Shown here: positions 1-64,000 of the stretch, in pieces | How the letters are laid out: the number at the start of each line of letters is the position of its first letter | How positions within the stretch are numbered: the stretch's first letter is position 1 | Source of the DNA: an alpha proteobacterium U9-1i | GTDB lineage: Bacteria > Pseudomonadota > Alphaproteobacteria > Caulobacterales > Aquidulcibacteraceae | NCBI GenBank assembly: GCA_000974665.1 | Contig: BBSY01000001.1 | Coordinates: 124,001-188,000, forward strand | Reading direction: 5' to 3' | DNA length: 64,000 nt | Made by a program: the position numbers and the translations under genes | The notes under the pieces: model-generated | The model's input: the letters and a program-made list of their open reading frames with translations, nothing else | Databases searched by the model: none | Told to the model about the DNA's origin: nothing

Positions 1-136
1 CCGAACTGCTGGTGAACCACGCCCAAGCCTTGAAGCCGATCAGCAGCAACGCGACACCGACCGACAGCATCGCCGCGCGCGAGGTCAATCGCGTGTGCTC
101 TTGCGAGGAAAAGGCAGGTGCTGGGTCGGCGGTCAC
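1..136 (-). CDS. CDF family cation efflux protein, N-terminal fragment
   Basis: This is the beginning of a cation diffusion facilitator, an inner-membrane antiporter that exports divalent metals such as zinc or iron in exchange for protons. Only 45 codons lie in the window; the rest runs off the left edge. Translation starts at a GTG preceded by a GGCGGGC purine-rich stretch. A polar N-terminus of about 20 residues is followed by SRAAMLSVGVALLLIGFK, which resembles the first helix of FieF-like proteins, where an Arg-Ala-Ala entry precedes the helix. The metal-site motifs are outside the window, so the substrate cannot be judged. The family call is inferred from one helix only. Confidence 0.6.
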   Translation of the reverse strand, partial: MTADPAPAFSSQEHTRLTSRAAMLSVGVALLLIGFKAWAWFTSSS

Positions 137-177
137 GCCCGCCTTATATAGGGGGCGAGCGGGGCGCGTCGACTTCC

Positions 178-3100
178 TTACTCCGCCGCCACCGCTTCGG
201 GCGCATCTGACAGCGGGTGGGTGAGGCGGGTCAGCATTTCCTTCGGGCAGATTTGCCAGAAATGGCCGCGCGCGAGATCCCAATCCTTCAGCAACTCTTC
301 CGCCAGGAGAGAATCCGTGCGCCGCGCATGCTCGCTGATGAGGCGTTTCAGCACCTCTTCCCAGTGCGCGGAAGCGAGGCGACGCCAAATGATCGTGTCC
401 GGGTTGGCCATCTTCTCGAAGCGGCTCTGCGCGTCGAACACGAACGCCATGCCACCGGTCATGCCTGCGCCGAAATTGTCGCCGACCGCGCCAAGGATCA
501 CGACCCGCCCGCCGGTCATGTATTCGCATGCATTGGCCCCCGCGCCTTCGATCACCGCGCGCGCGCCGGAATTGCGCACGGCGAAGCGCTCGCCCGCTTG
601 CCCGGCCGCAAACAATTTGCCAGCGGTTGCGCCGTAGAGGCAGGTGTTGCCGATGATCGCGTCATGGCGCGCACGAGCGCGGCTCGCCGGCGCCGGCTTC
701 AAACTGATAAGCCCGCCAGACAAGCCCTTGCCAACATAGTCATTGGAATCGCCAACGACCTCGATGGCGATGCCCTGCACCAAGAACGCGCCCAGGCTTT
801 GTCCGCACGAGCCGCTGAGCCGTACGCTCAACCGCCCTTCGGGCAACGCGCTCATACCGAATTTGCGTGTCACCAGCGATGCCGCGCGCGTGCCAATGGC
901 GCGCTGCGTATTGCGCACGGTGAAATCGAGCTGACGCTTGTCTCCCCGCTCAAAAAACGCCGGCGCGTTCTTGATGATCTCGGCGTCAAGCGATTCCGGG
1001 GGTTCGTTGCGACCCTCGCGCGTGCAATAGGCGGGATACGGGCTATCGACCCGCACCAGCAGCGGATTGAGATCGATATCATCCAAATGCTCGGCGCCTC
1101 GGCTGATCTGTTCGATCAGATCGGTGCGGCCGATCACTTCGCTCAGCGAGCGCATACCCAGCAGCGACAGCAATTCACGCACTTCATCGGCGACGAACGT
1201 CATCAGGTTGACGACCTTCTCCGGCGAGCCGCCGAAGCGCTTGCGCAGGCTTTCATCTTGCGTGCAAACGCCCACCGGGCATGTGTTGGAATGGCATTGG
1301 CGCATCATGATGCACCCCAGCGCCACGAGCGACGCTGTACCGATGCCGAACTCCTCAGCGCCGAGGATCGCCGCGACGATGATATCGCGGCCGGTGCGCA
1401 AGCCGCCATCTGTGCGCAAACGCACGCGGTGGCGCAGATTGTTGAGCATCAACACCTGATGCGCTTCGGCGAGCCCCATCTCCCAGGGAATGCCCGCATA
1501 TTTAATGGAGCTCTGCGGGCTCGCGCCGGTGCCGCCGACGTGGCCGGCGATCAAAATCGTGTCCGCGCCCGCCTTCGCAACCCCAGCGGCCACGGCGCCG
1601 ATTCCCGATTGCGCAACCAGCTTCACACACACGGTTGCGTATGGATTGATCTGCTTCAAATCATAGATCAGCTGCGCCAAATCCTCGATCGAATAGATGT
1701 CATGATGAGGCGGCGGCGAGATCAGCATCACGCCAGGCGTCGAATGGCGCAGCCGCGCGATCAGCTCGGTTACCTTGAACCCTGGCAATTGCCCGCCCTC
1801 GCCCGGCTTGGCGCCCTGCGCGACCTTGATTTCGATCTCGCGGCACTGGTTCAAATACTCAGCCGTGACGCCGAAGCGTCCAGATGCGATCTGCTTGATC
1901 GCGGAGTTCTCGTCATCACCGTTCGGGTGCGCCTTGTACCTCGCCGGGTCCTCGCCGCCCTCGCCCGAAACCGAGCGCGCGCCGATGCGGTTCATCGCGA
2001 TGTTTAGCGTGCCGTGCGCCTCCGGCGAGAGCGCGCCGAGGCTCATGCCCGGCGTCACGAAGCGCTTGCGAATCTCGTTGACGCTCTCGACCTCGTGCAG
2101 CGGCGCCGAAATCGCACTTTCGCGCACCTCCAGCAGATCCCGTAATTGGATCGGCTGATCCAACCGTCGCGCCCGCACCTTGTCGGCGTATTTCTTGTAG
2201 GCCGCATAGTCGCCGGTGTTGCAGGCATGCTGAAGTTGATGGATCAACTCGGCTTCCAGCGCGTGCCGTTCGCCGCTCGCGCGCCAGCGGTACAATCCGC
2301 CCACCGGCAGCGCGATCGCGTCTTCATCGTAGGCGTGTTCGTGGCGCTCGACGCATTCCTGCGCGATGCCGTTGAGGCCGATGCCTGAAATGCGGCTTGT
2401 CAGCCCCGGAAAGAACTCGTCCACCAGAGCGCGCGAGAGACCGATGGCCTCGAAATTCAGACCGCCGCGATAGGACGAGATCACCGAAATGCCCATCTTG
2501 GACATGATCTTCAGCAAGCCCGCATCGAGCGCGGCGCGATAATTCGCGGCCGCTTGCTCCGGCGTCAACTTGCCCGCAAACCCACGCGCGCAGCGATCGG
2601 CGATGGTGGCGAAAGCGATGTACGGGTTCACCGTTGTCGCGCCGGCGCCGATCAGCACTGCGCAATAATGCGTGTCCAAGCACTCCGCCGCGCGCACGCT
2701 GATCGAACAGAAAGAGCGGAGGCCTTTGGCTACGAGGTGCGCGTGGACGCCGCCCGTCACCAGGATCATCGGGCAGGCAACGCGCTCAAGGCTTTGGCCT
2801 TCGTCGCTCAGCACGACGTGCGAGCAGCCTTTCAGCACTGCCTCTTCGGCCTCGGCGCGCACGCGATCGAGCGCGAGCCGCAGCGCGACACCCGCATCCT
2901 CACCAGGCGCCGGCGCCGGGAAGGTGCAATCGATCAACGCCGCGTCATCGCCCAACTCGGCCTTCAGCCGCGCTGACATGCCATTGGTCAGGATCGGGCT
3001 CGACAGCGTGTACACGTTGGCCTGCGTACTGTCCTGCGCCAGAATATTGCCGAGGTTTTTGAAGCGCGTCGTGAGGCTCATCACCCGGTCTTCGCGCAGC

Positions 3101-4734
3101 GCGTCGATCGGCGGGTTCGTCACTTGGCTAAAGTTCTGCCGAAAATAGTGCGAGAGCGGCCGCGTCTGCTCGGAAAGCACCGCGAGCGGCGCGTCATCGC
3201 CCATCGAGCCAATCGCTTCCTTGCCCTCTTCCAGCATCGGCTGCAGCAGCAACTCGATGTCCTCAAGCGAAAAGCCCGCCGCATTTTGTCGGCGCGTCAA
3301 CTCTTCCTTGTTTGCGAACAAAGCCGCTTCACTGCCCGCGAGCTTCTTGTCGAGATCAATGACGTTGGTGAGCCATTCGCCATACGGATGCAGCTCGGCG
3401 AGCGCATCGATGATCTCTTCATGATGATAGAGCCGCCCTTCCCGCGTATCCACGGCCACCATCTGGCCCGCGCCCAAGCGGCCGCGTTCAAGCACTTTGC
3501 GCCCGTCGAGCGGGCACATCCCGGTCTCGGAGCCAACCACCAGCAGCCCGTCGCCCGTCAGCGCGTATCTCATCGGCCGCAAGCCGTTGCGATCCATGCC
3601 CGCGACCGCCCAGCGGCCGTCATACATTGCCAATGCCGCCGGCCCGTCCCACGGCTCCATCACCGCGTTGCAATAGGCATAGAGCGCGCGATGCTCGTCC
3701 TTCATCGTCCTGGACTTCGCCCACGCCTCCGGCACGAGCAGACTCTTCGCCATCGGCGCTGCGCGCCCAGCGCGCACCAACACTTCGAACACATTGTCCA
3801 GAGCGGCCGAATCCGATCCGCCCGGCTGAATGATCGGTTTCACGTCGCCCGCGTCGACTTTGCCAAACGCTTCAGTCGCCATGCGGATTTCATGGCTCTT
3901 CATCCAATTGACGTTGCCCTTCAGCGTGTTGATTTCGCCGTTGTGGCACAACATGCGGAACGGCTGGGCAAGCCGCCAGGTCGGGAACGTGTTGGTGGAA
4001 TAACGCTGGTGATAAAGCGCGACGGAGGAAACGAAGCGCTCGTCCTTCAAGTCTGGATAAAACGTGTCGATCTCTTGAGCGAGGAACATACCCTTGTAGA
4101 TCAACCGTTTCGCGGAGAGCGAGCAGACGTAAAGCTCGGTGATGTTCGTCGCCAGCGCGCGCTTCTCGATGCGGCGACGGCACACAAATAGGTCGCGGTC
4201 GACTGTATCTTCGTCGCGCGCTTGCGGATCGTGGAACAGCACCTGTTCGATTTCCGGACGCGCCGCGTTGGCTTTCTCGCCGAGTGCGGAAATGTCGATC
4301 GGCGTTTGCCGCCAGCCATAGAGTGAAAAGCCGGCGCGGATGATTTCGCTTTCGACGATGACGCGAGCCCGCTCCTGCGCGCCGAGATCAGTGCGCGGCA
4401 AGAAGATCTGGCCGACGAAAATCGTGCGTTCGCCCGGCTTATGCCCGGTGCGCTCAACGATCTCTCGGAAAAAATCCTGCGGCGCTTGAATGAGAATGCC
4501 GGCGCCGTCACCCGTCTTGCCGTCGGCGTCCACGGCGCCGCGATGCCATACCGCCTTCAGCGCCGAGATCGCCATGGTGACGACATCGCGGCGCGGCTTG
4601 CCGTCAATCGCGACGACCATGCCGACGCCGCAGGCGTCACGCTCATCTTCCGGCGAATACATGCCGTCGTGCGCAAGCCGTTCGGCTTCGCGGCGATAGC
4701 GTTGCAATTCGATGTGGGCTTGCTCTTCGTTCAT
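178..4734 (-). CDS. gltB: Glutamate synthase (NADPH) large subunit
   Basis: The large subunit of glutamate synthase takes the amide nitrogen of glutamine and transfers it to 2-oxoglutarate, giving two glutamates. With glutamine synthetase it forms the GS-GOGAT ammonium assimilation route. The ATG at 4734 gives 1518 residues, a normal length; an in-frame GTG lies five codons upstream, inside a palindromic repeat, and is less likely. The mature N-terminal nucleophile is Cys35 in DACGVG, after a propeptide. The central and FMN-binding synthase domains follow, with the 3Fe-4S cysteines in CIMMRQCHSNTCPVGVC, and the C-terminal GXGXG beta-helix domain closes the protein. gltD lies directly upstream on the same strand, separated by a repeat element of about 200 bases. 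Confidence 0.97.
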   Translation of the reverse strand: MNEEQAHIELQRYRREAERLAHDGMYSPEDERDACGVGMVVAIDGKPRRDVVTMAISALKAVWHRGAVDADGKTGDGAGILIQAPQDFFREIVERTGHKPGERTIFVGQIFLPRTDLGAQERARVIVESEIIRAGFSLYGWRQTPIDISALGEKANAARPEIEQVLFHDPQARDEDTVDRDLFVCRRRIEKRALATNITELYVCSLSAKRLIYKGMFLAQEIDTFYPDLKDERFVSSVALYHQRYSTNTFPTWRLAQPFRMLCHNGEINTLKGNVNWMKSHEIRMATEAFGKVDAGDVKPIIQPGGSDSAALDNVFEVLVRAGRAAPMAKSLLVPEAWAKSRTMKDEHRALYAYCNAVMEPWDGPAALAMYDGRWAVAGMDRNGLRPMRYALTGDGLLVVGSETGMCPLDGRKVLERGRLGAGQMVAVDTREGRLYHHEEIIDALAELHPYGEWLTNVIDLDKKLAGSEAALFANKEELTRRQNAAGFSLEDIELLLQPMLEEGKEAIGSMGDDAPLAVLSEQTRPLSHYFRQNFSQVTNPPIDALREDRVMSLTTRFKNLGNILAQDSTQANVYTLSSPILTNGMSARLKAELGDDAALIDCTFPAPAPGEDAGVALRLALDRVRAEAEEAVLKGCSHVVLSDEGQSLERVACPMILVTGGVHAHLVAKGLRSFCSISVRAAECLDTHYCAVLIGAGATTVNPYIAFATIADRCARGFAGKLTPEQAAANYRAALDAGLLKIMSKMGISVISSYRGGLNFEAIGLSRALVDEFFPGLTSRISGIGLNGIAQECVERHEHAYDEDAIALPVGGLYRWRASGERHALEAELIHQLQHACNTGDYAAYKKYADKVRARRLDQPIQLRDLLEVRESAISAPLHEVESVNEIRKRFVTPGMSLGALSPEAHGTLNIAMNRIGARSVSGEGGEDPARYKAHPNGDDENSAIKQIASGRFGVTAEYLNQCREIEIKVAQGAKPGEGGQLPGFKVTELIARLRHSTPGVMLISPPPHHDIYSIEDLAQLIYDLKQINPYATVCVKLVAQSGIGAVAAGVAKAGADTILIAGHVGGTGASPQSSIKYAGIPWEMGLAEAHQVLMLNNLRHRVRLRTDGGLRTGRDIIVAAILGAEEFGIGTASLVALGCIMMRQCHSNTCPVGVCTQDESLRKRFGGSPEKVVNLMTFVADEVRELLSLLGMRSLSEVIGRTDLIEQISRGAEHLDDIDLNPLLVRVDSPYPAYCTREGRNEPPESLDAEIIKNAPAFFERGDKRQLDFTVRNTQRAIGTRAASLVTRKFGMSALPEGRLSVRLSGSCGQSLGAFLVQGIAIEVVGDSNDYVGKGLSGGLISLKPAPASRARARHDAIIGNTCLYGATAGKLFAAGQAGERFAVRNSGARAVIEGAGANACEYMTGGRVVILGAVGDNFGAGMTGGMAFVFDAQSRFEKMANPDTIIWRRLASAHWEEVLKRLISEHARRTDSLLAEELLKDWDLARGHFWQICPKEMLTRLTHPLSDAPEAVAAE

Positions 4735-4747
4735 TGGCCTAGCTCGC

Positions 4748-4916
4748 ACCCCTCTCCTTGAGGGGAGGGGGAAGGGGGTGGGGTGAAACGCGACGTCGAG
4801 TCGTTGGAGTGGGCACGGAGTGACGGCGCCGTCGCCGGACTCACTGCATCAGCGCGAATTTGTGGGCGTGGAGCCTCACCCCGCCCCCTGCCCCCTCCCC
4901 TCAAGGGGAGGGGGTG
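4748..4916. repeat. Inverted GC-rich palindromic repeat pair between gltD and gltB
   Basis: Two arms face each other. The left arm (4748-4787) is a CTCC-TTGA-GGGGAGGG hairpin followed by GGGGTGGGGTGAA. The right arm (4875-4916) is the reverse arrangement, TCACCCCG then a CCCTCCCCTCAAGGGGAGGG hairpin. The same layout recurs at 15107-15231. This is a REP/BIME-like extragenic element placed between the two glutamate synthase genes. In RNA it could form a long stem and affect the ratio of the two subunits, which is inference. Confidence 0.8.
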
Positions 4917-4939
4917 CTGATTTTGCAGCCGCATGGCGT

Positions 4940-6370
4940 TTACTCCGCCGCCACGCGTGCGATCGCGGCGCGGTCCTGCAGATAAGCGTGCATCGCTTGT
5001 GCGGCGTCACGCCCTTCCTTGATCGCCCAAACGACGAGCGATGCCCCGCGCACGATGTCGCCCGCAGCGAACACGCCTGGCAGACTGGTCGCGAATTTCT
5101 GGTCCACTTTAAGCGTGTTCCATCGCGTCGTCTTCAGATCGAGCGCATTCCATTGGCCGGTCAGATCCTCCGGATCGAAGCCCAAAGCGGCGATCACCAA
5201 ATCGGCGTTCACAGTGTACTCGCTGCCCGGCGTTTCCTCTGGCGCGCGGCGGCCAGACGCATCCGGCGCACCCAAGCGCATGCGCGCCGCTTTCACGCCG
5301 ACGGACTTTCCGTTCTTCAACGCTTTTGGCGCAGCGAGCCAATCGAACACAACGCCTTCTTCTTCAGCATGCTTCACCTCGCGCTGCGAGCCGGGCATGT
5401 TGGCGCGGTCGCGGCGATAAAGGCACGTCACGCTTTTTGCGCCCTGCCGCACTGCCGTGCGCACGCAATCCATCGCCGTATCGCCGCCGCCGATGACGAC
5501 AACGCGCTTGCCCTTCGCCAGCAACGAACCGTCGTCGTGGCCAGCGACGGTGTCGCCAAGGCCAGCGCGATTGGCGGCGATCAGATAGTCGAGCGCTTCC
5601 ACCGAAGCTTGCGCGTTCGGCACGCCCAACGGTCGCGCCGCGTACACGCCCGTCGCGATCAGCACCGCATCGTGCTTGGCGCGAAGAGCATCGAAATGGA
5701 TGGTCGTACCGACATCGCAGTTCAGCACGAATTGCACGCCGCCATCGATCAGGCGCTGCGTGCGGCGCTCCACCACCCCTTTGTCGAGCTTGAAATTCGG
5801 AATGCCGTAGATCAGCAACCCGCCCACGCGGTCGTGGCGATCGTAAATGGTCACCTTGTACCCACGAACGCGGAGGATTTCGGCGGCGGCCAAGCCTGCA
5901 GGTCCTGCGCCGATGATGCCGATGCTTTCAGCGCGCTCCGTGCGGGCGCGGATGGGCCTGACCCAGCCCTCCTTGAACGCGGTCTCCGTCAGATACTTCT
6001 CGACCGCGCCGATCGTCACCGAGCCATGGCCGGATTGCTCAATAACGCAATCGCTCTCGCACAGCCGATCCTGCGGGCAGATGCGGCCACAAATTTCCGG
6101 CATCGAGTTCGTCGAGGCGGCCATATCGTAGGCCTCCTCGAGCCGCCCTTCGGCGGTCAGACGCAGCCAGTCCGGGATGTTGTTGTGTAAAGGGCAGCGA
6201 GACTGACAGAATGGCACGCCACATTGGCCGCAACGCGCCGCCTGTGTGGCGGCTTTTTCCGCGATAAACTCCCGGTGAATCTCGTGATAATCGCCAGTGC
6301 GCTCCGTCGCCGGCCTTTTTTCGGGCCAAGACTGCTCAACGGAGACAAACTTTAGCATGCGTTCGGCCAT
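4940..6370 (-). CDS. gltD: Glutamate synthase (NADPH) small subunit
   Basis: The small subunit of glutamate synthase oxidises NADPH and passes electrons through FAD and 4Fe-4S clusters to the large subunit. The start at 6370 is chosen because AGGAG lies seven bases upstream; it gives 476 residues, the usual size. Near the N-terminus are two cysteine groups for iron-sulfur centres, CGVPFCQSRCP and CGRICPQDRLCESDC. A GAGPAGLAAAE motif binds FAD and GGGDTAMD binds NADPH. The gene precedes gltB on the minus strand, as expected for an operon, though a palindromic repeat separates them. It is divergent from uppP, and the 172-base gap at 6371-6542 must hold both promoters; no clear -35/-10 pair could be assigned. 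Confidence 0.96.
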   Translation of the reverse strand: MAERMLKFVSVEQSWPEKRPATERTGDYHEIHREFIAEKAATQAARCGQCGVPFCQSRCPLHNNIPDWLRLTAEGRLEEAYDMAASTNSMPEICGRICPQDRLCESDCVIEQSGHGSVTIGAVEKYLTETAFKEGWVRPIRARTERAESIGIIGAGPAGLAAAEILRVRGYKVTIYDRHDRVGGLLIYGIPNFKLDKGVVERRTQRLIDGGVQFVLNCDVGTTIHFDALRAKHDAVLIATGVYAARPLGVPNAQASVEALDYLIAANRAGLGDTVAGHDDGSLLAKGKRVVVIGGGDTAMDCVRTAVRQGAKSVTCLYRRDRANMPGSQREVKHAEEEGVVFDWLAAPKALKNGKSVGVKAARMRLGAPDASGRRAPEETPGSEYTVNADLVIAALGFDPEDLTGQWNALDLKTTRWNTLKVDQKFATSLPGVFAAGDIVRGASLVVWAIKEGRDAAQAMHAYLQDRAAIARVAAE

Positions 6371-6542
6371 GAACGCGCTCCTGCACGCGGGATTCGGGGG
6401 CTTTTCATTCCCTCTACTCATCGATTTCGCCGCCTCGCAAGCAAAATCATGTTTTTATGGCAGTATATCTGATGCACTTTATCGCTTCCGCCCTAAAGCG
6501 ACGCGCTCCATGGTCCCGCGAGCTCAAAAAGGGGGCGCATAC

Positions 6543-7352
6543 GTGGATTGGCTGGACCTGGGCCGAGCGGCCCTCTTGGGCATCCTTCAGGGCCTGACCG
6601 AATTTCTTCCCGTCTCCTCCACCGCCCATTTGCTGATCGGCGGCGACCTCATCGGCTACGACGACCCTGGCGGGGTTTTCACAGTGATGATCCAGCTGGG
6701 TTCGATCCTGGCGATCATGTGGCTCTATCGGCAGCGTATCTGGGACGTGATCACCGGCCTGCCGACCAAGCCCGAGGCGCGTCGCTTCGCGCTGATGCTG
6801 TTTCTCGCCTTCCTGCCAGCGGCGCTGATCGGCTTCTTCGCCGCCGATTACGTGAAGACGGTGCTCTATGAGAGCTTCCAGGTGATCGCGTGGGCGTTGC
6901 TGATTGGCGGCGTGTTGATGCTGGCGCTGGAGCGCTTCGCGCCGAAGCCAGTGGTTACCGACGCCGCCGAAACGCCAATTTGGCGCGCGATCGCCGTGGG
7001 CTTCATGCAATGCATCGCCATGATCCCAGGCGTCTCGCGCTCAGGCGCGACCATCTATGGCGGCCTCCTGCTCGGCCTCGACCGTCGCGCGGCGGCGGAA
7101 TTCTCTTTCTTCCTGGCGATGCCAACGATGACGGCTGCCTTTGTCTATGACTTTCTCGAAGTGAAGGATCACATCACGCCCGACCGCATCGCCGAGATCG
7201 CGGTTGGCTTCGTGTTCGCTTTCATCTCCGCAGCAATCGTTGTGAAGCCATTCCTCAACTACGTCACGCGCGTGGGCTTCGCGCCGTTTGCGTGGTATCG
7301 CATAGCGCTTGGCGGGCTGATGCTCGCCGCGATCGGCATGGGATATCTGTGA
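6543..7352 (+). CDS. uppP: Undecaprenyl-diphosphate phosphatase
   Basis: This integral membrane enzyme removes a phosphate from undecaprenyl diphosphate so the lipid carrier can be reused in peptidoglycan and polysaccharide export. It belongs to the BacA/UppP family. The reading frame extends far upstream, but the GTG at 6543 is preferred: AAGGGGG lies just before it and the resulting 269 residues match the family length. The two hallmark segments are LQGLTEFLPVSSTAH near the N-terminus and PGVSRSGATI in the second half, with the catalytic Glu, Ser and Arg present. About eight hydrophobic helices are visible. Its stop codon overlaps the GTG start of the following DUF488 gene by four bases, so the two are probably translated together. 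Confidence 0.95.
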   Translation: MDWLDLGRAALLGILQGLTEFLPVSSTAHLLIGGDLIGYDDPGGVFTVMIQLGSILAIMWLYRQRIWDVITGLPTKPEARRFALMLFLAFLPAALIGFFAADYVKTVLYESFQVIAWALLIGGVLMLALERFAPKPVVTDAAETPIWRAIAVGFMQCIAMIPGVSRSGATIYGGLLLGLDRRAAAEFSFFLAMPTMTAAFVYDFLEVKDHITPDRIAEIAVGFVFAFISAAIVVKPFLNYVTRVGFAPFAWYRIALGGLMLAAIGMGYL

Positions 7353-7798
7353 CGAAGCTCTGGACCATCGGCTACGAAAATGTCGGCGCGCCCGACTTCA
7401 TCGCCGCGCTGAAGGCCGCCAAGATCAAAACTCTGTTGGACGTGCGCGAGATCGCCAATTCGCGCCGCGCTGGCTTCTCCAAAAACATCCTCGCCGCAAG
7501 CCTTGAGCAAGCCGGCATCGCCTACGTGCACATGAAACCGCTCGGCACGCCGAAAGCCGGTCGCGACGCCGCGCGCAAAGGCGACATCAAAACCATGCAC
7601 ACGATCATCGAGAAGAAGCTCGACGGTCACGAGGCCCAAGCCGCGCTCGCAGAAGCCGCCGCCTTCGCGAAGAAAGGCCGCGCCTGCCTTATGTGCCTGG
7701 AACACGATTGGCGCGGCTGCCATCGCGCCAACGTCGCCAAGCGCTTAGAAGCGTTTGGTTGCGAAGCCGTGCATCTGGCGCCTGAACCGCGCGCTTAA
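7349..7798 (+). CDS. DUF488 domain protein
   Basis: This 149-residue protein belongs to the DUF488 family, whose function is not established. The sequence begins TKLWTIGYEN and contains LLDVREIANSRRAGFSK, the family's Gly-Tyr and Asp-Val-Arg signatures, and ends with CLMCLEHDWRGCHR, a Cys/His-rich segment also typical of the family. The GTG start at 7349 overlaps the uppP stop in a GTGA quartet; no earlier in-frame start has a ribosome site. Homologs are often soluble, possibly nucleic-acid or nucleotide related, but nothing here settles that. Its stop overlaps the stop of the convergent membrane-protein gene by a few bases. Confidence 0.9.
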   Translation: MTKLWTIGYENVGAPDFIAALKAAKIKTLLDVREIANSRRAGFSKNILAASLEQAGIAYVHMKPLGTPKAGRDAARKGDIKTMHTIIEKKLDGHEAQAALAEAAAFAKKGRACLMCLEHDWRGCHRANVAKRLEAFGCEAVHLAPEPRA

Positions 7799-8502
7799 GC
7801 CTTCTTCGCGAAGAAGGTGTCACGCGCGGCGAGCACGAGCAGCAGCGTCCAGAACACCGCCAGCGGCGCGGTGATGATGCGGCCGTCGTCGCTGACGCCG
7901 AGATAGACGACCAGCGCGCCAATCAAGGGCGTGAAGCCAAGCACGCCGATAATCCAACGCCGCGGCGTGCTGAGCAAAGCGATCAAGCTGATCGCGACGG
8001 AACTCACGCCAAGGCCCAAATATTTGAGCCAATGCCAAGGCGCGATCGGCAGATAATCCGCGGCAGCCTCCGGCAAGAAGTGCGGCGCGCCCGCGGCGAT
8101 CCATGCTTCCACCAAGCCAATCTGCGCACGCGTTTCGATGACATCGCCCACCGCGCCGACGATCGCGGCCACAGTCACCACCGCCGCCAACGGCGTACGA
8201 ATGCCGCCCGCCAGCCACGCCCCGGCGCAGATCACGAACAATGTGTAGGCGGCGATAAAATAGCTGAGGTCGAGTTTGTTGACCGCATTCATCGCCTCAA
8301 GCCGCGCCATGCGGTTGTCGGCGAACAAGCTGGTCACCTGCTCCGGTTCAACGGCGCGCTGAAACGCGCTCACGGCGCGTGATAAGTCCAGCCCCACATA
8401 AGTTGGGCTGGCCGTCAGGCTGAACGACGCAAACACAGCGAGCGTCGCCAATCCGAAGATCAGCGCCAACGTCGCCCAACCTTTGCTGGGCGCCCCGCTC
8501 AC
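7795..8502 (-). CDS. Hypothetical integral membrane protein
   Basis: The family of this 235-residue protein is not recognised. It has about six hydrophobic segments: one near residues 12-30, then a polar stretch with a Glu/Arg-rich patch around residues 45-75, and further helices up to the C-terminal LLLVLAARDTFFAKKA. No catalytic motif is visible. Its start overlaps the stop of the upstream NDUFA9-like gene by four bases (ATGA), so the two genes should be translationally coupled and may act in the same envelope or respiratory process. It converges on the DUF488 gene with overlapping stops. Base composition is like its neighbours. Confidence 0.8.
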   Translation of the reverse strand: MSGAPSKGWATLALIFGLATLAVFASFSLTASPTYVGLDLSRAVSAFQRAVEPEQVTSLFADNRMARLEAMNAVNKLDLSYFIAAYTLFVICAGAWLAGGIRTPLAAVVTVAAIVGAVGDVIETRAQIGLVEAWIAAGAPHFLPEAAADYLPIAPWHWLKYLGLGVSSVAISLIALLSTPRRWIIGVLGFTPLIGALVVYLGVSDDGRIITAPLAVFWTLLLVLAARDTFFAKKA

Positions 8503-9473
8503 GTCGCGCTCTGCTTGGTTTGGAATTGCCCGTACGGCCGGAAACGCCAGATGTAACTTGGCACGATCGCTTCGATGCTTTCGAGCGAGGCGACGCCAAG
8601 GTCCGCGATCGTCCCGGCCTGCGGGTCCTGCCCGACAACGTTGTCTTTCTGCAGCATCGTCACTTGATCGCCGGTGAGCGGCGGATCCGCGAACGGATTG
8701 AGCGCAGACGCCCAGCCAATGAAAATGCCAAGCGGCTGGGCGATGAAGAACGGGATATCCAGCAGCGCCCGCGGCCGGGCTATTTCCGCTGTCAGGAACT
8801 GCATCAATTGCTTGAACGAATACACTTGCGGGCCGCCGAGCTCGAACGTGCGCCCGCGCGCGTCGGCGCGATCAAGCGCCGCGCACACCGCATCAGCCAT
8901 GTCACCGGCGAAGAGGGGCTGAAACTTCGTCTTGCCGCCGCCGAGCAACGGCAGAGCCGGCGCAAAGCGGGCCATTTCGGCGAAGCGATTGAAGAACGTG
9001 TCACCCGACCCGAACAAGATCGACGGACGCAGCACCACCGTTTGAGGAACGTGCGACCGCGCGTTCTGTTCGCCGGCGAACTTGGTGCGGGCGTAACGTG
9101 CACCCTTCGGCGCCGCGCCAATTGCTGACACTTGCACGAAGCGTTTGATGCCGCGTTTGGCGGCGGCTTCCGCGATCACGCCAGGCGCTTCAGCATGAAG
9201 CGTGTTGAAGTTCTGCTTGCCGTGCTCGGCCAGCACGCCGACCAAATTGACGACGCCGTCCGCATCCTCGAGCGCCGCGTCCACCGAATCCGGGAACCGC
9301 ACATTTGCCTGCACGATCTGAATCTGGCCGACATCGCCCAGAACGCGAAGATCAGCGCCTAAATGTGGCCGCCGCATCGCCACACGCACGCGCTTGCCGC
9401 TCTTGGCCAGCGCCCGCACGACGTGACGGCCAACAAAGCCCGAACCGCCGAACACGACGATCAGATCGCCCAT
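8499..9473 (-). CDS. NDUFA9-like NAD(P)-binding SDR protein
   Basis: This is an atypical short-chain dehydrogenase of the complex I NDUFA9 subunit family, found in many alphaproteobacteria. The N-terminal Rossmann motif GGSGFVGRHVV starts near residue 9. GVLAEHGKQNFNTLH and SAIGA follow where the extended SDR active-site strand lies, and ARTKFAGE supplies a Tyr-less Lys motif, suggesting a binding rather than catalytic role. The ATG at 9473 is chosen because GGAG sits six bases upstream; a GTG at 9488 is also in frame. In mitochondria the homolog is an accessory subunit of NADH dehydrogenase; whether the bacterial protein joins complex I is inference. It is coupled to the membrane protein downstream. 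Confidence 0.88.
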   Translation of the reverse strand: MGDLIVVFGGSGFVGRHVVRALAKSGKRVRVAMRRPHLGADLRVLGDVGQIQIVQANVRFPDSVDAALEDADGVVNLVGVLAEHGKQNFNTLHAEAPGVIAEAAAKRGIKRFVQVSAIGAAPKGARYARTKFAGEQNARSHVPQTVVLRPSILFGSGDTFFNRFAEMARFAPALPLLGGGKTKFQPLFAGDMADAVCAALDRADARGRTFELGGPQVYSFKQLMQFLTAEIARPRALLDIPFFIAQPLGIFIGWASALNPFADPPLTGDQVTMLQKDNVVGQDPQAGTIADLGVASLESIEAIVPSYIWRFRPYGQFQTKQSAT

Positions 9474-9685
9474 GAATTGCTCCGTCACCCCAGGTTCAGC
9501 GTCGTTGCGCGATCATCATGACCAACACGCAATGCGCCAAGTTTGTCAGCGGTATGAAACCTCGACCGCGGCTTGGCAATCACAAAGGCGTGGACGCGAC
9601 GGCTAGGCGCAGCATCGGCAGGGACCCGCATTTGGGTTTGCCGCGTTGGGTCACCGGAGCGTGAGACTTTTGGAAGGAACACGTA

Positions 9686-10285
9686 ATGAAAAAACTTCTA
9701 GCCATGGCGGTTGCAGCGAGCGCGCTCGCTTTTGCGGCCCCAGCCACTGCCCAGGGCTGGCAGTCGATCAACCAACGCCAAGCTCAGCTTGATCAGCGAA
9801 TCGACGTCGGCGTTCGCAACGGCTCATTGACGCGGAACGAAGCCGTGCGCCTGCGCTCGGAATTTGGCGACCTCGCGCGGCTTGAAGCCCGCTATCGCGC
9901 CGGCGACGGTTTGTCCTATGGCGAACGCCAAGATCTGGACCGTCGTTTCGACGCCCTGAGCCAACGCATTCGCTACGAGCGGAATGATCGTGATGATCGC
10001 GGCGATTGGCGCAATGATCGCGACGGTCGCGGTTGGATTTCGATCAATGATCGACAGCGCCGCCTTGATGCGCGGATAGACGCTGGCATACGCGACGGCA
10101 GCCTCTCGCGCCGCGAAGCCGTTCGTTTGCGCGGTGAATTCCGCACCATCGCCGCGATCGAGCAAGATTACCGCCGCAACGGCCTGTCGTACCGCGAACG
10201 TCAAGACCTTGACCGTCGCTTCGACCGCTTGAGCGCCCAGATCGAGGCCCAACGCAACGACTACAACAACCGCCGTCGCGGTTAA
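9686..10285 (+). CDS. Secreted protein with two copies of a charged helical repeat
   Basis: The function of this 199-residue exported protein is unknown. A signal peptide covers residues 1-22 with an APATAQG cleavage region. Two copies of a roughly 75-residue module follow. The first starts WQSINQRQAQLDQRIDVG and the second WISINDRQRRLDARIDAG; both continue with an EAVRLR segment and end GERQDLDRRFDAL or RERQDLDRRFDRL. A short Asp/Arg-rich linker (NDRDDRGDWRNDRDGRG) joins them. The modules look like helical hairpins with heptad-like charge. GGAAGG precedes the ATG. The gene stands alone, with an inverted-repeat hairpin just after it at 10311-10341. Confidence 0.88.
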   Translation: MKKLLAMAVAASALAFAAPATAQGWQSINQRQAQLDQRIDVGVRNGSLTRNEAVRLRSEFGDLARLEARYRAGDGLSYGERQDLDRRFDALSQRIRYERNDRDDRGDWRNDRDGRGWISINDRQRRLDARIDAGIRDGSLSRREAVRLRGEFRTIAAIEQDYRRNGLSYRERQDLDRRFDRLSAQIEAQRNDYNNRRRG

Positions 10286-10310
10286 ACGTCAGCCACAAAT
10301 CGTGGACAAC

Positions 10311-10341
10311 GGCGCCGCCGACGCGACAGCTCGGCGGCGCC
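10311..10341. other. Perfect 11-bp stem hairpin after the repeat-protein gene
   Basis: GGCGCCGCCGA and its exact complement TCGGCGGCGCC are separated by nine bases. The hairpin lies 26 bases after the stop of the secreted repeat protein. No T-run follows on the plus strand, so it is not a classic intrinsic terminator; it may stabilise the 3' end of the transcript. Confidence 0.5.
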
Positions 10342-10375
10342 GCCTTATGCTGGCCGCGTTTTGGCGCAACGCACG

Positions 10376-10603
10376 ATGTCCATGTCCGATCCGCACCCGA
10401 TCCGATTGCGCGAAAGCACCGAACCGCTCGCCGATGGCGCGCGCGTGATCGACGCGGATTTCAAAATCGTCGGCCGCCGCCGCCAAGTCATGCGCCGCGT
10501 CATGTTCTGGCTCGGCGCCTTTGCGCTCGCGGCGATCGTCGGCTTTCTGATCCCGCCCGTTTGGGTCGCCGTCGAAAGCGTGACCGCAGCCCTGGCGGGC
10601 TAG
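10376..10603 (+). CDS. Small single-helix membrane protein, hypothetical
   Basis: This 75-residue protein is not recognised. A polar N-terminus of about 35 residues (IRLRESTEPLADGARVID) is followed by a basic patch, RRRQVMRRVM, and one membrane helix, FWLGAFALAAIVGFLIPPVW. The basic patch before the helix suggests an inner-membrane protein with its N-terminus in the cytoplasm. The ATG at 10376 was chosen over a TTG at 10361; a second ATG at 10382 is possible. It converges on yebC with one base between the stops. Codon use fits a real gene, but the assignment rests on that and on the helix only. Confidence 0.6.
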   Translation: MSMSDPHPIRLRESTEPLADGARVIDADFKIVGRRRQVMRRVMFWLGAFALAAIVGFLIPPVWVAVESVTAALAG

Positions 10604-10604
10604 C

Positions 10605-11351
10605 CTACGCGCTCAGCCGCGCCATTTCCTCGTCGCTAATGTCTTCGTTCGAATAGACATCTTGCACGTCGTCGAGATCGTCGAGCTGATCGATGAGCTT
10701 CAGCAACGTCTCGGCGTTGTCGCCCTCAATCGGAATGGCAATATCTGTGCGCCACACGAACTTCGCCGAAGCTGCATCCCCAAACTGTCGCGCCAACGAT
10801 TGGCTCGCAGCCGCGAGCGCATTCATCTCGCACGTCAGAACGTGTTGCTCGCCTTCCAGCACGCAATCATCGCAACCCGCCTCGATGGCTGCCTCCATCA
10901 TCGCATCTTCGCCGGCGGCGGTGAGCGGATAGCGTATCTCGCCCACCTTCCTCCATGCGTTCGACACGGAATTGCTTTCACCGAGATTGCCGCCGTTTTT
11001 CGCGAACGCCGCGCGGACCTCGCCGGCCGTGCGGTTCTTGTTGTCGGTGAGGCACTCAACGATCACGCCAATGCCGCCCGGACCAAAGCCCTCGTAGCGA
11101 ATTTCATCGAGGTTCTCGGCGCCCGCGCCGCCGCCTTTATCGACCGCGCGCTGAATGTTGTCCTTCGGCATATTGACGGCGCGTCCCGCCGCCATCGCCC
11201 GGTAGAGCCGCGGATTGGCGTTCGGGTCGGGCCCGCCAAGCTTCACCGCCGCCTGAATTTCACGCGCGATCTTGGTGAACATCTGCGCGCGCTTCTTATC
11301 CTGCCCGCCCTTGCGGTGCTGGATGTTCGCGTATTTTGAATGGCCTGCCAT
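10605..11351 (-). CDS. yebC: YebC/PmpR family regulatory protein
   Basis: This is a member of the YebC/PmpR/TACO1 family, soluble proteins described as transcriptional regulators and, more recently, as factors that help ribosomes through difficult stretches. It has the expected 248 residues and the family start MAGHSKYANIQHRKGGQDKK, then AREIQAAVKLGG and NMPKDNIQRAVDKG. The acidic middle and C-terminal domains (ECLTDNKNRT, YSNEDISDEE) also fit. In many proteobacteria yebC sits next to ruvC; here it follows directly after an unrelated TIR-like gene, with three bases between that stop and the yebC ATG. The accessory pair upstream may therefore share its transcript. Confidence 0.95.
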   Translation of the reverse strand: MAGHSKYANIQHRKGGQDKKRAQMFTKIAREIQAAVKLGGPDPNANPRLYRAMAAGRAVNMPKDNIQRAVDKGGGAGAENLDEIRYEGFGPGGIGVIVECLTDNKNRTAGEVRAAFAKNGGNLGESNSVSNAWRKVGEIRYPLTAAGEDAMMEAAIEAGCDDCVLEGEQHVLTCEMNALAAASQSLARQFGDAASAKFVWRTDIAIPIEGDNAETLLKLIDQLDDLDDVQDVYSNEDISDEEMARLSA

Positions 11352-11354
11352 GGA

Positions 11355-12005
11355 TTAGTCTGACTTTTTCCTACGTGTACGGTGAGGCGGAGCTTCAAGC
11401 AGCCATGCCGTCACGAGTCGTTCGTAGTCAACGTACGGAATGGAATTTTCTTCAAATCCAAGCTTGGAAGCGACCTTGCGTTTGTGTGCTAGGAAATCGC
11501 CATAGGCGTCTTGCACCAGCCTGGCGCTGGGGAGCGCTCGCCTAGATACGTTTGCCAGCCAGTCTCTGGCACATCCAATCGCGCGATTGGGCTCGCCGCC
11601 GTGCGCGCGTATATCCATGCCAGAAAGGTCGGAAATGAACTTCTGATAGCGGTACCGCTCGACGTCGAGGATCAAACATTTCTTTTGACGCTGAGCCTCA
11701 TCTCCAAATTTTTTCGCTCCAAGGAATATCCCAAGCTCCAGGGGCATATTGAACCGAGGCAGCTGATTGTGGTCGTCGAGTTCCGTCCTTGACAGGTCAT
11801 GAATGCCGTATCGGCACTGCGCGATGATGTCGTGCAGCTTCTCTATCCGTGGCTGACTTCCATCTTCGATCTCAAGAGCGGATCGTGGGCGAAACTCGCA
11901 CGCGAACACCGTGAAGATCAGCGCGTCGAAAATTAGCTTGTAGTCGTCGTCAAAAGGGCAATTGACGAAAACATCGCTAGACGAAGCTTGTGTTTCGTCG
12001 CTCAC
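11355..12005 (-). CDS. TIR/deoxyribosyltransferase-like Rossmannoid protein, candidate effector
   Basis: This 216-residue protein looks like a compact Rossmann-type domain related to TIR or nucleoside 2-deoxyribosyltransferase folds. A first strand, DVFVNCPFDDDY, is followed by a helix, then ALEIEDG, IIAQCRYGIHDLSR, and NMPLELGIFLGAKKFG; the last places a conserved Glu where those enzymes carry the catalytic Glu. A second half from about residue 120 has no recognisable motif. Many such proteins cleave NAD or nucleotides in immunity, but that is inference here. The GTG start overlaps the stop of a 53-aa ORF by four bases. The DNA is visibly less GC-rich than its surroundings, which suggests acquisition by transfer. 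Confidence 0.72.
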   Translation of the reverse strand: MSDETQASSSDVFVNCPFDDDYKLIFDALIFTVFACEFRPRSALEIEDGSQPRIEKLHDIIAQCRYGIHDLSRTELDDHNQLPRFNMPLELGIFLGAKKFGDEAQRQKKCLILDVERYRYQKFISDLSGMDIRAHGGEPNRAIGCARDWLANVSRRALPSARLVQDAYGDFLAHKRKVASKLGFEENSIPYVDYERLVTAWLLEAPPHRTRRKKSD

Positions 12006-12163
12006 GCCTTCTTCTGAGAAAGCACCGAGCGCGTGACCTCACGCATCTTTTGTGTGCTCACGCTCCCCACCCCCTTGGCGGCTGGCTTCAACACATACTT
12101 TCCCGTCACAGCGCTTCTGCCGAGCTTTACAACGGTGTTGGCCGGTTTTTGGTGCTTCGCCAT
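12002..12163 (-). CDS. 53-aa basic protein coupled to the TIR-like gene
   Basis: This small gene encodes a 53-residue, lysine- and arginine-rich product. It starts at an ATG (12163) as MAKHQKPANTVVKLGRSA, continues with GKYVLKPAAKG, and ends QKMREVTRSVLSQKKA. Its stop TGA is shared with the GTG start of the next gene (GTGA overlap). The Gly-Arg-Ser-Ala...Gly-Lys-Tyr-Val pattern is like that of small proteins found near toxin-like genes, so an antitoxin or adaptor role is possible. There is no good Shine-Dalgarno site before the ATG. The call rests on the overlap and on the consistent frame, not on a known family. Confidence 0.55.
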   Translation of the reverse strand: MAKHQKPANTVVKLGRSAVTGKYVLKPAAKGVGSVSTQKMREVTRSVLSQKKA

Positions 12164-12223
12164 GGATTTATTGTGCCTAAAGTGGTTGTGATGAGCAATA
12201 GATGTGGTGTCCTGCGCGCCATT

Positions 12224-12820
12224 CTAGCCCCGCCCCTTCAGCCCATCGCGTGCGTGACAACGGATCGCCTCAGTCGGTGTGATCACCCAGTCGAGCGACG
12301 CGTCGTGTCCACCGGTGGGCACACGCTCCATTTCCTGCTCCGCGTACGCCAAACCCACCGCCACCGCGCCGTGGGCGCGATAGAGCGAGATGATGCGGTC
12401 ATAGTGCCCACCGCCCTGACCCAAGCGACGCCCCGCGCGATCAAACGCCAAGAGCGGCACGAAGATCAGCATCGGTGAAAGCTCGCGGCCATTCTTCGGC
12501 GGCGCCGGCACGCCAAACGCATCCGGCCGCAGCGCTTCGCCGCCGCGCCACGCGAGAAATTTCGCCGGCCCCTCGCGCGCCAGCATGCGCGGCAGTGCAA
12601 TCTCGCGTCCCGCTTTGGCCAACGCCGCCAACAGCGGCCGCGGATCGATCTCCCCGCCGACCGGCCAATAGCCGGCGACTGGGTTCAGCCGCGCTAGCTC
12701 CATCGGAAACATCTCGCACAGCTTCAGCGCTGCATCCGGCGCCTCCACGCTTTGGCGCACGTCGCGCATGTAAAGCCGCGCTTCGGCTTTCTGCGCTTCG
12801 AGGTTTGGGTCGGAGATCAT
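12224..12820 (-). CDS. 5-formyltetrahydrofolate cyclo-ligase
   Basis: The enzyme uses ATP to convert 5-formyltetrahydrofolate to 5,10-methenyltetrahydrofolate, recovering a stored folate form. The 198-residue product has the family's central GYWPVGGEIDPRPL substrate and nucleotide segment, IALPRM, and the C-terminal GRRLGQGGGHYDR motif. The ATG at 12820 is preferred; a GTG at 12832 is in frame but begins inside the repeat hairpin. Gene order is informative: in many proteobacteria 5-FCL follows the 6S RNA gene and zapA, and the same zapA-6S-5FCL order occurs here. A palindromic repeat sits between the 6S RNA and this gene. Confidence 0.93.
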   Translation of the reverse strand: MISDPNLEAQKAEARLYMRDVRQSVEAPDAALKLCEMFPMELARLNPVAGYWPVGGEIDPRPLLAALAKAGREIALPRMLAREGPAKFLAWRGGEALRPDAFGVPAPPKNGRELSPMLIFVPLLAFDRAGRRLGQGGGHYDRIISLYRAHGAVAVGLAYAEQEMERVPTGGHDASLDWVITPTEAIRCHARDGLKGRG

Positions 12821-12836
12821 CGCGCCGCACACTTTG

Positions 12837-12948
12837 CTCCCCCGCGCGCGGGGGAGCTGTCAGCGAAGCTGACTGAGGGGGCAAATTCGCACATCGCCCC
12901 CTTCGTCTCGCGCTTCGCGCGATCCACTTCCCCCGCAAGCGGGGGAAG
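12837..12948. repeat. Palindromic repeat element upstream of the 5-FCL gene
   Basis: Two GC-rich hairpins face each other: CTCCCCCGCGCGCGGGGGAG at 12837-12856 and CTTCCCCCGC-AAGCGGGGGAAG at 12927-12948. Between them are AGCTGTCAGCGAAGCTGACTG, itself palindromic, and GCGCTTCGCGCG. The composition and layout are those of an extragenic palindrome unit of the REP/BIME kind, a second family beside the one at 4748 and 15107. Confidence 0.75.
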
Positions 12949-12960
12949 AAAACAAAAAGG

Positions 12961-13127
12961 TTGGGCGGCCCCACATGCGCCGTGAGGAATGCTCATCCCC
13001 TCGAACCCTAGCGTACTAGGTGGGCGCCAGGTGCTCCAGACCAGGGTCCGGAGCAGAGCCAGCTCCCGAGAGAGATGATACGGTCCCTGGGATGAAAGCG
13101 CCTCTCGCACGCCGCAGAAACCGCCCG
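12961..13127 (-). ncRNA. ssrS: 6S RNA
   Basis: 6S RNA binds the housekeeping RNA polymerase holoenzyme by mimicking an open promoter. No ORF explains this stretch, and it lies between zapA and the 5-FCL gene, the usual location of ssrS. On the minus strand it folds into the expected rod. GGGCGG near the 5' end pairs with CCGCCC near the 3' end. GUGCG and GAGG pair with CGCAU and CCUC, and UCAUCCC pairs with GGGAUGA. After a single-stranded bubble, CCAGGG pairs with CCCUGG around an apical GGAGC/GCUCC stem. A T-rich tail (CCTTTTTGTTTTC) follows. The ends are approximate. Confidence 0.8.
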
Positions 13128-13157
13128 CGTTGAAGGTAGGCGCTTCGGCGCTTCGTC

Positions 13158-13493
13158 TCAAGCGGCGCCCACCGCGCGCGACAGCGCCGTCAGCCGCCCA
13201 TCGGGCGGCACGCGGATGCGCTCAGGCTGGGGGTCTGGCTGCGTCTCCACGATCATGTCGGTGAGACGCTCGATCTCCTCGTGCGCGAGCGCCAGCGAGG
13301 CGCGCGCGACCTGGGTCTCGTCCATCAGCGCCAAAGCCGTCAGGATCAGCCGCCGCAGGCCTTCGGGATCGCCGCTGAACGCCGGCAAGCGCGCTTCCAG
13401 GTTGCGCGCCAGATCGGCTAGGCGCTGCGCCTGTTCCGGCGTGCCGGCGATCCGGATCGGCTGTCCCAAAATGGTGAGCGTCGTTTCCGCCAT
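13158..13493 (-). CDS. zapA: Cell division protein ZapA
   Basis: ZapA binds FtsZ and cross-links its filaments at the division site. The 111-residue protein starts MAETTLTILGQPIRIAGTPE, which matches the ZapA N-terminal globular part that resembles 'VNILGRPY', and continues into a long helix (LADLARNLEARL, EGLRRLILTALALMDE) that would form the coiled-coil tetramer. The tail, PDPQPERIRVPPDGR, is polar and probably flexible. Its start shares one base with the stop of the 63-aa gene upstream, so the two are made together. 6S RNA lies just downstream on the same strand. Confidence 0.9.
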   Translation of the reverse strand: MAETTLTILGQPIRIAGTPEQAQRLADLARNLEARLPAFSGDPEGLRRLILTALALMDETQVARASLALAHEEIERLTDMIVETQPDPQPERIRVPPDGRLTALSRAVGAA

Positions 13494-13684
13494 CAGGCCC
13501 CCTTCGCCGCCGTATCGAAAGCGGACACTGGCCCCGTCAACGCGGCGACAACCGCGCTTGGTTCCGCGCCCGGCCCGATCTTCTCCAGTGCCGACTCGAT
13601 CGCATCCAAGGCCAGCGCCAAACGCCGCGCCTGCTCCTCGACATTCGCGCTCAATTTCGCGCCAGAGGGTGTCTCGATCACCAT
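13493..13684 (-). CDS. Small helical protein co-translated with ZapA
   Basis: This 63-residue protein has one predicted long helix, EEQARRLALALDAIESALEKI, and a Gly/Pro/Ala-rich end. No domain can be named. In Caulobacter a small coiled-coil protein, ZauP, is encoded with ZapA and acts with it on FtsZ; the position here is the same, but the sequence is short and I cannot confirm homology. Its TGA overlaps the zapA ATG by one base, giving tight coupling. It is divergent from gap, with 127 bases between the two starts. Confidence 0.7.
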   Translation of the reverse strand: MVIETPSGAKLSANVEEQARRLALALDAIESALEKIGPGAEPSAVVAALTGPVSAFDTAAKGA

Positions 13685-13811
13685 TGCGACGAATTGTTAC
13701 GCCGAGCTCTGATTCGTTGAAACACAGCTTTACCGATCTGCGCCTAGCGCGGCCGGCCCCAAGGCGCTACGAGAGCGCCAAATTCGGCGTTTTCCCAACA
13801 GGAGCAAGTGC

Positions 13812-14819
13812 ATGAGCGTGAAGGTCGCGATCAACGGGTTCGGACGGATCGGGCGCAACGTGTTGCGCGCCATCCACGAAGCTGGCCGCACCGACATCGA
13901 AGTGGTCGCGATCAACGATCTCGGCCCCGTCGAGACCAACGCCCACCTGCTCCGCTTCGACAGCGTCCATGGCCGTTTCCCGGGCGAAGTGAAATCCGGC
14001 GAGGATTGGATCGACATCGGCCGCGGCAAGATCAAGGTCACCGCCGTCAAGAACCCGGCCGAACTGCCGCACAAGGCCCTGGGCGTCGACATCGCGCTCG
14101 AGTGCACCGGCATCTTCACCGCCCGCGATAAGGCCGCACTCCACCTCGAAGGCGGCGCCAGGCGCGTGATCGTCTCGGCCCCGGCGGACGGCGCTGACTA
14201 CACCGTCGTCTATGGCGTGAACCACCAGGGTCTGACCAAGGATCACGTCGTCATCTCGAACGCGAGTTGCACCACGAACTGTCTCGCGCCAGTGGTGAGC
14301 GTGCTGCACAACGCGATCGGCATCGATCACGGCATGATGACGACAATTCACTCCTACACCGGCGACCAGCCGACGCTCGACACGTTGCACAAGGATCTCT
14401 ATCGCGGCCGCGCTGCGGCGCTGAATATGATCCCCACCAGCACCGGCGCCGCCAAGGCGATCGGGCTGGTGATCCCGGACCTGAAGGGCAAGCTTGACGG
14501 CATCTCGATCCGCGTGCCGACGCCGAACGTGTCGGTCGTGGATTTCAAGTTCGTCGCCAAGCGCGCGACCTCGAAGGACGAGATCAACGCCGCTATCAAA
14601 GCCGCCGCCGATGGCCCGCTCAAAGGCGTGCTCGGCTACACCAACGCGCCGAACGTCTCGATGGACTTCAACCACGATCCGCACTCGTCGATCTTCCACA
14701 ACGATCAGACCAAGGTCATGGAAGGCAAGTTCGCCTCGATCCTCTCCTGGTACGACAACGAATGGGGCTTCTCCAACCGCATGGCGGACACGGCGGTTGC
14801 GATGGGGAAGTTGATTTAG
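13812..14819 (+). CDS. gap: Glyceraldehyde-3-phosphate dehydrogenase, type I
   Basis: The enzyme oxidises glyceraldehyde 3-phosphate to 1,3-bisphosphoglycerate using NAD(P)+. The 335-residue product has the N-terminal GFGRIGRNVLRAI nucleotide-binding motif, the active-site SNASCTTNC with the catalytic cysteine near residue 154, and the C-terminal SWYDNEWGFSNRM. AGGAG lies nine bases before the ATG. It heads a cluster with pgk and fba, the next steps in glycolysis and gluconeogenesis. Long antisense frames across the gene are codon shadows. Confidence 0.97.
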   Translation: MSVKVAINGFGRIGRNVLRAIHEAGRTDIEVVAINDLGPVETNAHLLRFDSVHGRFPGEVKSGEDWIDIGRGKIKVTAVKNPAELPHKALGVDIALECTGIFTARDKAALHLEGGARRVIVSAPADGADYTVVYGVNHQGLTKDHVVISNASCTTNCLAPVVSVLHNAIGIDHGMMTTIHSYTGDQPTLDTLHKDLYRGRAAALNMIPTSTGAAKAIGLVIPDLKGKLDGISIRVPTPNVSVVDFKFVAKRATSKDEINAAIKAAADGPLKGVLGYTNAPNVSMDFNHDPHSSIFHNDQTKVMEGKFASILSWYDNEWGFSNRMADTAVAMGKLI

Positions 14820-14822
14820 GCG

Positions 14823-15104
14823 GTGAAACTCCCGTCCCTCACCGCCTACGCGAAAGCGCAAGCTTTCGGCATGGCGGTGAGCTTCGCGATTGCGCTGCAT
14901 TACGCCAATCAGATGGGGCTTGGGCTCGCCATCTACGTCATCGGCGCGGCGGCGTGTTGGCTGGCGTTTGAGTTCATCCAAGGCCGGCGCGAACCTTCAC
15001 ATCTCTCAGACGCCAAGACGCTGACGCGCGCGATGGCCATCGGCCTCGCGCTGCCGTGGGGCGGGTTTTTGTTGGCATATCTGTTGAACGCACTACGCCC
15101 GTAA
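14823..15104 (+). CDS. Hypothetical membrane protein after gap
   Basis: This 93-residue protein begins at a GTG three bases after the gap stop. It has about three hydrophobic segments: FGMAVSFAIALHYANQMGLG, IYVIGAAACWLAFEF and MAIGLALPWGGFLLAYLL. A polar loop, QGRREPSHLSDAKTLTR, separates the last two. The family is not recognised. Close spacing to gap suggests cotranscription, but no role in carbon metabolism can be inferred from the sequence. A palindromic repeat follows directly. Confidence 0.7.
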   Translation: MKLPSLTAYAKAQAFGMAVSFAIALHYANQMGLGLAIYVIGAAACWLAFEFIQGRREPSHLSDAKTLTRAMAIGLALPWGGFLLAYLLNALRP

Positions 15105-15106
15105 TT

Positions 15107-15231
15107 CCCCTCCCCTAGAGGGGAGGGGTTAGGGGTGGGGTGAAGCTCGACGGCGGAGTTTTGCACGCGCCTCACGCTGAAAGCGCGGTGCTTCACCCCG
15201 CGCCTGCCCCTCCCCTCAAGGGGAGGGGGTG
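15107..15231. repeat. Second copy of the GGGGTGGGGTGAA palindromic repeat pair
   Basis: The left arm (15107-15146) has a CCCCTCCCCTAGAGGGGAGGGG hairpin and then GGGGTGGGGTGAAGC. The right arm (15190-15231) reads GCTTCACCCCGCGCCTGCC followed by a hairpin with a CTCAAGGGGAG turn. The arms are inverted and 43 bases apart. The arrangement matches 4748-4916, so this is a dispersed family in the genome. It splits the gap-pgk cluster. Confidence 0.8.
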
Positions 15232-15296
15232 AACGCAAACCTTCTCACGGGTTGTGCAATGCTGCACGCGCGCCGCCCACGTGCGTCACTCAATCC

Positions 15297-15557
15297 ATGC
15301 GCCGCCCCGTTCTCCCCGCGCACAACGCCGCCGCCGAGCTGGGCTTTGCCCTTACCGCCTTCGCCTGCGGCCTTTATGACGCCCCGCTCTGGCTCATAGG
15401 GCTGGCGACCTTCGGCATGCTGGCCTATTGGACCTGGAGCCGCCGCGCCGTGCTTGACCGCCTGCGCGGCAGAACTTGGATGGTCCTGTCATTGAACGCC
15501 GCCGCAGTGCTCATTGCGATCATGGCGGGCGCTTATTGGCTGGGCCTCAGCATCTAG
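15297..15557 (+). CDS. Small membrane protein, paralog of 16071-16343
   Basis: The 86-residue product has a basic N-terminus, MRRPVLPAH, and three hydrophobic segments. LGFALTAFACGLYDAPLW, the basic turn WSRRAVLDRLRG, and the C-terminal IMAGAYWLGL line up well with the protein at 16071-16343, including the end motif GAYWxGL. The two genes flank the DUF1993 gene and are probably an old tandem duplication. ATG 15297 is preferred to earlier in-frame codons, which would add a poorly coding stretch. No function is known. Confidence 0.75.
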   Translation: MRRPVLPAHNAAAELGFALTAFACGLYDAPLWLIGLATFGMLAYWTWSRRAVLDRLRGRTWMVLSLNAAAVLIAIMAGAYWLGLSI

Positions 15558-15567
15558 GGGTTCCTAC

Positions 15568-16074
15568 TTGAGCAAATTTTCGATGTACGCGGCCGCCGCG
15601 CCGACGTTCACGCGCATGCTGCGCAATCTCGATCAGATTCTGGAAAAAGCCGAAGCGCACGCCAAGGCCAAGAACATCGATCCATCCGTGTTCCTGAACG
15701 CCCGCCTCGCGCCGGACATGCACCCCCTGACGCGCCAAATCCAAATGGCGTGTGACAGCCCCAAAGGCGCGATGGCGCGCCTGGCCGGCAAAACGCCCGA
15801 AGCGCACGCCGACACCGAAACCAGCTTCGCGGAATTGCACGCACGCATCGCCCGCGTGATCGATATTGTGAATTCGTTCCAGCCAGCCGATCTCGACGGC
15901 AGCGAAACCCGCGAGATCACCATCGCCATTCCGAACATGGAACTGAAGTTTACCGGACAGGACTATCTGCTCACGTGGGTGTTCCCGAACTTCTACTTCC
16001 ACGTCACCACCGCTTACGCGATCCTGCGCCACAACGGCGTTGAGCTCGGCAAGCGCGACTTCCTGATGGGATGA
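15568..16074 (+). CDS. DUF1993 family protein
   Basis: This 168-residue protein belongs to DUF1993, a DinB-like four-helix family with unknown activity. It carries the expected [30 protein letters not shown] and [20 protein letters not shown] segments, the last with the conserved phenylalanines and histidine. The TTG at 15568 is preferred because AGGGG sits seven bases upstream; the next ATG (15583) is 22 bases from that site. Its stop overlaps the following ATG in an ATGA quartet. The gene lies inside the gap-pgk cluster between two paralogous small membrane proteins. Confidence 0.85.
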
Positions 16075-16343
16075 GCGCGCGGCGGCCAAACCTGGGCGCG
16101 GCGGGCGCCGATCTTGCGTTCGCCGCGATCTCCTTCGCGGCAGGGCTCGCGGGCGCGGCGCTGTGGACGGCCGCGCTCGTCGCGATTGCGGCGGCAGCCG
16201 TTTGGTATTGGCTGCGCCGAGATGCGCTCGCGCGCATGGACAACAGCACGCGCGCGACATCAACCGCCGTCGCGCTGGCGGTACTTTTCATCGTATTAGG
16301 CGGCGCCTATTGGGTTGGCCTCGCATTAAGAGGAAACGGATGA
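16071..16343 (+). CDS. Small membrane protein, paralog of 15297-15557
   Basis: The 90-residue product has three hydrophobic segments and a basic loop ([13 protein letters not shown]), and ends [11 protein letters not shown]. It aligns with the protein at 15297-15557 over most of its length. Its start overlaps DUF1993 by four bases and its stop overlaps pgk by four bases, so DUF1993, this gene and pgk form a coupled block. The function is unknown; the tight coupling to phosphoglycerate kinase is notable but may only reflect operon packing. Confidence 0.75.
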
Positions 16344-17524
16344 GCTTTCGTCGCATCGAGGACGCCCCAGTCAATCAACGCGCGCTCGTACGCGTGGATT
16401 TCAACGTGCCGATGGCGGACGGAAAGGTCACAGACGACACCCGCCTCCGCGCCGCCTTGCCCACCATCAAAGCGCTGCAAAAGCGCGGCGCAAAAGTGAT
16501 TTTGCTGGCGCATTTCGATCGGCCGAAGGGCAAGCGCGTGCCGGAAATGTCGCTGCGCCCCGTCGTTGCGCCGCTGGCGAAATTGCTCAATGCACCCGTT
16601 GCGTTCGCGGATGATTGCATCGGCGATGAAGCCGCGAAAGCGATCGAATCAACGCCATTCCTGGGCGTCGTGCTCCTGGAAAACACCCGTTATCACGCCG
16701 GTGAAGAAAAGAACGATGCCGCCCTCGTCGCTGAATTGGCGAAGCTCGGCGACATCTACGTCAACGACGCTTTCTCCGCCGCGCATCGCGCACACGCCAG
16801 CACCGAAGGCCTCGCCCGTGCGCTGCCCGCCTACGCTGGCAAGCAAATGGAGCGTGAACTCAACGCGCTCGACGCAGCGCTCGGCAAACCGAAGCGCCCG
16901 GTGCTCGGCATTGTCGGCGGCGCGAAAGTGTCAACCAAGCTCGACCTCTTGCAGAACCTAATCGCCAAGCTCGATAAGCTCGCCATCGGCGGCGGCATGG
17001 CCAACACCTTCCTCTACGCGCAAGGCCACGATATTGGCGGCTCGCTCGCCGAGAAGGATATGGCCGACACCGCCCGCGCCATCATGGAAGCCGCCAAAGG
17101 CAAGTGCGAATTGCTGCTGCCGGTCGATGTTGTAGTCGCCACCGAGGTGAAGCCCGGCGCGGCGTCGCGCGTCACGGGCCTCGGCGCGCTCAGCGCGGAT
17201 GACAAAATTCTCGACGCCGGCCCCGAGACGGTGAAGCGCCTGATCGCGGCGATGGACCAAAGTGAGACTTTGATCTGGAACGGCCCGCTGGGCGTGTTCG
17301 AGGTTCCGCCGTTCGACAAGGCCACAGTCGACGCCGCCAAGCACGCGGCCGTGCTGGCCAAGGCCGGCAAGCTGATCGCCGTCGCCGGCGGCGGCGACAC
17401 GGTCGCGGCCCTCAACCACGCGGCCGTCACCGGCGATTTCACGTTCATTTCCACAGCCGGCGGCGCCTTCCTGGAATGGATGGAAGGCAAGCCGCTGCCG
17501 GGAGTTGAAGCGCTGAAGGTCTGA
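16340..17524 (+). CDS. pgk: Phosphoglycerate kinase
   Basis: The enzyme transfers the phosphate of 1,3-bisphosphoglycerate to ADP. The ATG at 16340 overlaps the previous stop (ATGA) and has AGGAA upstream, giving 394 residues, the usual length. Motifs in order are [46 protein letters not shown] and [10 protein letters not shown]. They are followed by GPLGVFE and the nucleotide-binding [10 protein letters not shown]. The gene follows gap by about 1.5 kb of small genes and precedes fba, so three consecutive glycolytic enzymes are encoded together. Confidence 0.97.
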
Positions 17525-17632
17525 GCGGGACGGATTGCGGAATAAGTCGCACTTTCGGCGGTCAAAACCGCTTCCCGCTGGCGCCGCTCTTGCGCTTAAA
17601 TGGCCGAAACGAACATCTGGGAATCGGGAATC

Positions 17633-18718
17633 ATGGCGCGCATCACGCTTCGACAGCTTTTGGACCACGCGGCTGAGCACAATTACGGCCTGCCGGCGTT
17701 CAACATTAATAACATGGAGCAGGGTCTCGCCATCCTTGAGGCCGCCGATCAGCTCGATGCGCCGGTGATCATCCAAGCCAGCCGCGGCGCCCGCAATTAC
17801 GCCAACGACATCATGTTGAAGCACATGATCGATGCGCTGGCGGAAATGTATCCGCACATCCCGATCTGTATGCACCAGGATCACGGCAATGGCCCGGCCA
17901 CCTGCGCCACCGCCATCCAATACGGCTTCACGTCGGTGATGATGGATGGCTCGCTGATGGAAGATGCGAAGACGCCGGCGAGTTACGAATACAACGTCGA
18001 TGTCACCCGCCGCACCGTCGATATGGCGCATTGGGTCGGCGCTTCGGTCGAAGGCGAGCTCGGCGTGCTGGGTTCCCTCGAAACCGGCATGGGCGAAGCG
18101 GAGGACGGCCACGGCGCCGAAGGCGTGCTCGATCACAGCCAGCTCCTCACCGATCCCGACCAAGCCGTCGATTTCGTCGCGCGTACGCAAGTCGATGCGC
18201 TCGCCATCGCCATGGGCACCAGCCACGGCGCCTACAAATTCTCGCGCAAGCCCGATGGCGACGTGCTCGCCATGCACGTGATCGAGGAGATCCATCGCCG
18301 CCTGCCGAACACGCACTTGGTGATGCACGGCTCCTCGTCGGTGCCGGAAGATCTGCAGGAGATCATCAACAAGTATGGCGGTGAGATGCCGCAAACGTGG
18401 GGCGTGCCGGTGTCTGAAATTCAGCGCGGCATCAAGCACGGCGTCCGCAAGATCAATATCGACACCGATAATCGCATGGCGATCACCGGCGCGATCCGAA
18501 AAGCCTTCGCCGAGCACCCGAAGGAATTCGACCCGCGCTTCTATTTGAAGCCGGCCAAGGAAGCGATGCGCAAAATCTGCGCTCAGCGTTTCCAGGAATT
18601 CGGCGCCGACGGCCACGCCAGCAAGATCAAGCCGCTGCCGCTTTCAGCCATGGCCAAGCGCTACGCCAAGGGCGAGCTCACCCCGCAGATCGACGCGACG
18701 CGCCACGCGGCGGAGTAG
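17633..18718 (+). CDS. fba: Fructose-bisphosphate aldolase class II
   Basis: This zinc-dependent aldolase splits or forms fructose 1,6-bisphosphate. It belongs to the class II group with about 350 residues that includes the Calvin-cycle CbbA type. ATG 17633 gives 361 residues starting [15 protein letters not shown]; an earlier ATG at 17600 would add 11. Zinc and substrate motifs are visible: [35 protein letters not shown] and HGSSSVPED, followed by KINIDTDNR. The gap of about 110 bases after pgk has no clear terminator, so it is probably cotranscribed. Confidence 0.96.
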
Positions 18719-18722
18719 ATCG

Positions 18723-19382
18723 CTACCAGGACCCGTATCGCTCGCCGACTTCGGCGCGCAATGCTCTGAGTTGGCCTTCTAATTCCGGTATGAGGTTTTC
18801 GGCCTCGTGAAGCGCCTCCTCCACGCGCGCGCGTTCGGTGCGAAACTCAAGCTGCTGTCTTTGCCAATTGATAGCGTTCGGACGGTTCGGGCAGAAGTTG
18901 CCGCCACACGGAACCATCTGGCCGAGCGCTCCATCCGCCTCACGCGCCGCGTCATTGATTTCGCGCCGACGTATGAAAAGCGCGTCCTTGCGTACGGTGG
19001 CCTCCTGTAGCCGAGTCTCGACTTGCGCAACTCTGACGCCCTGCTGAAGGGCTGCGCCAAACGCGTCAGCTTGGTCTTCATGACAAAGCCCGGAATAGGT
19101 CTGCCCCGCGCGCGCCATGGCGAACCCATGCTCTGGGGTGCAGAAGGCACGCAGGCCATCGATGAACCCGCCCTCATACGCGTAAGCGTCAACGCGATCG
19201 CCGCACTGGCTGACGTGCTCGGCAACCCGGCTCGATCCGTCTTCGGTCGAACCCCGCTCGGCGCCGTCGGCAAAGCCAATGGCGCGCCAATTGGCGCCGT
19301 CGCAGTCTTGCGCGCTGGCCGCCGTCCCGCCGCCGATCCACGCCATCAGCAACGCCGAGATCGCCAAAACAAGTGCGCGCAT
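18723..19382 (-). CDS. DUF2799 domain secreted protein
   Basis: This 219-residue exported protein belongs to DUF2799. A signal peptide covers about 25 residues from the ATG at 19382 (MRALVLAISALLMAWIGG). The mature part starts QDCDGANWRAIGFADGAERG and has the family's spaced cysteines, AYEGGFIDGLRAFCTPEHG and GQTYSGLC. A coiled-coil C-terminal half follows with Arg/Glu-rich helices and an extra CGGNFCPN pair. Longer starts (19406) would spoil the signal peptide. The neighbour at 19506-20147 is a paralog in the same orientation. The function of the family is unknown. Confidence 0.85.
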   Translation of the reverse strand: MRALVLAISALLMAWIGGGTAASAQDCDGANWRAIGFADGAERGSTEDGSSRVAEHVSQCGDRVDAYAYEGGFIDGLRAFCTPEHGFAMARAGQTYSGLCHEDQADAFGAALQQGVRVAQVETRLQEATVRKDALFIRRREINDAAREADGALGQMVPCGGNFCPNRPNAINWQRQQLEFRTERARVEEALHEAENLIPELEGQLRALRAEVGERYGSW

Positions 19383-19505
19383 GAAGCCTCCCGACGCCGA
19401 CGCCAAGCCAGACGAGACTAATCAAGAGCGGCCTACAGCTCCAACCGACCCCGGCGAAATTGGTCGATATTTCCCACCGTTCACACGCAAGTGATCTGGC
19501 CCAAA

Positions 19506-20147
19506 CTACCAGCTCGCCCCCCAACGGCTGCCCATCTCAAACCGCAGCTGGTCTACATAACGCATAAGGCGCGGCACGTTGGACTGCGCCACCGAGATGT
19601 CGTCGTTGACGTCCCGCCGCTCGCGGCGCAGGCGCTCTATCTCGGCGCGATGTTCGGCGCGCTGGGTATCGGTTGTCGCTTCGGCCAAGCTGCGCTCGCG
19701 CGAACCGATATTGTCGTCTATCTCGCGACGGCGCGATTCCAGGCTCGATACCCGGCTGCGCGCTTCGCTTAATTCCTGCTCCGCGCCGTGAACACGCTGG
19801 CCATCGGAGAACGCGGCGTAGAAGCCGCCCTGCAATTCAGCTGGGCATGAGCCGTTAAACGAACCGCCGCGCCGCGCAAAGTCAAACGCGCGTCCGGGTT
19901 GGCAGAATTCATAGAGCCCACGGGCCAAGCCTAGATTGTAATCGTCTGCGTTGGCCATGAACCCTTTCTCGGCGCAGCTCTCTGCGCGCTCCGAAAACCG
20001 GTCACGCCCATTTTGCGCCGCGTCGTTGAAGCCGAGCGCGCCCCAATCGGCGGCTGCGCATTCGTCCGCGCTCATGGTTTCGCACGACGCCAAGAGCGCC
20101 GCACAACCAGCGATCGCGACCGCCGCCAACAAGCCCCGAAGCTTCAT
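19506..20147 (-). CDS. DUF2799 domain lipoprotein, paralog of 18723-19382
   Basis: This 213-residue protein starts at ATG 20147 with a signal peptide ending in a lipobox, ALLASC, so the mature protein should be lipid-anchored. The DUF2799 pattern follows: ADWGALGFNDAAQNGRD, then GLARGLYEFCQPG and GGSFNGSC. From about residue 120 there is a long charged coiled coil, with ESRRREIDDNIGSRE and EIERLRRERRDVNDD. It shares this plan with the downstream gene, but that one lacks the lipobox. The pair probably arose by tandem duplication; one product is anchored and the other free in the periplasm. Confidence 0.85.
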   Translation of the reverse strand: MKLRGLLAAVAIAGCAALLASCETMSADECAAADWGALGFNDAAQNGRDRFSERAESCAEKGFMANADDYNLGLARGLYEFCQPGRAFDFARRGGSFNGSCPAELQGGFYAAFSDGQRVHGAEQELSEARSRVSSLESRRREIDDNIGSRERSLAEATTDTQRAEHRAEIERLRRERRDVNDDISVAQSNVPRLMRYVDQLRFEMGSRWGASW

Positions 20148-20293
20148 CCGCTCTCCCCCACGTCCAAGCACGTCCAACTATACCCCTCGACGCGCCGCGG
20201 TCGAGATAACCTGTAAACCAAAAAGAAACCGCATTGCTTAGCCGTGATTTAAACGCATTCGACTATGGGTCGGCCCTTCGGAGCCGCGCCACC

Positions 20294-20947
20294 GTGCACT
20301 TGCTTGATCTTCTGTTTAGCTTTCACGGGCGCATCAACCGCGCCCAATACTGGCTTGGCTCCACCCTGGCCGGCATCGGCGGGATGGTGCTGTTCCAGTG
20401 CGCCAGCGGTCTTGCGGCGCGCGGGGCCGGGACCGCCGACATGCTCGGCTCCGCCGCCGCGTTTTCGCTGTTGATCGTCGCCTCCGTCATCGTCTCCACC
20501 TGGTGGACGTTGGCCTTGCAGGTGAAACGCTTCCACGATCGCGGACAAAGCGGATGGTTCGCCACCGCGCCGGTCCTGCCGCTGCTCGGCATCGCCTCAG
20601 TGCTCTTCGGCGCCATCGGCGATGTCTCACCCACCGCGGCGCTTAACGCTGCGCTGACGGCCGCCCCCGAGGCGACGCCGTACTTCATCGCGCTGGTGGC
20701 GATCTATTTTGGCTTCTTCATCAACCTGGGCTGCATCGACGGCGTCCGCGGACCGAACAGGTATGGCGCCGCACCGGGTGCGCCGCCGCTCCCGGACACG
20801 CCGGCGGGCCGGCGCGCGGCGAAAGCCAACGCCTTCACAATGCATGCGGCGATGAACGCGGTTGAGCAGGCCGTCGCCGAACAACTCTACCCAGACCCCG
20901 AACCCTCCCGCCCGGCGCAGGCGGCGTTCGGCCGACGGGTGCGCTAG
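20294..20947 (+). CDS. DUF805 family membrane protein
   Basis: This 217-residue inner-membrane protein belongs to DUF805. The family start is clear as LLDLLFSFHGRINRAQYWLG, and the conserved KRFHDRGQSGWFA appears mid-protein between helices. About four membrane segments are visible, then a charged C-terminal tail of about 50 residues with FTMHAAMNAVEQAVAEQ. The GTG at 20294 is preferred over a TTG at 20234, because the family motif should be near the N-terminus and GGAG lies upstream. The function is unknown. It precedes thiE by 36 bases. Confidence 0.87.
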   Translation: MHLLDLLFSFHGRINRAQYWLGSTLAGIGGMVLFQCASGLAARGAGTADMLGSAAAFSLLIVASVIVSTWWTLALQVKRFHDRGQSGWFATAPVLPLLGIASVLFGAIGDVSPTAALNAALTAAPEATPYFIALVAIYFGFFINLGCIDGVRGPNRYGAAPGAPPLPDTPAGRRAAKANAFTMHAAMNAVEQAVAEQLYPDPEPSRPAQAAFGRRVR

Positions 20948-20983
20948 TTTTGCAGCGGCGCCGGCGCGCGCTATGCAACCGAC

Positions 20984-21625
20984 ATGGTCGATAGCTGCCG
21001 CCTCTACCTCATCACGCCGCCGGCGTTTGATCTCGAGGCCTTCGCGCCAGCGCTCACGGATGCCTTGAGCGGCGGCGATGTCGCGGCGGTGCAGCTTCGG
21101 CTGAAGAATTTGGCCGACGCCGACGTGCTGCGCGTCGGCGCCGCTCTAAAGACCATCGTTCAAAACGCGGGCGCCGCCTTCATCCTAAATGATCGCCCCG
21201 ATCTCGCGGCAAAGCTTGACGCCGACGGCGTCCACATCGGCCAAGGCGACGGGAGCTATGCCGAAGCAAGGCGCATGCTTGGCGCCGACCGGATCGTCGG
21301 CGTCACCGCGCACAATTCGCGGCATCTGGCGATGGAAGCCGCCGAAGCCGGCGCGGACTATGTCGCTTTCGGCGCATTCTACCCGACGGGCACCAAGCAA
21401 CCCGACCATTGGGCTGAGCCAGACATCCTCTCCATCTGGCATGAGACGGCCACCACGCCGTGCGTCGCCATCGGCGGCATCACAATCGACAATGCCGCGC
21501 CGCTCGTGCGCGCCGGCGCGGATTTCCTCGCCGTTTCCGCCGGAGTTTGGGCGCACCCCGAAGGCCCACGCGCCGCCGTCGCCGCCTTCAACGCGCTGAT
21601 CGGGCACGTTCAAACAACGTCTTAA
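20984..21625 (+). CDS. thiE: Thiamine phosphate synthase
   Basis: ThiE joins the thiazole and pyrimidine phosphate units to make thiamine phosphate. The 213-residue TIM-barrel protein has [50 protein letters not shown] and AIGGI, all of which line the substrate site. Gene context gives no thiamine operon: other thi genes are absent, and no TPP riboswitch is visible in the short upstream gap. The stop overlaps the convergent TIR-protein stop by a few bases. Confidence 0.93.
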
Positions 21626-22428
21626 ACGTCTTGTGGCCAAGGATAGACACGCGCCCACGCCCGTTGGCGTTTCAGCACTTTCAGCTGCAACGCCATATCT
21701 TCTTCGGCGACGCCTTCGAGGAACACATGCTTTTGCCAGTAGCCACGCCCCGGCATGCCCTGCTCGTTACCGATGAGCGCGCCCAAGGGCGGTTCGCGGC
21801 GTTGACGGTTCTGCTCGGCGATCGAATCGAGCGCGCCCCAGAGTGATATCTGCGAGAACTCGCCAATCTCGAGGCCTGAGCGATCGGCCTCGGCGCGGAT
21901 CGCGCGTTCCGCCTCCGTATACGTCATCGGAATCGCACCTGCGCGGGCGCGGTCCACCAAGAGCGCACGCAGCATCGCGACCAGCTCATCGTGCTGCCCG
22001 CCTGCGCGAAGATGCGCGTTGCGCACCAAATTGCTGACGCCGGTAAGCTTTTCGATCCGCGCCAGCAACGCCTTAAGTGCAGGGTGCGTAAGGTCGCCGC
22101 CTTCCCAGTCGATGAGGTCGCCGATTTGTTGTGCATTGAATGGCGCCGGCGGCGTGCACGGCTCAAGCTTCACCTGCGCTAGAACTTCGCGATCAATCCC
22201 CGCTTGCGCTTCGCGCAACACCCAGTCCGAAAGCAAGGCATCCGGCGTCCAGCACACCACGATCGCACTCGCTTGATCGAGCTCGTGCAGGATGCGCTGC
22301 GCCCACGCCTCACCTAGATGGATGCTCGCATCGAACCAAACCGAGAGGTTCAGATCGCGCAGCACGCCGGAGAGGCGCTCAACCTGCTCAAGGCTTTCGC
22401 GCTTGTAGGAAATGAAAACGTCGGCCAC
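21622..22428 (-). CDS. TIR domain protein
   Basis: This 268-residue soluble protein begins with a TIR domain: [10 protein letters not shown] (strand A and box 1), [14 protein letters not shown] (the BB region) and [24 protein letters not shown], whose Glu73 is at the catalytic position of NAD-cleaving TIRs. The domain ends near residue 130. The remaining residues, with [20 protein letters not shown] and [15 protein letters not shown], form no family I can name. The gene has no signal peptide. It lies between thiE (convergent) and the OPT gene, and is not next to a recognised defence partner such as a cGAS-like or Thoeris gene. NAD hydrolysis is inferred from the motif. Confidence 0.85.
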
Positions 22429-22437
22429 GGCCCGTAG

Positions 22438-24378
22438 TTACTTCGCGCGTGATTGGCGGGCCACCCAAAGATAGCTCGTCAGCAGCAGCAGCGCGAACAT
22501 GGCCGCGCCCACGTACGGCGCAATGCCGGCGAACCCTTCCCCTGCTATCGCGATCGGGGCGGCATTGTTGGTGCCGACGATCAAGCCGGCATTCAAGATG
22601 CCGAGCAGGCTTTCGCCAACGATGAACCCGCACGCCAACAACACGCCGAAGCGTTTTGCCATTTCGCCGTTCTCACGCTTCTCGACAGCGCGGTTGTAGA
22701 ACCAGCCAATCGCCGCGCCCATCACCACGGGAGTCGTAACGTCCGTCGGCAGGTACATGCCGATGCCGATCGCCAACGGCGGAATGCGCAGGAGCTTCAG
22801 GAAGCCCAAGATTTCGTCTATGAAAATCACGACAACGCCGATTCCGGCGCCCATCAGGATCAAGTTCCAATCGAGATCGGCATTGAGAACGCCGCGCGCC
22901 AGCGACGAAATCAAGGTCGCCTGCGGCGCGGCCAGCGGCTCGGCGACGATGGCGGAACGGTTGGGATCGCCGGGGAAACCATAAGCGGCGTTCAGGAGAT
23001 CGAGGACCGGGCCGATCACCAGCGAGCCGGCGATCACGCCAACGATCAAGGCCACCTGCTGGCGCCAAGGCGAAGCGCCGACAAGCTGGCCGGTTTTCAA
23101 ATCCTGCAAATTGTCGTTGGAGATCGTCGCGATCGAAAACACGATCGCCACCGCGAACAATGCGAACGCGACGAGCGCCTCGGTGGCGCCCGCATCCAGC
23201 AGCGGCTGCACGAACATCGCCAGCAGCACCGAGCCCGATACGATGGCCAGAATGCCGATGCCGGACACGGGCGAGTTCGATGCACCGATGAGGCCGGCCA
23301 TATACCCGGCGACCGTTGCGATAAACGCGCCAACGACGACGGTGAACACCACGCCGCCCGCGATCAGCGGGAAGCCGAGCGATGCGAGCGGCGTGCCTTG
23401 AATGAAGAGGTACAAAAGCGCCGCAATGGCGACGAGGCAGATCAGGCTCAGCAAGCCGATCATGCCCATCGGAATGTCGCGATCGTCATGCGCGCCCGTC
23501 TTCGCGCCTTTGCCGGCGGCCATTGTGTCGGAGACGCCCTTCATCAAAGGGCCGACGAGCTTCAGCAAACTCCAGATTGCAGCGACGCCGATCGCGCCTG
23601 CGCCGACGAAGCGCACTTGCCCGCGGAACACTGTTTCGGCGACTTCCCTGATCTCGCCCTCGACGCCGGCGGTCAGCATCGGCATCAGGCCGGCCCACGA
23701 GATCAGCAGACCGATCAGCATGGCGATTCCGACGGAGATGCCAACCAAATGCCCAGCGCCCGCAAGCGCCAACGACAAGCCAAGCGTGATCCCGCTCACG
23801 CCTTGTCCGACGCGGAAGAATTGCGCGAGCGCGCCGGCGGCGAAGCCCATGAAGCCTACGATCTGTGCGCCAGCCGCGATCAGCGCGCCCCACAGCACAA
23901 TCAACGGCCCGCGATTGCGCTCCAACGCATTGGCGGGCGCTTCGTCCCCCGAGGCGCCGACTTTCAGCACTTCGGCGGCGGCGACACCTTCTGGAAACGG
24001 CAGCGGCGAGTTCACCACCAACGTGCGCCGCAGCGGAATGGAGAACAGCACGCCAAGCGTGCCGCCGAGTGCGCAGATCAGAAACGTGATCCAGAACGGA
24101 AAGCCCTGCCACCAGCCGATCATCACCAGGCCGGGCAACACGAAAATGATCGCCGAAAGCGTGCCGCCCGCGCTCGCGACCGTTTGCACGATGTTGTTTT
24201 CGCGGATTGAGCCGGTGTTGAAGAGCCGAAAAATGCCCATCGATATCACCGCCGCCGGAATCGACGACGCAATCGTGAGCCCCACACGCAAGCCCAGATA
24301 AACATTCGCCGCCGTGAACACGATGGCGATCACCGCGCCAAGGATCAGGCCGCGGATGGTGAGTTCAGATTGTTTCAT
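22438..24378 (-). CDS. OPT family oligopeptide transporter
   Basis: This 646-residue inner-membrane protein belongs to the OPT (oligopeptide or metal-chelate) transporter family. It starts MKQSELTIRGLILGAVIAIVFTAANVYLG, which is a typical N-terminus for the bacterial group, and has about 14-16 hydrophobic segments with the loop motif GWWQGFPFW. The conserved NSPLPFPEGVAAAEVLK follows. The family imports peptides or siderophore-like chelates by proton symport; the substrate is not decided by the sequence. The chagasin-like gene follows immediately upstream on the same strand, with 12 bases between, so they may be cotranscribed. Confidence 0.93.
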   Translation of the reverse strand: MKQSELTIRGLILGAVIAIVFTAANVYLGLRVGLTIASSIPAAVISMGIFRLFNTGSIRENNIVQTVASAGGTLSAIIFVLPGLVMIGWWQGFPFWITFLICALGGTLGVLFSIPLRRTLVVNSPLPFPEGVAAAEVLKVGASGDEAPANALERNRGPLIVLWGALIAAGAQIVGFMGFAAGALAQFFRVGQGVSGITLGLSLALAGAGHLVGISVGIAMLIGLLISWAGLMPMLTAGVEGEIREVAETVFRGQVRFVGAGAIGVAAIWSLLKLVGPLMKGVSDTMAAGKGAKTGAHDDRDIPMGMIGLLSLICLVAIAALLYLFIQGTPLASLGFPLIAGGVVFTVVVGAFIATVAGYMAGLIGASNSPVSGIGILAIVSGSVLLAMFVQPLLDAGATEALVAFALFAVAIVFSIATISNDNLQDLKTGQLVGASPWRQQVALIVGVIAGSLVIGPVLDLLNAAYGFPGDPNRSAIVAEPLAAPQATLISSLARGVLNADLDWNLILMGAGIGVVVIFIDEILGFLKLLRIPPLAIGIGMYLPTDVTTPVVMGAAIGWFYNRAVEKRENGEMAKRFGVLLACGFIVGESLLGILNAGLIVGTNNAAPIAIAGEGFAGIAPYVGAAMFALLLLTSYLWVARQSRAK

Positions 24379-24390
24379 CGCCGTGCTCGC

Positions 24391-24804
24391 TCAATGGGCC
24401 ATGACATTGATGGTGAAGGTCTCGACTACGGCGCCGTCGCGCCCCTTCTTCTCAAGCACCAGCGGCCCGCCGCCAGCAGCGCTCACGTCAAACACGAACA
24501 CCTGCCAGCGCGGCGCGCCAAGCAACGGGCGTCCGCCAGCGTTCTGCGACGTCGGCCCGCTTAATTGCGTCGGCTCGCCCAAATTGTCCGGCTTCTGCGC
24601 AACCGACCACGACGTCCCCGTAGACGCCGTCGCTTGCAATTCAAGCGCGATGGCCGACCCTACCGGCGCGTGGACCATTTCACCGTCTTGGCTGGCCGCG
24701 ACCCGGATCGCGCCTTCAGGCGAAGGCGCAGCCAGCGGCGTCGTTTGCGCCATGGCCATCGGGCCCGCACAGATCAGCGCCAGAGCCACAAACCAAGCCC
24801 GCAT
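24391..24804 (-). CDS. Chagasin-like (I42) protease inhibitor, exported
   Basis: This 137-residue protein resembles inhibitor family I42, which blocks papain-type cysteine proteases. A signal peptide covers about 20 residues from the ATG at 24804 (MRAWFVALALICAGPMAMAQ). The mature chain has STGTSW in the place of the first inhibitory loop, GAPRWQVFVFDVSAAGGGPLVLEKKG in the region of the second and third loops, and a short end, VETFTINVMAH. The loop sequences only partly match the canonical motifs, so activity is uncertain. It precedes the OPT transporter gene on the same strand. Confidence 0.72.
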   Translation of the reverse strand: MRAWFVALALICAGPMAMAQTTPLAAPSPEGAIRVAASQDGEMVHAPVGSAIALELQATASTGTSWSVAQKPDNLGEPTQLSGPTSQNAGGRPLLGAPRWQVFVFDVSAAGGGPLVLEKKGRDGAVVETFTINVMAH

Positions 24805-24961
24805 GGTCGACCTCCCGAAATGTCCCGCGAAACCTAGGCGCCAAGCCGCGCCGCCGCGCAAGCTGGAACCGACCGCCGCCGCGCGGCCTTGGCTACCACA
24901 CAAGGGCTAGCGAAACGCCCCGAACCTGCCTACCTCTGGCCCCGACAGCCTGGAGCCCCAA

Positions 24962-25570
24962 ATGATCGGCCGCATCACCCGCCTCGACGACGAAGACGAC
25001 AAAAAGCCAAACGAGCCGCAAAACGCACCGGCTGTGATCGAGAAGGCCCTGTTTGACGCCCGCGTGGTGATGCTCACCGGCGAAGTGAACGATCAACAGG
25101 CCCGCCGCGTGACGGAGCGCCTGTTCGCGCTCGATGCTCAGAACGCCGATCCCATCACCTTCGTGATCTCCTCGCCCGGCGGTCACGTCGAAAGCGGCGA
25201 CATGATCCACGACGCCGTGAAGTTCATCAATTCGCCGGTGCGTATGCTCGGCACTGGCTGGGTCGCCAGCGCCGGCGCGCTGATCTACGCCGCCGCCAAG
25301 CGCGAGAATCGCTATTGCTTGCCGAACACGCGCTTCCTGCTGCACGAACCGCGCGGCGGCGTCGGCGGCATGGCGTCGGACGTTGAGATCCAAGCCCGCG
25401 AAATCCTGCGCATGCGCGAGCGCCTCAACCGCATCTTCGCCGAAGCCACGGGCCAGCCGATCGACAAGATCAAGAAGGACGTTGACCGCGACTATTGGAT
25501 GATGGCGGACGAAGCAAAAGCCTACGGCCTCGTTGGCAATATCGTGAAGAGCAAGAACGACATTCGCTGA
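24962..25570 (+). CDS. clpP: ClpP-family serine protease subunit
   Basis: This 202-residue protein is a ClpP-type peptidase, which forms a barrel-shaped proteolytic chamber. The catalytic triad is present: Ser103 in VASAGALIY, His128 in LLHEPRGG and Asp173 in KKDVDRDYWM. ISSPGGHVESG is the substrate-binding strand. The active-site serine is followed by Ala-Gly rather than the usual Met-Gly, and an acidic N-terminal leader (LDDEDDKKP) precedes the fold. No clpX or clpA gene is adjacent, so this may be an auxiliary ClpP. A rho-independent terminator follows. Confidence 0.88.
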   Translation: MIGRITRLDDEDDKKPNEPQNAPAVIEKALFDARVVMLTGEVNDQQARRVTERLFALDAQNADPITFVISSPGGHVESGDMIHDAVKFINSPVRMLGTGWVASAGALIYAAAKRENRYCLPNTRFLLHEPRGGVGGMASDVEIQAREILRMRERLNRIFAEATGQPIDKIKKDVDRDYWMMADEAKAYGLVGNIVKSKNDIR

Positions 25571-25591
25571 GTTCGCTCAACGCTGAAAAAC

Positions 25592-25622
25592 AAAACGCGC
25601 GGGCTCGGGCTCGCGCGTTTTC
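25592..25622 (+). terminator. Intrinsic terminator after clpP
   Basis: AAAACGCGCG and CGCGCGTTTT form an uninterrupted 10-bp stem around a GGCTCGGGCT loop, ending in TTTTCGTTT. It lies about 20 bases after the clpP stop. Confidence 0.85.
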
Positions 25623-25871
25623 GTTTGCGCGAAGCAGAGCCGCATAAGCTGAAGCAGCACACCAACGCGATTACATGCGCGTTAGCTTTCTATTCTGTCA
25701 TTTGCGTCGGCCAAATGAACTAGAGCGCATTTCGTTCCTTGCGAGCTGCAGTTCGCCGCGCACGCGACACTTTTTCGGCGCCACCGATATCCACATGGTG
25801 CGTCGTGTCCACGGTCTGGCCGGGGCGCGCTTCAACATCAACAGCGACGTGCAACGCGCGCCGCTTTCAAT
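25623..25871. other. Intergenic stretch, no gene seen
   Basis: Between the terminator and the SleB gene no reading frame has family similarity or a convincing start. A 66-codon frame at 25675 has mixed codon use and is not supported. The stretch is somewhat AT-richer near 25680-25740 and must hold the promoter of the downstream gene; no boxes were assigned. Confidence 0.5.
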
Positions 25872-25886
25872 GTGAGAACCTCAGCC

Positions 25887-26870
25887 ATGGCTGCACGCCG
25901 GATCGAGCGAGCTCGACCCTCCGCGCATAATGTGCGCGCGCCCTTCATCCTTATTCGCAAACCCAAAAAACCCTGCGCGAAAACACGCCGCGTCCACGCC
26001 ATGACAGCCGCCGGCTGGAGTACGGTGCTGGTCGCCGCCGCCGCGCTGCAATTCGCGGTACTGCCCGATACCGACGCGCGCACCAATCTCGCGTCGCTCG
26101 ACCAACTCGAGTTCAACGCGCCGGCGTTGATGGAAGAAATGCCGGCGCCCGATCCCGCTGAAGTGCGTTTGCTCGCAGCCACGATGTGGGCCGAGGCGCG
26201 CTCTGAAGGCGAAGACGGCATGCGCGCCGTGGGGCACGTGATGGTCAATCGCGTTGGCGATCGCTTCGGCGAAGACCTGCGCACGGTGATCCTGGCGCCG
26301 AAGCAATTCTCGGCGTGGAACCGCGGCGATCCCAACCGTCCGCTGGCGATGAACCCTGATCGCTACGCTACTGGCGGTGAAAGCCTTGAAACCTGGCAAG
26401 CCGCACAGCGTATCGCGCTCGAGGTGCTGACGAAGACCTCCGTCGATCCAACGGAAGGCGCGCTGTTCTATCACACCCGCGCGATCCGTCCGTCCTGGTC
26501 GCGCCATGGACAAGGCCGGCAAGTGATCGGCGCACACGTCTTCTATCGCGACGTGCCTGATTTGCGTCCGCGCCAAGCGCCGGCGCGTATCACCGACATC
26601 TCCACCGGCGGCTTCACGCACGCCAGCGCAACAGAGTCCGCCGTCACGCCAAGCGGCGCCCGCGCCGGCCGCGTCAATGGCGTGATTCAAAGCGCATCGC
26701 GTGACGTCGTCGATGACGTGAACGCGCGCCTGGCGCAGCGTGCGCTGGAGTTGGAAGCGCAAGCGACAACACCCGCGCCCACGCTAACGATCGACGCCCA
26801 AACAGTGGACGTGAGCGCGCCGCCAGCTGCGGCGCCTGTCATGAACAGCGGGCCGGTAACGGCGTTCTAG
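25887..26870 (+). CDS. SleB-type cell wall hydrolase
   Basis: This 327-residue protein carries a hydrolase_2 (SleB) domain, found in enzymes that cut peptidoglycan. A basic N-terminus is followed by a membrane or signal segment, GWSTVLVAAAALQFAVLP. The domain then runs from about residue 90 with ATMWAEARSEGEDGMRAVGHVMVNRV, PKQFSAWNRGD and FYHTRAIRPSWS; the Glu of WAEAR is the likely catalytic acid. The last 100 residues are Ala/Thr-rich and low complexity. The ATG at 25887 was chosen over a GTG at 25872. A repeat element follows. Confidence 0.85.
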   Translation: MAARRIERARPSAHNVRAPFILIRKPKKPCAKTRRVHAMTAAGWSTVLVAAAALQFAVLPDTDARTNLASLDQLEFNAPALMEEMPAPDPAEVRLLAATMWAEARSEGEDGMRAVGHVMVNRVGDRFGEDLRTVILAPKQFSAWNRGDPNRPLAMNPDRYATGGESLETWQAAQRIALEVLTKTSVDPTEGALFYHTRAIRPSWSRHGQGRQVIGAHVFYRDVPDLRPRQAPARITDISTGGFTHASATESAVTPSGARAGRVNGVIQSASRDVVDDVNARLAQRALELEAQATTPAPTLTIDAQTVDVSAPPAAAPVMNSGPVTAF

Positions 26871-26874
26871 CGCT

Positions 26875-27025
26875 CCACCTCCTCCTCGATGGAGGAGGTG
26901 GCCGCGAAGCGGCCGGAGGAGGTGCGCGCGCTGGCGACGAAGGATGAGCCCTGCAGGGCGTGTCCTTTAACACCGAGCGCATCACCCTCCCCGCGCTTCG
27001 CGCGGCCCTCCCATCGAGGGAGGGC
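26875..27025. repeat. Palindromic repeat element
   Basis: A hairpin, CCACCTCCTCCTC-GAT-GGAGGAGGTGG, at 26875-26901 and a second one, GCCCTCCC-ATC-GAGGGAGGGC, at 27005-27025 enclose GCGGCCGGAGGAGGTGCGCGC and GCGCTTCGCGCGG. The internal motif GCGCTTCGCGCG is shared with the element at 12837. This appears to be a third extragenic palindrome unit. Confidence 0.7.
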
Positions 27026-27055
27026 TCGGCGCTCAACTCGGCAGCACGCCAAAAC

Positions 27056-27086
27056 AAAAACGGCGCCGATCACTCGGCGCCGTTTT
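27056..27086. terminator. Bidirectional terminator before petC end
   Basis: AAAACGGCGCCGA and TCGGCGCCGTTTT form a long symmetrical stem with a short loop. On the minus strand it would end the petABC transcript, 22 bases after the petC stop; on the plus strand it could end the SleB transcript. Confidence 0.85.
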
Positions 27087-27108
27087 CGTATTCGGTCGAA
27101 CGCGAGGC

Positions 27109-27954
27109 TTAGTGGCTCTCGTTGCGCCACACGTGCTTGTACGAAAGGTACAAGAGCCCCGCCAGGATCGCGAGGAAGATCAGCGCCATGAGGCCGGTCT
27201 TCTTGCGGGTTTCCATGTGCGGATCGGCGGCCCATTGCAGGAACGTGGTCACGTCACGCGCCTGCTGCTCCACCGTCGCGGCAGTGCCGTCGTCGAACGT
27301 CACCGCACCATCGTTCAGCGGCGGCGGCATGGAGATCAGCTGGCCTGGGAAGTAGCGGTTCACATATTGCGTGCCGCGCGCTTCGCCGGTGTAGCCCGTG
27401 AGCAGCGCATAGATGTAGTCGGCGCCGCCATGCCGGGCCGACGTAATGACCGAAAGATCAGGTGGGTAAGCGCCGCCATTAGCCGCCCGCGCGGCAGGCT
27501 CGTTCGCAAACGGACGGCGGAAATGATCGGAGATGCGGCCCGGACGATCGATCTGCGACCCATCGTTCGGATCGGTATCGCCGATCTGCACGGCGCTTGC
27601 GATCGAACGCACATACGGATTGTCCGTCACAGGGACGAAGCGGCCGCCATGCGCGGGCTTGCCGAGATGCATCTCTTCTTCGCCGGTCTCATGGTTGCGC
27701 ACCATGTAGAGCGCGAACGGCCCACCCTGCTCGCCGAGATGGCGATAGGACATGTAGTCCATCGAGTGGCACGCCGCGCAGACCTGCTGGTAAACCGCAA
27801 AGCCACGCTGCACCGCGCCCATGTCGTAAACGCCGACTGGGCTGTCGAAGCTGAACTTCTCGTCGTGAGGATGTTCGGCTTCGCCGGCGGCGAAAGCCAC
27901 GCCCGCGGCGAGAGCCATTGTCGCGGCGGCGGCGATGATCAACTTGCGCATCAT
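27109..27954 (-). CDS. petC: Cytochrome c1 of the bc1 complex
   Basis: Cytochrome c1 takes electrons from the Rieske protein and passes them to a soluble cytochrome c. The 281-residue product has a signal peptide (MMRKLIIAAAATMALAAGVAFAAG) and the covalent haem site CAACH (Cys59, Cys62, His63). A typical GGRFVPVTDNPYVRS region follows, and a C-terminal membrane anchor (GLMALIFLAILAGLLYLS). The start could be one codon later. It lies directly after petB with one base between petB stop and start, in the order petA-petB-petC, and is followed by a terminator. Confidence 0.96.
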   Translation of the reverse strand: MMRKLIIAAAATMALAAGVAFAAGEAEHPHDEKFSFDSPVGVYDMGAVQRGFAVYQQVCAACHSMDYMSYRHLGEQGGPFALYMVRNHETGEEEMHLGKPAHGGRFVPVTDNPYVRSIASAVQIGDTDPNDGSQIDRPGRISDHFRRPFANEPAARAANGGAYPPDLSVITSARHGGADYIYALLTGYTGEARGTQYVNRYFPGQLISMPPPLNDGAVTFDDGTAATVEQQARDVTTFLQWAADPHMETRKKTGLMALIFLAILAGLLYLSYKHVWRNESH

Positions 27955-27955
27955 C

Positions 27956-29560
27956 TTACGCCCCCTGCTTGGCTTCGCCGGAGATCGGCTTGGCGATCGT
28001 GTCCGGCACGCGGCCAGGTGTTTCGCGCAAACCCAGCACCGGCAGGATCACGAGGAAGAAGAGGAAGTAGTAGAGCGTCAGGATTTGCGAGAGCCGCGTC
28101 ACGGTGAACGTGAACGGCGTGTTGCGCTCAACGCGGAAGAACGGCGCCGCTTGGCCAATCTCGCCCTTCGCTTCGGTGATGTGGGCCTCGAGCTCCTCGC
28201 CGCTCGGCGCGGTCAGCGTGCGCGTTTGTGGCGAACCGCCAGCAACGCTAACGACAGAAGCCTCCGTGCCGCTCAAGCGCTCCACGAACACCATCGAAGC
28301 GCCCTGCTCAGCCAACTCCGCGCGGCGCGCGGCTTCAGCCTCGGCGAACAATTCTGGGCTCGCGGCAGTCAGCGTGCTTTGGCTCACCGTGCCGCCCTCG
28401 ACCCAGTTCATGGTCGCGCTATAGGTTGCCGGCACAATTAGCTTGTTTGGGTTTTGCCCGCCGCACCAACCGAGGATCAGGCACACCACCACGAAGATCA
28501 GGAAGAACTGACGCGCGATCGGGCGATAGCGCATCGACCGCACCTTCGAGGTGTCGAGCCACGGCAGCACGAACAGAATGCCGATCGAGGCGAACATCGC
28601 CAGCACGCCGCCGAGCTTCGAATCGATCGGGCCGATGTTGAAATCGACCGCGCGCAAAATTGCGTAGAACGGCAACAGATACCATTCCGGCACAATCTCC
28701 GGCGGCGTCTGCAGGGCGTTGGCCGGGATGTAATTGTCGGCGTGGCCAAGCGCGTCCGGCATAAAGAACACGAACGTCGCGAACAGGATCAGGAACAGCG
28801 ACGTCGCGAACAGATCCTTCATCGTCGCATGCGGCGTGAACGGCACCGTGTCGCCCTGGGATTTCGGATCGACGCCCGTCGGATTGTTCTGCCCAGCCTC
28901 GTGCAGCGCCCAAACGTGCAGCGCGACAACGCCGGCGATCACGAATGGCAGCAAATAGTGCAGCGAGAAGAAGCGATTGAGCGTCGGCTGGTCGATGGCG
29001 AAGCCGCCCATCAGCCAATGCTTGATGCTTTCGCCAACGATCGGCAGCGCGCCGATCAAATTGGTGATCACAGTCGCGGCCCAGAAGCTCATCTGGCCCC
29101 ACGGCAGCGTGTAGCCAAGAAAGCCCGTGGCCACCATCAGCAGATAGATCACGCAGCCCAGAATCCAGAGCAGCTCACGCGGCGCCTTGTAGGAGCCGTA
29201 GTAGAGCCCGCGGAACATGTGGATGTAGACGGCGAGGAAGAACATGGACGCGCCCACCGCGTGGATCGGCTGGATCAGCCACCCAAACGGAACGTCGCGC
29301 TTGAAGCGCTGCACGCTCTCCATCGCCAGATCGACGTGCGGCACATAATGCATCGCTAGCACGATGCCGGTGACGATCTGCACGACCAGACAGAGCGACA
29401 GCATCGCCCCAAACGTCCACCAATAGTTCAAATTGCGCGGCGTTGGGTACGCGACGAAGCTATCGTGCGCGAGCCGCAGGATCGGCAGGCGCTTGTCGAG
29501 CCAGCGCGTGAAGCCCGAAGCCGGGGTGTACGTGCCGTGGCTGGGAATGTGTCCGCTCAT
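27956..29560 (-). CDS. petB: Cytochrome b of the bc1 complex, with a large insert
   Basis: Cytochrome b carries the two haems and both quinone sites of the bc1 complex. The haem ligands are His100 and His114 in [20 protein letters not shown] and His201 and His215. PEWY at 291-294 is the Qo-site motif. The first 370 residues match the family closely. After LGWCGGQN the protein has about 110 extra residues, 374-485, that are not in usual homologs of about 430 residues. They are rich in Ala, Glu and Ser and lack a membrane helix. The chain then returns to the last helix, [21 protein letters not shown]. The total is 534 residues. The reading frame is unbroken. Confidence 0.95.
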
Positions 29561-29570
29561 GGTCCGCCCC

Positions 29571-30149
29571 TCAGCCGATCCGGATCGTGGTGTCGTTCAT
29601 GTAAACGAACGGCGCGACCAACAGATTGATCGGCGCCGGTCCGCGGCGAATGCGGCCGGAGGTGTCGAAGTCCGAACCGTGGCAGGGGCAGAACCAGCCG
29701 CCGAAGGCGCCGCGATAACCCGGATCGAACGACGGCAGCGGCACGCAACCCAAGTGCGTGCAATTGGCTTGCAGGATCAGCCATTCCGGCTTGCCCGCCG
29801 CGCCATCGGATTGCTTGATCCGATCTTCGTCCTTCTGCGGATCCTTCAAAGTCGCGTAGTCGTCGCGCAGGGCGGCGGCAATCTCGGTCTGCGTGCGGTG
29901 CCGCACAAACACCGGCCGGCCTTGCCACATCACTTTGATCTGCTGGCCAACCTCGACCGCGCTCAAATCCACTTCCGTGGTGGAGAGCGCCAAGGTGTCG
30001 GCGGCTGGGTTCATCTGACCGATGAAGGGCCAGGCCGTGGCGCCCGCACCCACCGCGGCGGCTGAGCCCGCGGCAATGAAAATGAAGTCGCGGCGGCCCT
30101 GGTCTGCGGGCGTGTCATGCCCTGCGCCAGCTGGCTTTGGTTCGGCCAC
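29571..30149 (-). CDS. petA: Rieske iron-sulfur protein of the bc1 complex
   Basis: The Rieske protein accepts an electron from ubiquinol and moves it to cytochrome c1. The 192-residue product begins with a twin-arginine-type anchor: [27 protein letters not shown]. The 2Fe-2S ligands lie in CTHLGC (130-135) and CPCHGS (154-159), which is the normal spacing. Ten bases separate its stop from the petB start. It heads the operon and is divergent from trmL, with the 156 bases at 30150-30305 between the two starts. Confidence 0.97.
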
Positions 30150-30305
30150 GTCGTTCTCCCGAAATTGGCCTCTGAGGCGAGGCCCTTTGGTTCGCGGTCA
30201 AAGCTAGGCTAGTCCGGTCTCCCGGGCGCGATGGCGCAAAGCCGCACGCACCCTGGAATCGATTCCCCGATTTCACCCCGATTCTCCGGCGGTGGAGGCC
30301 ATAAC

Positions 30306-30767
30306 GTGCGGCTCGCTCTCTATCAACCGGACATCCCGCAAAATCTCGGCGCGGCCATTCGCCTCGCCGCCTGTTTCGGCGCCGAACTCGATGTGATCGA
30401 GCCCTGCGGCTTCCTCCTCACCGACAAAAGCCTAAAGCGCGCGGCGCTCGACTACGGCGAGCACGCCAAGATCACCCGCCACGCCTCGTTCGCCACGTTC
30501 CTCACAGCCCTGGAGGGCGCGCGTTTGGTGTTGGTCGAAACCGATGGCCGCGAAGCGCACCACCGTTTCGCCTTCGCCCCTGCCGACGTGCTGATCCTTG
30601 GCCGCGAGAGCGCCGGCTCCTCGCCCGAGCTTTACAAGGCGGCTGCGGCAAGCGTCCGCATCCCCATGGCGGCGGGATTGCGCTCCCTCAATGTGGTGAT
30701 GGCGGGGGCCGTGGTTCTTGCCGAGGCGATGCGCCAAACCAGCGGCTGGGAGCGATTGGAAGCATGA
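30306..30767 (+). CDS. trmL: tRNA (cytidine(34)-2'-O)-methyltransferase
   Basis: TrmL is a SPOUT methyltransferase that methylates the ribose of the wobble base in certain leucine tRNAs. The GTG at 30306 is chosen because GGAGG lies seven bases upstream; it gives 153 residues beginning [19 protein letters not shown], the family start. [13 protein letters not shown] and [16 protein letters not shown] form the trefoil-knot methyl-donor site. Its stop overlaps the hemF ATG (ATGA), so the two are coupled. Confidence 0.94.
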
Positions 30768-31633
30768 CCGACGACCGCAAAGCGCGCGCGAAAGCCTGGT
30801 TTGAGACCCTGCGCGACCAGATCTGCACCGCCTTCGAACAGCTCGAGGACGAGGCCCCCGCCAGCCTCTATCCCGGCCAGCCCGGCCGCTTCGTCAAAAC
30901 CCCCTGGCGGCGGGGCGACGGCCAAGCCGATCTCGGCGGCGGCGTCGCCGGCATGATGCGCGGGCGCTTCTTCGAGAAAGTCGGCGTCCATGTCTCCACC
31001 GTCCACGGCGAATTCAGCTCCGAGTTCGCCAAGAACGTGAAGGGCGCCGCCGACGATCCGCGCTTCTGGGCCAGCGGCATTTCCTTGATCGCGCACCTAC
31101 GCAATCCGCACTGCCCCGCCGCGCACATGAACACGCGCCACATCACGACCACCGAGTGGTGGTTCGGCGGCGGCGGCGACTTGAACCCGACGCAAAGCTA
31201 TCAGCGTAGCGAAACGCACGAAGACGCCATCGCCTTCCACACGCCCTATCGCACCGCCTGCGAGAAGCACGAAGCCGGCCTCTATGCACGCTACAAAAAA
31301 TGGGCCGACGAATATTTTTGGCTACCGCATCGCGGCGAACCGCGCGGAATCGGCGGCATCTTTTACGACCACCACAATGGCGGAGATTGGGAGCGCGACT
31401 TCGCCTTCACCCAAGACGTCGGCCGCGCGTTCCTGGCGGCCTACCTGCCGCTCATGCGCAAACACATGGGCCAGCCTTGGGGCGAAGCCGACCGCGAAGA
31501 ACAACTCGTGCAGCGCGGCCGCTACGTGGAATTCAACCTCCTCTACGACCGCGGCACCACGTTCGGCCTGAAGACCGGCGGCAATGTCGAGAGCATACTT
31601 TCAAGTATGCCGCCGGTCGCGAAATGGCCTTGA
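30764..31633 (+). CDS. hemF: Oxygen-dependent coproporphyrinogen III oxidase
   Basis: HemF converts coproporphyrinogen III to protoporphyrinogen IX with O2 in haem biosynthesis. The 289-residue protein has the family hallmarks [45 protein letters not shown] and ESILSSMPP, with the catalytic region and substrate arginine in the latter. It overlaps trmL by four bases. The nearby bc1 genes, which need haem, are transcribed the other way. A palindromic repeat region follows. Confidence 0.97.
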
Positions 31634-31680
31634 GACCGCTTCTGGCCCGAAGCGGACATGCGCTTCCAACAACTAAGTCC

Positions 31681-31780
31681 GTCATCCCGGACACGCGGAG
31701 CGTGATCCGGGACCCAGTGGCAAACGACGAACCCTTCGATCCCCTGGGTCCCGGCTCTCCCTTCGGTCGGCCGGGATGAC
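31681..31780. repeat. GTCATCCCGG long inverted repeat
   Basis: The element starts GTCATCCCGGACACGCGGAG and ends CCGGCCGGGATGAC, with inner arms ATCCGGGACCC and GGGTCCCGG. The arms form a long imperfect hairpin. It belongs to the GTCATCCCGG-type dispersed repeats common in alphaproteobacterial genomes. The stretch between hemF and doc contains this copy and one more. Confidence 0.8.
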
Positions 31781-31824
31781 GGTGTTCCTCGATGACGTCC
31801 GTCTTCGGCGAAAAGCGGACCCTC

Positions 31825-31916
31825 GTCATTCCGGGATCGCGGAGCGATGCCCGGAATCCAGGGGCAAACGACCTTGGCCCTGGATTCCAGACCGCGCTCC
31901 GCGCGTCTGGAATGAC
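31825..31916. repeat. GTCATTCCGG long inverted repeat, second copy
   Basis: GTCATTCCGGGATCGCGGAG at one end and CGTCTGGAATGAC at the other pair around CCAGGG and CCCTGG arms. It is the same family as 31681-31780, in the opposite internal variant. Together they fill the 297 bases between hemF and the toxin gene. Confidence 0.8.
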
Positions 31917-31930
31917 TGAACGGTGAGCAA

Positions 31931-32320
31931 TCAAACCGCCCGCACATTCTCCCGCAGCCACGCCGCGAACTCGGAATCATCGATCTCATCCGCCGCGAGC
32001 GACAGGCACTGCACAACGACTTCCGCCTCGTCCGCGACAATCTCCACGCCATTCACGTAGAGAAACGCATATGCCGCCAAAAACCCGGTGCGCTTGTTGC
32101 CATCGACAAACGGGGGGTTGCGCATGATGCCCGCCGCATAGAGCGCGCCCAGAGCGACGAGATCGCTCTGGCCATAACTCCATGCGTTGCGCGGACGCGC
32201 CAGCGCCGAGTCCAACAAACCGAGATCAGGCACGCCCGCGCCACCGCCATGTTCGGCGATCTGCTCCTCGTGCATGACCAACACAGACTCGACGCCAAGC
32301 CATTTCGGCTCGATGCTCAT
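31931..32320 (-). CDS. doc: Doc-type Fic toxin with altered active site
   Basis: This 129-residue protein belongs to the death-on-curing branch of the Fic family, whose members phosphorylate or AMPylate target proteins. The Fic motif reads NPPFVDGNKRTG at residues 68-79. The usual form is HPFxDGNKR, so residue 69 is Pro where the catalytic His should be; the codon is CCC at 32114-32116 in a run of six C. The rest, such as EEQIAEHGGGAG near the N-terminus, is normal. The partner antitoxin gene lies upstream with an ATGA overlap. The toxin is probably inactive unless the base is a sequencing error. Confidence 0.9.
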   Translation of the reverse strand: MSIEPKWLGVESVLVMHEEQIAEHGGGAGVPDLGLLDSALARPRNAWSYGQSDLVALGALYAAGIMRNPPFVDGNKRTGFLAAYAFLYVNGVEIVADEAEVVVQCLSLAADEIDDSEFAAWLRENVRAV

Positions 32321-32625
32321 TTCGCCAGCTCACGCAGCGCGTTGCGATAACGCTTCATCGCCCGCCGCGCCGCCTCGATCTGATCCTGAAATTCGCCGTC
32401 GCTGCGTTTGAGCGCCACGCCGTCCGGCGTCTCACTCACGCTCAGCTCATCGCCTTCGCCAACCTTGAGCTTCGCGAGCACGTCCTTCGGCAGCACGATG
32501 CCCAGCGAATTGCCAATCCGGCGCACCTTCAAGGTGCGCCCGGCCGGCTTCGCTGCCGGCGCATCAGCCTGAAAAGCGGCGCCGCCAGCTTCGGAAACGC
32601 CCGGTTTCTTGATTTCATCGGTCAT
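32317..32625 (-). CDS. AbrB/SpoVT-type antitoxin
   Basis: This 102-residue protein has a central SpoVT/AbrB DNA-binding domain, LKVRRIGNSLGIVLPKDVLAKLKVGEGDEL (roughly residues 32-61), typical of antitoxins paired with Doc or MazF toxins. The N-terminal 30 residues are Ala/Pro-rich and disordered; the C-terminal 25 residues form a basic helix that would contact the toxin. Its stop overlaps the doc ATG by four bases. A perfect 20-bp palindrome lies 14 bases before its start and is the likely autoregulatory operator. Confidence 0.88.
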   Translation of the reverse strand: MTDEIKKPGVSEAGGAAFQADAPAAKPAGRTLKVRRIGNSLGIVLPKDVLAKLKVGEGDELSVSETPDGVALKRSDGEFQDQIEAARRAMKRYRNALRELAK

Positions 32626-32638
32626 GCCGGCACCTTAT

Positions 32639-32658
32639 GTTATAACGCGCGTTATAAC
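32639..32658. promoter_or_regulatory. Perfect 20-bp palindrome, toxin-antitoxin operator
   Basis: GTTATAACGCGCGTTATAAC reads the same on both strands. It lies between positions -14 and -33 from the antitoxin start, in AT-rich DNA that also provides a -10-like TATAAC. An AbrB-type antitoxin dimer would fit this site. Autoregulation is inferred from position and symmetry. Confidence 0.8.
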
Positions 32659-32669
32659 AAGCCTTCTTC

Positions 32670-32705
32670 GTCATTCCGGCCGATCGGAGGGAGAGCCGGG
32701 ATGAC
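32670..32705. repeat. Short copy of the GTCATTCCGG inverted repeat
   Basis: GTCATTCCGGCC and GCCGGGATGAC flank CGATCGGAGGGAGA. This is a short member of the repeat family at 31681 and 31825, so the toxin-antitoxin pair is bracketed by copies on both sides. Confidence 0.6.
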
Positions 32706-32807
32706 GAGCCCCTCTATCCCCGCTCAAATCACGCTCCAGCCCTTGCAGCACAAGCACGCGCACAAAATCTATCCAACGCCCTCCCGCGCGGCCGCATACT
32801 GCGTCCC

Positions 32808-33281
32808 ATGACATCCGCCCCATCCCTCAACACAGACGCGCTCCGCGCCATCGTCGCCTTGCTGCGACGTTGGAGCGGGTTCGTGCTGTTGTGGTTGGCG
32901 CGGCTCCCCATCCAACGCTCGCGCGCCGACATCATCCGCATGGAGCGCCGCATCGCCCAACTGATCTTCGGCAGCGCCTTCACCACCGGCTTCGCCCCGG
33001 GCGCACAACGTATGGGATCACACCGCGTCGGCCGCTCCTATCGCGGCAGCTGGCACACGTTCATCTTACGCAACGCGCTGCCGCAACTGAGCGCGTTCAA
33101 TCACGACCGCCTCACGCGCATCAAGCACGTCGCCGCCAACATCGATCGTTACGTCAAACGCTTCATGCGCAAACTCGCGCGCGGCCTACTCATGCGCCGT
33201 TGCGCCAAGCGCGGCGGCGCGCCGCTTGTGCTGATTTCGCACGCGCCGGCAAGCGCGAACGCCTTCGCCGACACTTCATAA
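32808..33281 (+). CDS. Hypothetical arginine-rich protein
   Basis: The 157-residue product is not recognised. It has one hydrophobic stretch near the N-terminus (WSGFVLLWLARL), many arginines and histidines, and ends SHAPASANAFADTS. No Shine-Dalgarno site is visible before the ATG. The frame has GC-rich third positions, which favours coding, but competing frames in the same stretch (32769-33008 minus, 32870-33316 plus) are almost as good. It fills the gap between the toxin-antitoxin operator and the terminator of the FMN reductase gene. Treat it as tentative. Confidence 0.4.
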   Translation: MTSAPSLNTDALRAIVALLRRWSGFVLLWLARLPIQRSRADIIRMERRIAQLIFGSAFTTGFAPGAQRMGSHRVGRSYRGSWHTFILRNALPQLSAFNHDRLTRIKHVAANIDRYVKRFMRKLARGLLMRRCAKRGGAPLVLISHAPASANAFADTS

Positions 33282-33380
33282 CTTGGACCGCCGGCGCCCT
33301 CGCCGGCCAACGCTGACGAACAAAAACGCGGAGTCGCCCTCGACTCTCGCGACGCTTGCGCACGCGCATGGCGCCGCGCC

Positions 33381-33416
33381 AAAAAAAGCGGGTGCGCCCT
33401 GGAGAACGCACCCGCC
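33381..33416 (-). terminator. Intrinsic terminator of the FMN reductase gene
   Basis: On the minus strand GCGGGTGCG and CGCACCCGC form a 9-bp stem followed by TTTTTTT. It lies just after the stop of the gene at 33421. Confidence 0.9.
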
Positions 33417-33420
33417 TCCG

Positions 33421-33996
33421 TTACGCAGCCGCCTTGGTTTCTTCCTTAGCCAGCTGCGTTTCGATCCAATGCGCGAACGCCTTCGCGTAGGTATCGAGGA
33501 AGCCGCGTGTCGCGTCGTTCTTCACTTTGCCGTCAGCGTCGAACAATTCGTGCACGACGCCGATGTAAGCTTCCGGCTGCGGGAGCGTCGGCATGTTCAA
33601 GAAGGCGAGGCTTTGGCGGAGATGATGGTTGGCGCCGAAACCGCCGATGCCGCCCATCGAGCCGGAGATCACGCCCGCCGGCTTGCCGGCGAACACGCTC
33701 TGCCCATACGGGCGCGAGCCGACGTCGATGGCGTTCTTCAACACGCCCGGCACAGAGCGATTATATTCCGGCGTCACGAACAAAACCGCGTCGGCTGCGG
33801 CGATCTCCTGACGGAAGCGCACCCATTGCGCGGGCGGGTTGGCTTCGAGGTCTTCGTTGAAGAACGGCAGATCGCCGATCTCGACGAAGCTAAAGCTGTA
33901 GCCAGCCGGCGCGGCGCCGATCAAAGCTTCTGCGATCTTGCGATTCCAGGAGGCCTTGCGCAGGCTTCCGACAACGATAGCGATTTTGCGGGTCAT
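33421..33996 (-). CDS. NADPH-dependent FMN reductase
   Basis: This 191-residue flavoprotein resembles the YhdA/ChrR group of NADPH-dependent FMN and quinone reductases. The start MTRKIAIVVGSLRKASWNRK is chosen because AGGAG lies eight bases upstream; longer in-frame starts exist to 34086. Flavin-binding features are GSLRKASWNRK and PEYNRSVPGVLKNAIDVGSR, followed by SGSMGGIGG. The family protects against quinones and oxidative stress. It is divergent from a MarR gene, and the 122 bases between them hold an inverted repeat, so MarR may control it. Confidence 0.9.
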   Translation of the reverse strand: MTRKIAIVVGSLRKASWNRKIAEALIGAAPAGYSFSFVEIGDLPFFNEDLEANPPAQWVRFRQEIAAADAVLFVTPEYNRSVPGVLKNAIDVGSRPYGQSVFAGKPAGVISGSMGGIGGFGANHHLRQSLAFLNMPTLPQPEAYIGVVHELFDADGKVKNDATRGFLDTYAKAFAHWIETQLAKEETKAAA

Positions 33997-34089
33997 GCCC
34001 CTCTCCTCTGTTTGCGGAACGGCCTCAGCCGGGGATTTCGAACCGGGTTTGGATCTGAACAGTCCGAACATTGGCTGGGCCCTCAATCT

Positions 34090-34105
34090 TGTTGCCGATG
34101 CAACA
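34090..34105. promoter_or_regulatory. Inverted repeat between FMN reductase and MarR genes
   Basis: TGTTGC and GCAACA are separated by CGAT. The site lies between the divergent genes, 14 bases before the likely marR start. Its symmetry and place suit a MarR dimer. A second TTGATGCAAATGCAA stretch follows. Confidence 0.55.
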
Positions 34106-34118
34106 TAGTGTTAGATTG

Positions 34119-34565
34119 ATGCAAATGCAACAGCCTATTCCGCTCCCCACCAACAAGGACCCCCACGAACGCGCGTGGGTGGCCGTCCAAAGGTTCGGGC
34201 CACGTCTCCTGGAGCGGGTCGAGGAGCGGGTAAAAACCGCCGGATTTCCACCGCTTGAATGGTACGACGTGCTCTGGGCGCTCGAGCGTGAGGGCCCGCT
34301 TCGGCAGCGCGATCTGGCCAACCACATGCTGGCCGCACGATATTCGCTCTCCCGGCTAGTGGACCGCATGGAGGCCGAAGGTCTGGTCGAACGGCGGGAG
34401 TGCCCGGAGGACCTGCGCGGCCAGATGGTCCACGCCACAGAGGCTGGCCAAAAGCTGCGAAAGCAGGCTTGGACCGCCTACGGCCCCGCCATCCAGGCCG
34501 AACTCAGCCCGCTCACGGCCGAGGAAGCCGCGCAGCTCGCGGAATTGCTCTCAAAGCTGGGTTAG
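34119..34565 (+). CDS. MarR family transcriptional regulator
   Basis: This 148-residue winged-helix regulator has LERVEERVKTAGFPPLEWYDVLWALE, then the recognition region GPLRQRDLANHMLAARYSLSRLVDRMEAEGLVERR, and HATEAGQKLRK. These are the MarR DNA-binding and wing motifs. The start is at ATG 34119 or 34125; the frame extends upstream to 34071. It faces the FMN reductase gene, and MarR proteins often repress divergent detoxification genes in response to phenolic or oxidising ligands. An acyltransferase gene follows 30 bases later. Confidence 0.9.
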   Translation: MQMQQPIPLPTNKDPHERAWVAVQRFGPRLLERVEERVKTAGFPPLEWYDVLWALEREGPLRQRDLANHMLAARYSLSRLVDRMEAEGLVERRECPEDLRGQMVHATEAGQKLRKQAWTAYGPAIQAELSPLTAEEAAQLAELLSKLG

Positions 34566-34595
34566 CCGGCCCTTTTCTTGCGTCAGGCGAGTCCG

Positions 34596-35744
34596 ATGGC
34601 CGCCTTACCCTATCCGCAGGACCTCAAATCCCTGACTTCGCTGCGTTTTCTCGCGGCGTTTTGGGTGCTTTTGTACCATTTCAAGGACCATTTGGGCCTT
34701 GGCCTGGGCCGGATCGGCCTGGTCGCGGACGGTTATTTGGGGGTCGACCTCTTCTTCACCCTCTCAGGCTTCATCCTCGCCCACGTCTACCTGGAGGCCG
34801 TCTCGGCCGGCCGCTTCGGCTATGTTGGCTTCCTCAAGAACCGCATCGCCCGGGTGTACCCGATGCACCTGGCCGCGCTCGTGGCGATGGTGTTGCTCTA
34901 TGCGGGCGCGACCGCCCTGGGCGCCGGCGTGGGTAGTCCGGAGGCATTCAAGCTCTCGGACCTCCCCGCCCATCTCCTGATGATCCACGCCTGGGGCGCC
35001 ACGCCAGCTGTTGGCTGGAACTTTCCGTCCTGGTCGATCAGCGCCGAGTGGGCGGCCTATCTCATGTTCCCGCTGGTCGCGGCCTTGGTGCTGAATACCA
35101 AACGCGCAGGCTTGATGCTCGGCGTCGCGTTGGCGCTCTGCGCCGCATCGTTCGCAGCCTTGAGCAATCTGCATCAAGTGCTGCCGTGGGTGGGCCGCGA
35201 TTTTTCACAGATGACCGCGCAGATCGGCGCACTGCGGATCATGCCGTCCTTCCTGCTTGGCGTCGCGCTCTACAATTTCGGCCGCACCCACGCCGCGCGC
35301 GCCGAGCGCGCTTGGCCCATCGTCTATCTGAGCACGATATGGGTCGTCGCGGTCGCGACGCTGAACCTATGGGAAGGCCTCACCTGGTTTGGCCTCGCGG
35401 GCTTGATCTACGGTCTCGCCGAAACGTCGCGCCATCAGCGAGATGGGGCTTTCGCTGGCAAGGCTTTCGTATTCCTCGGCGCGTCGTCTTACGCGCTTTA
35501 TATGATCCATTTGCCGATCGACATCGTTTGGTTCCACGCGCTGGAACGCTTCGGCATCACCGAAACGTCGAGCACGGCGCTTCGCCTCGGCGCATTGGCG
35601 GGCGTGTTCGTGGTTTGCGTCGCGGCGGCGGCCATCGCCTATCTTTGGATCGAAGAGCCTGCGCGAAACTGGATCCGCAAACTGGACCTGCCGAAGCTTA
35701 TGCCATCCCCTGCGCGACAGCCTTCAAGCGCTCAATCACGCTGA
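34596..35744 (+). CDS. Acyltransferase 3 family membrane protein
   Basis: This 382-residue inner-membrane protein belongs to the acyltransferase 3 (OafA/NodX) family, which O-acylates polysaccharides and other envelope sugars. Typical N-terminal features are LKSLTSLRFLAAFWVLLYHF, with the catalytic His, and DGYLGVDLFFTLSGFILAHVY. About ten membrane helices follow, with WSISAEWAAYLMFP mid-protein. ATG 34596 is preferred. The C-terminus overlaps the convergent cca gene by 47 bases. The acceptor is unknown. Confidence 0.9.
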   Translation: MAALPYPQDLKSLTSLRFLAAFWVLLYHFKDHLGLGLGRIGLVADGYLGVDLFFTLSGFILAHVYLEAVSAGRFGYVGFLKNRIARVYPMHLAALVAMVLLYAGATALGAGVGSPEAFKLSDLPAHLLMIHAWGATPAVGWNFPSWSISAEWAAYLMFPLVAALVLNTKRAGLMLGVALALCAASFAALSNLHQVLPWVGRDFSQMTAQIGALRIMPSFLLGVALYNFGRTHAARAERAWPIVYLSTIWVVAVATLNLWEGLTWFGLAGLIYGLAETSRHQRDGAFAGKAFVFLGASSYALYMIHLPIDIVWFHALERFGITETSSTALRLGALAGVFVVCVAAAAIAYLWIEEPARNWIRKLDLPKLMPSPARQPSSAQSR

Positions 35745-36936
35745 GCTTGTCGTCCGGGAAATCCGCGTCGATCCACCATTCTTCGACCTCGCGCATCACT
35801 ACGCCAACCTTTGGCCCCGCCGGCACGCCGGCGGCCATCACTTCATCGCCCGTGAGCGGCAAGCGCGGTGGCGTCCACATCTGGCCGTGGGCTATGAGGG
35901 CGCGCCATTGCTGCGCCTTGTCGCCGCCAGCGCCCGCCCAAGCCAGCATCACCCGATCGCGAAACGCCTGATTGCCGATGCGATAAATCAGGCGCCGCAT
36001 TTCCCGCATCGAGATGTAGGAGGTGAGCTTTGCATCATCGCCAAGCGCCTCGACCAGGCGATCCCGCTCTTCATTGGAGAGCTTCAGCCGCCGCGTCAAA
36101 ACGCGCGCCGCTTCCGCATCCGGCAGCGACGCCGCCACGCGCGTCATCGGATCGACGTTGAGCATCAAATCGTTCTCGAGCCTGATCAACGCATCAAGCC
36201 GATCATGCCGCGCCATCTCCGGCGCGACGCGGGCGCGCACCTCGATCGCTTCAAGCCCCTCCCAAGCAGGTCGCGGGTTTTGCGCGCCGAGTAGCTTCTT
36301 CAGCTCTTTCCAAACCCGTTCGGCCGAGAGGCTCTCAACGCCATGCGCCAACGCTTTGCAGGCAGCTATTCCGTGCGGATCAAGCGCCCCCCGCGCATAC
36401 CACGCATTAAAGCGGAAGAAGCGCAGAATGCGGAGATAATCCTCGCGAATGCGCGTCTCCGCGTCGCCGATGAAGGTCACGCGACCGGCGCGAACATCGT
36501 CCAAGCCGCCGCCCGTCGGATCATGCACGGCGCCGCTCGCATCGGCGTAGAGCGCGTTCATGCGGAAATCGCGACGCGCGGCATCCTCGGCCCAATCTTC
36601 CGTAAACGCCACCGTCGCGCGCCGCCCATCGGTGCTCACGTCTCGGCGCAATGTCGTCACTTCGAACGGCCTGTGATTCACGACCACCGTGACCGTGCCG
36701 TGTTCGATGCCGGTTGGGTGCGCGGCGAAGCCAGCCTTCGTCGCAATGGCGACGACATCGCTAGGTAGCAGTTGCGTGGCGATGTCGATGTCATCGACCT
36801 CAACGCCCATCAACGTATTGCGTACACATCCGCCAACAAACCGCGACCCACCCGCGCGTGCGCCCTCCAGCGCGGCCATCAGCGCTTTGGACTCCGGTGC
36901 TTTCATCCAATCAGCGAAGGTAACCACGGCGCTCAT
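35698..36936 (-). CDS. cca: tRNA nucleotidyltransferase (CCA-adding)
   Basis: The enzyme adds or repairs the CCA end of tRNAs. The 412-residue protein has RFVGGCVRNTLMGVEVDDIDIATQLLP, with the class II nucleotidyltransferase DxD pair, and then RRDFRMNALYAD and RIREDYLRILRFFRF, which bind the NTP. The last 150 residues are more divergent, as usual. The 3' end overlaps the acyltransferase gene. Its start overlaps the Nudix stop by four bases, so the two are coupled. Confidence 0.95.
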   Translation of the reverse strand: MSAVVTFADWMKAPESKALMAALEGARAGGSRFVGGCVRNTLMGVEVDDIDIATQLLPSDVVAIATKAGFAAHPTGIEHGTVTVVVNHRPFEVTTLRRDVSTDGRRATVAFTEDWAEDAARRDFRMNALYADASGAVHDPTGGGLDDVRAGRVTFIGDAETRIREDYLRILRFFRFNAWYARGALDPHGIAACKALAHGVESLSAERVWKELKKLLGAQNPRPAWEGLEAIEVRARVAPEMARHDRLDALIRLENDLMLNVDPMTRVAASLPDAEAARVLTRRLKLSNEERDRLVEALGDDAKLTSYISMREMRRLIYRIGNQAFRDRVMLAWAGAGGDKAQQWRALIAHGQMWTPPRLPLTGDEVMAAGVPAGPKVGVVMREVEEWWIDADFPDDKLSVIERLKAVAQGMA

Positions 36937-37547
36937 GGGTAGAGTCTCTCGTACAGTGCGCGGATCATGCCTGCAGTCGCGCCCCAGACGAAGCGCTCAC
37001 CATAGGGCATGGCGTAATAAGAGCGCTTGCGGCCGCGCCATTCGCCCTCGCGGCGCTCGTGATTGGAGGGATCGAATAGAAACGATAGCGGCGCTTCGAA
37101 CACGCTCGCCACTTCACGCGGATCAAGCTTCAGTTCAAAGCCCGGCTCGATCAGGCCGACAATCGGCGTGATGCGAAAGCCAGTGCCGGTTTCATATTGA
37201 TCCCAGGCGCCCACCGGCTCGATAAAACGACGCTCAAGCCCGATCTCTTCCAGCGTTTCGCGCAACGCGGTTTCAACCGCATTCGCGTCATCCTCATGCA
37301 CGCGTCCACCGGGAAACGAAATCTGCCCAGGATGCGCAGGCGTTTCTTCCGCTCGCTGCGTGAACAGCATCGTCCAGCCGCCGGGCCTTTTCACAATCGG
37401 CGCGAGCACCGCGGCCGGGCGAAACGTCGCCGGCCGCTCCGGCCAATCCTCATTAAAATCCGCATCGCCGCGCGTGCGCGCCGAGACGCGATCAAACGCG
37501 TCCAAACGCGAGCGCAAGCGTTGCTCAAAATCGGTTTGATCGATCAC
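36933..37547 (-). CDS. Nudix hydrolase, CoA pyrophosphatase type
   Basis: This 204-residue Nudix enzyme resembles NudL, which hydrolyses coenzyme A and its derivatives to phosphopantetheine and 3',5'-ADP. The Nudix box is GGRVHEDDANAVETALRETLEEIGL. The preceding LFTQRAEETPAHPGQISFPGG is the additional NuCoA motif of this subgroup. It overlaps cca by four bases and lies three bases after the stop of the DUF1285 gene. The order DUF1285-Nudix-cca is frequently seen in alphaproteobacteria. Confidence 0.93.
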   Translation of the reverse strand: MIDQTDFEQRLRSRLDAFDRVSARTRGDADFNEDWPERPATFRPAAVLAPIVKRPGGWTMLFTQRAEETPAHPGQISFPGGRVHEDDANAVETALRETLEEIGLERRFIEPVGAWDQYETGTGFRITPIVGLIEPGFELKLDPREVASVFEAPLSFLFDPSNHERREGEWRGRKRSYYAMPYGERFVWGATAGMIRALYERLYP

Positions 37548-37550
37548 GCG

Positions 37551-38129
37551 CTACGCCCCAATCGGAAAAAACGCGCCGCCGCTCCATACGCCCAGGCGCC
37601 CCGCTTCAAACTCAGCCCAATCGGCCAGTTCATAATACGGCGCGCGCAGGATGCGGGCTTCCAAGCGCCCACGCACCAGCACATAAGGACGCGGTTCGTC
37701 GCTTTCAGGATCGATCGTCACACGGATCGGGTTGGCAGGCCCAGCGGTGACCACGTCGCCCACATTGGTGGTGAACACCAAAGTTTGATCGCGGCCCCAG
37801 CCATGCTTGTCCACACGCACCGCCAGGAAATGCGCGTCGGCGACATCGACGCGGATTTTCTCCACCGGCGTCACCAAGTAGGTCTGACCGTCTTCGTCCT
37901 TGCGGAGAATTGAGGCGAACAGCCTCACCAGACTTTCGCGCGTGATGCGTGCGCCCTCGTGCTTCCAAGTTCCGTCGCGCAGGATTTCAAAGCCGGCTTC
38001 GCCGCAATAGGTGGGATTCCATTTGTCGACGGGCGGCGGGCCCCGGTCGTTTGTGATTCCGGCGGTTCCCCCTTGGCTCTTGAGCGCCGACAGTAATTGC
38101 TCCAGGCCATTATTCTCTTGGGACGACAT
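37551..38129 (-). CDS. DUF1285 family protein
   Basis: This 192-residue soluble protein belongs to DUF1285, a family of unknown function in alphaproteobacteria. It starts MSSQENNGLEQLLSAL and has WNPTYCGEAGFEILRDGTWKHEG, RITRESLVRLFASILRKDEDG and YLVTPVEKIRVDVADAHF, which match the family. Longer frames to 38894 are antisense to moxR. A GGTGG lies before the ATG. It is followed by the Nudix and cca genes and is divergent from moxR, with the 72 bases at 38130-38201 between the starts. Confidence 0.9.
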   Translation of the reverse strand: MSSQENNGLEQLLSALKSQGGTAGITNDRGPPPVDKWNPTYCGEAGFEILRDGTWKHEGARITRESLVRLFASILRKDEDGQTYLVTPVEKIRVDVADAHFLAVRVDKHGWGRDQTLVFTTNVGDVVTAGPANPIRVTIDPESDEPRPYVLVRGRLEARILRAPYYELADWAEFEAGRLGVWSGGAFFPIGA

Positions 38130-38201
38130 AACCACCAGTGTCCGCCATAAAACCGCCCCCATACAAGCGAGCTTCGCGCTCATGAACAAATCCGAGGCCC
38201 T

Positions 38202-39215
38202 ATGAGCAATTTTGCCGGTTTTGGCGATGAGAACGCCGCCCGCGCCCTGGTCGGTGAAGCGGAGGCCGCGGGGGAAACCCTGGCGCGCGTCCGCGCCGAA
38301 ATCGCCAAGGCGGTATTCGGCCAGGAGCGGGTGATTGAATTGGTGCTCGCGGCTGTGCTCGCCGGCGGGCACGTGCTGCTGGTCGGCGCGCCGGGCTTGG
38401 CCAAGACGCGGCTTGTCGAAGCGATGGCGCAGGTGCTCGGCCTGCCGTGGGCGCGCGTGCAATTCACGCCGGATTTGATGCCAGCGGATATTCTGGGCTC
38501 CGAGGTGCTGGATCAGGACGAGCAAGGCCGGCGGCATTTCCGTTTCGTCAAAGGCCCGATCTTCACCAGCTTGCTGATGGCCGACGAAATCAATCGCGCG
38601 TCGCCACGCACGCAATCGGCGCTGTTGCAGGCCATGCAGGAAAAGCACGTGACCGTCGCGGGCCACCCCTACGACGTGCCGGCGCCGTTCCACGTACTGG
38701 CCACGCAGAACCCGATCGAACACGAAGGCGCTTACCCGCTGCCGGAAGCGCAGCTCGATCGCTTCTTGCTGCAAGTCGACGTGCCGTATCCCGATGCGGA
38801 AATCGAACGTAAGATTCTGATCGAGACGACGGGACTGGAAGATGCGCGTCCTGCGGCTGTGTTGAACGCCGACGGCCTGATGCGCTTGCAACACCTCGTG
38901 CGTTCGATGCCGGTTGGCGAAAAAGTCCTCGCGAGCATTCTCGAACTGGTGCGCTCCGCACGGCCGGGCTCAAGTCACGATCCGCGCGTAAACCAACACG
39001 TCGCGTGGGGCCCTGGCCCACGCGCTGGGCAATCGCTGATGTTGGCCGTGCGCGCGCGGGCGTTGCTGCGCGGCCGCCTGGCGCCGGCAATCGATGACGT
39101 CGCGGCGCTCGCACGGCCAGCGCTCGTCCATCGCATGCAGCTTTCCTTCGGCGCGCGCGCCGAAGGGCTCGATATCGATTCACTCGTGGACGATCTGGCC
39201 GAAAAGGCCGCCTAA
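38202..39215 (+). CDS. MoxR-type AAA ATPase
   Basis: MoxR ATPases are chaperone-like and help assemble or activate other proteins, often with vWA partners. The 337-residue protein has Walker A GAPGLAKT, Walker B LLMADEINRA, the sensor ATQNPIEHEGAYPLPEAQLDRF and the arginine-finger region LVRSARPGSSHDPRVNQHV. It is the first gene of an operon with DUF1428, DUF58, a DUF4159 protein and a vWA-like membrane protein. The set is the usual MoxR-DUF58 arrangement apart from the DUF1428 gene. Confidence 0.95.
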   Translation: MSNFAGFGDENAARALVGEAEAAGETLARVRAEIAKAVFGQERVIELVLAAVLAGGHVLLVGAPGLAKTRLVEAMAQVLGLPWARVQFTPDLMPADILGSEVLDQDEQGRRHFRFVKGPIFTSLLMADEINRASPRTQSALLQAMQEKHVTVAGHPYDVPAPFHVLATQNPIEHEGAYPLPEAQLDRFLLQVDVPYPDAEIERKILIETTGLEDARPAAVLNADGLMRLQHLVRSMPVGEKVLASILELVRSARPGSSHDPRVNQHVAWGPGPRAGQSLMLAVRARALLRGRLAPAIDDVAALARPALVHRMQLSFGARAEGLDIDSLVDDLAEKAA

Positions 39216-39230
39216 CACAGCGAGGACGAC

Positions 39231-39638
39231 ATGGCGTACGCAGACGGCTTCCTAATTCCGGTGCCGAAAAAGAAGCTCAGCGCCTACAAGGATATATCGG
39301 AGAAGGCCGGCGCCATTTGGATGGAGCACGGCGCTCTCGACTACAAAGAATGCGTCGGCGACGACCTCTTCGTTGAAGGCATGACCGCAACGTTTCCCGG
39401 TACGCTGAACCTCAAAAAAGGCGAAGCGGTCATCTTCTCGTGGATTCTCTACAAGGATCGAGCCCACCGTGATCGCGTGAACAAGAAGGTGATGGCAGAT
39501 CCGCGCATGGCCATTCCGCCGCAATGCCCGTTTGATCCTGCCCGCATGCTTTATGGCGGCTTCGAAGCGCTCGTTGATGCGAGCACGATGAAGAAAAAGC
39601 CGGCGCGCAAAGCCGCGAAGAAGGCCAAGAAGCGCTAG
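39231..39638 (+). CDS. DUF1428 protein with a lysine-rich tail
   Basis: This 135-residue protein belongs to DUF1428, a small alpha-beta (ferredoxin-like) family. It starts AYADGFLIPVPKKKLSAYKD, and the core includes WILYKDRAHRDRVNKKVMADPRM and FDPARMLYGGFEAL. The last 17 residues (MKKKPARKAAKKAKKR) are a basic tail that could bind nucleic acid or a membrane. It sits between moxR and the DUF58 gene, where no such protein is usually found. Its stop overlaps the following GTG by one base. Confidence 0.85.
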   Translation: MAYADGFLIPVPKKKLSAYKDISEKAGAIWMEHGALDYKECVGDDLFVEGMTATFPGTLNLKKGEAVIFSWILYKDRAHRDRVNKKVMADPRMAIPPQCPFDPARMLYGGFEALVDASTMKKKPARKAAKKAKKR

Positions 39639-40477
39639 TGGTGAACGCGGCGCGCTTTGAAGCGCTCGCGCTAGCGGGCGATTTGCCGGGCCTGTTGCTC
39701 GATGCGAAGCGCTTGGCCGCGAACGCGCCGGGCGTACACGGGCGTCGGCGCTCGGGCCAAGGCGAAGCATTCTGGCAGTATCGCGATCACCGCGCCGAAG
39801 ATGGCGCGCGCATGGTTGATTGGCGCCGCTCGGCGCGCGGCGATCGCTTCTATGTGCGCGAGCGCGAACGCGAGGCGGCGCAAAGTTGCTGGTTTTGGAT
39901 CGATCCGGACAGCGGCTTCAATTGGAGCGCGGAGCCGAAGCGGCCCACGAAACTCTATCGTGCGCGCACTCTGGCTTTGGCGCTGTCAATCCTTCTGGCG
40001 CGCGGCGGCGAGCGCGTTGGGATACTCGGTCAACCCGCCCGCAGCGGCCAGCGCGCCCCGGACAAACTAGCGCTCGATATGCTGGCGCCCATGCGCGATG
40101 CCGAAGCGCCTCAACGCAGTGCGCTTGTATTCATGAGTGACTTCTACGCGCCTATCGAAACCTGGCGCGATCGTTTCACCGCAGCAGCAAGCGGCGGCGC
40201 CAGCGGCGCGCTCGTGATGATCGCCGATCCAGCCGAGGAAGACTTTCCGTTCAGCGGCCGAACGCTTTTCCGTGAACCGGGCGGCACGCGCGAAATGCTC
40301 ATCGGCCGCGCCGAAGCGGCGCGCGAGGAGTACGCGCTTCGCCTCGACACCCATCGCCGCGACATCCGCGCGCTCGGCGCGCGCTACGGCTTTCCCGCGC
40401 TGCTGCATCGCACCGATCACAGCGCCGCGCCGGCGCTCTCCATGCTGATGGCGCTGGTGGCTGAAAGGTACGCGTGA
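39638..40477 (+). CDS. DUF58 domain protein
   Basis: DUF58 proteins are paired with MoxR ATPases and probably serve as substrates or partners. This 279-residue protein has GQGEAFWQYRDHRAEDGARMVDWRRSARGDRFYVRERE, the family hallmark, followed by a degraded vWA-like region. The GTG at 39638 is used; a second GTG follows at once. It overlaps the DUF4159 gene by four bases (GTGA). Confidence 0.88.
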   Translation: MVNAARFEALALAGDLPGLLLDAKRLAANAPGVHGRRRSGQGEAFWQYRDHRAEDGARMVDWRRSARGDRFYVREREREAAQSCWFWIDPDSGFNWSAEPKRPTKLYRARTLALALSILLARGGERVGILGQPARSGQRAPDKLALDMLAPMRDAEAPQRSALVFMSDFYAPIETWRDRFTAAASGGASGALVMIADPAEEDFPFSGRTLFREPGGTREMLIGRAEAAREEYALRLDTHRRDIRALGARYGFPALLHRTDHSAAPALSMLMALVAERYA

Positions 40478-43128
40478 CCCTCGGCCCGTTCCTCTTCGGC
40501 GCACCACTCGCGCTCGGCGCATTGCTGGCGCTGCCGGCTTTGTGGTGGTTGCTGCGCGCGACCCCGCCGCCGCCGCAGCGCGCAGCGTTTCCGCCGACGC
40601 GGCTGCTGATGGGTCTGCGTACGGAAGAGCAAAGCCGCGAACGCGCGCCGCTGTGGCTAGTTCTGTTCCGCGCGCTCGCGGCGGCGCTGATGATTCTCGC
40701 CTTCGCGCGCCCAAGCCTGGCGCCGACCGCGGCGGAAAGCGCAGCCGGCGGACGCACTTTGATCGTTATCGACGATGGCTGGACCTCCGCACCGCACTGG
40801 AGCGAAACCCGGGCCGCCGCCATCGCCGCGGCACAGGCCGCTGAGCGCGCAGGTGCGCCCGTGTTCCTGTTGCTCACCGCGCCTGATTTGCCAGCGCGAG
40901 ATCCAGGCGAAGCATTGACCGCCGCAGACGCGAAGGGCCGCATCTCGCGCCTTGAACCGAGACCGTGGCGACCTGATCGCGCGGACGCAGCCCGAAGGCT
41001 CGCGCAAAGCGAAGGCCAGTACGCGCGCATCGTCTGGATCACCGACGGCCTCCAGGACGACGGCGCGCAAGCGCTCGCGCAAGTGCTGCAGCAACGCGGC
41101 CCCGTGACCGCGCGCGTGCCCGCGGTGACGGCGCGCGCCCTCGTCGCCGGACAAGTGACGCCGCGCGGCGTCGAGGTGGAAGCGCGGCGCGGGCCGCAAG
41201 GCGCGCCAAGTGGCGCCGTGGCGGCGGAAACAATGGACGGCCGTGCGCTGGGTGCGGCCGAATTGGTGTTCGAAGGCGACGGCCAAACCGCCTCCGCACG
41301 CATCGAGCTGCCGCCAGAAATCGCGGCGCGCACGGCGCGCGTGCGCATCGTGGGCGAACAAAGCGCAGGCGCGGTGCGCCTGCTGCCGGCAGGCGCTGGG
41401 CGCCCGTTCGTTGGCGTCGTTGGCGCAGGCGGCGCGACCGGCTCGCTGACCAGCGAACAGTTTTATGTGGAACGCGCGCTGCAACCTTTCGCCAGTTTGC
41501 AGCGCGGCGAGCTTGGTCCGCTGATCGATGCGCGCGCTCAAGCTCTGATATTGCCGGACGCTGGACGCATCGCCCCTGCCGACCGCACCGCGCTTGAAAA
41601 TTGGCTCGACGAAGGCGGCTTGCTCGTGCGCTTTGCAGGCCCCCGCCTCGCCAACGACGCCGATGACCTGCTGCCCGTTCGCTTGCGCCCTGGTTCGCGC
41701 ACACTCGGCGGCGCGCTTGCCTGGGAGACACCCCTCGGCATCGCCGCGTTTCCGGCTGACTCGCCATTCTCGGGACTCAGCGCGCCATCGGATGTGGTCG
41801 TCCGCCGCCAAGTGCTTGCGGAACCGACATCGCTGGAAGAAGCACGCGTATGGGCGACACTCTCCGACAATTCACCATTGGTGACCGCCCAAGCGCATGG
41901 CCGCGGTTTGATTGTGCTGTTCCATGTGAGCGCCGGGCCCGCGTGGTCGGACATTCCCCTCTCGGGCCTCTATGTTGAAATGCTCCGGCGAACGCTGGCC
42001 TTCGCTGGCCGCGCCGATGGCGCCGGAGAGCGCGAAGTCACCGGCGGCCCGTTTCGCGCACAACGTTTGCTTGATGGCTACGGCGCATTGAACGACGCGC
42101 CGCCAGACGCCGAGCCGATCGCGTCAGACGCGTTCGCGCTGGCGAGCCCCTCTCCGGCTACGCCGCCCGGCCTTTACGAGCGCGCCGGCGTGTCGGCCGC
42201 GATTGACGCCGCGCGGCCGGATGTGTCGCTTGCGCCATTGCAATTGCCGACGGGCGTTTCGCGCGCTGGCCTCGGGACCTCAATCGAAAGGCCGTTGGCG
42301 GGCTATTTCTTCGGCATCGCTGCGATCATGCTCGCGATTGATCTGTTCATCGCCCTCTTCCTCCTGGGGCGTCTGCCACGCTTCGCACGCAGCGGCGCGG
42401 CGACATTGTTCGCCATCATGTTGCTCGGTGCAGGAGAAGCGCGCGCGCAATACACCGACGATCCAACTCAGACGCTACGCCTGGCCTATGTTCGAACCGG
42501 AGACGCGCGCGTTGATCGCGTCTCGGCGGCCGGCTTGGACGAGCTCTCGCAGGTGCTGATCAACCGCACGTCGGTAGAACCGGGCGCACCGGTCGGCGTC
42601 GATCTCACGCGTGACGATCTCTCGCCCTACCCTTTCCTGTATTGGCCGGCGCCCGCTAACCCGCGCCAACTCTCCGACGCAGCACTCGCCAACATCGATC
42701 GCTATCTTGCGATCGGCGGACTGCTGTTGGTGGACACACGCGACGCGGGTCGCGGGCAATCGTCGCAGAGACCCGCGGCGATCATGCTGCAAGGCGTCGA
42801 TGCACCCCCGTTGGAGCAAGTCACGAGCGAGCACGTCGTCGCCCGCGCCTTTTATTTGATGCGCTCGTTTCCGGGCCGCACCCAATCGCCGCGCCTCTGG
42901 TCGGAAGCGACGCAAGCAGCGTCCTCACGCGACGGCGTGGCCGCTCTCTTTGTCGGCGACGGCGATTGGGCGTCGGCCTGGTCCGGCGAAGCGCAGCTCG
43001 ATGCACGCCAGCGCGAGTTGTCGCTCCGCTTCGGCGTAAACCTCGTCATGGTCGCGCTCACGGGCAATTACAAAGCTGATCAGGTCCACGTACCGGCTCT
43101 GCTCGAACGCATGGGCGGCGATCGATGA
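40474..43128 (+). CDS. DUF4159 domain membrane protein
   Basis: This 884-residue protein begins with a BatA-like N-terminus and two membrane helices (LALGALLALPALWWLLR and LVLFRALAAALMILAFARPSL). A large middle region has a GATase-like part, including LENWLDEGGLLVRFAGPRLA. A third helix pair near residue 620 (FFGIAAIMLAIDLFIALFLL) precedes the C-terminal DUF4159 domain, with YPFLYWPAP and GGLLLVDTRDAG. It completes the MoxR operon and is likely an inner-membrane scaffold of the system. It overlaps both neighbours. Confidence 0.85.
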   Translation: MTLGPFLFGAPLALGALLALPALWWLLRATPPPPQRAAFPPTRLLMGLRTEEQSRERAPLWLVLFRALAAALMILAFARPSLAPTAAESAAGGRTLIVIDDGWTSAPHWSETRAAAIAAAQAAERAGAPVFLLLTAPDLPARDPGEALTAADAKGRISRLEPRPWRPDRADAARRLAQSEGQYARIVWITDGLQDDGAQALAQVLQQRGPVTARVPAVTARALVAGQVTPRGVEVEARRGPQGAPSGAVAAETMDGRALGAAELVFEGDGQTASARIELPPEIAARTARVRIVGEQSAGAVRLLPAGAGRPFVGVVGAGGATGSLTSEQFYVERALQPFASLQRGELGPLIDARAQALILPDAGRIAPADRTALENWLDEGGLLVRFAGPRLANDADDLLPVRLRPGSRTLGGALAWETPLGIAAFPADSPFSGLSAPSDVVVRRQVLAEPTSLEEARVWATLSDNSPLVTAQAHGRGLIVLFHVSAGPAWSDIPLSGLYVEMLRRTLAFAGRADGAGEREVTGGPFRAQRLLDGYGALNDAPPDAEPIASDAFALASPSPATPPGLYERAGVSAAIDAARPDVSLAPLQLPTGVSRAGLGTSIERPLAGYFFGIAAIMLAIDLFIALFLLGRLPRFARSGAATLFAIMLLGAGEARAQYTDDPTQTLRLAYVRTGDARVDRVSAAGLDELSQVLINRTSVEPGAPVGVDLTRDDLSPYPFLYWPAPANPRQLSDAALANIDRYLAIGGLLLVDTRDAGRGQSSQRPAAIMLQGVDAPPLEQVTSEHVVARAFYLMRSFPGRTQSPRLWSEATQAASSRDGVAALFVGDGDWASAWSGEAQLDARQRELSLRFGVNLVMVALTGNYKADQVHVPALLERMGGDR

Positions 43129-45173
43129 TTGGCGCGAGCCGCATTGGCTTTGATCCCGCCCTACCGCAAGTCGCGCTCGTCGCACTGGGCGTCCTCGCAG
43201 TGCTGTCGTGGGCGATTTATCTCTGGCGCGGCGGCGGCGCGCCAGCGCTACGCGCGCTTGGACTTCTACTCGTCTTCGTCGGCTTGATGCAGCCGCAGAT
43301 CGTGCGCGAAGCGCGCGAGCCGGCCGAAGATGTGGCGCTCATTGTCGTTGATCAAAGCGAAAGCTTGGGCCTCGCCGGCCGCCGCGACGCCGCGCAGGCG
43401 GCGGGCGACCGCATGGCGGAACAGCTGTCGCGCGAACAAGGCCTCGACGTGCGTGTGCGCGAAGCGCGGGGTGGCCCCGACGGCACGTTGATCGCATCGG
43501 TGATTGAGGATGCGCTGAGCGATGTTGGCCGCGACCGTATCGGCGGTGTGGTTGTCATCACGGACGGTCAGGCCTCCGATCCGCCCGCCGACCCGCGTCG
43601 CTTCGCGCAGCTTGGGCCAGTGCACTTGCTCGTCGTCGGCGATCCCAATCGCGGCGATCGGAGACTTGAACTTCTGTCCACCCCGACGTTCGGCATCGTT
43701 GGCGAAAGGATGCGCATCACCGGGCGCGTTTTCGATCCGGTCGCGAACGCGCAAGTGCGTGTGCGCGTGACCATTGATGGCGCGTCCGCGGGAGAAACCG
43801 TGGCGCGCGCCAATCGCGAATTCAGCGTTGACATTCGCTTGCCGAAACGCGGGCGCAACATGGTGATCGTCGAAGCGGACCGCGGCGCGCAGGAAATTAC
43901 GTTGGCCAACAATCGCGCGGCGTTTGCGGCCAACGGCGTGCGCGACCGGCTCCGTGTGCTGCTGGTGACGGGCGAGCCGCACCCAGGCGCACGCGTGTGG
44001 CGCAACTTGCTGAAGTCTGATCCCGCCGTCGACCTGGTGCACTTCGCGATCCTGCGGCCGCCGGACAAGCAAGATTTCACGCCCGTCCACGAACTGGCTT
44101 TGATCCCCTTCCCGACTGAAGAATTGTTCGAGCGCCGCTTAGGCGAATTCGATCTCATCATCTTCGATCGTTATCGTCGGCGCGGAAATCTGCTGCCGCC
44201 TTATTATTATTCCAACATCGTGCGTCGCATCGAAGAAGGCGGCGCACTGCTGATCACTGCAGGCGACGCAGAGGCCGGGCCCGACGGCGTGTTCCGAACA
44301 ACGCTCGCGGGGATCTTGCCGTCGCAGCCGACAGGACAAGTGATCACACGACCGTATCGGCCGCAGCCGACGACGCTTGGCGCACGCCACCCGGTCGTGC
44401 GCGGCTTGCCCAATCCGCAAGCGTGGGGACGCTGGACGCGCCAGATTGATGCGCGCGCCAGCGGCGGGCAAACCGTGCTGCAAGGTGCGGACGGGCGGCC
44501 ACTGCTGGTGCTCGATCGCGCCGGCCGCGGTCGCGTTGCACAATTGTGGTCGGATCAACCCTGGTTGTGGGCGCGGGGATACGATGGCGGCGGACCGCAC
44601 GGCGAGTTGCTGCGCCGGCTCGCGCACTGGCTGATGCAAGAGCCGGAACTGGAGGACGAACGCCTCACGCTCGATGCCACGCCGCAAGGCTTGGAAATCG
44701 AACGCAGCACGCTGGGCGCTTCGGCGGACACTGTGGAACTGACCTCGCCTACAGGGCAACGCAGCACGATCCGCCTAGACCAAGCGTCGCCCGGCGTTTG
44801 GCGCAGCATCGTCGAAACGGATGAGCAAGGCTTGTTCGAAGCACGCACCGGCAATCTTCGCGCTTACGCCGCCGTTGGCCCGCTCAACCCACGAGAAGCG
44901 CAGGCGCTCGCAGCCACGGATGAGATTTTGCGTCCGATTGTTGCAGCAAGCGGCGGAGGCGTTTTCATGACCGGCGAAGACGCACGCGCCCTGCCGGATG
45001 TGCGTCGCGTCGAACGCGGCGCGCGCGCTTCCGGCAACGATTGGCTCGGCATCGAACGCAACGGCGCCTACGTGGTGCGCGCGGCAGCGGCGTCGCCACT
45101 TGGCCCAGGCTGGGTATGGGCGCTGATCGGCACGGCGTTGTTGATGTGGGGCTGGCGGCGCGAGAGCGTGTGA
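43125..45173 (+). CDS. vWA-like membrane protein of the MoxR operon
   Basis: This 682-residue protein has two N-terminal helices (LPQVALVALGVLAVLSWAIYLW and LRALGLLLVFVGLMQP) and a vWA-like region with a MIDAS-type start, LIVVDQSESLG. GVVVITDGQASDPPADPRRF follows. A GATase-like region with FDRYRRRGNLLPPYYYSNI lies in the middle, and one C-terminal helix, GWVWALIGTALLMWGW, ends the protein. The family is not named here. It starts by overlapping the DUF4159 gene, so the whole operon is tightly packed. Confidence 0.8.
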   Translation: MIGASRIGFDPALPQVALVALGVLAVLSWAIYLWRGGGAPALRALGLLLVFVGLMQPQIVREAREPAEDVALIVVDQSESLGLAGRRDAAQAAGDRMAEQLSREQGLDVRVREARGGPDGTLIASVIEDALSDVGRDRIGGVVVITDGQASDPPADPRRFAQLGPVHLLVVGDPNRGDRRLELLSTPTFGIVGERMRITGRVFDPVANAQVRVRVTIDGASAGETVARANREFSVDIRLPKRGRNMVIVEADRGAQEITLANNRAAFAANGVRDRLRVLLVTGEPHPGARVWRNLLKSDPAVDLVHFAILRPPDKQDFTPVHELALIPFPTEELFERRLGEFDLIIFDRYRRRGNLLPPYYYSNIVRRIEEGGALLITAGDAEAGPDGVFRTTLAGILPSQPTGQVITRPYRPQPTTLGARHPVVRGLPNPQAWGRWTRQIDARASGGQTVLQGADGRPLLVLDRAGRGRVAQLWSDQPWLWARGYDGGGPHGELLRRLAHWLMQEPELEDERLTLDATPQGLEIERSTLGASADTVELTSPTGQRSTIRLDQASPGVWRSIVETDEQGLFEARTGNLRAYAAVGPLNPREAQALAATDEILRPIVAASGGGVFMTGEDARALPDVRRVERGARASGNDWLGIERNGAYVVRAAAASPLGPGWVWALIGTALLMWGWRRESV

Positions 45174-45174
45174 C

Positions 45175-45678
45175 TCAACGCCCGCGTAATTCGCCTTTGA
45201 CTTGGTCGAGCCCGCCGGGACGCAGCGCTTGCCATAACAAGCGGTTCGCATCGGTCGGCCCCGGCATGGCGATGCGGCCGTCGGGAACACGTGAGAAACC
45301 CAGCGGCCGAAAGAACTGCTCGGCGCCAACGAGCACGATGCCGCCGGCGGCGCGCGCAGCGCGGCAGGCTTCGACGCATTGGCGCGTGAGCTCAGCGCCT
45401 AGGCCGCCGTGCTGGGCGCCCGGATCAACAGCAAGCGGGCCGAGAAAATAAACCGGCGCTTCGGCGCGCACGCTCCAGATGCGGCAGACGCCGATGACAT
45501 CGCCTGCGTCGCTCAACGCCACGCGCGACAGCAAGGGCTCGGCCACCGCGCCACGCTCGCGGACACGCTCGCTCGTCTTGGCCAAGCGCCCAGGGCCGAA
45601 GGCGCGGTCGAGCACAAGCTCGATCGCCTCGGCATGCTCGGGCTTTTCGGTGACAAAGCGCGTGGCCAACGAGGGCAT
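45175..45678 (-). CDS. GNAT family N-acetyltransferase
   Basis: This 167-residue protein has the GNAT fold. The acetyl-CoA site is seen as LGPLAVDPGAQHGGLGAELTRQCVEACRA, and the last part, LVGAEQFFRPLGFSRVPDG, contains the FFxxxGF motif of the YhbS-like group. The substrate is not known. The gene converges on the MoxR operon with one base between the stops. Its start is 123 bases from the MFS gene start. Confidence 0.88.
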   Translation of the reverse strand: MPSLATRFVTEKPEHAEAIELVLDRAFGPGRLAKTSERVRERGAVAEPLLSRVALSDAGDVIGVCRIWSVRAEAPVYFLGPLAVDPGAQHGGLGAELTRQCVEACRAARAAGGIVLVGAEQFFRPLGFSRVPDGRIAMPGPTDANRLLWQALRPGGLDQVKGELRGR

Positions 45679-45801
45679 CCTCCAAAGGCGCGCGCATTAG
45701 GGCGCGCCGCCCGCGCCGTCAAAGCAAATCTCTATGTCAGCGGTGCAATCGGCTGCATTGCGACTCGCAGGCGGACGCGCCATTGTCCCGCGCCTCCCTG
45801 C

Positions 45802-47115
45802 ATGCCGCGCATCCCTTCCCTCGCGATCTTTCGTCACCAGGCGTTCCTGCGCTTCTGGACCGGGCGCGTGCTCGCGACCTTGGCCATGCAAATGCAGCTC
45901 ACCGCCATCGGCTGGCAGGTCTACGACAGCGCCCGCGAGCACGGGCAGAGCGTGGCGGAATCGGCATTCTTGTTGGGCCTCATGGGGCTCGCGCAGTTTC
46001 TGCCGCTTTTGTTTCTTTCGCTGATCGGCGGCAGCGCGGCGGACCGATACGACCGCAAAGCAATCTTGCTGTTGTGCTATGGTGCGAAAGCGCTGATCGC
46101 ATTGGGCTTGGTATTCTCGACGAGTCTAAGCGCAGACCTCCTCATTCCGGTGGTGTTCGCGGCATCGGTGGGCGCCGGCGCGATCAATGCGTTCCTACCG
46201 CCCGCGAATTCGGCGCTCGCGCCGATGCTGGTGCCGCGAGAGGAATTGCCACAAGCCATCGCCTGGGGCTCGCTGGGCTTTCAGGCTGGTGTGATCATTG
46301 GCCCGGCGATCGGCGGCCTGCTGTTCGGCATTGGCCCGATCGCGCCATACGCCGCCGCCGCGGCCTTTTTCCTTGTCTCGCTAAGCTTGCTGCTGGCCAC
46401 GCGCACACCGCGCCAACCGCCGGTGGACGATCCACGCACCACGCGCATGATCATGGAAGGCCTGCGCTTCGTCCGCGACAACAAGATCGTGCTGGGCGCC
46501 ATCTCGCTCGATCTTGTAGTCGTGTTGCTCGCCGGCGCCGTCGCGCTGTTGCCGGTGTTCGCGCGCGACATCCTACACGCCGGGCCAAGTGAGCTTGGGT
46601 TGTTGCGCTCAGGCATGGGCGCGGGCGCGGCACTTGTTGCGTTGGCGCTCGCGGTGGCGCCGCTGCGGCGCAACGTCGGCAGATGGATGTTCGGCTCAAC
46701 GATTCTGTTTGGCCTCGCCACCATCGTGTTTGGCCTATCAAACTCGTTCTGGCTCACGGTCGCCGCTCTTGCGGTGGCCGGCGGCGTGGACATGATCTCG
46801 GTCTATGTGCGTTCAAGCTTGATCCAGCTGAACACGCCTGACGCGATGCGCGGCCGCGTAGCGGCGGTTAGCTTTGTCTTCATCTCGGCGTCGAACGAGT
46901 TCGGGGATTTCGAAGCTGGCCTAACGGCGAGGCTGTTCGGGCCGGTGCTGGCGGTAACCTTGGGCGGCGCCGCAGCGGTGGCGGCTTCGGTTTGGTGGAT
47001 CAAGCTTTTCCCAGATTTGGCCAAGGCGGACGGTTTTGAGCCCGTCGCGGATGACAGAACCGAAAAGCCCACGGTCCCGCAAAAATCCTCGCCTTCACAA
47101 TTATGTGGCTTGTGA
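45802..47115 (+). CDS. MFS transporter, EntS-like group
   Basis: This 437-residue inner-membrane protein resembles the MFS_3 group that includes the enterobactin exporter EntS. The start at ATG 45802 is used; the frame extends further back over the GNAT gene. Twelve helices are visible. The loop-2 motif GGSAADRYDRKAILLL and the mid-protein LRFVRDNKIVLGAI are typical. It probably exports a small molecule, but no siderophore genes are nearby. It is followed by an RND adaptor gene in the same direction. Confidence 0.87.
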   Translation: MPRIPSLAIFRHQAFLRFWTGRVLATLAMQMQLTAIGWQVYDSAREHGQSVAESAFLLGLMGLAQFLPLLFLSLIGGSAADRYDRKAILLLCYGAKALIALGLVFSTSLSADLLIPVVFAASVGAGAINAFLPPANSALAPMLVPREELPQAIAWGSLGFQAGVIIGPAIGGLLFGIGPIAPYAAAAAFFLVSLSLLLATRTPRQPPVDDPRTTRMIMEGLRFVRDNKIVLGAISLDLVVVLLAGAVALLPVFARDILHAGPSELGLLRSGMGAGAALVALALAVAPLRRNVGRWMFGSTILFGLATIVFGLSNSFWLTVAALAVAGGVDMISVYVRSSLIQLNTPDAMRGRVAAVSFVFISASNEFGDFEAGLTARLFGPVLAVTLGGAAAVAASVWWIKLFPDLAKADGFEPVADDRTEKPTVPQKSSPSQLCGL

Positions 47116-47145
47116 TCGCTGAATAAATTCTATATTGTTCACCAC

Positions 47146-48180
47146 ATGATCGGGCGGGCTTGTCAACATATTGCTTTCGGGGCGGTTTTGGCCGCTTCGC
47201 TGGCGCTTGCCGCGTGTGGCGCTTCGGACAGCGCCGAAACCGAGGCGACACCGGGCCCGCTGGTCCAGGTTGCGGACGCCGCGCCGCTTTCCGCGGCCGG
47301 GGCGATCCGGGCGAGCGGCATGGTCGGTTACAAGCGCGAGACCGAACTGGCGTTCAACGCGCCTGGCGTCGTGTCTTCGATCTCCGTCGATGCGGGAGAC
47401 CGCGTACGCCGCGGCCAACGCTTAGCCACGCTCCGCCGCACCAGCGTCGGCTCCAACGCGGACGAAGCGGCGATGGCGCGCGCGAACGCCGAGCGCGATC
47501 TCGCCCGCACACAAGAATTGTTCGACCGCGGCTTTGTGAGCCAGGCTCGTCTCGACGATGCGCGGCTCGCCGTTGAGCGCGCACGCGATTCATCGATCCT
47601 CACCGCGCCTGCAGACGGCATCATCCTGCGTCGCCGCGCCGAACAATCGCAAACCGTTGGCGCAGGCGCATCGATCCTGGCGCTTGGCGAAGTGGGCTCG
47701 GGCATTGTGGTGCGCACGCCGGTCGCCTCGTCGCAGGCCGCGCGCATCCGGGTTGGCGATTCAGCACGCGTCACCATCGCCGAGATGGGCGCGGCGCTCA
47801 CGGGTCGCGTCGCCCGCGTCGGCGCCAAGGGCAATGACAGCACCGGCGCTTTCGAAGTCGAGATTGAGATTGCCGCGCCCGGCGACGTGCGCAGCGGCAT
47901 GGTCGCCGAAGTCGAGATCGCGGCGGCCGCGAGCGCTGGCGATCTGGCAGCCATTCTCGTGCCAACTCTGGCGCTGCTTGATGCCCGCGCCGATCAAGGC
48001 GTCGTGTTTGTGGTCGATGCGCAAAACATCGCCCGCCGCCGCGCCGTGCGCACGGCTGGCGTGACCAATGATGGCGTGCTGGTGGTTGAAGGGCTGATCG
48101 CCGGAGACCGGGTCGTCTCCGCCGGCGCCGCTTACGTGCGCGATGGTGAACCGGTGCGCATCGCAGACGCGGGCGCCTGA
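47146..48180 (+). CDS. RND efflux periplasmic adaptor
   Basis: This 344-residue membrane fusion protein connects an RND pump to the outer membrane. It starts with a lipoprotein signal, ending ALAACG, so it would be anchored to the inner membrane. The lipoyl-like halves ELAFNAPGVVSSISVDAGDRVRRGQRLATL and DGIILRRRAEQSQTVGAGASIL flank a short hairpin, DLARTQELFDRGFVSQARLD. The beta-barrel and membrane-proximal domains follow. The permease gene follows after six bases. There is no TolC gene in the window. Confidence 0.93.
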   Translation: MIGRACQHIAFGAVLAASLALAACGASDSAETEATPGPLVQVADAAPLSAAGAIRASGMVGYKRETELAFNAPGVVSSISVDAGDRVRRGQRLATLRRTSVGSNADEAAMARANAERDLARTQELFDRGFVSQARLDDARLAVERARDSSILTAPADGIILRRRAEQSQTVGAGASILALGEVGSGIVVRTPVASSQAARIRVGDSARVTIAEMGAALTGRVARVGAKGNDSTGAFEVEIEIAAPGDVRSGMVAEVEIAAAASAGDLAAILVPTLALLDARADQGVVFVVDAQNIARRRAVRTAGVTNDGVLVVEGLIAGDRVVSAGAAYVRDGEPVRIADAGA

Positions 48181-48186
48181 CCGCGC

Positions 48187-51100
48187 ATGCAAGCGATCAC
48201 GCGCTTCTTCGTCGATCGCTGGCAGTTCACGGCGATCCTTTTCCTGCTGCTGATTGCGCTTGGCGTTGGCGCTGTCGCGGCCATTCCCAAATCTGAAGAC
48301 CCAATCACCGAATTTCCCGGCGTGTCCATCGCCGTGATTCTGCCCGGCGCGGACGCCGAGCAGATGGAGCGCCTGGTTGCGATTCCCATCGAGAACGCGA
48401 TCAACACGATCGAAGACGTTCAGGACATCAATTCCTCGAGCCGCACGGGCCTCGCGGTTATCAGCGTCGAGTTTGAATGGGGCGTCGATCCGGAAGAAAA
48501 ATTTGGCGAAGTGATCCGCGAAGTAAACGTCGTGCGGCCGAGCCTGCCGGACGGCGTGGTCGATATCCGCTCTCGCCGCTTCAACCCAGCGCAAACCAGC
48601 GTCGTGCAGATCGCTCTGACAAGCGAGGACGCATCCTTCCGGCAGATGGAGGCCTACGCCAAGGCGTTGCGCGATTCGATCGAGCGCGCGCCGGGCGTGC
48701 AACAAGCCGACGTGTGGGGCGCGCCACCAGCGGAGGTGCGCGTATCGGCGGACCTCGATCGCTTGGCGGCGTATCGCCTGCCGCTGACGGCTGTGGCCGA
48801 TGCGCTGCAACGCGAAGGCGTTGACGCGCCAATTGGCGCAGTGGAAGCCGGCGGACGGCGCTTCAATCTGCAAGCGTCCGGATCGTTCAACAGCCTTGAT
48901 GAAATCCGCGGCGTCGCCCTCAGGGCGGATGGCGGCTCGATCGTCCGGGTTGGCGATGTCGCGGAGGTCGATTGGGCCAATGACGAACGCTCGCACATTA
49001 CCCGGTACAACGGCCAACGCGCCCTGTTCGTCAGCGCACGCGCCCGGCTAGGCGAGGACATTTTCCCGGTATTGGAGGGCGTGCGTTCACGCATCGACGC
49101 ATTCGAGGGCACGCTGCCCGAAAACATTCAGCTGCATCGCGGTTTCGATCAATCTGAAACCGTCAGCCATCGGCTCGGCAGCCTGGGTCGCGATTTCGCG
49201 ATCGCCATTTTCCTGGTGCTGCTGACGTTGCTGCCGTTGGGCTTCCGCGCATCCATCGTCGTGATGGTTTCCATTCCCCTATCGCTCGCGATCGGCGTCG
49301 TGGCGCTGCATGCGCTAGGCTATTCGCTAAACCAGCTATCGATCGCCGGGTTCGTTTTGGCGCTCGGGCTCTTGGTGGACGATAGTATCGTTGTCACCGA
49401 GAACATCGCGCGTCATTTGCGACAGGGTATGCAGCCACGCGAGGCCGCGATCGCCGGCGTTGAGGAAATCAACATTGCGGTGATCGGCTGTACGGCGACG
49501 TTGCTACTGGCGTTCGTGCCGATCATGGCGCTGCCGGAAGGCGCGGGCGCGTTTGTGCGCTCTCTACCGCTTGCTGTCGTGGCGACGATCACAGCGTCAC
49601 TCATCGTCTCGCTGACCATCATTCCCTTCCTCGCGAGCCGCCTGTTGCCACGAAGCGATGCAGGCCACTCGAACGCTCTGCTCGATGGCGTGATGAACGT
49701 CATTCACAATCTTTATCGCCCGGCGCTGCACTTCGCGCTCGGCCATCCGCGCAAGACCGTGATGATCGGGCTCCTCGCCTTTTTCCTCACCCTGGGTCTC
49801 GTGCCGAAATTGGGCTTCAGCCTGTTCCCTGAGAACGACAGCCCCTATTTTCTTGTCGACATCGAGACGCCACAAGGCACCGCGGTGAGCGAAACCGATC
49901 GCGCGGTACAATTTGTTGACGGCGTGCTCTCACGACATCCGGAAATCGAGTGGCGCTTCGCCAATACCGGGCGCGGCAATCCCCAAATCTACTACAACGA
50001 GATTCCGCCCGAGCAATTGTCGAACCAGGGTCAGATCTACGCACGCTTCGGCGAATGGCATCGCACCGAAGGCATGGAGAAGATCGAGCAAATTCGCACA
50101 GAGCTTGCGGCCTATCCGGGCGTGCGCATCAATCTACGCCGCTTTACCAACGGTCCGCCCATTGAAGCACCAATCGCCGTGCGCATCAGCGGCGCCGATC
50201 TCGCTGCGATTGGTGAAATCGCCACCGAAGTAGAGCGCATCCTGCGCGCGACGCCCGGCACGCGCGATATCGCCAACCCTATGGCGCAACGCTTGCTCGA
50301 CCTTGACCTCAACATCAACGACTCGGAAGTCGCGTTGCGCGGCGTTCCCGCGGGCGCTGTCGATCAGACGTTGCGCATCGCCGTGGCCGGTTTGCCCGTG
50401 TCGCAATTCCGCGATCCAGCGGGCGACGCCTTCCCAATTGTGTTGCGTGCGCCGCGCGACGAGGCAATGCCAGTCGCCGCGCTGGAACGCCTGTTTGTTT
50501 GGAATGGCCAAGGCGGCGCCATTCCACTGGCCGAGATTTCGCAACCGCGCATCGAGAGCGGGCCGGCGTCGATTGACCGCTTCCAACGCCAGCGCACGGC
50601 AACCGTGAGCGCCTATACGCAGACGGGCTACTTGATCAGCGCCGTTACGGCCGACGTCGCGGAGCAACTTGAAGCATTGCGCATGCCGCCTGGTTATTCG
50701 ATCTCTTTCGGCGGCGAAGCAGAGGCATCCGAGCGCAGCTTCAGCGGGTTGGGACCCGCGATCATGGTGGCGATCTTCGGCGTGCTCGCGGTTCTGCTGC
50801 TGGAGTTCGGCTCGTTCGCGGTAACGGCGGTTGTGGCGTTCGTCATACCGTTCGGGATCATGGGCGGATTGATCGCACTCTTCCTCGGCGGCGAGTCGCT
50901 TTCCTTTACCGCCATCATAGGCTTCATCGCCTTGATCGGCATTGAGATCAAAAATTCGATTCTGCTGGTCGAATTCGCCAACCAGATGCGATCGCGCGGC
51001 GCGAGCTTGCGCGATGCCATCGAGCGGGCGGGCGAAGTGCGCTTCCTACCCGTGCTTCTGACGAGCGCCACCGCGATCGGTGGCATGACGCCATTGCTCC

Positions 51101-51246
51101 TGGAAGATTCGCCGCTCTTCTCGCCGATCGCCATGGTGCTGATCGGCGGCTTGATCAGCTCGACTTTGGTGGCCCGGATCGTGACGCCGGCGATGTACCT
51201 GCTGCTCGCGCCGAAGGACAAAGAGGAAGAGCTCGCACCCGCTTGA
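48187..51246 (+). CDS. RND efflux permease
   Basis: This 1019-residue inner-membrane pump belongs to the RND superfamily (AcrB-like, heavy-metal or hydrophobe type). The TM4 proton relay is seen as GLLVDDSIVVTENIARHLRQG, with the two Asp residues. LSFTAIIGFIALIGIEIKNSILLVEFAN is the TM10/11 region. The periplasmic loops match the family. GAP in the adaptor-permease unit is six bases. The substrate cannot be read from the sequence; the pair has no TolC partner here and may use a shared one. Confidence 0.95.
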   Translation: MQAITRFFVDRWQFTAILFLLLIALGVGAVAAIPKSEDPITEFPGVSIAVILPGADAEQMERLVAIPIENAINTIEDVQDINSSSRTGLAVISVEFEWGVDPEEKFGEVIREVNVVRPSLPDGVVDIRSRRFNPAQTSVVQIALTSEDASFRQMEAYAKALRDSIERAPGVQQADVWGAPPAEVRVSADLDRLAAYRLPLTAVADALQREGVDAPIGAVEAGGRRFNLQASGSFNSLDEIRGVALRADGGSIVRVGDVAEVDWANDERSHITRYNGQRALFVSARARLGEDIFPVLEGVRSRIDAFEGTLPENIQLHRGFDQSETVSHRLGSLGRDFAIAIFLVLLTLLPLGFRASIVVMVSIPLSLAIGVVALHALGYSLNQLSIAGFVLALGLLVDDSIVVTENIARHLRQGMQPREAAIAGVEEINIAVIGCTATLLLAFVPIMALPEGAGAFVRSLPLAVVATITASLIVSLTIIPFLASRLLPRSDAGHSNALLDGVMNVIHNLYRPALHFALGHPRKTVMIGLLAFFLTLGLVPKLGFSLFPENDSPYFLVDIETPQGTAVSETDRAVQFVDGVLSRHPEIEWRFANTGRGNPQIYYNEIPPEQLSNQGQIYARFGEWHRTEGMEKIEQIRTELAAYPGVRINLRRFTNGPPIEAPIAVRISGADLAAIGEIATEVERILRATPGTRDIANPMAQRLLDLDLNINDSEVALRGVPAGAVDQTLRIAVAGLPVSQFRDPAGDAFPIVLRAPRDEAMPVAALERLFVWNGQGGAIPLAEISQPRIESGPASIDRFQRQRTATVSAYTQTGYLISAVTADVAEQLEALRMPPGYSISFGGEAEASERSFSGLGPAIMVAIFGVLAVLLLEFGSFAVTAVVAFVIPFGIMGGLIALFLGGESLSFTAIIGFIALIGIEIKNSILLVEFANQMRSRGASLRDAIERAGEVRFLPVLLTSATAIGGMTPLLLEDSPLFSPIAMVLIGGLISSTLVARIVTPAMYLLLAPKDKEEELAPA

Positions 51247-51277
51247 GCGCGGCGCGTGCGCCTGCGACAAAGACGCG

Positions 51278-52075
51278 ATGGACAACGCCGCGCAAATTCT
51301 GCTGACGAACTTCGCCATTTCGGCGGCGCTTTTCGTGCTGCTTTGGCTGGCGAGTTTGCCGATCAAGGACCCAAGCTTCATCGATAGCTGGTGGGCGTTC
51401 GGCATTGTGGTGCTGGCTTGGCTGACGTTCGCGCAAATCGAGGCTCCGTCGCCGCATGCTTGGGCGCTGGCTGTGCTCGCGACAGCGTGGGGACTCCGGC
51501 TTGGGACTTATCTGTTCTTGCGCTGGCGCGCGCACGGTCGTGACCGCCGCTACGAAAAGATGATGGCTGGCGCGCGGAAGGCCCGCGGCTGGAATTACGC
51601 AACGGCGTCGCTGCTCCTGGTGTTCGCGATCCAGCTGCCCCTTCAGTTCATTGTCGCGTTGCCAGTTCAGCTCGGCATGCTGGCGACATCGGAAGCGCTT
51701 GGCGCGCTTGCGTGGGGCGGCGTCGCGCTCAGCGTGTTTGGCATCGGCTTCGAAGCGATTGCCGACGCGCAATTGAGCGCCTTCAAGGCGGACCCAACCA
51801 GCACTGGCAAGGTGATGGATCGCGGACTGTGGCGCTATTCGCGCCATCCCAACCATTTCGGCGACGCCTGCGCGTGGTGGGGCATGTATCTGGTCGCCGC
51901 CGAAACCGGACTTGGCGCGTGGAGCGTATTTGGTCCTCTGCTGCTGACCTTCCTGCTGACACGCGTAAGCGGCGCGCCCACTTTGGAGCCGCACTTGAAA
52001 CGCACGCGGCCAGAGTACGAAGCCTATGTGATGCGTACTTCTAGTTTCATTCCGCTTCCGCCACGGCGAATTTGA
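51278..52075 (+). CDS. DUF1295 family (steroid 5-alpha-reductase-like) membrane protein
   Basis: This 265-residue protein belongs to DUF1295, related to 3-oxo-5-alpha-steroid 4-dehydrogenases and isoprenylcysteine methyltransferases. The C-terminal signature is clear: DRGLWRYSRHPNHFGDACAWWGMYL, and RTRPEYEAYVMRTSSFIPLPP. Six or seven helices are visible, including ILLTNFAISAALFVLLWLASL. Substrate and cofactor are not established for the bacterial family. It follows the RND permease by 31 bases. Confidence 0.9.
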   Translation: MDNAAQILLTNFAISAALFVLLWLASLPIKDPSFIDSWWAFGIVVLAWLTFAQIEAPSPHAWALAVLATAWGLRLGTYLFLRWRAHGRDRRYEKMMAGARKARGWNYATASLLLVFAIQLPLQFIVALPVQLGMLATSEALGALAWGGVALSVFGIGFEAIADAQLSAFKADPTSTGKVMDRGLWRYSRHPNHFGDACAWWGMYLVAAETGLGAWSVFGPLLLTFLLTRVSGAPTLEPHLKRTRPEYEAYVMRTSSFIPLPPRRI

Positions 52076-52109
52076 CGCCGCATTAGCATTTGCACGCAAG
52101 TCTAGGCGC

Positions 52110-52520
52110 ATGAGCGCCGTCTCTCACGCATCCTACGCGCCGCTTGCAGGAAAGCAGCTGAAGGTGCTTGTCGCCGATGACGTAGCGGGCAACCAAATGG
52201 TGATGCAGGCGATCCTGGCGCGCGCCGGCTGCAGCGTCGTGGTGGTAGACAACGGCGCCGCCGCGATCGCCGAGTGCGCGCGTGAGACGTTTGACGTCGT
52301 CCTGATGGACATGCGCATGCCCGGCATGAGCGGGCTTGACGCGGTGCGCGCGATCCGGTCCGAAGAGCAAGCAACGGGGCGCGCGCGCGTCCCTATTCTG
52401 ATGTGCAGCGCCGCTCCCGAGCACGCGGCGGAAGCCGGCGAGGCTGGGGCCGATGGTTACGTCACAAAGCCAATCACGCCGCGTGGACTGATCGCGCAAA
52501 TCGCGACGACGCTCACCTAG
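52110..52520 (+). CDS. Single-domain response regulator
   Basis: This 136-residue protein is one receiver domain without an output domain. The acidic pocket is Asp23-Asp24 in VLVADDVAGNQ, the phosphoacceptor is Asp67 in LMDMRMPGMSG, and Lys120 is in VTKPI. Ser100 replaces the usual Thr/Ser switch residue position. No histidine kinase is adjacent. Its stop overlaps the convergent pectate lyase stop by four bases. Confidence 0.92.
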   Translation: MSAVSHASYAPLAGKQLKVLVADDVAGNQMVMQAILARAGCSVVVVDNGAAAIAECARETFDVVLMDMRMPGMSGLDAVRAIRSEEQATGRARVPILMCSAAPEHAAEAGEAGADGYVTKPITPRGLIAQIATTLT

Positions 52521-53866
52521 GTGCCGCGCGCGCGCGCGCCGCTGTCGAGCACATCTGGGCGGCGCGGCGTCATGTCGTGGAGATTCCAATCTTCGGGATT
52601 GAACGCATGCCGCGTTGGCGCGGGATGCGGGTAGCCGCCAACACGCGCCTCGTTGTCGATGATTTCGCCACGTCCCTCCGCAACGTTGGCGATGATCCGC
52701 ACATCATGGCCATCGCGATCCCACGGCCGCGCGCCGGCATTGGCCAATGTGTAACGTTGGACGTTCTCAGCGGGCATCGCCGTCAGGCCCTCAGGCCAGA
52801 ACGGCGCGCGGCGCAGTTGGATGATGCGGGCGGACGAGGTCGTATAGCGGCCAAACATCGGCAGCGGCTCGCCAATGCGGTCAACGGCGATGTTGTCTCG
52901 GCCGAAAAATTCCAAATCGCCGTAGCCGCCAATCATCAGGAACGCGAGCGGCGATGGCGTGGAGGGGCCCGCCCTCAACACGTTGCCAACCGCCACCATT
53001 TGCCCATTCTGGAACGGCACAGCGCCCCATTCCTCCGCCATCAGATTGTAGTGCAGAGCCCGCTGACCCGGATCGTAGATAAGATTGTTGATGATCGCGC
53101 CGTGCACGCCGCCTTTGAACATCGGGCTGCGCTCATAATTGTGCGCGTAGACGTTGGCGTAGATCAAAATATCGGCGACGTTGTCGTGGATCAGCGAACC
53201 CTTCGAATGCTCGAACTTCGCGTGCGTGGAATCCGCGAGGCCTTCAGCGAGAAGGTTGTGTGAGAAGGTGATGCGGTGCGAGGTGCCCGCGCGCCATTCC
53301 TCCGGTGTTGAGCCTGTAAAGCGCGGGCCAGAAGCTGAGAGGTTTTCGTCGGTCGCCCACGTCAATGAGCAATGGTCAACGATGACATTATAGGCCGATT
53401 GCGTGGAGATCGCGTCCTCATCCCAACCGCTACCGCGCGCCTGCTCAGCCGAGCCGGGCCGGATACGGATGTGCTGCACGATCACGTCGTGGGTGGCGAT
53501 ATCCATACCGCCACGAATGAAGGTGATGCCCGGCGATGGCGCGGTTTGGCCGGCGATGGTGACGAAGGGCTCTGTGAGACGCAGCGTGCGGCGGTTGAGA
53601 TCGATCACGCCGCCCACCTCGAACACGATGATACGCGGGCCCGCCGTTTCCATCGCGGCGCGAAACGACCCGGGACCCTCGCCATTGAGGTTGGTGACCC
53701 GGATGACCTGCCCCCCACGCCCGCCGCCGGTGGTGGCGGCCCACCCGACCGCGCCAGGAAACGCAAGCTCCGGCGCCTGAGGCGTTACGGACGGCGGCTG
53801 CGCCACCGAAATCGGGGTCAATGCAAGCGCCAACAGGCCCGCCAACGCCAATTTGAACCGGCTCAT
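52517..53866 (-). CDS. Pectate lyase, exported
   Basis: This 449-residue protein resembles polysaccharide lyase family 1 enzymes, which cut de-esterified pectin by beta-elimination and leave unsaturated ends. A signal peptide covers residues 1-23 (LALAGLLALALTPISVAQ). The beta-helix includes GRGGQVIRVTNLNGEGPGSF, IRIRPGSAE, and VIVDHCSLTWATDENLS, with the Ca-binding Asp; YERSPMFKGG follows near the expected catalytic Arg. A TGACACCGGT half-palindrome lies about 60 bases upstream. It is divergent from the hydratase-like gene. Confidence 0.9.
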   Translation of the reverse strand: MSRFKLALAGLLALALTPISVAQPPSVTPQAPELAFPGAVGWAATTGGGRGGQVIRVTNLNGEGPGSFRAAMETAGPRIIVFEVGGVIDLNRRTLRLTEPFVTIAGQTAPSPGITFIRGGMDIATHDVIVQHIRIRPGSAEQARGSGWDEDAISTQSAYNVIVDHCSLTWATDENLSASGPRFTGSTPEEWRAGTSHRITFSHNLLAEGLADSTHAKFEHSKGSLIHDNVADILIYANVYAHNYERSPMFKGGVHGAIINNLIYDPGQRALHYNLMAEEWGAVPFQNGQMVAVGNVLRAGPSTPSPLAFLMIGGYGDLEFFGRDNIAVDRIGEPLPMFGRYTTSSARIIQLRRAPFWPEGLTAMPAENVQRYTLANAGARPWDRDGHDVRIIANVAEGRGEIIDNEARVGGYPHPAPTRHAFNPEDWNLHDMTPRRPDVLDSGARARGT

Positions 53867-53923
53867 CGTCTCGCTCCCTTCGGGCGATCTGTGGATCGCT
53901 TCTCCCCGGTTGCCGTTTCAAAT

Positions 53924-53937
53924 TGACACCGGTTACC
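53924..53937. promoter_or_regulatory. Pectin-regulon operator, site 3
   Basis: TGACACCGGTTACC on the plus strand matches sites 1 and 2 (62841 and 62865) in the first ten bases. It lies 58 bases upstream of the pectate lyase start, and 88 bases before the divergent hydratase-like gene, so it could serve both. Confidence 0.7.
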
Positions 53938-54024
53938 TAATAGCTTCAATAGAGGCGAAGACGCGCTCCACCGCAAGGGTCTTGGGAGGCCTCGGAGCGT
54001 CGTAGAACAGAAGGTGCGGCTGTC

Positions 54025-54864
54025 GTGACCGAGACGCGTTCCATAATGGAAGACCCGGCTCAGGTGGCCGCCCGCTTCGTTGAGGCGCGCCGGATGGCGC
54101 GTCCCTTGCCAAATTACCCGGGCGAAATGCCCGCGGATCTCGCCACCGCCTACACTGTACAGGATGCGGCGATCGATCAGTGGGACGACCGTGTCGCCGG
54201 CTGGAAAATCGGCCTGATCGCCGCGCCACTTCGGGTGCGCTTCGGCGCCGAACGCATCGCCGGACCCATTTTCCGCCGCCAGCTGATCGTCGCCAACGGC
54301 GAGCCGGTTGACCTACCAGTCATCGCCGGCGGCTTCGCAGCCGTCGAGGCCGAGTTCGTGTTGCGCATCGGCAAAGACGCGCCAGCGAACAAGTTCGAAT
54401 GGACGGCAGACGAGGCCGCGGAATTCGCTGACGCTTGCTATGCTGGCGTCGAACTCGCGGGCAGCCCTTTCGCCGGCATCAATGATCACGGGCCAGCAGT
54501 GACCGCGTCCGACTTCGGCAACAACGCCGGGCTCGTACTCGGTGCGCCCATCATGGATTGGCGCGACGGCGCGTGGGACGCGTGCGCTGTCGCGTCGTTC
54601 ATCGACGGCGCTCCGGTTGGCAATGGCGGCGCGGCGAGTATTCCTGGCGGTCCAGTAGCAGGGCTTGCGTTCATGCTTGGCAACGGTGCACGGCGGGGCC
54701 GGCCATTGCTGCGCGGACAATTGATTTCGACAGGCGCAACGACGGGCGTGCACCCGATCCGCGCTGGGCAAGCCGCGCGATGCGATTTTGGCCCTTATGG
54801 CACGATTTCCTGCCGTATGGTCGAAGCGCGTCCGCACGCGGGGGTGCGCGCCGCCGGAGCATAA
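54025..54864 (+). CDS. 2-keto-4-pentenoate hydratase-like enzyme
   Basis: This 279-residue protein belongs to the fumarylacetoacetate hydrolase superfamily, closest to 2-oxopent-4-enoate hydratases (MhpD). Motifs are WKIGLIAAPLRVRFG, VEAEFVLRIGKDA (with the metal-binding Glu residues) and GVELAGSPFAGINDHGPAVTASDFGNN, with metal Glu. The start may be the GTG here or ATG 54046. Such enzymes act on 2-keto acids, so it may handle a keto-deoxy sugar acid of the pectin pathway, but none of the standard routes requires it. It precedes the TRAP transporter genes by 47 bases. Confidence 0.85.
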   Translation: MTETRSIMEDPAQVAARFVEARRMARPLPNYPGEMPADLATAYTVQDAAIDQWDDRVAGWKIGLIAAPLRVRFGAERIAGPIFRRQLIVANGEPVDLPVIAGGFAAVEAEFVLRIGKDAPANKFEWTADEAAEFADACYAGVELAGSPFAGINDHGPAVTASDFGNNAGLVLGAPIMDWRDGAWDACAVASFIDGAPVGNGGAASIPGGPVAGLAFMLGNGARRGRPLLRGQLISTGATTGVHPIRAGQAARCDFGPYGTISCRMVEARPHAGVRAAGA

Positions 54865-54911
54865 AAATAGCGCTAAACCAACAAAAACAGGCGCTAGAAC
54901 GGGGAGGAAGA

Positions 54912-55931
54912 ATGAGCACGGACCAGCGCAACACGCGCGGCGCGCCCACGTTTGACCGACGCTTGCTGTTGGCAGGCGCTGGCGTGGCGCTTGTCGGCGG
55001 CGGCGCGGCCGTCGCCGCTAACGCGCATGAAACATTCACCGCCGTCGACGTTCATCCTGGCGATTATCCGACGGTTGAGGCCGTGCGTTGGATGGGCGCG
55101 GAAATCGAACGTGAGACGAATGGACGTATTTCGTTCCGCCAGTATCCGTCAGGCCAACTGGGCACCGAGACGGACACCGTAAACCTTGCACGCTTCGGCG
55201 TGCTTGATATCGCGCGCGTGTATCTGGGCGCGGTCAACAACATGTTCCCCGCCACGCAAGCGCTGGCGCTGCCGTACGTGTTTCGCGACGAAGCGCACAT
55301 GCGGCGCGTCTGCGACGGCGCTATTGGGCACGACATTCTTGCGTCGTTCGAACGCCGCGGGCTCGTGGGTCTCGCCTTCTACGATTCCGGTTTCCGGTCG
55401 ATGTACAACGCACGCCACCCGATTGAGTCACCGTCGCAGATGCGAGATCTCAAGGTGCGCGTGCCGCGGGCCGACATTTTCATCGAGATGCTCGACGCCA
55501 TGGGCGCAAACGCGACGCCGATCCCCTTCGGCGAAGTGTTCACTGGCCTGCAAACGCATTTGATCGACGCCGCTGAAAACAATTGGGCGACGTTCCAATC
55601 CACCCGGCAGTACGAAGTGGCCAGCTATTGGTCGCAAACCGATCATTGCGGCGCGCCTGAAGCGCTTCTGATGTCGAAACGACGCTTCGACGCATTGTCT
55701 TCGTCGGACAAGGATTTGTTCGTCGCGAAAGCACGCGAGTCCGTGCCGGTGATGCGGGCGTTGTGGGACGCAAAGCAGGCAAGCGCCCGGCAAACGGTGC
55801 TCGACGCCGGCGTACACTTTAACCAGGCCGATGTCGCCGCCTTTCGGCGCGCGGTGGAGCCAATGAAGCGCCGCTACATGGCCGACGACGCGATCGCCGC
55901 CATGGTCGCACGCATCGACGCGCACGAATAA
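54912..55931 (+). CDS. dctP: TRAP transporter substrate-binding protein (DctP)
   Basis: The periplasmic binding component of a TRAP transporter captures an acid or sugar acid. The ATG at 54912 follows GGAGGAAG; the frame extends upstream but the product of 339 residues is normal. A twin-arginine-like signal (FDRRLLLAGAGVALVGG) precedes the mature part. LKVRVPRADIFIEMLDAMGA, with the carboxylate-binding Arg, and IPFGEVFTGLQTHLIDAAENN are the DctP signatures. It begins the dctP-dctQ-dctM operon and probably binds a pectin-derived uronate. Confidence 0.93.
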   Translation: MSTDQRNTRGAPTFDRRLLLAGAGVALVGGGAAVAANAHETFTAVDVHPGDYPTVEAVRWMGAEIERETNGRISFRQYPSGQLGTETDTVNLARFGVLDIARVYLGAVNNMFPATQALALPYVFRDEAHMRRVCDGAIGHDILASFERRGLVGLAFYDSGFRSMYNARHPIESPSQMRDLKVRVPRADIFIEMLDAMGANATPIPFGEVFTGLQTHLIDAAENNWATFQSTRQYEVASYWSQTDHCGAPEALLMSKRRFDALSSSDKDLFVAKARESVPVMRALWDAKQASARQTVLDAGVHFNQADVAAFRRAVEPMKRRYMADDAIAAMVARIDAHE

Positions 55932-55945
55932 ATCGGGGGAGAATA

Positions 55946-56449
55946 ATGGCTGCGCTCAAAAACGCCTTCGGCGCGCTCGCGCAAGCGACCACCTTCATCG
56001 CCGCCACATCCTTATGCGTGCTGGTGCTGGTGCTGGCTTGGCAAGTGTTCGGACGCTATGTGCTAAACTCTTCGCCGAGCTGGACGGAGCCGGTGGCGAT
56101 GACATTGATGGGCGTCGCGGCGCTCTTCGGCGCGGCCATCGCCGTGCGCTCTGAATCGCACTTTGCGTTTCCAACTCTGGTTGAAAGTTCACCGAAGCCG
56201 GTTCGCGCCGCGCTCAAAGCGCTCGGACGGTTGATCGCGCTCGTGTTTGGCGTTGCGCTCGCGGGGTTCGGCTTTTTCCTCATTGTGGATTCCTGGGATG
56301 TGCCGATGGCCGGCGCGCCGATCCCCGAGGGCGTTTCCAACATCGGCCTTTGCGGTGGCGGCGCGCTGATTGCGCTGTTCGCGCTTGAGCGACTGTTGTT
56401 CGGCGACGCGCCCGATCCCCACACGGCGCCGGCGGCGCAGGAGAGCTGA
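55946..56449 (+). CDS. dctQ: TRAP transporter small permease (DctQ)
   Basis: DctQ is the small four-helix membrane subunit of the transporter. The 167-residue product has WQVFGRYVLNSSPSWTEPVAMTLMGVAALFGAAIAVR, with the conserved RYVxN and SWTEE-like motif. The gap to dctP is 14 bases and to dctM four bases. It is essential for TRAP function, together with DctM. Confidence 0.93.
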   Translation: MAALKNAFGALAQATTFIAATSLCVLVLVLAWQVFGRYVLNSSPSWTEPVAMTLMGVAALFGAAIAVRSESHFAFPTLVESSPKPVRAALKALGRLIALVFGVALAGFGFFLIVDSWDVPMAGAPIPEGVSNIGLCGGGALIALFALERLLFGDAPDPHTAPAAQES

Positions 56450-56453
56450 GCTC

Positions 56454-57734
56454 ATGGAAATCGCCCTCCTCTTCGGCGTGTTCGCCGTACTTCTCGTGCT
56501 CGGCGTGCCGATCGCGTTCGCACTGTCGGTATCCGCGCTCGCTGCGGTTCTCGCGCTTGGCTTGCCTCCCATCGTGGTGGTGCAGCAGGTGTCTGCGGGC
56601 TTCAACAAGGTGTCGCTGCTGGCGATTCCGCTGTTCATCTTCACCGGCGAATTGATGATGCGCGGCGGCATCTCAGACCGACTGATCGCGCTCGCCTCGT
56701 CGCTCGTCGGCCACCTGCGCGGCGGCCTGGGGCAAGTCAGTGTTGTTGCGTCGACCATGTTCGGCGGCGTGTCGGGTTCGGCGCTCGCCGACGTTTCGGC
56801 CATCGGTCCGACAATGATCCCGCAAATGGCAAAGCGCGGGTTCAGCAAGGATTACGCGGTCGACGTAACCATCTCAGCCGCGCTTGTCGCGTTGTTGTTG
56901 CCGCCATCGCACAACCTCATCTTGTTTTCCGCTGTCGCAGGCGGCGGCGTTTCGATTGCCGACCTGTTCGCGGCCGGCATCGTGCCAGCTTTGATGCTGG
57001 CGCTCAGCGTCATGGGCGCCGCGTACTGGCTAGCACGCGTGCGGGGCTATCCGACTGAGACGTTCCCCGGGTTCGGCGCCATCGCCTCACGCTTCGTGGC
57101 GGCCATTCCCGGACTATTGATGATCTTCGTGATCTTTGGCGGCATCCGCGCCGGCATTTTTACTGCGGTAGAGAGCAGCGCCATCGCCGTTTTGTACGCA
57201 GTCGCCGTAACGTTGGTCGTCTATCGCAGTCTGGGCTGGAAGGATTTCTCCGGCGCGGCCGCCCATGCGGCGCGCGCAGCAGCAACGGTGCTGTTCGTCA
57301 TCGGCGCTGCCGGCGCGTTTGGCTGGCTTATCGCTTATCTTGAGATACCCGGCTTCGTCGTCGAGACGCTGAACGGGATGACGCAAGATAAGAATGTCGC
57401 CTTACTCTCGATGGTTCTCGCTCTGTTGATCATGGGAACGTTCCTCGACCTTGCACCCAAGATCATCATCGTGACGCCGATCTTCCTACCGGTCGCGCGC
57501 GCATACGGCGTCGAGCCATTGCATTTCGGCGTGATCATGGTGCTTGCGGGTGGAATCGGGCTGATTACGCCGCCAATCGGTTCAGTCCTGTTTGTCGGCT
57601 CGGCCATTGGCCGCATTTCAGTCGCCGAAGCGATGAAGTCCATCTGGCCGTTCTATCTCGCGGCGCTGACGGTGCTGCTGCTGGTGACTTATATTCCAGC
57701 GCTATCTCTGGCGCTGCCGGCGGTCTGGCGCTAG
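56454..57734 (+). CDS. dctM: TRAP transporter large permease (DctM)
   Basis: DctM is the 12-helix membrane subunit that carries the solute, driven by a sodium gradient. The ATG at 56454 gives 426 residues. Family features are FTGELMMRGGISDRLIALA, GGVSGSALADVSAIGPTMIP, LLPPSHNLILFS and the late GIGLITPPIGSVLFVGSAIG. Its 3' end overlaps the convergent kdgK by four bases. A transporter for galacturonate, KDG or an unsaturated dimer is likely given the neighbours; the substrate is inferred. Confidence 0.95.
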   Translation: MEIALLFGVFAVLLVLGVPIAFALSVSALAAVLALGLPPIVVVQQVSAGFNKVSLLAIPLFIFTGELMMRGGISDRLIALASSLVGHLRGGLGQVSVVASTMFGGVSGSALADVSAIGPTMIPQMAKRGFSKDYAVDVTISAALVALLLPPSHNLILFSAVAGGGVSIADLFAAGIVPALMLALSVMGAAYWLARVRGYPTETFPGFGAIASRFVAAIPGLLMIFVIFGGIRAGIFTAVESSAIAVLYAVAVTLVVYRSLGWKDFSGAAAHAARAAATVLFVIGAAGAFGWLIAYLEIPGFVVETLNGMTQDKNVALLSMVLALLIMGTFLDLAPKIIIVTPIFLPVARAYGVEPLHFGVIMVLAGGIGLITPPIGSVLFVGSAIGRISVAEAMKSIWPFYLAALTVLLLVTYIPALSLALPAVWR

Positions 57735-58747
57735 CGGCGCACCGCGAGTTCGCCAGCGATCACCGCCTCAAGATCGGCTTCGCGCGCGAGGCCGAAATCG
57801 CCAGGCGTGACATGCTTCAGGCATCCCGCCGCAAGGCCGAGCTTCAGCGCCGCCTCATCGCCCTTCCCTCGCCGCAGGCCATGGATCAAGCCGGCGGCGA
57901 ACGCATCACCGGCGCCGATGCGGTCGACAATTTGGGCGAGACTGGCGGCAGGCGCGTTCCACTGCGCGTCGCGTGCGAACATGGACGCCGCGAGATCGTG
58001 ATGCGAGGCGCTGTGCTGGGTGCGCGCCGTGGCGGCGAGACGCTGCAAACGCGGAAACGCAGCGAACGCGGCATCCGCGGCGTCACGGCCGGGTGCGAAC
58101 GCTTTGCCGAGAATGAGACCGATATCGCGATGGTCGCCAAACACTAGATCGGCCTCGGCCAGAATCTCGCCCAGCAATTTGGGTCCGTCGCCGCGCCACG
58201 CTTCCCAAAGCTTTGCGCGATAATTGCAATCGAACGACACCGTCACGCCCGCCGAACGCGCCGCTCTTGCAGCGTTCAACACGCTCTGCGCCGCTTTCGG
58301 TCCGAGCGCGGCAGTGACGCCAGACACATGCAGCCAACCTGCGCCGGCGAGCGCTGCGCTCCAGTCAATCGCATCGAGCGCGTATTCCGCGAACGCCGAC
58401 GCCGCGCGATCGTAAACGATCTCCGCCGCACGCGGACCGATGCCAGGCGTCAGGAAATACAACCCCATGCGTCCGGGCGCAAAGCTCACGCCGCCGACAT
58501 CCACTTCATAGCGGCGGAGTTCATCACGCGCGGCGCGGCCAAGGGCGTTGTCGGGAACAACGCTCAACATGCGGACGTCGTGGCCGAGTCGTGCGAGCCC
58601 AACAGCGACATTCGCTTCGGCGCCGCCGAACGCCGCTTCTAGATGCGGCGTTTGCAGCAGCAATTCAGCGCCGGGCGCCGCCAAACGGATCAGCAACTCA
58701 CCGAAACAAACGACGTGACCGTCAGACCGCACGCTTTGCCCCTTCAC
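57731..58747 (-). CDS. kdgK: 2-dehydro-3-deoxygluconokinase
   Basis: KDG kinase phosphorylates 2-keto-3-deoxygluconate to KDPG in pectin and uronate catabolism. The 338-residue PfkB-family protein has VVCFGELLIRL, GGAEANVAVGLARLG and the C-terminal signature DRIGAGDAFAAGLIHG, with the catalytic Asp. Its start overlaps the pectinesterase stop (ATGA), so it is in the minus-strand part of the locus. KDPG aldolase is not in the window. Confidence 0.92.
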   Translation of the reverse strand: MKGQSVRSDGHVVCFGELLIRLAAPGAELLLQTPHLEAAFGGAEANVAVGLARLGHDVRMLSVVPDNALGRAARDELRRYEVDVGGVSFAPGRMGLYFLTPGIGPRAAEIVYDRAASAFAEYALDAIDWSAALAGAGWLHVSGVTAALGPKAAQSVLNAARAARSAGVTVSFDCNYRAKLWEAWRGDGPKLLGEILAEADLVFGDHRDIGLILGKAFAPGRDAADAAFAAFPRLQRLAATARTQHSASHHDLAASMFARDAQWNAPAASLAQIVDRIGAGDAFAAGLIHGLRRGKGDEAALKLGLAAGCLKHVTPGDFGLAREADLEAVIAGELAVRR

Positions 58748-59832
58748 GGACGCCAGCCGTCCAAAACACTGTCTCGGCTTATCGCGCGCGCCGCGCTTCG
58801 GCGCAATTGCGGTCGTCTGCGATTGGCGAAAGCGCCTGGACCTTCGCTCGCATACTCACCGAATCTCGCCTCCGTGGGCTGCAGGAACACGCGTACGCCC
58901 TCGCGGTTGGGGTAACCCATCTCGTCCCAGCCATCGGCTGAGATGTGATCGTCCATCCAGCATTCCAGAAACGCGGCCATGCCGAGCGCGCCCGGATCGC
59001 CGTAGCGGCCATCCGCGAATTGGCGCGCAGGGCGCCATGGACGCCCCAACGCAACCGACGCCAACGGAACCTGGGGCTCGCGCGTGAGGCTGCAGCTCTT
59101 GAACACAAGCCCGTAAGCTTGCGTACGCACAGTGCTGGGCACGGCGATCCAACCATGATTGCGTTGCATCAACGGACGGAAACGCGATTGCAATTCGCAG
59201 CGTTCAAAGTAGGCGCAACCGGCGCCGAAAATGAAGTCGACGCTACCGCTGATGTAGCAGTCGCGGAACAAAGCCCTGCCCGCATTGGCTAAGAGGGTGT
59301 CTTGATGTCCGGTAACGCGCACGTTCTCAATCAACGCACGATCCGAGCCTTCGTCCAGCATCAACGCGACTGCTTGCGCGCCGTTCGATCCAGTGCGCTC
59401 GAACTGCGGCGATGCGAGGTCGGCAATGTAATCGAAGGCGTTTGCGACGGTGAGGTTGCGCACGGAGAAATCCGGCGCGCGGACGATCACACTGGCGCAT
59501 CCCCATGTGCCCCACGCCTGCCCGTCCGCACGCGCCATGCCCGCCGCGGCGTTGTAACTCAAAACGCTGGCCGGCCCTTCACCAACCAGATGCACATTTG
59601 CGCGATCGATGACGAGCTTCTCATGATGCACGCCGGCGCCGATGAAAATCCGAAACGGGCGATCACCGGGTGCGGCGGCGATGGCTTCGGCAACGCGGTC
59701 AAACCGGCGGACGCCCGCGACGTTTACACCGACGCTGGCGTCAAACGAGTGACTGTGCGCGGCAGCGATAGGTGCGGCGATCGCACCAACGAAACCCGCG
59801 GCGATGTCTCTGCGTGATGGACGCCAACGCAT
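58744..59832 (-). CDS. Pectinesterase (CE8), exported
   Basis: Pectinesterase removes methyl groups from pectin so that pectate lyase can act. The 362-residue protein starts at ATG 59832, with a twin-arginine-like signal (PSRRDIAAGFVGAIAAPIAAA). The catalytic motifs are GHQDT (residues 175-179) and VDFIFG, with Asp178 and nucleophile Asp199; LGRPWRP supplies the Arg. The beta-helix fold is expected. It lies between kdgK and the TonB receptor gene, separated from the latter by a terminator. Confidence 0.93.
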   Translation of the reverse strand: MRWRPSRRDIAAGFVGAIAAPIAAAHSHSFDASVGVNVAGVRRFDRVAEAIAAAPGDRPFRIFIGAGVHHEKLVIDRANVHLVGEGPASVLSYNAAAGMARADGQAWGTWGCASVIVRAPDFSVRNLTVANAFDYIADLASPQFERTGSNGAQAVALMLDEGSDRALIENVRVTGHQDTLLANAGRALFRDCYISGSVDFIFGAGCAYFERCELQSRFRPLMQRNHGWIAVPSTVRTQAYGLVFKSCSLTREPQVPLASVALGRPWRPARQFADGRYGDPGALGMAAFLECWMDDHISADGWDEMGYPNREGVRVFLQPTEARFGEYASEGPGAFANRRRPQLRRSAARAISRDSVLDGWRP

Positions 59833-59845
59833 GGTGCGCTCCAAA

Positions 59846-59878
59846 GAAAAAAGGGCGCCGGCCTGAGCCGACGCCCCG
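59846..59878 (-). terminator. Intrinsic terminator of the TonB receptor gene
   Basis: On the minus strand GGGGCGTCGGC and GCCGGCGCCC form a stem with one mismatch around a TCAG loop, followed by TTTTTT. It lies 20 bases after the receptor stop and before the pectinesterase start, so pectinesterase may need its own promoter or read-through. Confidence 0.85.
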
Positions 59879-59898
59879 TACTAGGGAGGTCCCCCGCC

Positions 59899-62772
59899 TT
59901 AGTACTTGAAGCGAAGGCCGACGAAATAGGATCGGCCGAAGGCGTGATAGAATGAGGAGCGATCGTCCGGCGTCAGGTACTGATCGTTCACTTCATCGGT
60001 GAGGTTCAAGCCTTCGAGCGTGAAGGTGAGATTCTCGTTCACGGCCCATTGCGCGGCGGCGTCAATGTTGGTCGTGCCGGCGGTTGCTTCCGTAAGGTTG
60101 GCGTCTCGGCCTGGGATGTTGGTGAGGTAGTCGCTGCGGTGCGCCGCAGCGATCCGTGCGCTCAATTGTTCGCCTTCGTAGTAAAGCGTGGCGTTCCAAC
60201 TTTCGCGCGACAGACCAGTGAGATCGCCTTGAGCGACAACGGCGCCCGTTGAGTTGAGATAGGTGATGTCTGACTCAACGCTGGTGTAGTTGCCCGTGAA
60301 GCCGAAATCCGAAAGCACGCCCGGCAGGAACGTGAACGGCAATTGGAAGCCGACTTCGTATCCTTCAACAGGCCCGCCAGGCGTGTTGACGGCTTTGTCG
60401 AAGTTCCAGGTTTGGTTCATGCAACCGGCCACAACGCCGCCGCACGCAAACAAGCCGAACGCATCCGGCAGACCATCAGGGTTTGCCGCATAGTTCGGGA
60501 TCACGGTGCGCGACGTCGTCACAAGCGTGTCGATTTCCTTGCGGAAGAATGCGAGCGACACCAGCGATTCCGGCGCGAAATACCATTCGAACGACAGGTC
60601 GTAAGACGTGGCCCGGAAAGGATCGAGATCCGGATTGCCGACCGTGATCGTGCGGTTGGCGCCTGAAACACTGACGCTTGGCGCGGGGTTGAGATTGCCG
60701 AGGCCCGGACGCGCCATCACTTCAGCGGCCGCGAAGCGAACGAGGAACGAATCCATCGGCTCAAACACCATGTTGAGCGATGGCAGCGTGTCGGAATATT
60801 CGCGCTGCGTCTCAACCGTGCCGACAAATGGCGCGGCCGCGACTGGCACAAATCCCTTCGCCGTCTGATCCGTCTCGACTTGGCGAACACCGATATTGCC
60901 GCGGAAGCCGACGCCGGCGATTTCCGTGTCCCAATCGGCCTGCACGTAATAGCCGAGATCCACTTCCTCAACCGAGCGATTGTTGCCAAGCGCAGGGATG
61001 CTCGAAAGCGGATAGCGCGCCGGGTTGTTGAGATCGAGCGCGAGCGTGGCGTTGAAGAAATCCGGGCTCGCCCAGCTGTTTTGGTTGCCGACTGGCGCCG
61101 ACAGCGATCGACCCGTGAGCTCTACAAGGCGAGCGTATGAATGCGGCGACACCGCCGGCGTTTGCCCAGTGCACGCTTCCGCGTTGCTGGCCGCCGTGAA
61201 GAGCGCCGCATTGCAGCCGGGGCTGGTGAGGCCGGCCTGAAGCGGATCGCGACGCTGTTCTGTCGTATCGAACTCGAAGCGCTTCCAGTTCAGACCGCCC
61301 GACAATGTGAAGGACGGGCTGAGATCGTACTCCAGATTGACGTAAGCCGTTGTGTAGACGTTGTCCGCCGTTTGCGGACGCAAGCGAATTTGCGACAGAG
61401 TCCAGATACCCGGGTCGGTGACATTCGTGGAGCCGTAATTGAAGATCGGCAGACGGTTGTCGGTGCGATAATCGTACGAGAAGAACGGAATGTTGTTCCG
61501 GTCCCACAGGATCGTGGTTTGTATCGGGTTCTCGTGCTCGGAACTTGCGTAGCCAACAACGCCGTTGACACGGAAAACGTCGCTGAAATCGTGTTCGAGG
61601 CTCAACGTCGCTTGCTGGAACACGGTTGAAAGAACGTCGAAGCGCGCTTCCGATCGAATGTCCGTGCCGGTTGTCGCGGGCGCCGACGCGCAATTGCGGA
61701 AAACGCCGTAGGTCAGCGTTCCGCCTTGGACCGCCGCATCGCTGACGCACATGCCCTGAGAGCCTGTCGCATCATTGGACGAGCTGAACGACGGCACTTC
61801 AAGGAAGATTTCCGAACGCTCGGCATCGAACTTCGCATAGAGCAAGTCGAGGCCGATGTCGGTGTTGTCGGATGGACGCCATTGAAACGAAGCCGTCGCG
61901 CCGGTGCGTTCTTGCTCGTGTTCGTAGATGTCGTAGCGCGGAATCCGCGGGTGAAACGCGTCGTTGACCTGGGTAATGGTCGGCGATGCGACGATGGGGA
62001 AGCCTTGCGGCGCCGTCGTGCCAAAATTGTTGCTTGTATTCCAGCGCACCGTGCTCGCGCCCTCTTCGAGCGCGTCGCGATGGCTCCAGGCCACGGAGAA
62101 CAACGCGCCGAAATCGCCCCAGGTGTTGGAGACCAAGAATGCGCCGCGCGGATCATAGCTTTCAGACAGATCATTGTAGCCAACCTGCCCCGAGCCCGCG
62201 AGCGTGAAGCCTCGATAGTCGAACGGCCGGCCCGTGCGCAGATCAACTGTCGCGCCCAACGAGCCCTCTTCCGTTTCCGCCGAAGACGTTTTGCGCACGG
62301 TGATGGCGTTGAAGAGATCCGATGCAAATACGTTGAAATCGAAACCACGGCCGCGATTGGTGCCGCCGGCAGCGTCGGTTCCGCCCGCGGTGGAGATCGC
62401 CTCCATGCCGTTGATGCGAATGCGGGTGAAGTTCGAGTCGAGGCCGCGCACCGAGATTTGACGCCCTTCTCCCGCATCGCGGGTAATGGCCACGCCGGGG
62501 ATGCGTTGGATCGATTCCGACAGATTGGCGTCCGGCATGTCAGCGATATCTTCGGCAACGATCGCATCGACGGCGCCAACTTCGGCACGCTTAATATCGA
62601 TGGCTTGCGCCAGCGAGCGCCGGAAACCGGTAACGACGATTTCCTCTTCCTGCGCGCTCGGCTCAGCGTCCTGCGCGGCTGCCGTCCCGCCCATCAGGCC
62701 CGCCGCCATGGCCGCGAGCGAGATCCCGAAGGACATAGTTTTCCTGTGGTTCGACTTCCGATTCCGCGACAT
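59899..62772 (-). CDS. TonB-dependent receptor
   Basis: This 957-residue outer-membrane receptor imports a large ligand with energy from TonB. ATG 62772 follows GGAGGAAG; the longer frame to 62865 would run over the operators. A signal peptide ends near AAAQD. The TonB box is EEEIVVTGFRRSL. The plug has DMPDANLSESIQRIPGVAITRDAGEGRQISVRGL, and the barrel ends in YFVGLRFKY, with the terminal aromatic residue needed for BamA. It belongs to the large carbohydrate-type group of Caulobacterales and similar bacteria. The ligand is probably an oligogalacturonide, given the neighbours. Confidence 0.95.
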   Translation of the reverse strand: MSRNRKSNHRKTMSFGISLAAMAAGLMGGTAAAQDAEPSAQEEEIVVTGFRRSLAQAIDIKRAEVGAVDAIVAEDIADMPDANLSESIQRIPGVAITRDAGEGRQISVRGLDSNFTRIRINGMEAISTAGGTDAAGGTNRGRGFDFNVFASDLFNAITVRKTSSAETEEGSLGATVDLRTGRPFDYRGFTLAGSGQVGYNDLSESYDPRGAFLVSNTWGDFGALFSVAWSHRDALEEGASTVRWNTSNNFGTTAPQGFPIVASPTITQVNDAFHPRIPRYDIYEHEQERTGATASFQWRPSDNTDIGLDLLYAKFDAERSEIFLEVPSFSSSNDATGSQGMCVSDAAVQGGTLTYGVFRNCASAPATTGTDIRSEARFDVLSTVFQQATLSLEHDFSDVFRVNGVVGYASSEHENPIQTTILWDRNNIPFFSYDYRTDNRLPIFNYGSTNVTDPGIWTLSQIRLRPQTADNVYTTAYVNLEYDLSPSFTLSGGLNWKRFEFDTTEQRRDPLQAGLTSPGCNAALFTAASNAEACTGQTPAVSPHSYARLVELTGRSLSAPVGNQNSWASPDFFNATLALDLNNPARYPLSSIPALGNNRSVEEVDLGYYVQADWDTEIAGVGFRGNIGVRQVETDQTAKGFVPVAAAPFVGTVETQREYSDTLPSLNMVFEPMDSFLVRFAAAEVMARPGLGNLNPAPSVSVSGANRTITVGNPDLDPFRATSYDLSFEWYFAPESLVSLAFFRKEIDTLVTTSRTVIPNYAANPDGLPDAFGLFACGGVVAGCMNQTWNFDKAVNTPGGPVEGYEVGFQLPFTFLPGVLSDFGFTGNYTSVESDITYLNSTGAVVAQGDLTGLSRESWNATLYYEGEQLSARIAAAHRSDYLTNIPGRDANLTEATAGTTNIDAAAQWAVNENLTFTLEGLNLTDEVNDQYLTPDDRSSFYHAFGRSYFVGLRFKY

Positions 62773-62840
62773 CTCTTCCTCCCGGTCCGCCTTCCCCCTG
62801 ACGCGCCCGCTTTGCAAGCCGCGCCGGGTCGGATCTTTTT

Positions 62841-62854
62841 TGACACCGGTGTCA
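62841..62854. promoter_or_regulatory. Pectin-regulon operator, site 1 (perfect palindrome)
   Basis: TGACACCGGTGTCA is a perfect 14-bp palindrome, 69 bases upstream of the TonB receptor start. It shares TGACACCGGT with site 2 and with the site before the pectate lyase gene. The form fits a LacI- or GntR-type repressor. Confidence 0.85.
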
Positions 62855-62864
62855 ATCGAAGACA

Positions 62865-62878
62865 TGACACCGGTGACA
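62865..62878. promoter_or_regulatory. Pectin-regulon operator, site 2
   Basis: TGACACCGGTGACA repeats site 1 with one mismatch in the second arm. The starts of the two sites are 24 bases apart, about two helical turns, so two dimers could bind on the same face of the DNA. Confidence 0.8.
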
Positions 62879-62989
62879 ACGCTCGACCATAACAGTCAGG
62901 TCACGGATGACAAGCGAAACCGTCGCGGAAGGCGAACGCCGTAAGTTGAGAGAGCCGGAAGTGTGACTTTGAGTCCGCAGGTCATAGGC

Positions 62990-63745
62990 TCAGCGCGCGA
63001 GCCAGCCGCCATCGACGGGAATGATCGCGCCATGCACGTAGTCAGACGCGTGCGATGCGAGAAACACTGCTGCACCTGCGAGATCGGTCGCCTCGCCCCA
63101 GCGGCCCGCGGGAATGCGCGCGAGAATGTCGCGGTTGCGGGTTTCGTCGGCGCGCAACGCTTCCGTGTTGTCGGTCACCATATAGCCAGGGGCGATGGCG
63201 TTAACGTTGACACCCTTCGCGGCCCATTCGTTCGCGAGCAGCCGCGTGACGCCGGCAATCGCACTCTTGCTTGCGGTGTAGGAGGGCACACGGACGCCGC
63301 CTTGAAACGATAACATCGACGCGATGTTGATGATCTTACCGCGCCCTTTCGCGATCATGTGCTTGCCTGCGGCTTGCGCAAGAAAGAACGCCGACTTGAT
63401 GTTGACATTCATCACCGCGTCCCAATCGGCCTCTGTGAAATCGACTGAGTCCGCGCGGCGGATGGCGCCGGCGTTGTTGACCAAAACGTCCACGCCGCCC
63501 AGCGCAGCGATTGCGCCCGCGATGACGCCTTCAACCGGCGCAATGCTGCTTAGATCCGCGCGCTCATAGTGAAAGCGGCGACCAAGCGCTTTGACCTCCG
63601 CTTCGGTTTCCAAGGGCACGGAGGTGCCGGCGGCGGCAATGTCGGCCCCCGCTTGCGCGAGCGCGAGCGCCAACGCTTGCCCGAGCCCCTTGTTCGCGCC
63701 GGTGACGAGGGCGACGCGGCCCGAAAGATCAAACAAACCGCTCAT
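62990..63745 (-). CDS. kduD: 2-dehydro-3-deoxy-D-gluconate 5-dehydrogenase
   Basis: KduD reduces 2,5-diketo-3-deoxygluconate to KDG with NADH. The 251-residue SDR protein starts at ATG 63745 as [22 protein letters not shown], with the cofactor glycines. [10 protein letters not shown] follows, and YTASKSA holds the catalytic Tyr and Lys. The end has [17 protein letters not shown], as in KduD. Its start overlaps the kduI stop by four bases (ATGA). KduI and KduD are the two successive steps for the unsaturated uronate. Confidence 0.94.
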
Positions 63746-64000
63746 TTGAGTTGGCAAATATCGAGCACGTTCATGTCGGTATAGTCGAGATTCTCGCCAC
63801 CCATCGCCCAGATGAAGGCGTAAGCGCTTGTGCCAGAACCCATGTGGATCGACCAAGGCGGCGAGATCACTGCTTCTTCGTTGCCGATGATGATGTGGCG
63901 CGCCGAGTCGGGCTCACCCATGAAGTGAAAGACGCGCCCGTCGGGGCCGTCGAGGTTGAAGTAGAAGTACACTTCAGAACGTCGATCGTGCAGGTGCGGC
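63742..64000 (-). CDS. kduI: 5-keto-4-deoxyuronate isomerase, C-terminal part
   Basis: KduI turns 5-keto-4-deoxyuronate into 2,5-diketo-3-deoxygluconate. Only about 85 codons are in the window; the start lies beyond base 64000. The visible part contains [15 protein letters not shown] and [22 protein letters not shown], with metal-binding His and Glu of the cupin fold. The frame is open to the edge and ends ICQLK. It overlaps kduD by four bases. Confidence 0.93.

Follow-up and report, generated by a model that had tools for sequence, protein, structure and literature searches.

The stretch of DNA analysed here (the window; 64,000 nucleotides, C1:124001-188000 of a 4.05 Mb genome) contains what reads, from its genes, as a pectin utilisation locus. 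On the minus strand, kduI, encoding 5-keto-4-deoxyuronate isomerase (63742..64000 and on to C1:188593; NF002091, 386 bits, cut-off 250), is followed by kduD, encoding 2-dehydro-3-deoxy-D-gluconate 5-dehydrogenase (62990..63739; TIGR01832, 395 bits, cut-off 338.85), and by the genes for a TonB-dependent receptor (TBDR; 59899..62772, with an inferred ATG start at 62772; TIGR01782, 661.7 bits, over the cut-off), a pectin methylesterase (58744..59832; PF01095, 2.9e-32) and a PfkB sugar kinase (57731..58747; PF00294). The last scored 291 bits, under the cut-off, against the kinase part of the NCBIfam KHG/KDPG aldolase-kinase model and is a probable 2-keto-3-deoxygluconate kinase. Also on the minus strand, the gene at 52517..53866 encodes a pectate-lyase-like protein, for which a Pfam search gave no match at 1e-3; it scored 404.8 bits with NCBIfam PelZ (under the cut-off of 840) and matched the PDB pectate lyase 9buj with an E-value of 9.6e-21. 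Divergent from it, on the plus strand, a gene for a hydratase-like protein of the 2-oxo-acid hydratase family (54025..54864; no match in a Pfam search and weak NCBIfam scores, HpaH at 2.4e-10 being under the cut-off) precedes the TRAP transporter genes for DctP, DctQ and DctM (54558..57734; PF03480, PF04290 and TIGR00786, over the cut-off). Translation of DctP probably begins within, not at the start of, the open reading frame (ORF) given for it.

A preliminary description of this DNA had proposed that shared operators of one regulator join uptake and polymer cutting. The sites that it named are present. The perfect palindrome TGACACCGGTGTCA (62841-62854, no strand assigned), of which this is the sole exact copy in the genome, lies 68 bp before the TBDR ATG, and a near copy, TGACACCGGTGACA (62865-62878, plus strand), stands in tandem 24 bp from the first and 92 bp ahead of the ATG. 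The third site, TGACACCGGTTACC (53924-53937, plus strand), occupies the divergent gap, 57 bp ahead of the lyase ATG (53866) and facing the hydratase-like gene at 54025; it is three mismatches off the palindrome TGACACCGGTGTCA, and the TTGACA within it can be taken for a -35 box directed at the hydratase gene.

The regulator gene had been placed outside the window, and the search then suggested, for a LacI or GntR gene near other matches, led to a LacI-family gene on the minus strand (lacI; C1:188648-189775), the first gene beyond kduI and 648 bp past the window end. The gene order is thus lacI-kduI-kduD-TBDR-pectinesterase-sugar kinase. The protein carries an N-terminal helix-turn-helix (PF00356, 5.3e-20, at 41-86) and a periplasmic-binding-protein-like ligand domain (PF13377, 3.3e-38, at 208-370); these LacI and periplasmic-binding-protein models scored over the cut-off, and no IclR model was among the matches. 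A profile of its orthologs has CcpA and PurR among its PDB relatives, and the helix-turn-helix is almost invariant across 17 orthologs. GntR was set aside as the regulator type, a LacI gene being present in the locus. Another copy of TGACACCGGTTACC (C1:188618-188631) lies between kduI and lacI, at a predicted kduI promoter of the form TTGCAC-17-TACCAT, and TGACACCGGTGAAC (C1:189753-189766), merely a half-operator, lies ahead of the likely lacI start. By inspection, a sensor-kinase-like and response-regulator-like gene pair (L010:5805-8056) directly follows lacI.

LacI operators are described in passages of PMC4052901 as mostly CG-centred even palindromes lying 30-140 bp upstream of starts. The TBDR site, TGACACC/GGTGTCA, is such a palindrome at 68 bp, with its near copy at 92 bp; the lyase site, at 57 bp, is inside this range, and the kduI site is nearer, at 24 bp. 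Several operators of the locus are imperfect palindromes. The kduI, lacI and pckA sites, the sharing of the 53924 site with the hydratase and TRAP genes and the conserved asymmetry described below go beyond the preliminary description.

Recurrence of the operator word in the genome and in relatives

Window statistics taken alone are mixed. With up to three mismatches the 14-mer matched three times against 1.89 expected, and three or more matches arose in 31 of 100 shuffles; with up to one mismatch the 10-mer matched eight times (both TBDR sites being scored on each strand) against 2.38 expected, a count reached in 1 of 100 shuffles. For the whole genome, expectations were taken from Markov models of orders 1-4, with 136 kb of this genome as training sequence. 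It had been cautioned that the motif might be frequent at unrelated genes. This does not hold for the 14-mers: TGACACCGGTGTCA occurs once where 0.01-0.02 copies are expected, and TGACACCGGTTACC twice where 0.004-0.006 are expected. The bare 10-mer has about six background matches, equal to the chance prediction.

The exact 10-mer TGACACCGGT has 13 matches at 12 places (the palindromic site being scored twice), and 3.7-5.6 matches per genome are expected. Five of the places fall within 11.8 kb (C1:177924-189766), where 0.035 are expected (binomial P ~2e-10, post hoc), and one lies before pckA on C2. According to a crude ORF picker, four of the other six are within ORFs, a fifth coincides with an ORF's initial codon, and for the last no ORF was chosen; since 3.7-5.6 matches are expected by chance, these six are background-like. 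The 10-mer by itself is therefore not rare, and the 11.8-kb cluster is not background-like. The exact words are confined to the pectin cluster, pckA and the six background-like places, and degenerate sites were probed at one to two mismatches only. At one mismatch, TGACACCGGTTWCC returned just the two places already known; TGMCACCGGTRKCA matched at both TBDR sites, at pckA and at C2:1780781, and its reversed control matched six times. Matches had also been anticipated ahead of uronate genes, and this was borne out for kduI-kduD (and lacI); none of the 12 places precedes a KDPG aldolase or GH105 gene, families that were not searched by name.

Recurrence beyond this genome was followed in two samples of relatives. 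Among 61 genomes (our own and 60 relatives, which are related and so not independent observations), TGACACCGGTTWCC is present in 26 of the 27 with a close LacI ortholog (identity of at least 47%) and in two of the 34 without (Fisher 8e-14). In ten of the 61 there were no LacI relatives beyond distant paralogs (identity of the best match 37-41%), and these genomes were scored as ortholog-free. In the two ortholog-free genomes with TGACACCGGTTWCC, both copies are within ORFs (L165 and L166). The lone ortholog carrier without TGACACCGGTTWCC, G053, has a protein 52% identical.

The second sample comprises 80 named loci, the best 80 of 566 from relatives in an alignment-based LacI search of genome contigs; a contig search with the single LacI protein as query confirmed nothing. 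The loci include Hyphomonadaceae, Caulobacter, Phenylobacterium, Brevundimonas, Sphingomonas, Niveispirillum, Nitrospirillum and Steroidobacter, and are a non-random sample because they were picked by likeness to the present LacI. In these best 80 loci TGACACCGGT matched 273 times, in 78 of the 80 (it is absent from L094 and L120), with 42 of the matches coming from 21 palindromes, each scored on either strand. In the same loci the reversed word gave 2 matches and two permuted words 19 and 2. The word occurs within 600 bp upstream of lacI in 52 of the 80 and downstream of it in 63, and often lies ahead of kduI, kduD, hydratase, TBDR and lyase genes. Neighbours of lacI (tblastn at 1e-8, some matches being weak) were kduD in 71 of the 80, kduI in 56, a kinase of the same type in 49, a counterpart of the hydratase-like gene 54025-54864 in 47, a receptor in 45 and a lyase in 28.

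Some of these loci differ in gene content. In L067 and L111, the glucuronate isomerase UxaC (over the cut-off) and proteins of the altronate/galactarate-dehydratase and fructuronate-reductase types adjoin lacI and the operators. In several relatives in which kduI was not found, an isomerase of the RpiB/LacAB type lies near kduD (L062:11092-11733, L095:11039-11680 and L142:827-1465; PF02502 and NF006753 by test on the first, the other two alike by eye). This isomerase, which we take to be DhuI-like, is likely a non-homologous substitute for the uronate isomerase. In one genome (G023), the lacI ortholog matches as two overlapping pieces in different frames (L157:439-1361) and may be broken or misassembled.

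A related site upstream of pckA

In our genome, TGACACCGGTAGCA lies upstream of pckA (PF00821) on C2. Within the genus, pckA is preceded by a site of the form TGNNACCGGTNNCA in 16 of the 18 genomes that carry the LacI ortholog versus 1 of 11 examined ones that do not (Fisher 3e-5), the lone carrier without lacI (G015) being a genome 65% complete. An earlier subset (30 loci of 38 pckA matches) had given 14/15 with lacI and 1/9 without under a stricter test, and 15/15 and 1/9 by TGNNACCGGTNNCA. In the full table G024 became a carrier, G026, in which the contig ends inside the gene, was left out, and G003 and G004 did not become carriers. The last two have lacI, yet the pckA copy detected in each (identity to the query 74 and 72%, respectively) is siteless, which slightly lowers the odds of the pckA reading; a second pckA copy in G029 (73% identical), siteless too, resembles theirs. 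Outside the genus the site was found in none of seven genomes examined, though G038, G050 and G054 carry lacI. Through the variant operator, gluconeogenesis is probably among the targets in this genus, and such a link would tie plant-polymer feeding to gluconeogenesis.

It is possible, if not the explanation that we favour, that a LacI regulator of central metabolism other than the pectin one (of the PckR, GapR, GluR or CceR kind) acts at the pckA site, its operator merely being similar. Passages of PMC4052901 place pckA under LacI regulators in other Alphaproteobacteria, PckR being a predicted activator of pckA, and CceR is described in part of PMC5507952 as sensing gluconate-6P. Consistent with a separate regulator, TGCTACC and TGCCACC halves are commoner than TGACACC at pckA sites, and no site was found at pckA in G003, in G004 or, outside the genus, in the three examined genomes with lacI. 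Against it stand the co-occurrence of the site with the pectin lacI in the genus (16/18 with lacI versus 1/11 examined without) and the recurrence of the same TGACACCGGTAGCA form ahead of a second type of pectate lyase in the genus and of TBDR genes in the named loci. The published alphaproteobacterial regulators, LacI proteins too, are global, a class marked by sites at many glycolysis and TCA genes; the present regulator is linked to pectin and has pckA as a single candidate target. A reach into central metabolism has a counterpart in the soft-rot KdgR, which extends to ppsA according to the portion of PMC6127512 on its regulon.

The lyase sites of this form are at the gene start in five genus relatives (L173, L176, L178, L182 and L183, near 1501; GGCA in L183); the lyase is PF09492 by test on L173, the other four being alike by eye. 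Our own PF09492-type lyase gene (C2:1767760) lacks the exact word and has just TGCTACCGGTTACC over the likely start codon, which was left uncounted.

The candidate LacI-family regulator

We consider it highly probable that the words are operators of the LacI-family repressor encoded 0.65 kb past the window end, most likely a KdgR-like local repressor. This reading is drawn because lacI is adjacent to and in line with kduI-kduD-TBDR; because five sites fall in 11.8 kb, among them a CG-centred even palindrome at the published distance; because TGACACCGGTTWCC co-occurs with the ortholog, the word and its reversed control give 273 and 2 matches in the named loci and words flank lacI; and because operators precede pectin and uronate genes, the pckA site co-occurs with lacI and the helix-turn-helix is near-invariant. 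The LacI gene and the further sites thus lend support to the proposal that one regulator joins uptake and cutting.

In the absence of pectin breakdown products, a dimer would bind TGACACC/GGT-type sites overlapping or near promoters and repress the putative transcription units kduI-kduD, TBDR-pectinesterase-kinase, the divergent lyase and hydratase-TRAP genes, and lacI itself (autoregulation). An intracellular pectin catabolite, our best guess being an unsaturated uronate or 2-keto-3-deoxygluconate, would free the repressor from these sites, and uptake, cutting and breakdown would be turned on jointly.

Rather improbable is the alternative that the words are operators of another regulator (a response regulator, an unseen GntR protein or a paralogous LacI) and that the adjacent lacI is a mere look-alike. 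The sensor-kinase/response-regulator-like pair just behind lacI would fit it, as would the distant LacI paralogs of relatives, one of which (40% identity, in L059) is flanked by TGACACCGCTGTCA and TGACAGCGCTGTCA, at 1466 and 2518. That arrangement suggests that LacI paralogs are distinguished by the bases flanking the central CG. A CG-centred palindrome is, however, of the LacI type, and the word lies close upstream or downstream of lacI in most named loci. Moreover, the site tracks the close LacI ortholog (26/27 versus 2/34), 10 of those 34 genomes carrying only distant paralogs. Chance recurrence of a GC-rich word, for which the expectation of 3.7-5.6 10-mers per genome, the six background matches and the unremarkable window count at three mismatches might speak, is refuted by the 273 versus 2 matches in the named loci and the 26/27 versus 2/34 co-occurrence, as also by the clustering of 5 of 12 places, the expectation of ~0.02 or fewer 14-mers and conservation over 80 loci, and its probability is negligible.

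The repressor reading invites comparison with known systems. KdgR of soft-rot enterobacteria belongs to the IclR family. The enterobacterial KdgR regulon, as given in part of PMC6127512, comprises pectate lyases, kduI, kdgK and transport, and also ppsA and pykF. The present system is alike in uniting lyases, kduI, kduD, kdgK and transport, as judged here by gene content and operator position only, and differs in its regulator, which combines the helix-turn-helix of LacI proteins with a domain like that of periplasmic binding proteins and has no IclR model among its matches. Because the two are LacI and IclR proteins, the present system would work like KdgR without being KdgR. Passages of Ravcheev et al. 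2014 (PMC4052901) describe LacI uronate regulators named KdgR, UxaR, UxuR and ExuR for the glucuronate and galacturonate pathways; these are LacI proteins mostly with CG-centred even palindromes, as here, and that source mentions six uronate LacI groups, among which the present ortholog group might fall. In Xanthomonas, the LacI repressor SuxR controls a TonB receptor and catabolic genes, a likeness to the present system, and acts on sucrose rather than pectin, as set out in part of PMC1790865. Passages of the same source describe XCC0120 as a TBDR adjoining a pectin methylesterase and a pectate lyase, and name no regulator or operator for that locus. In the literature consulted the palindrome TGACACCGGTGTCA was not found, and no LacI pectin regulon of Caulobacterales or Sphingomonadales was recognised. 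Thus the kind of system is known and the present gene set looks newly mapped, the less usual parts being the pckA link and the promoter-register rule. For many Caulobacterales and Sphingomonadales, and some other Proteobacteria with TonB receptors, the analysis names a candidate regulator, operator and targets for pectin use, no operator having been met for them in the literature consulted.

Operator asymmetry and promoter register

Comparison of the named loci indicates that the operator is kept in asymmetric, target-specific forms, the palindrome being just one of them. Ahead of kduI, TGACACCGGTTACC was found 18 times on the same strand and never on the opposite one, and ahead of kduD four times and never, respectively. 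The hydratase gene is preceded by the TTCC-type form TGACACCGGTTTCC (36 same-strand, 0 opposite), with four and three copies of the TACC type. Many TBDR genes have the palindrome plus a reverse-oriented half-variant copy (ending GACA, ATCA, AGCA or GGCA), and others have TACC or further variants. Close operator pairs are spaced by 30-35 bp in 15 of 21 cases and by 24-25 bp in three; pairs at 24 bp like the window's own also occur in the relatives L062 and L064.

The variable half-site form tracks its register relative to predicted -35 and -10 boxes. Of 101 TACC operators, 58 are preceded by a TTG whose first base is exactly 13 bp away; for 28 of the 57 TTCC operators this distance is exactly 7 bp. 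The background is ~1 per offset, and the pairing is close to exclusive: a TTG at -13 goes with TACC 58:1 and one at -7 with TTCC 28:2. No -35 was recognised at 29 of the 101 TACC and 15 of the 57 TTCC sites, and the counts overstate independent events because the promoters are predicted and many are mutually orthologous. In the first register, with a 17-bp spacer, TACCNN forms the predicted -10 box; the window's kduI site (TTGCAC-17-TACCAT) is of this register by its predicted promoter. In the second, the operator falls within the spacer, and 27 of 30 have TA where the -10 box begins. In the third and weakest, to which the 53924 site probably belongs, the operator's TTGACA is the -35 box, and 14 of 158 asymmetric sites have CAAT where the -10 box would be. 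A tie between half-site and promoter register would offer a simple, testable reason for the operator of a dimer staying asymmetric in evolution.

The predicted pckA promoters differ in arrangement. The operator ends 43-44 bp before the predicted TTGAC -35 in 14 of the 16 lacI-bearing carriers and 35-36 bp before it in two, one of which is our genome, at 36 bp. Since the operator is upstream of the predicted -35, its position at pckA would be activator-like rather than blocking. Tentatively, and with more doubt than confidence, one LacI protein may block the pectin genes from core-promoter operators and activate pckA from an upstream site. At the former, the kduI half-site would form the -10 box, the operator would fill the hydratase -35/-10 spacer in many relatives, and in the third register it would supply the -35. 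Were this so, PEP carboxykinase would be on without pectin and down when pectin-derived pyruvate and triose phosphate arrive, and a local repressor of polymer use would also serve as a gluconeogenesis switch of the Cra/PckR kind. Many pckA promoters of the genus (loci L196-L220) also have a recurrent GTCACAgTGG-like stretch between the operator and the -35 box, perhaps the site of a second regulator.
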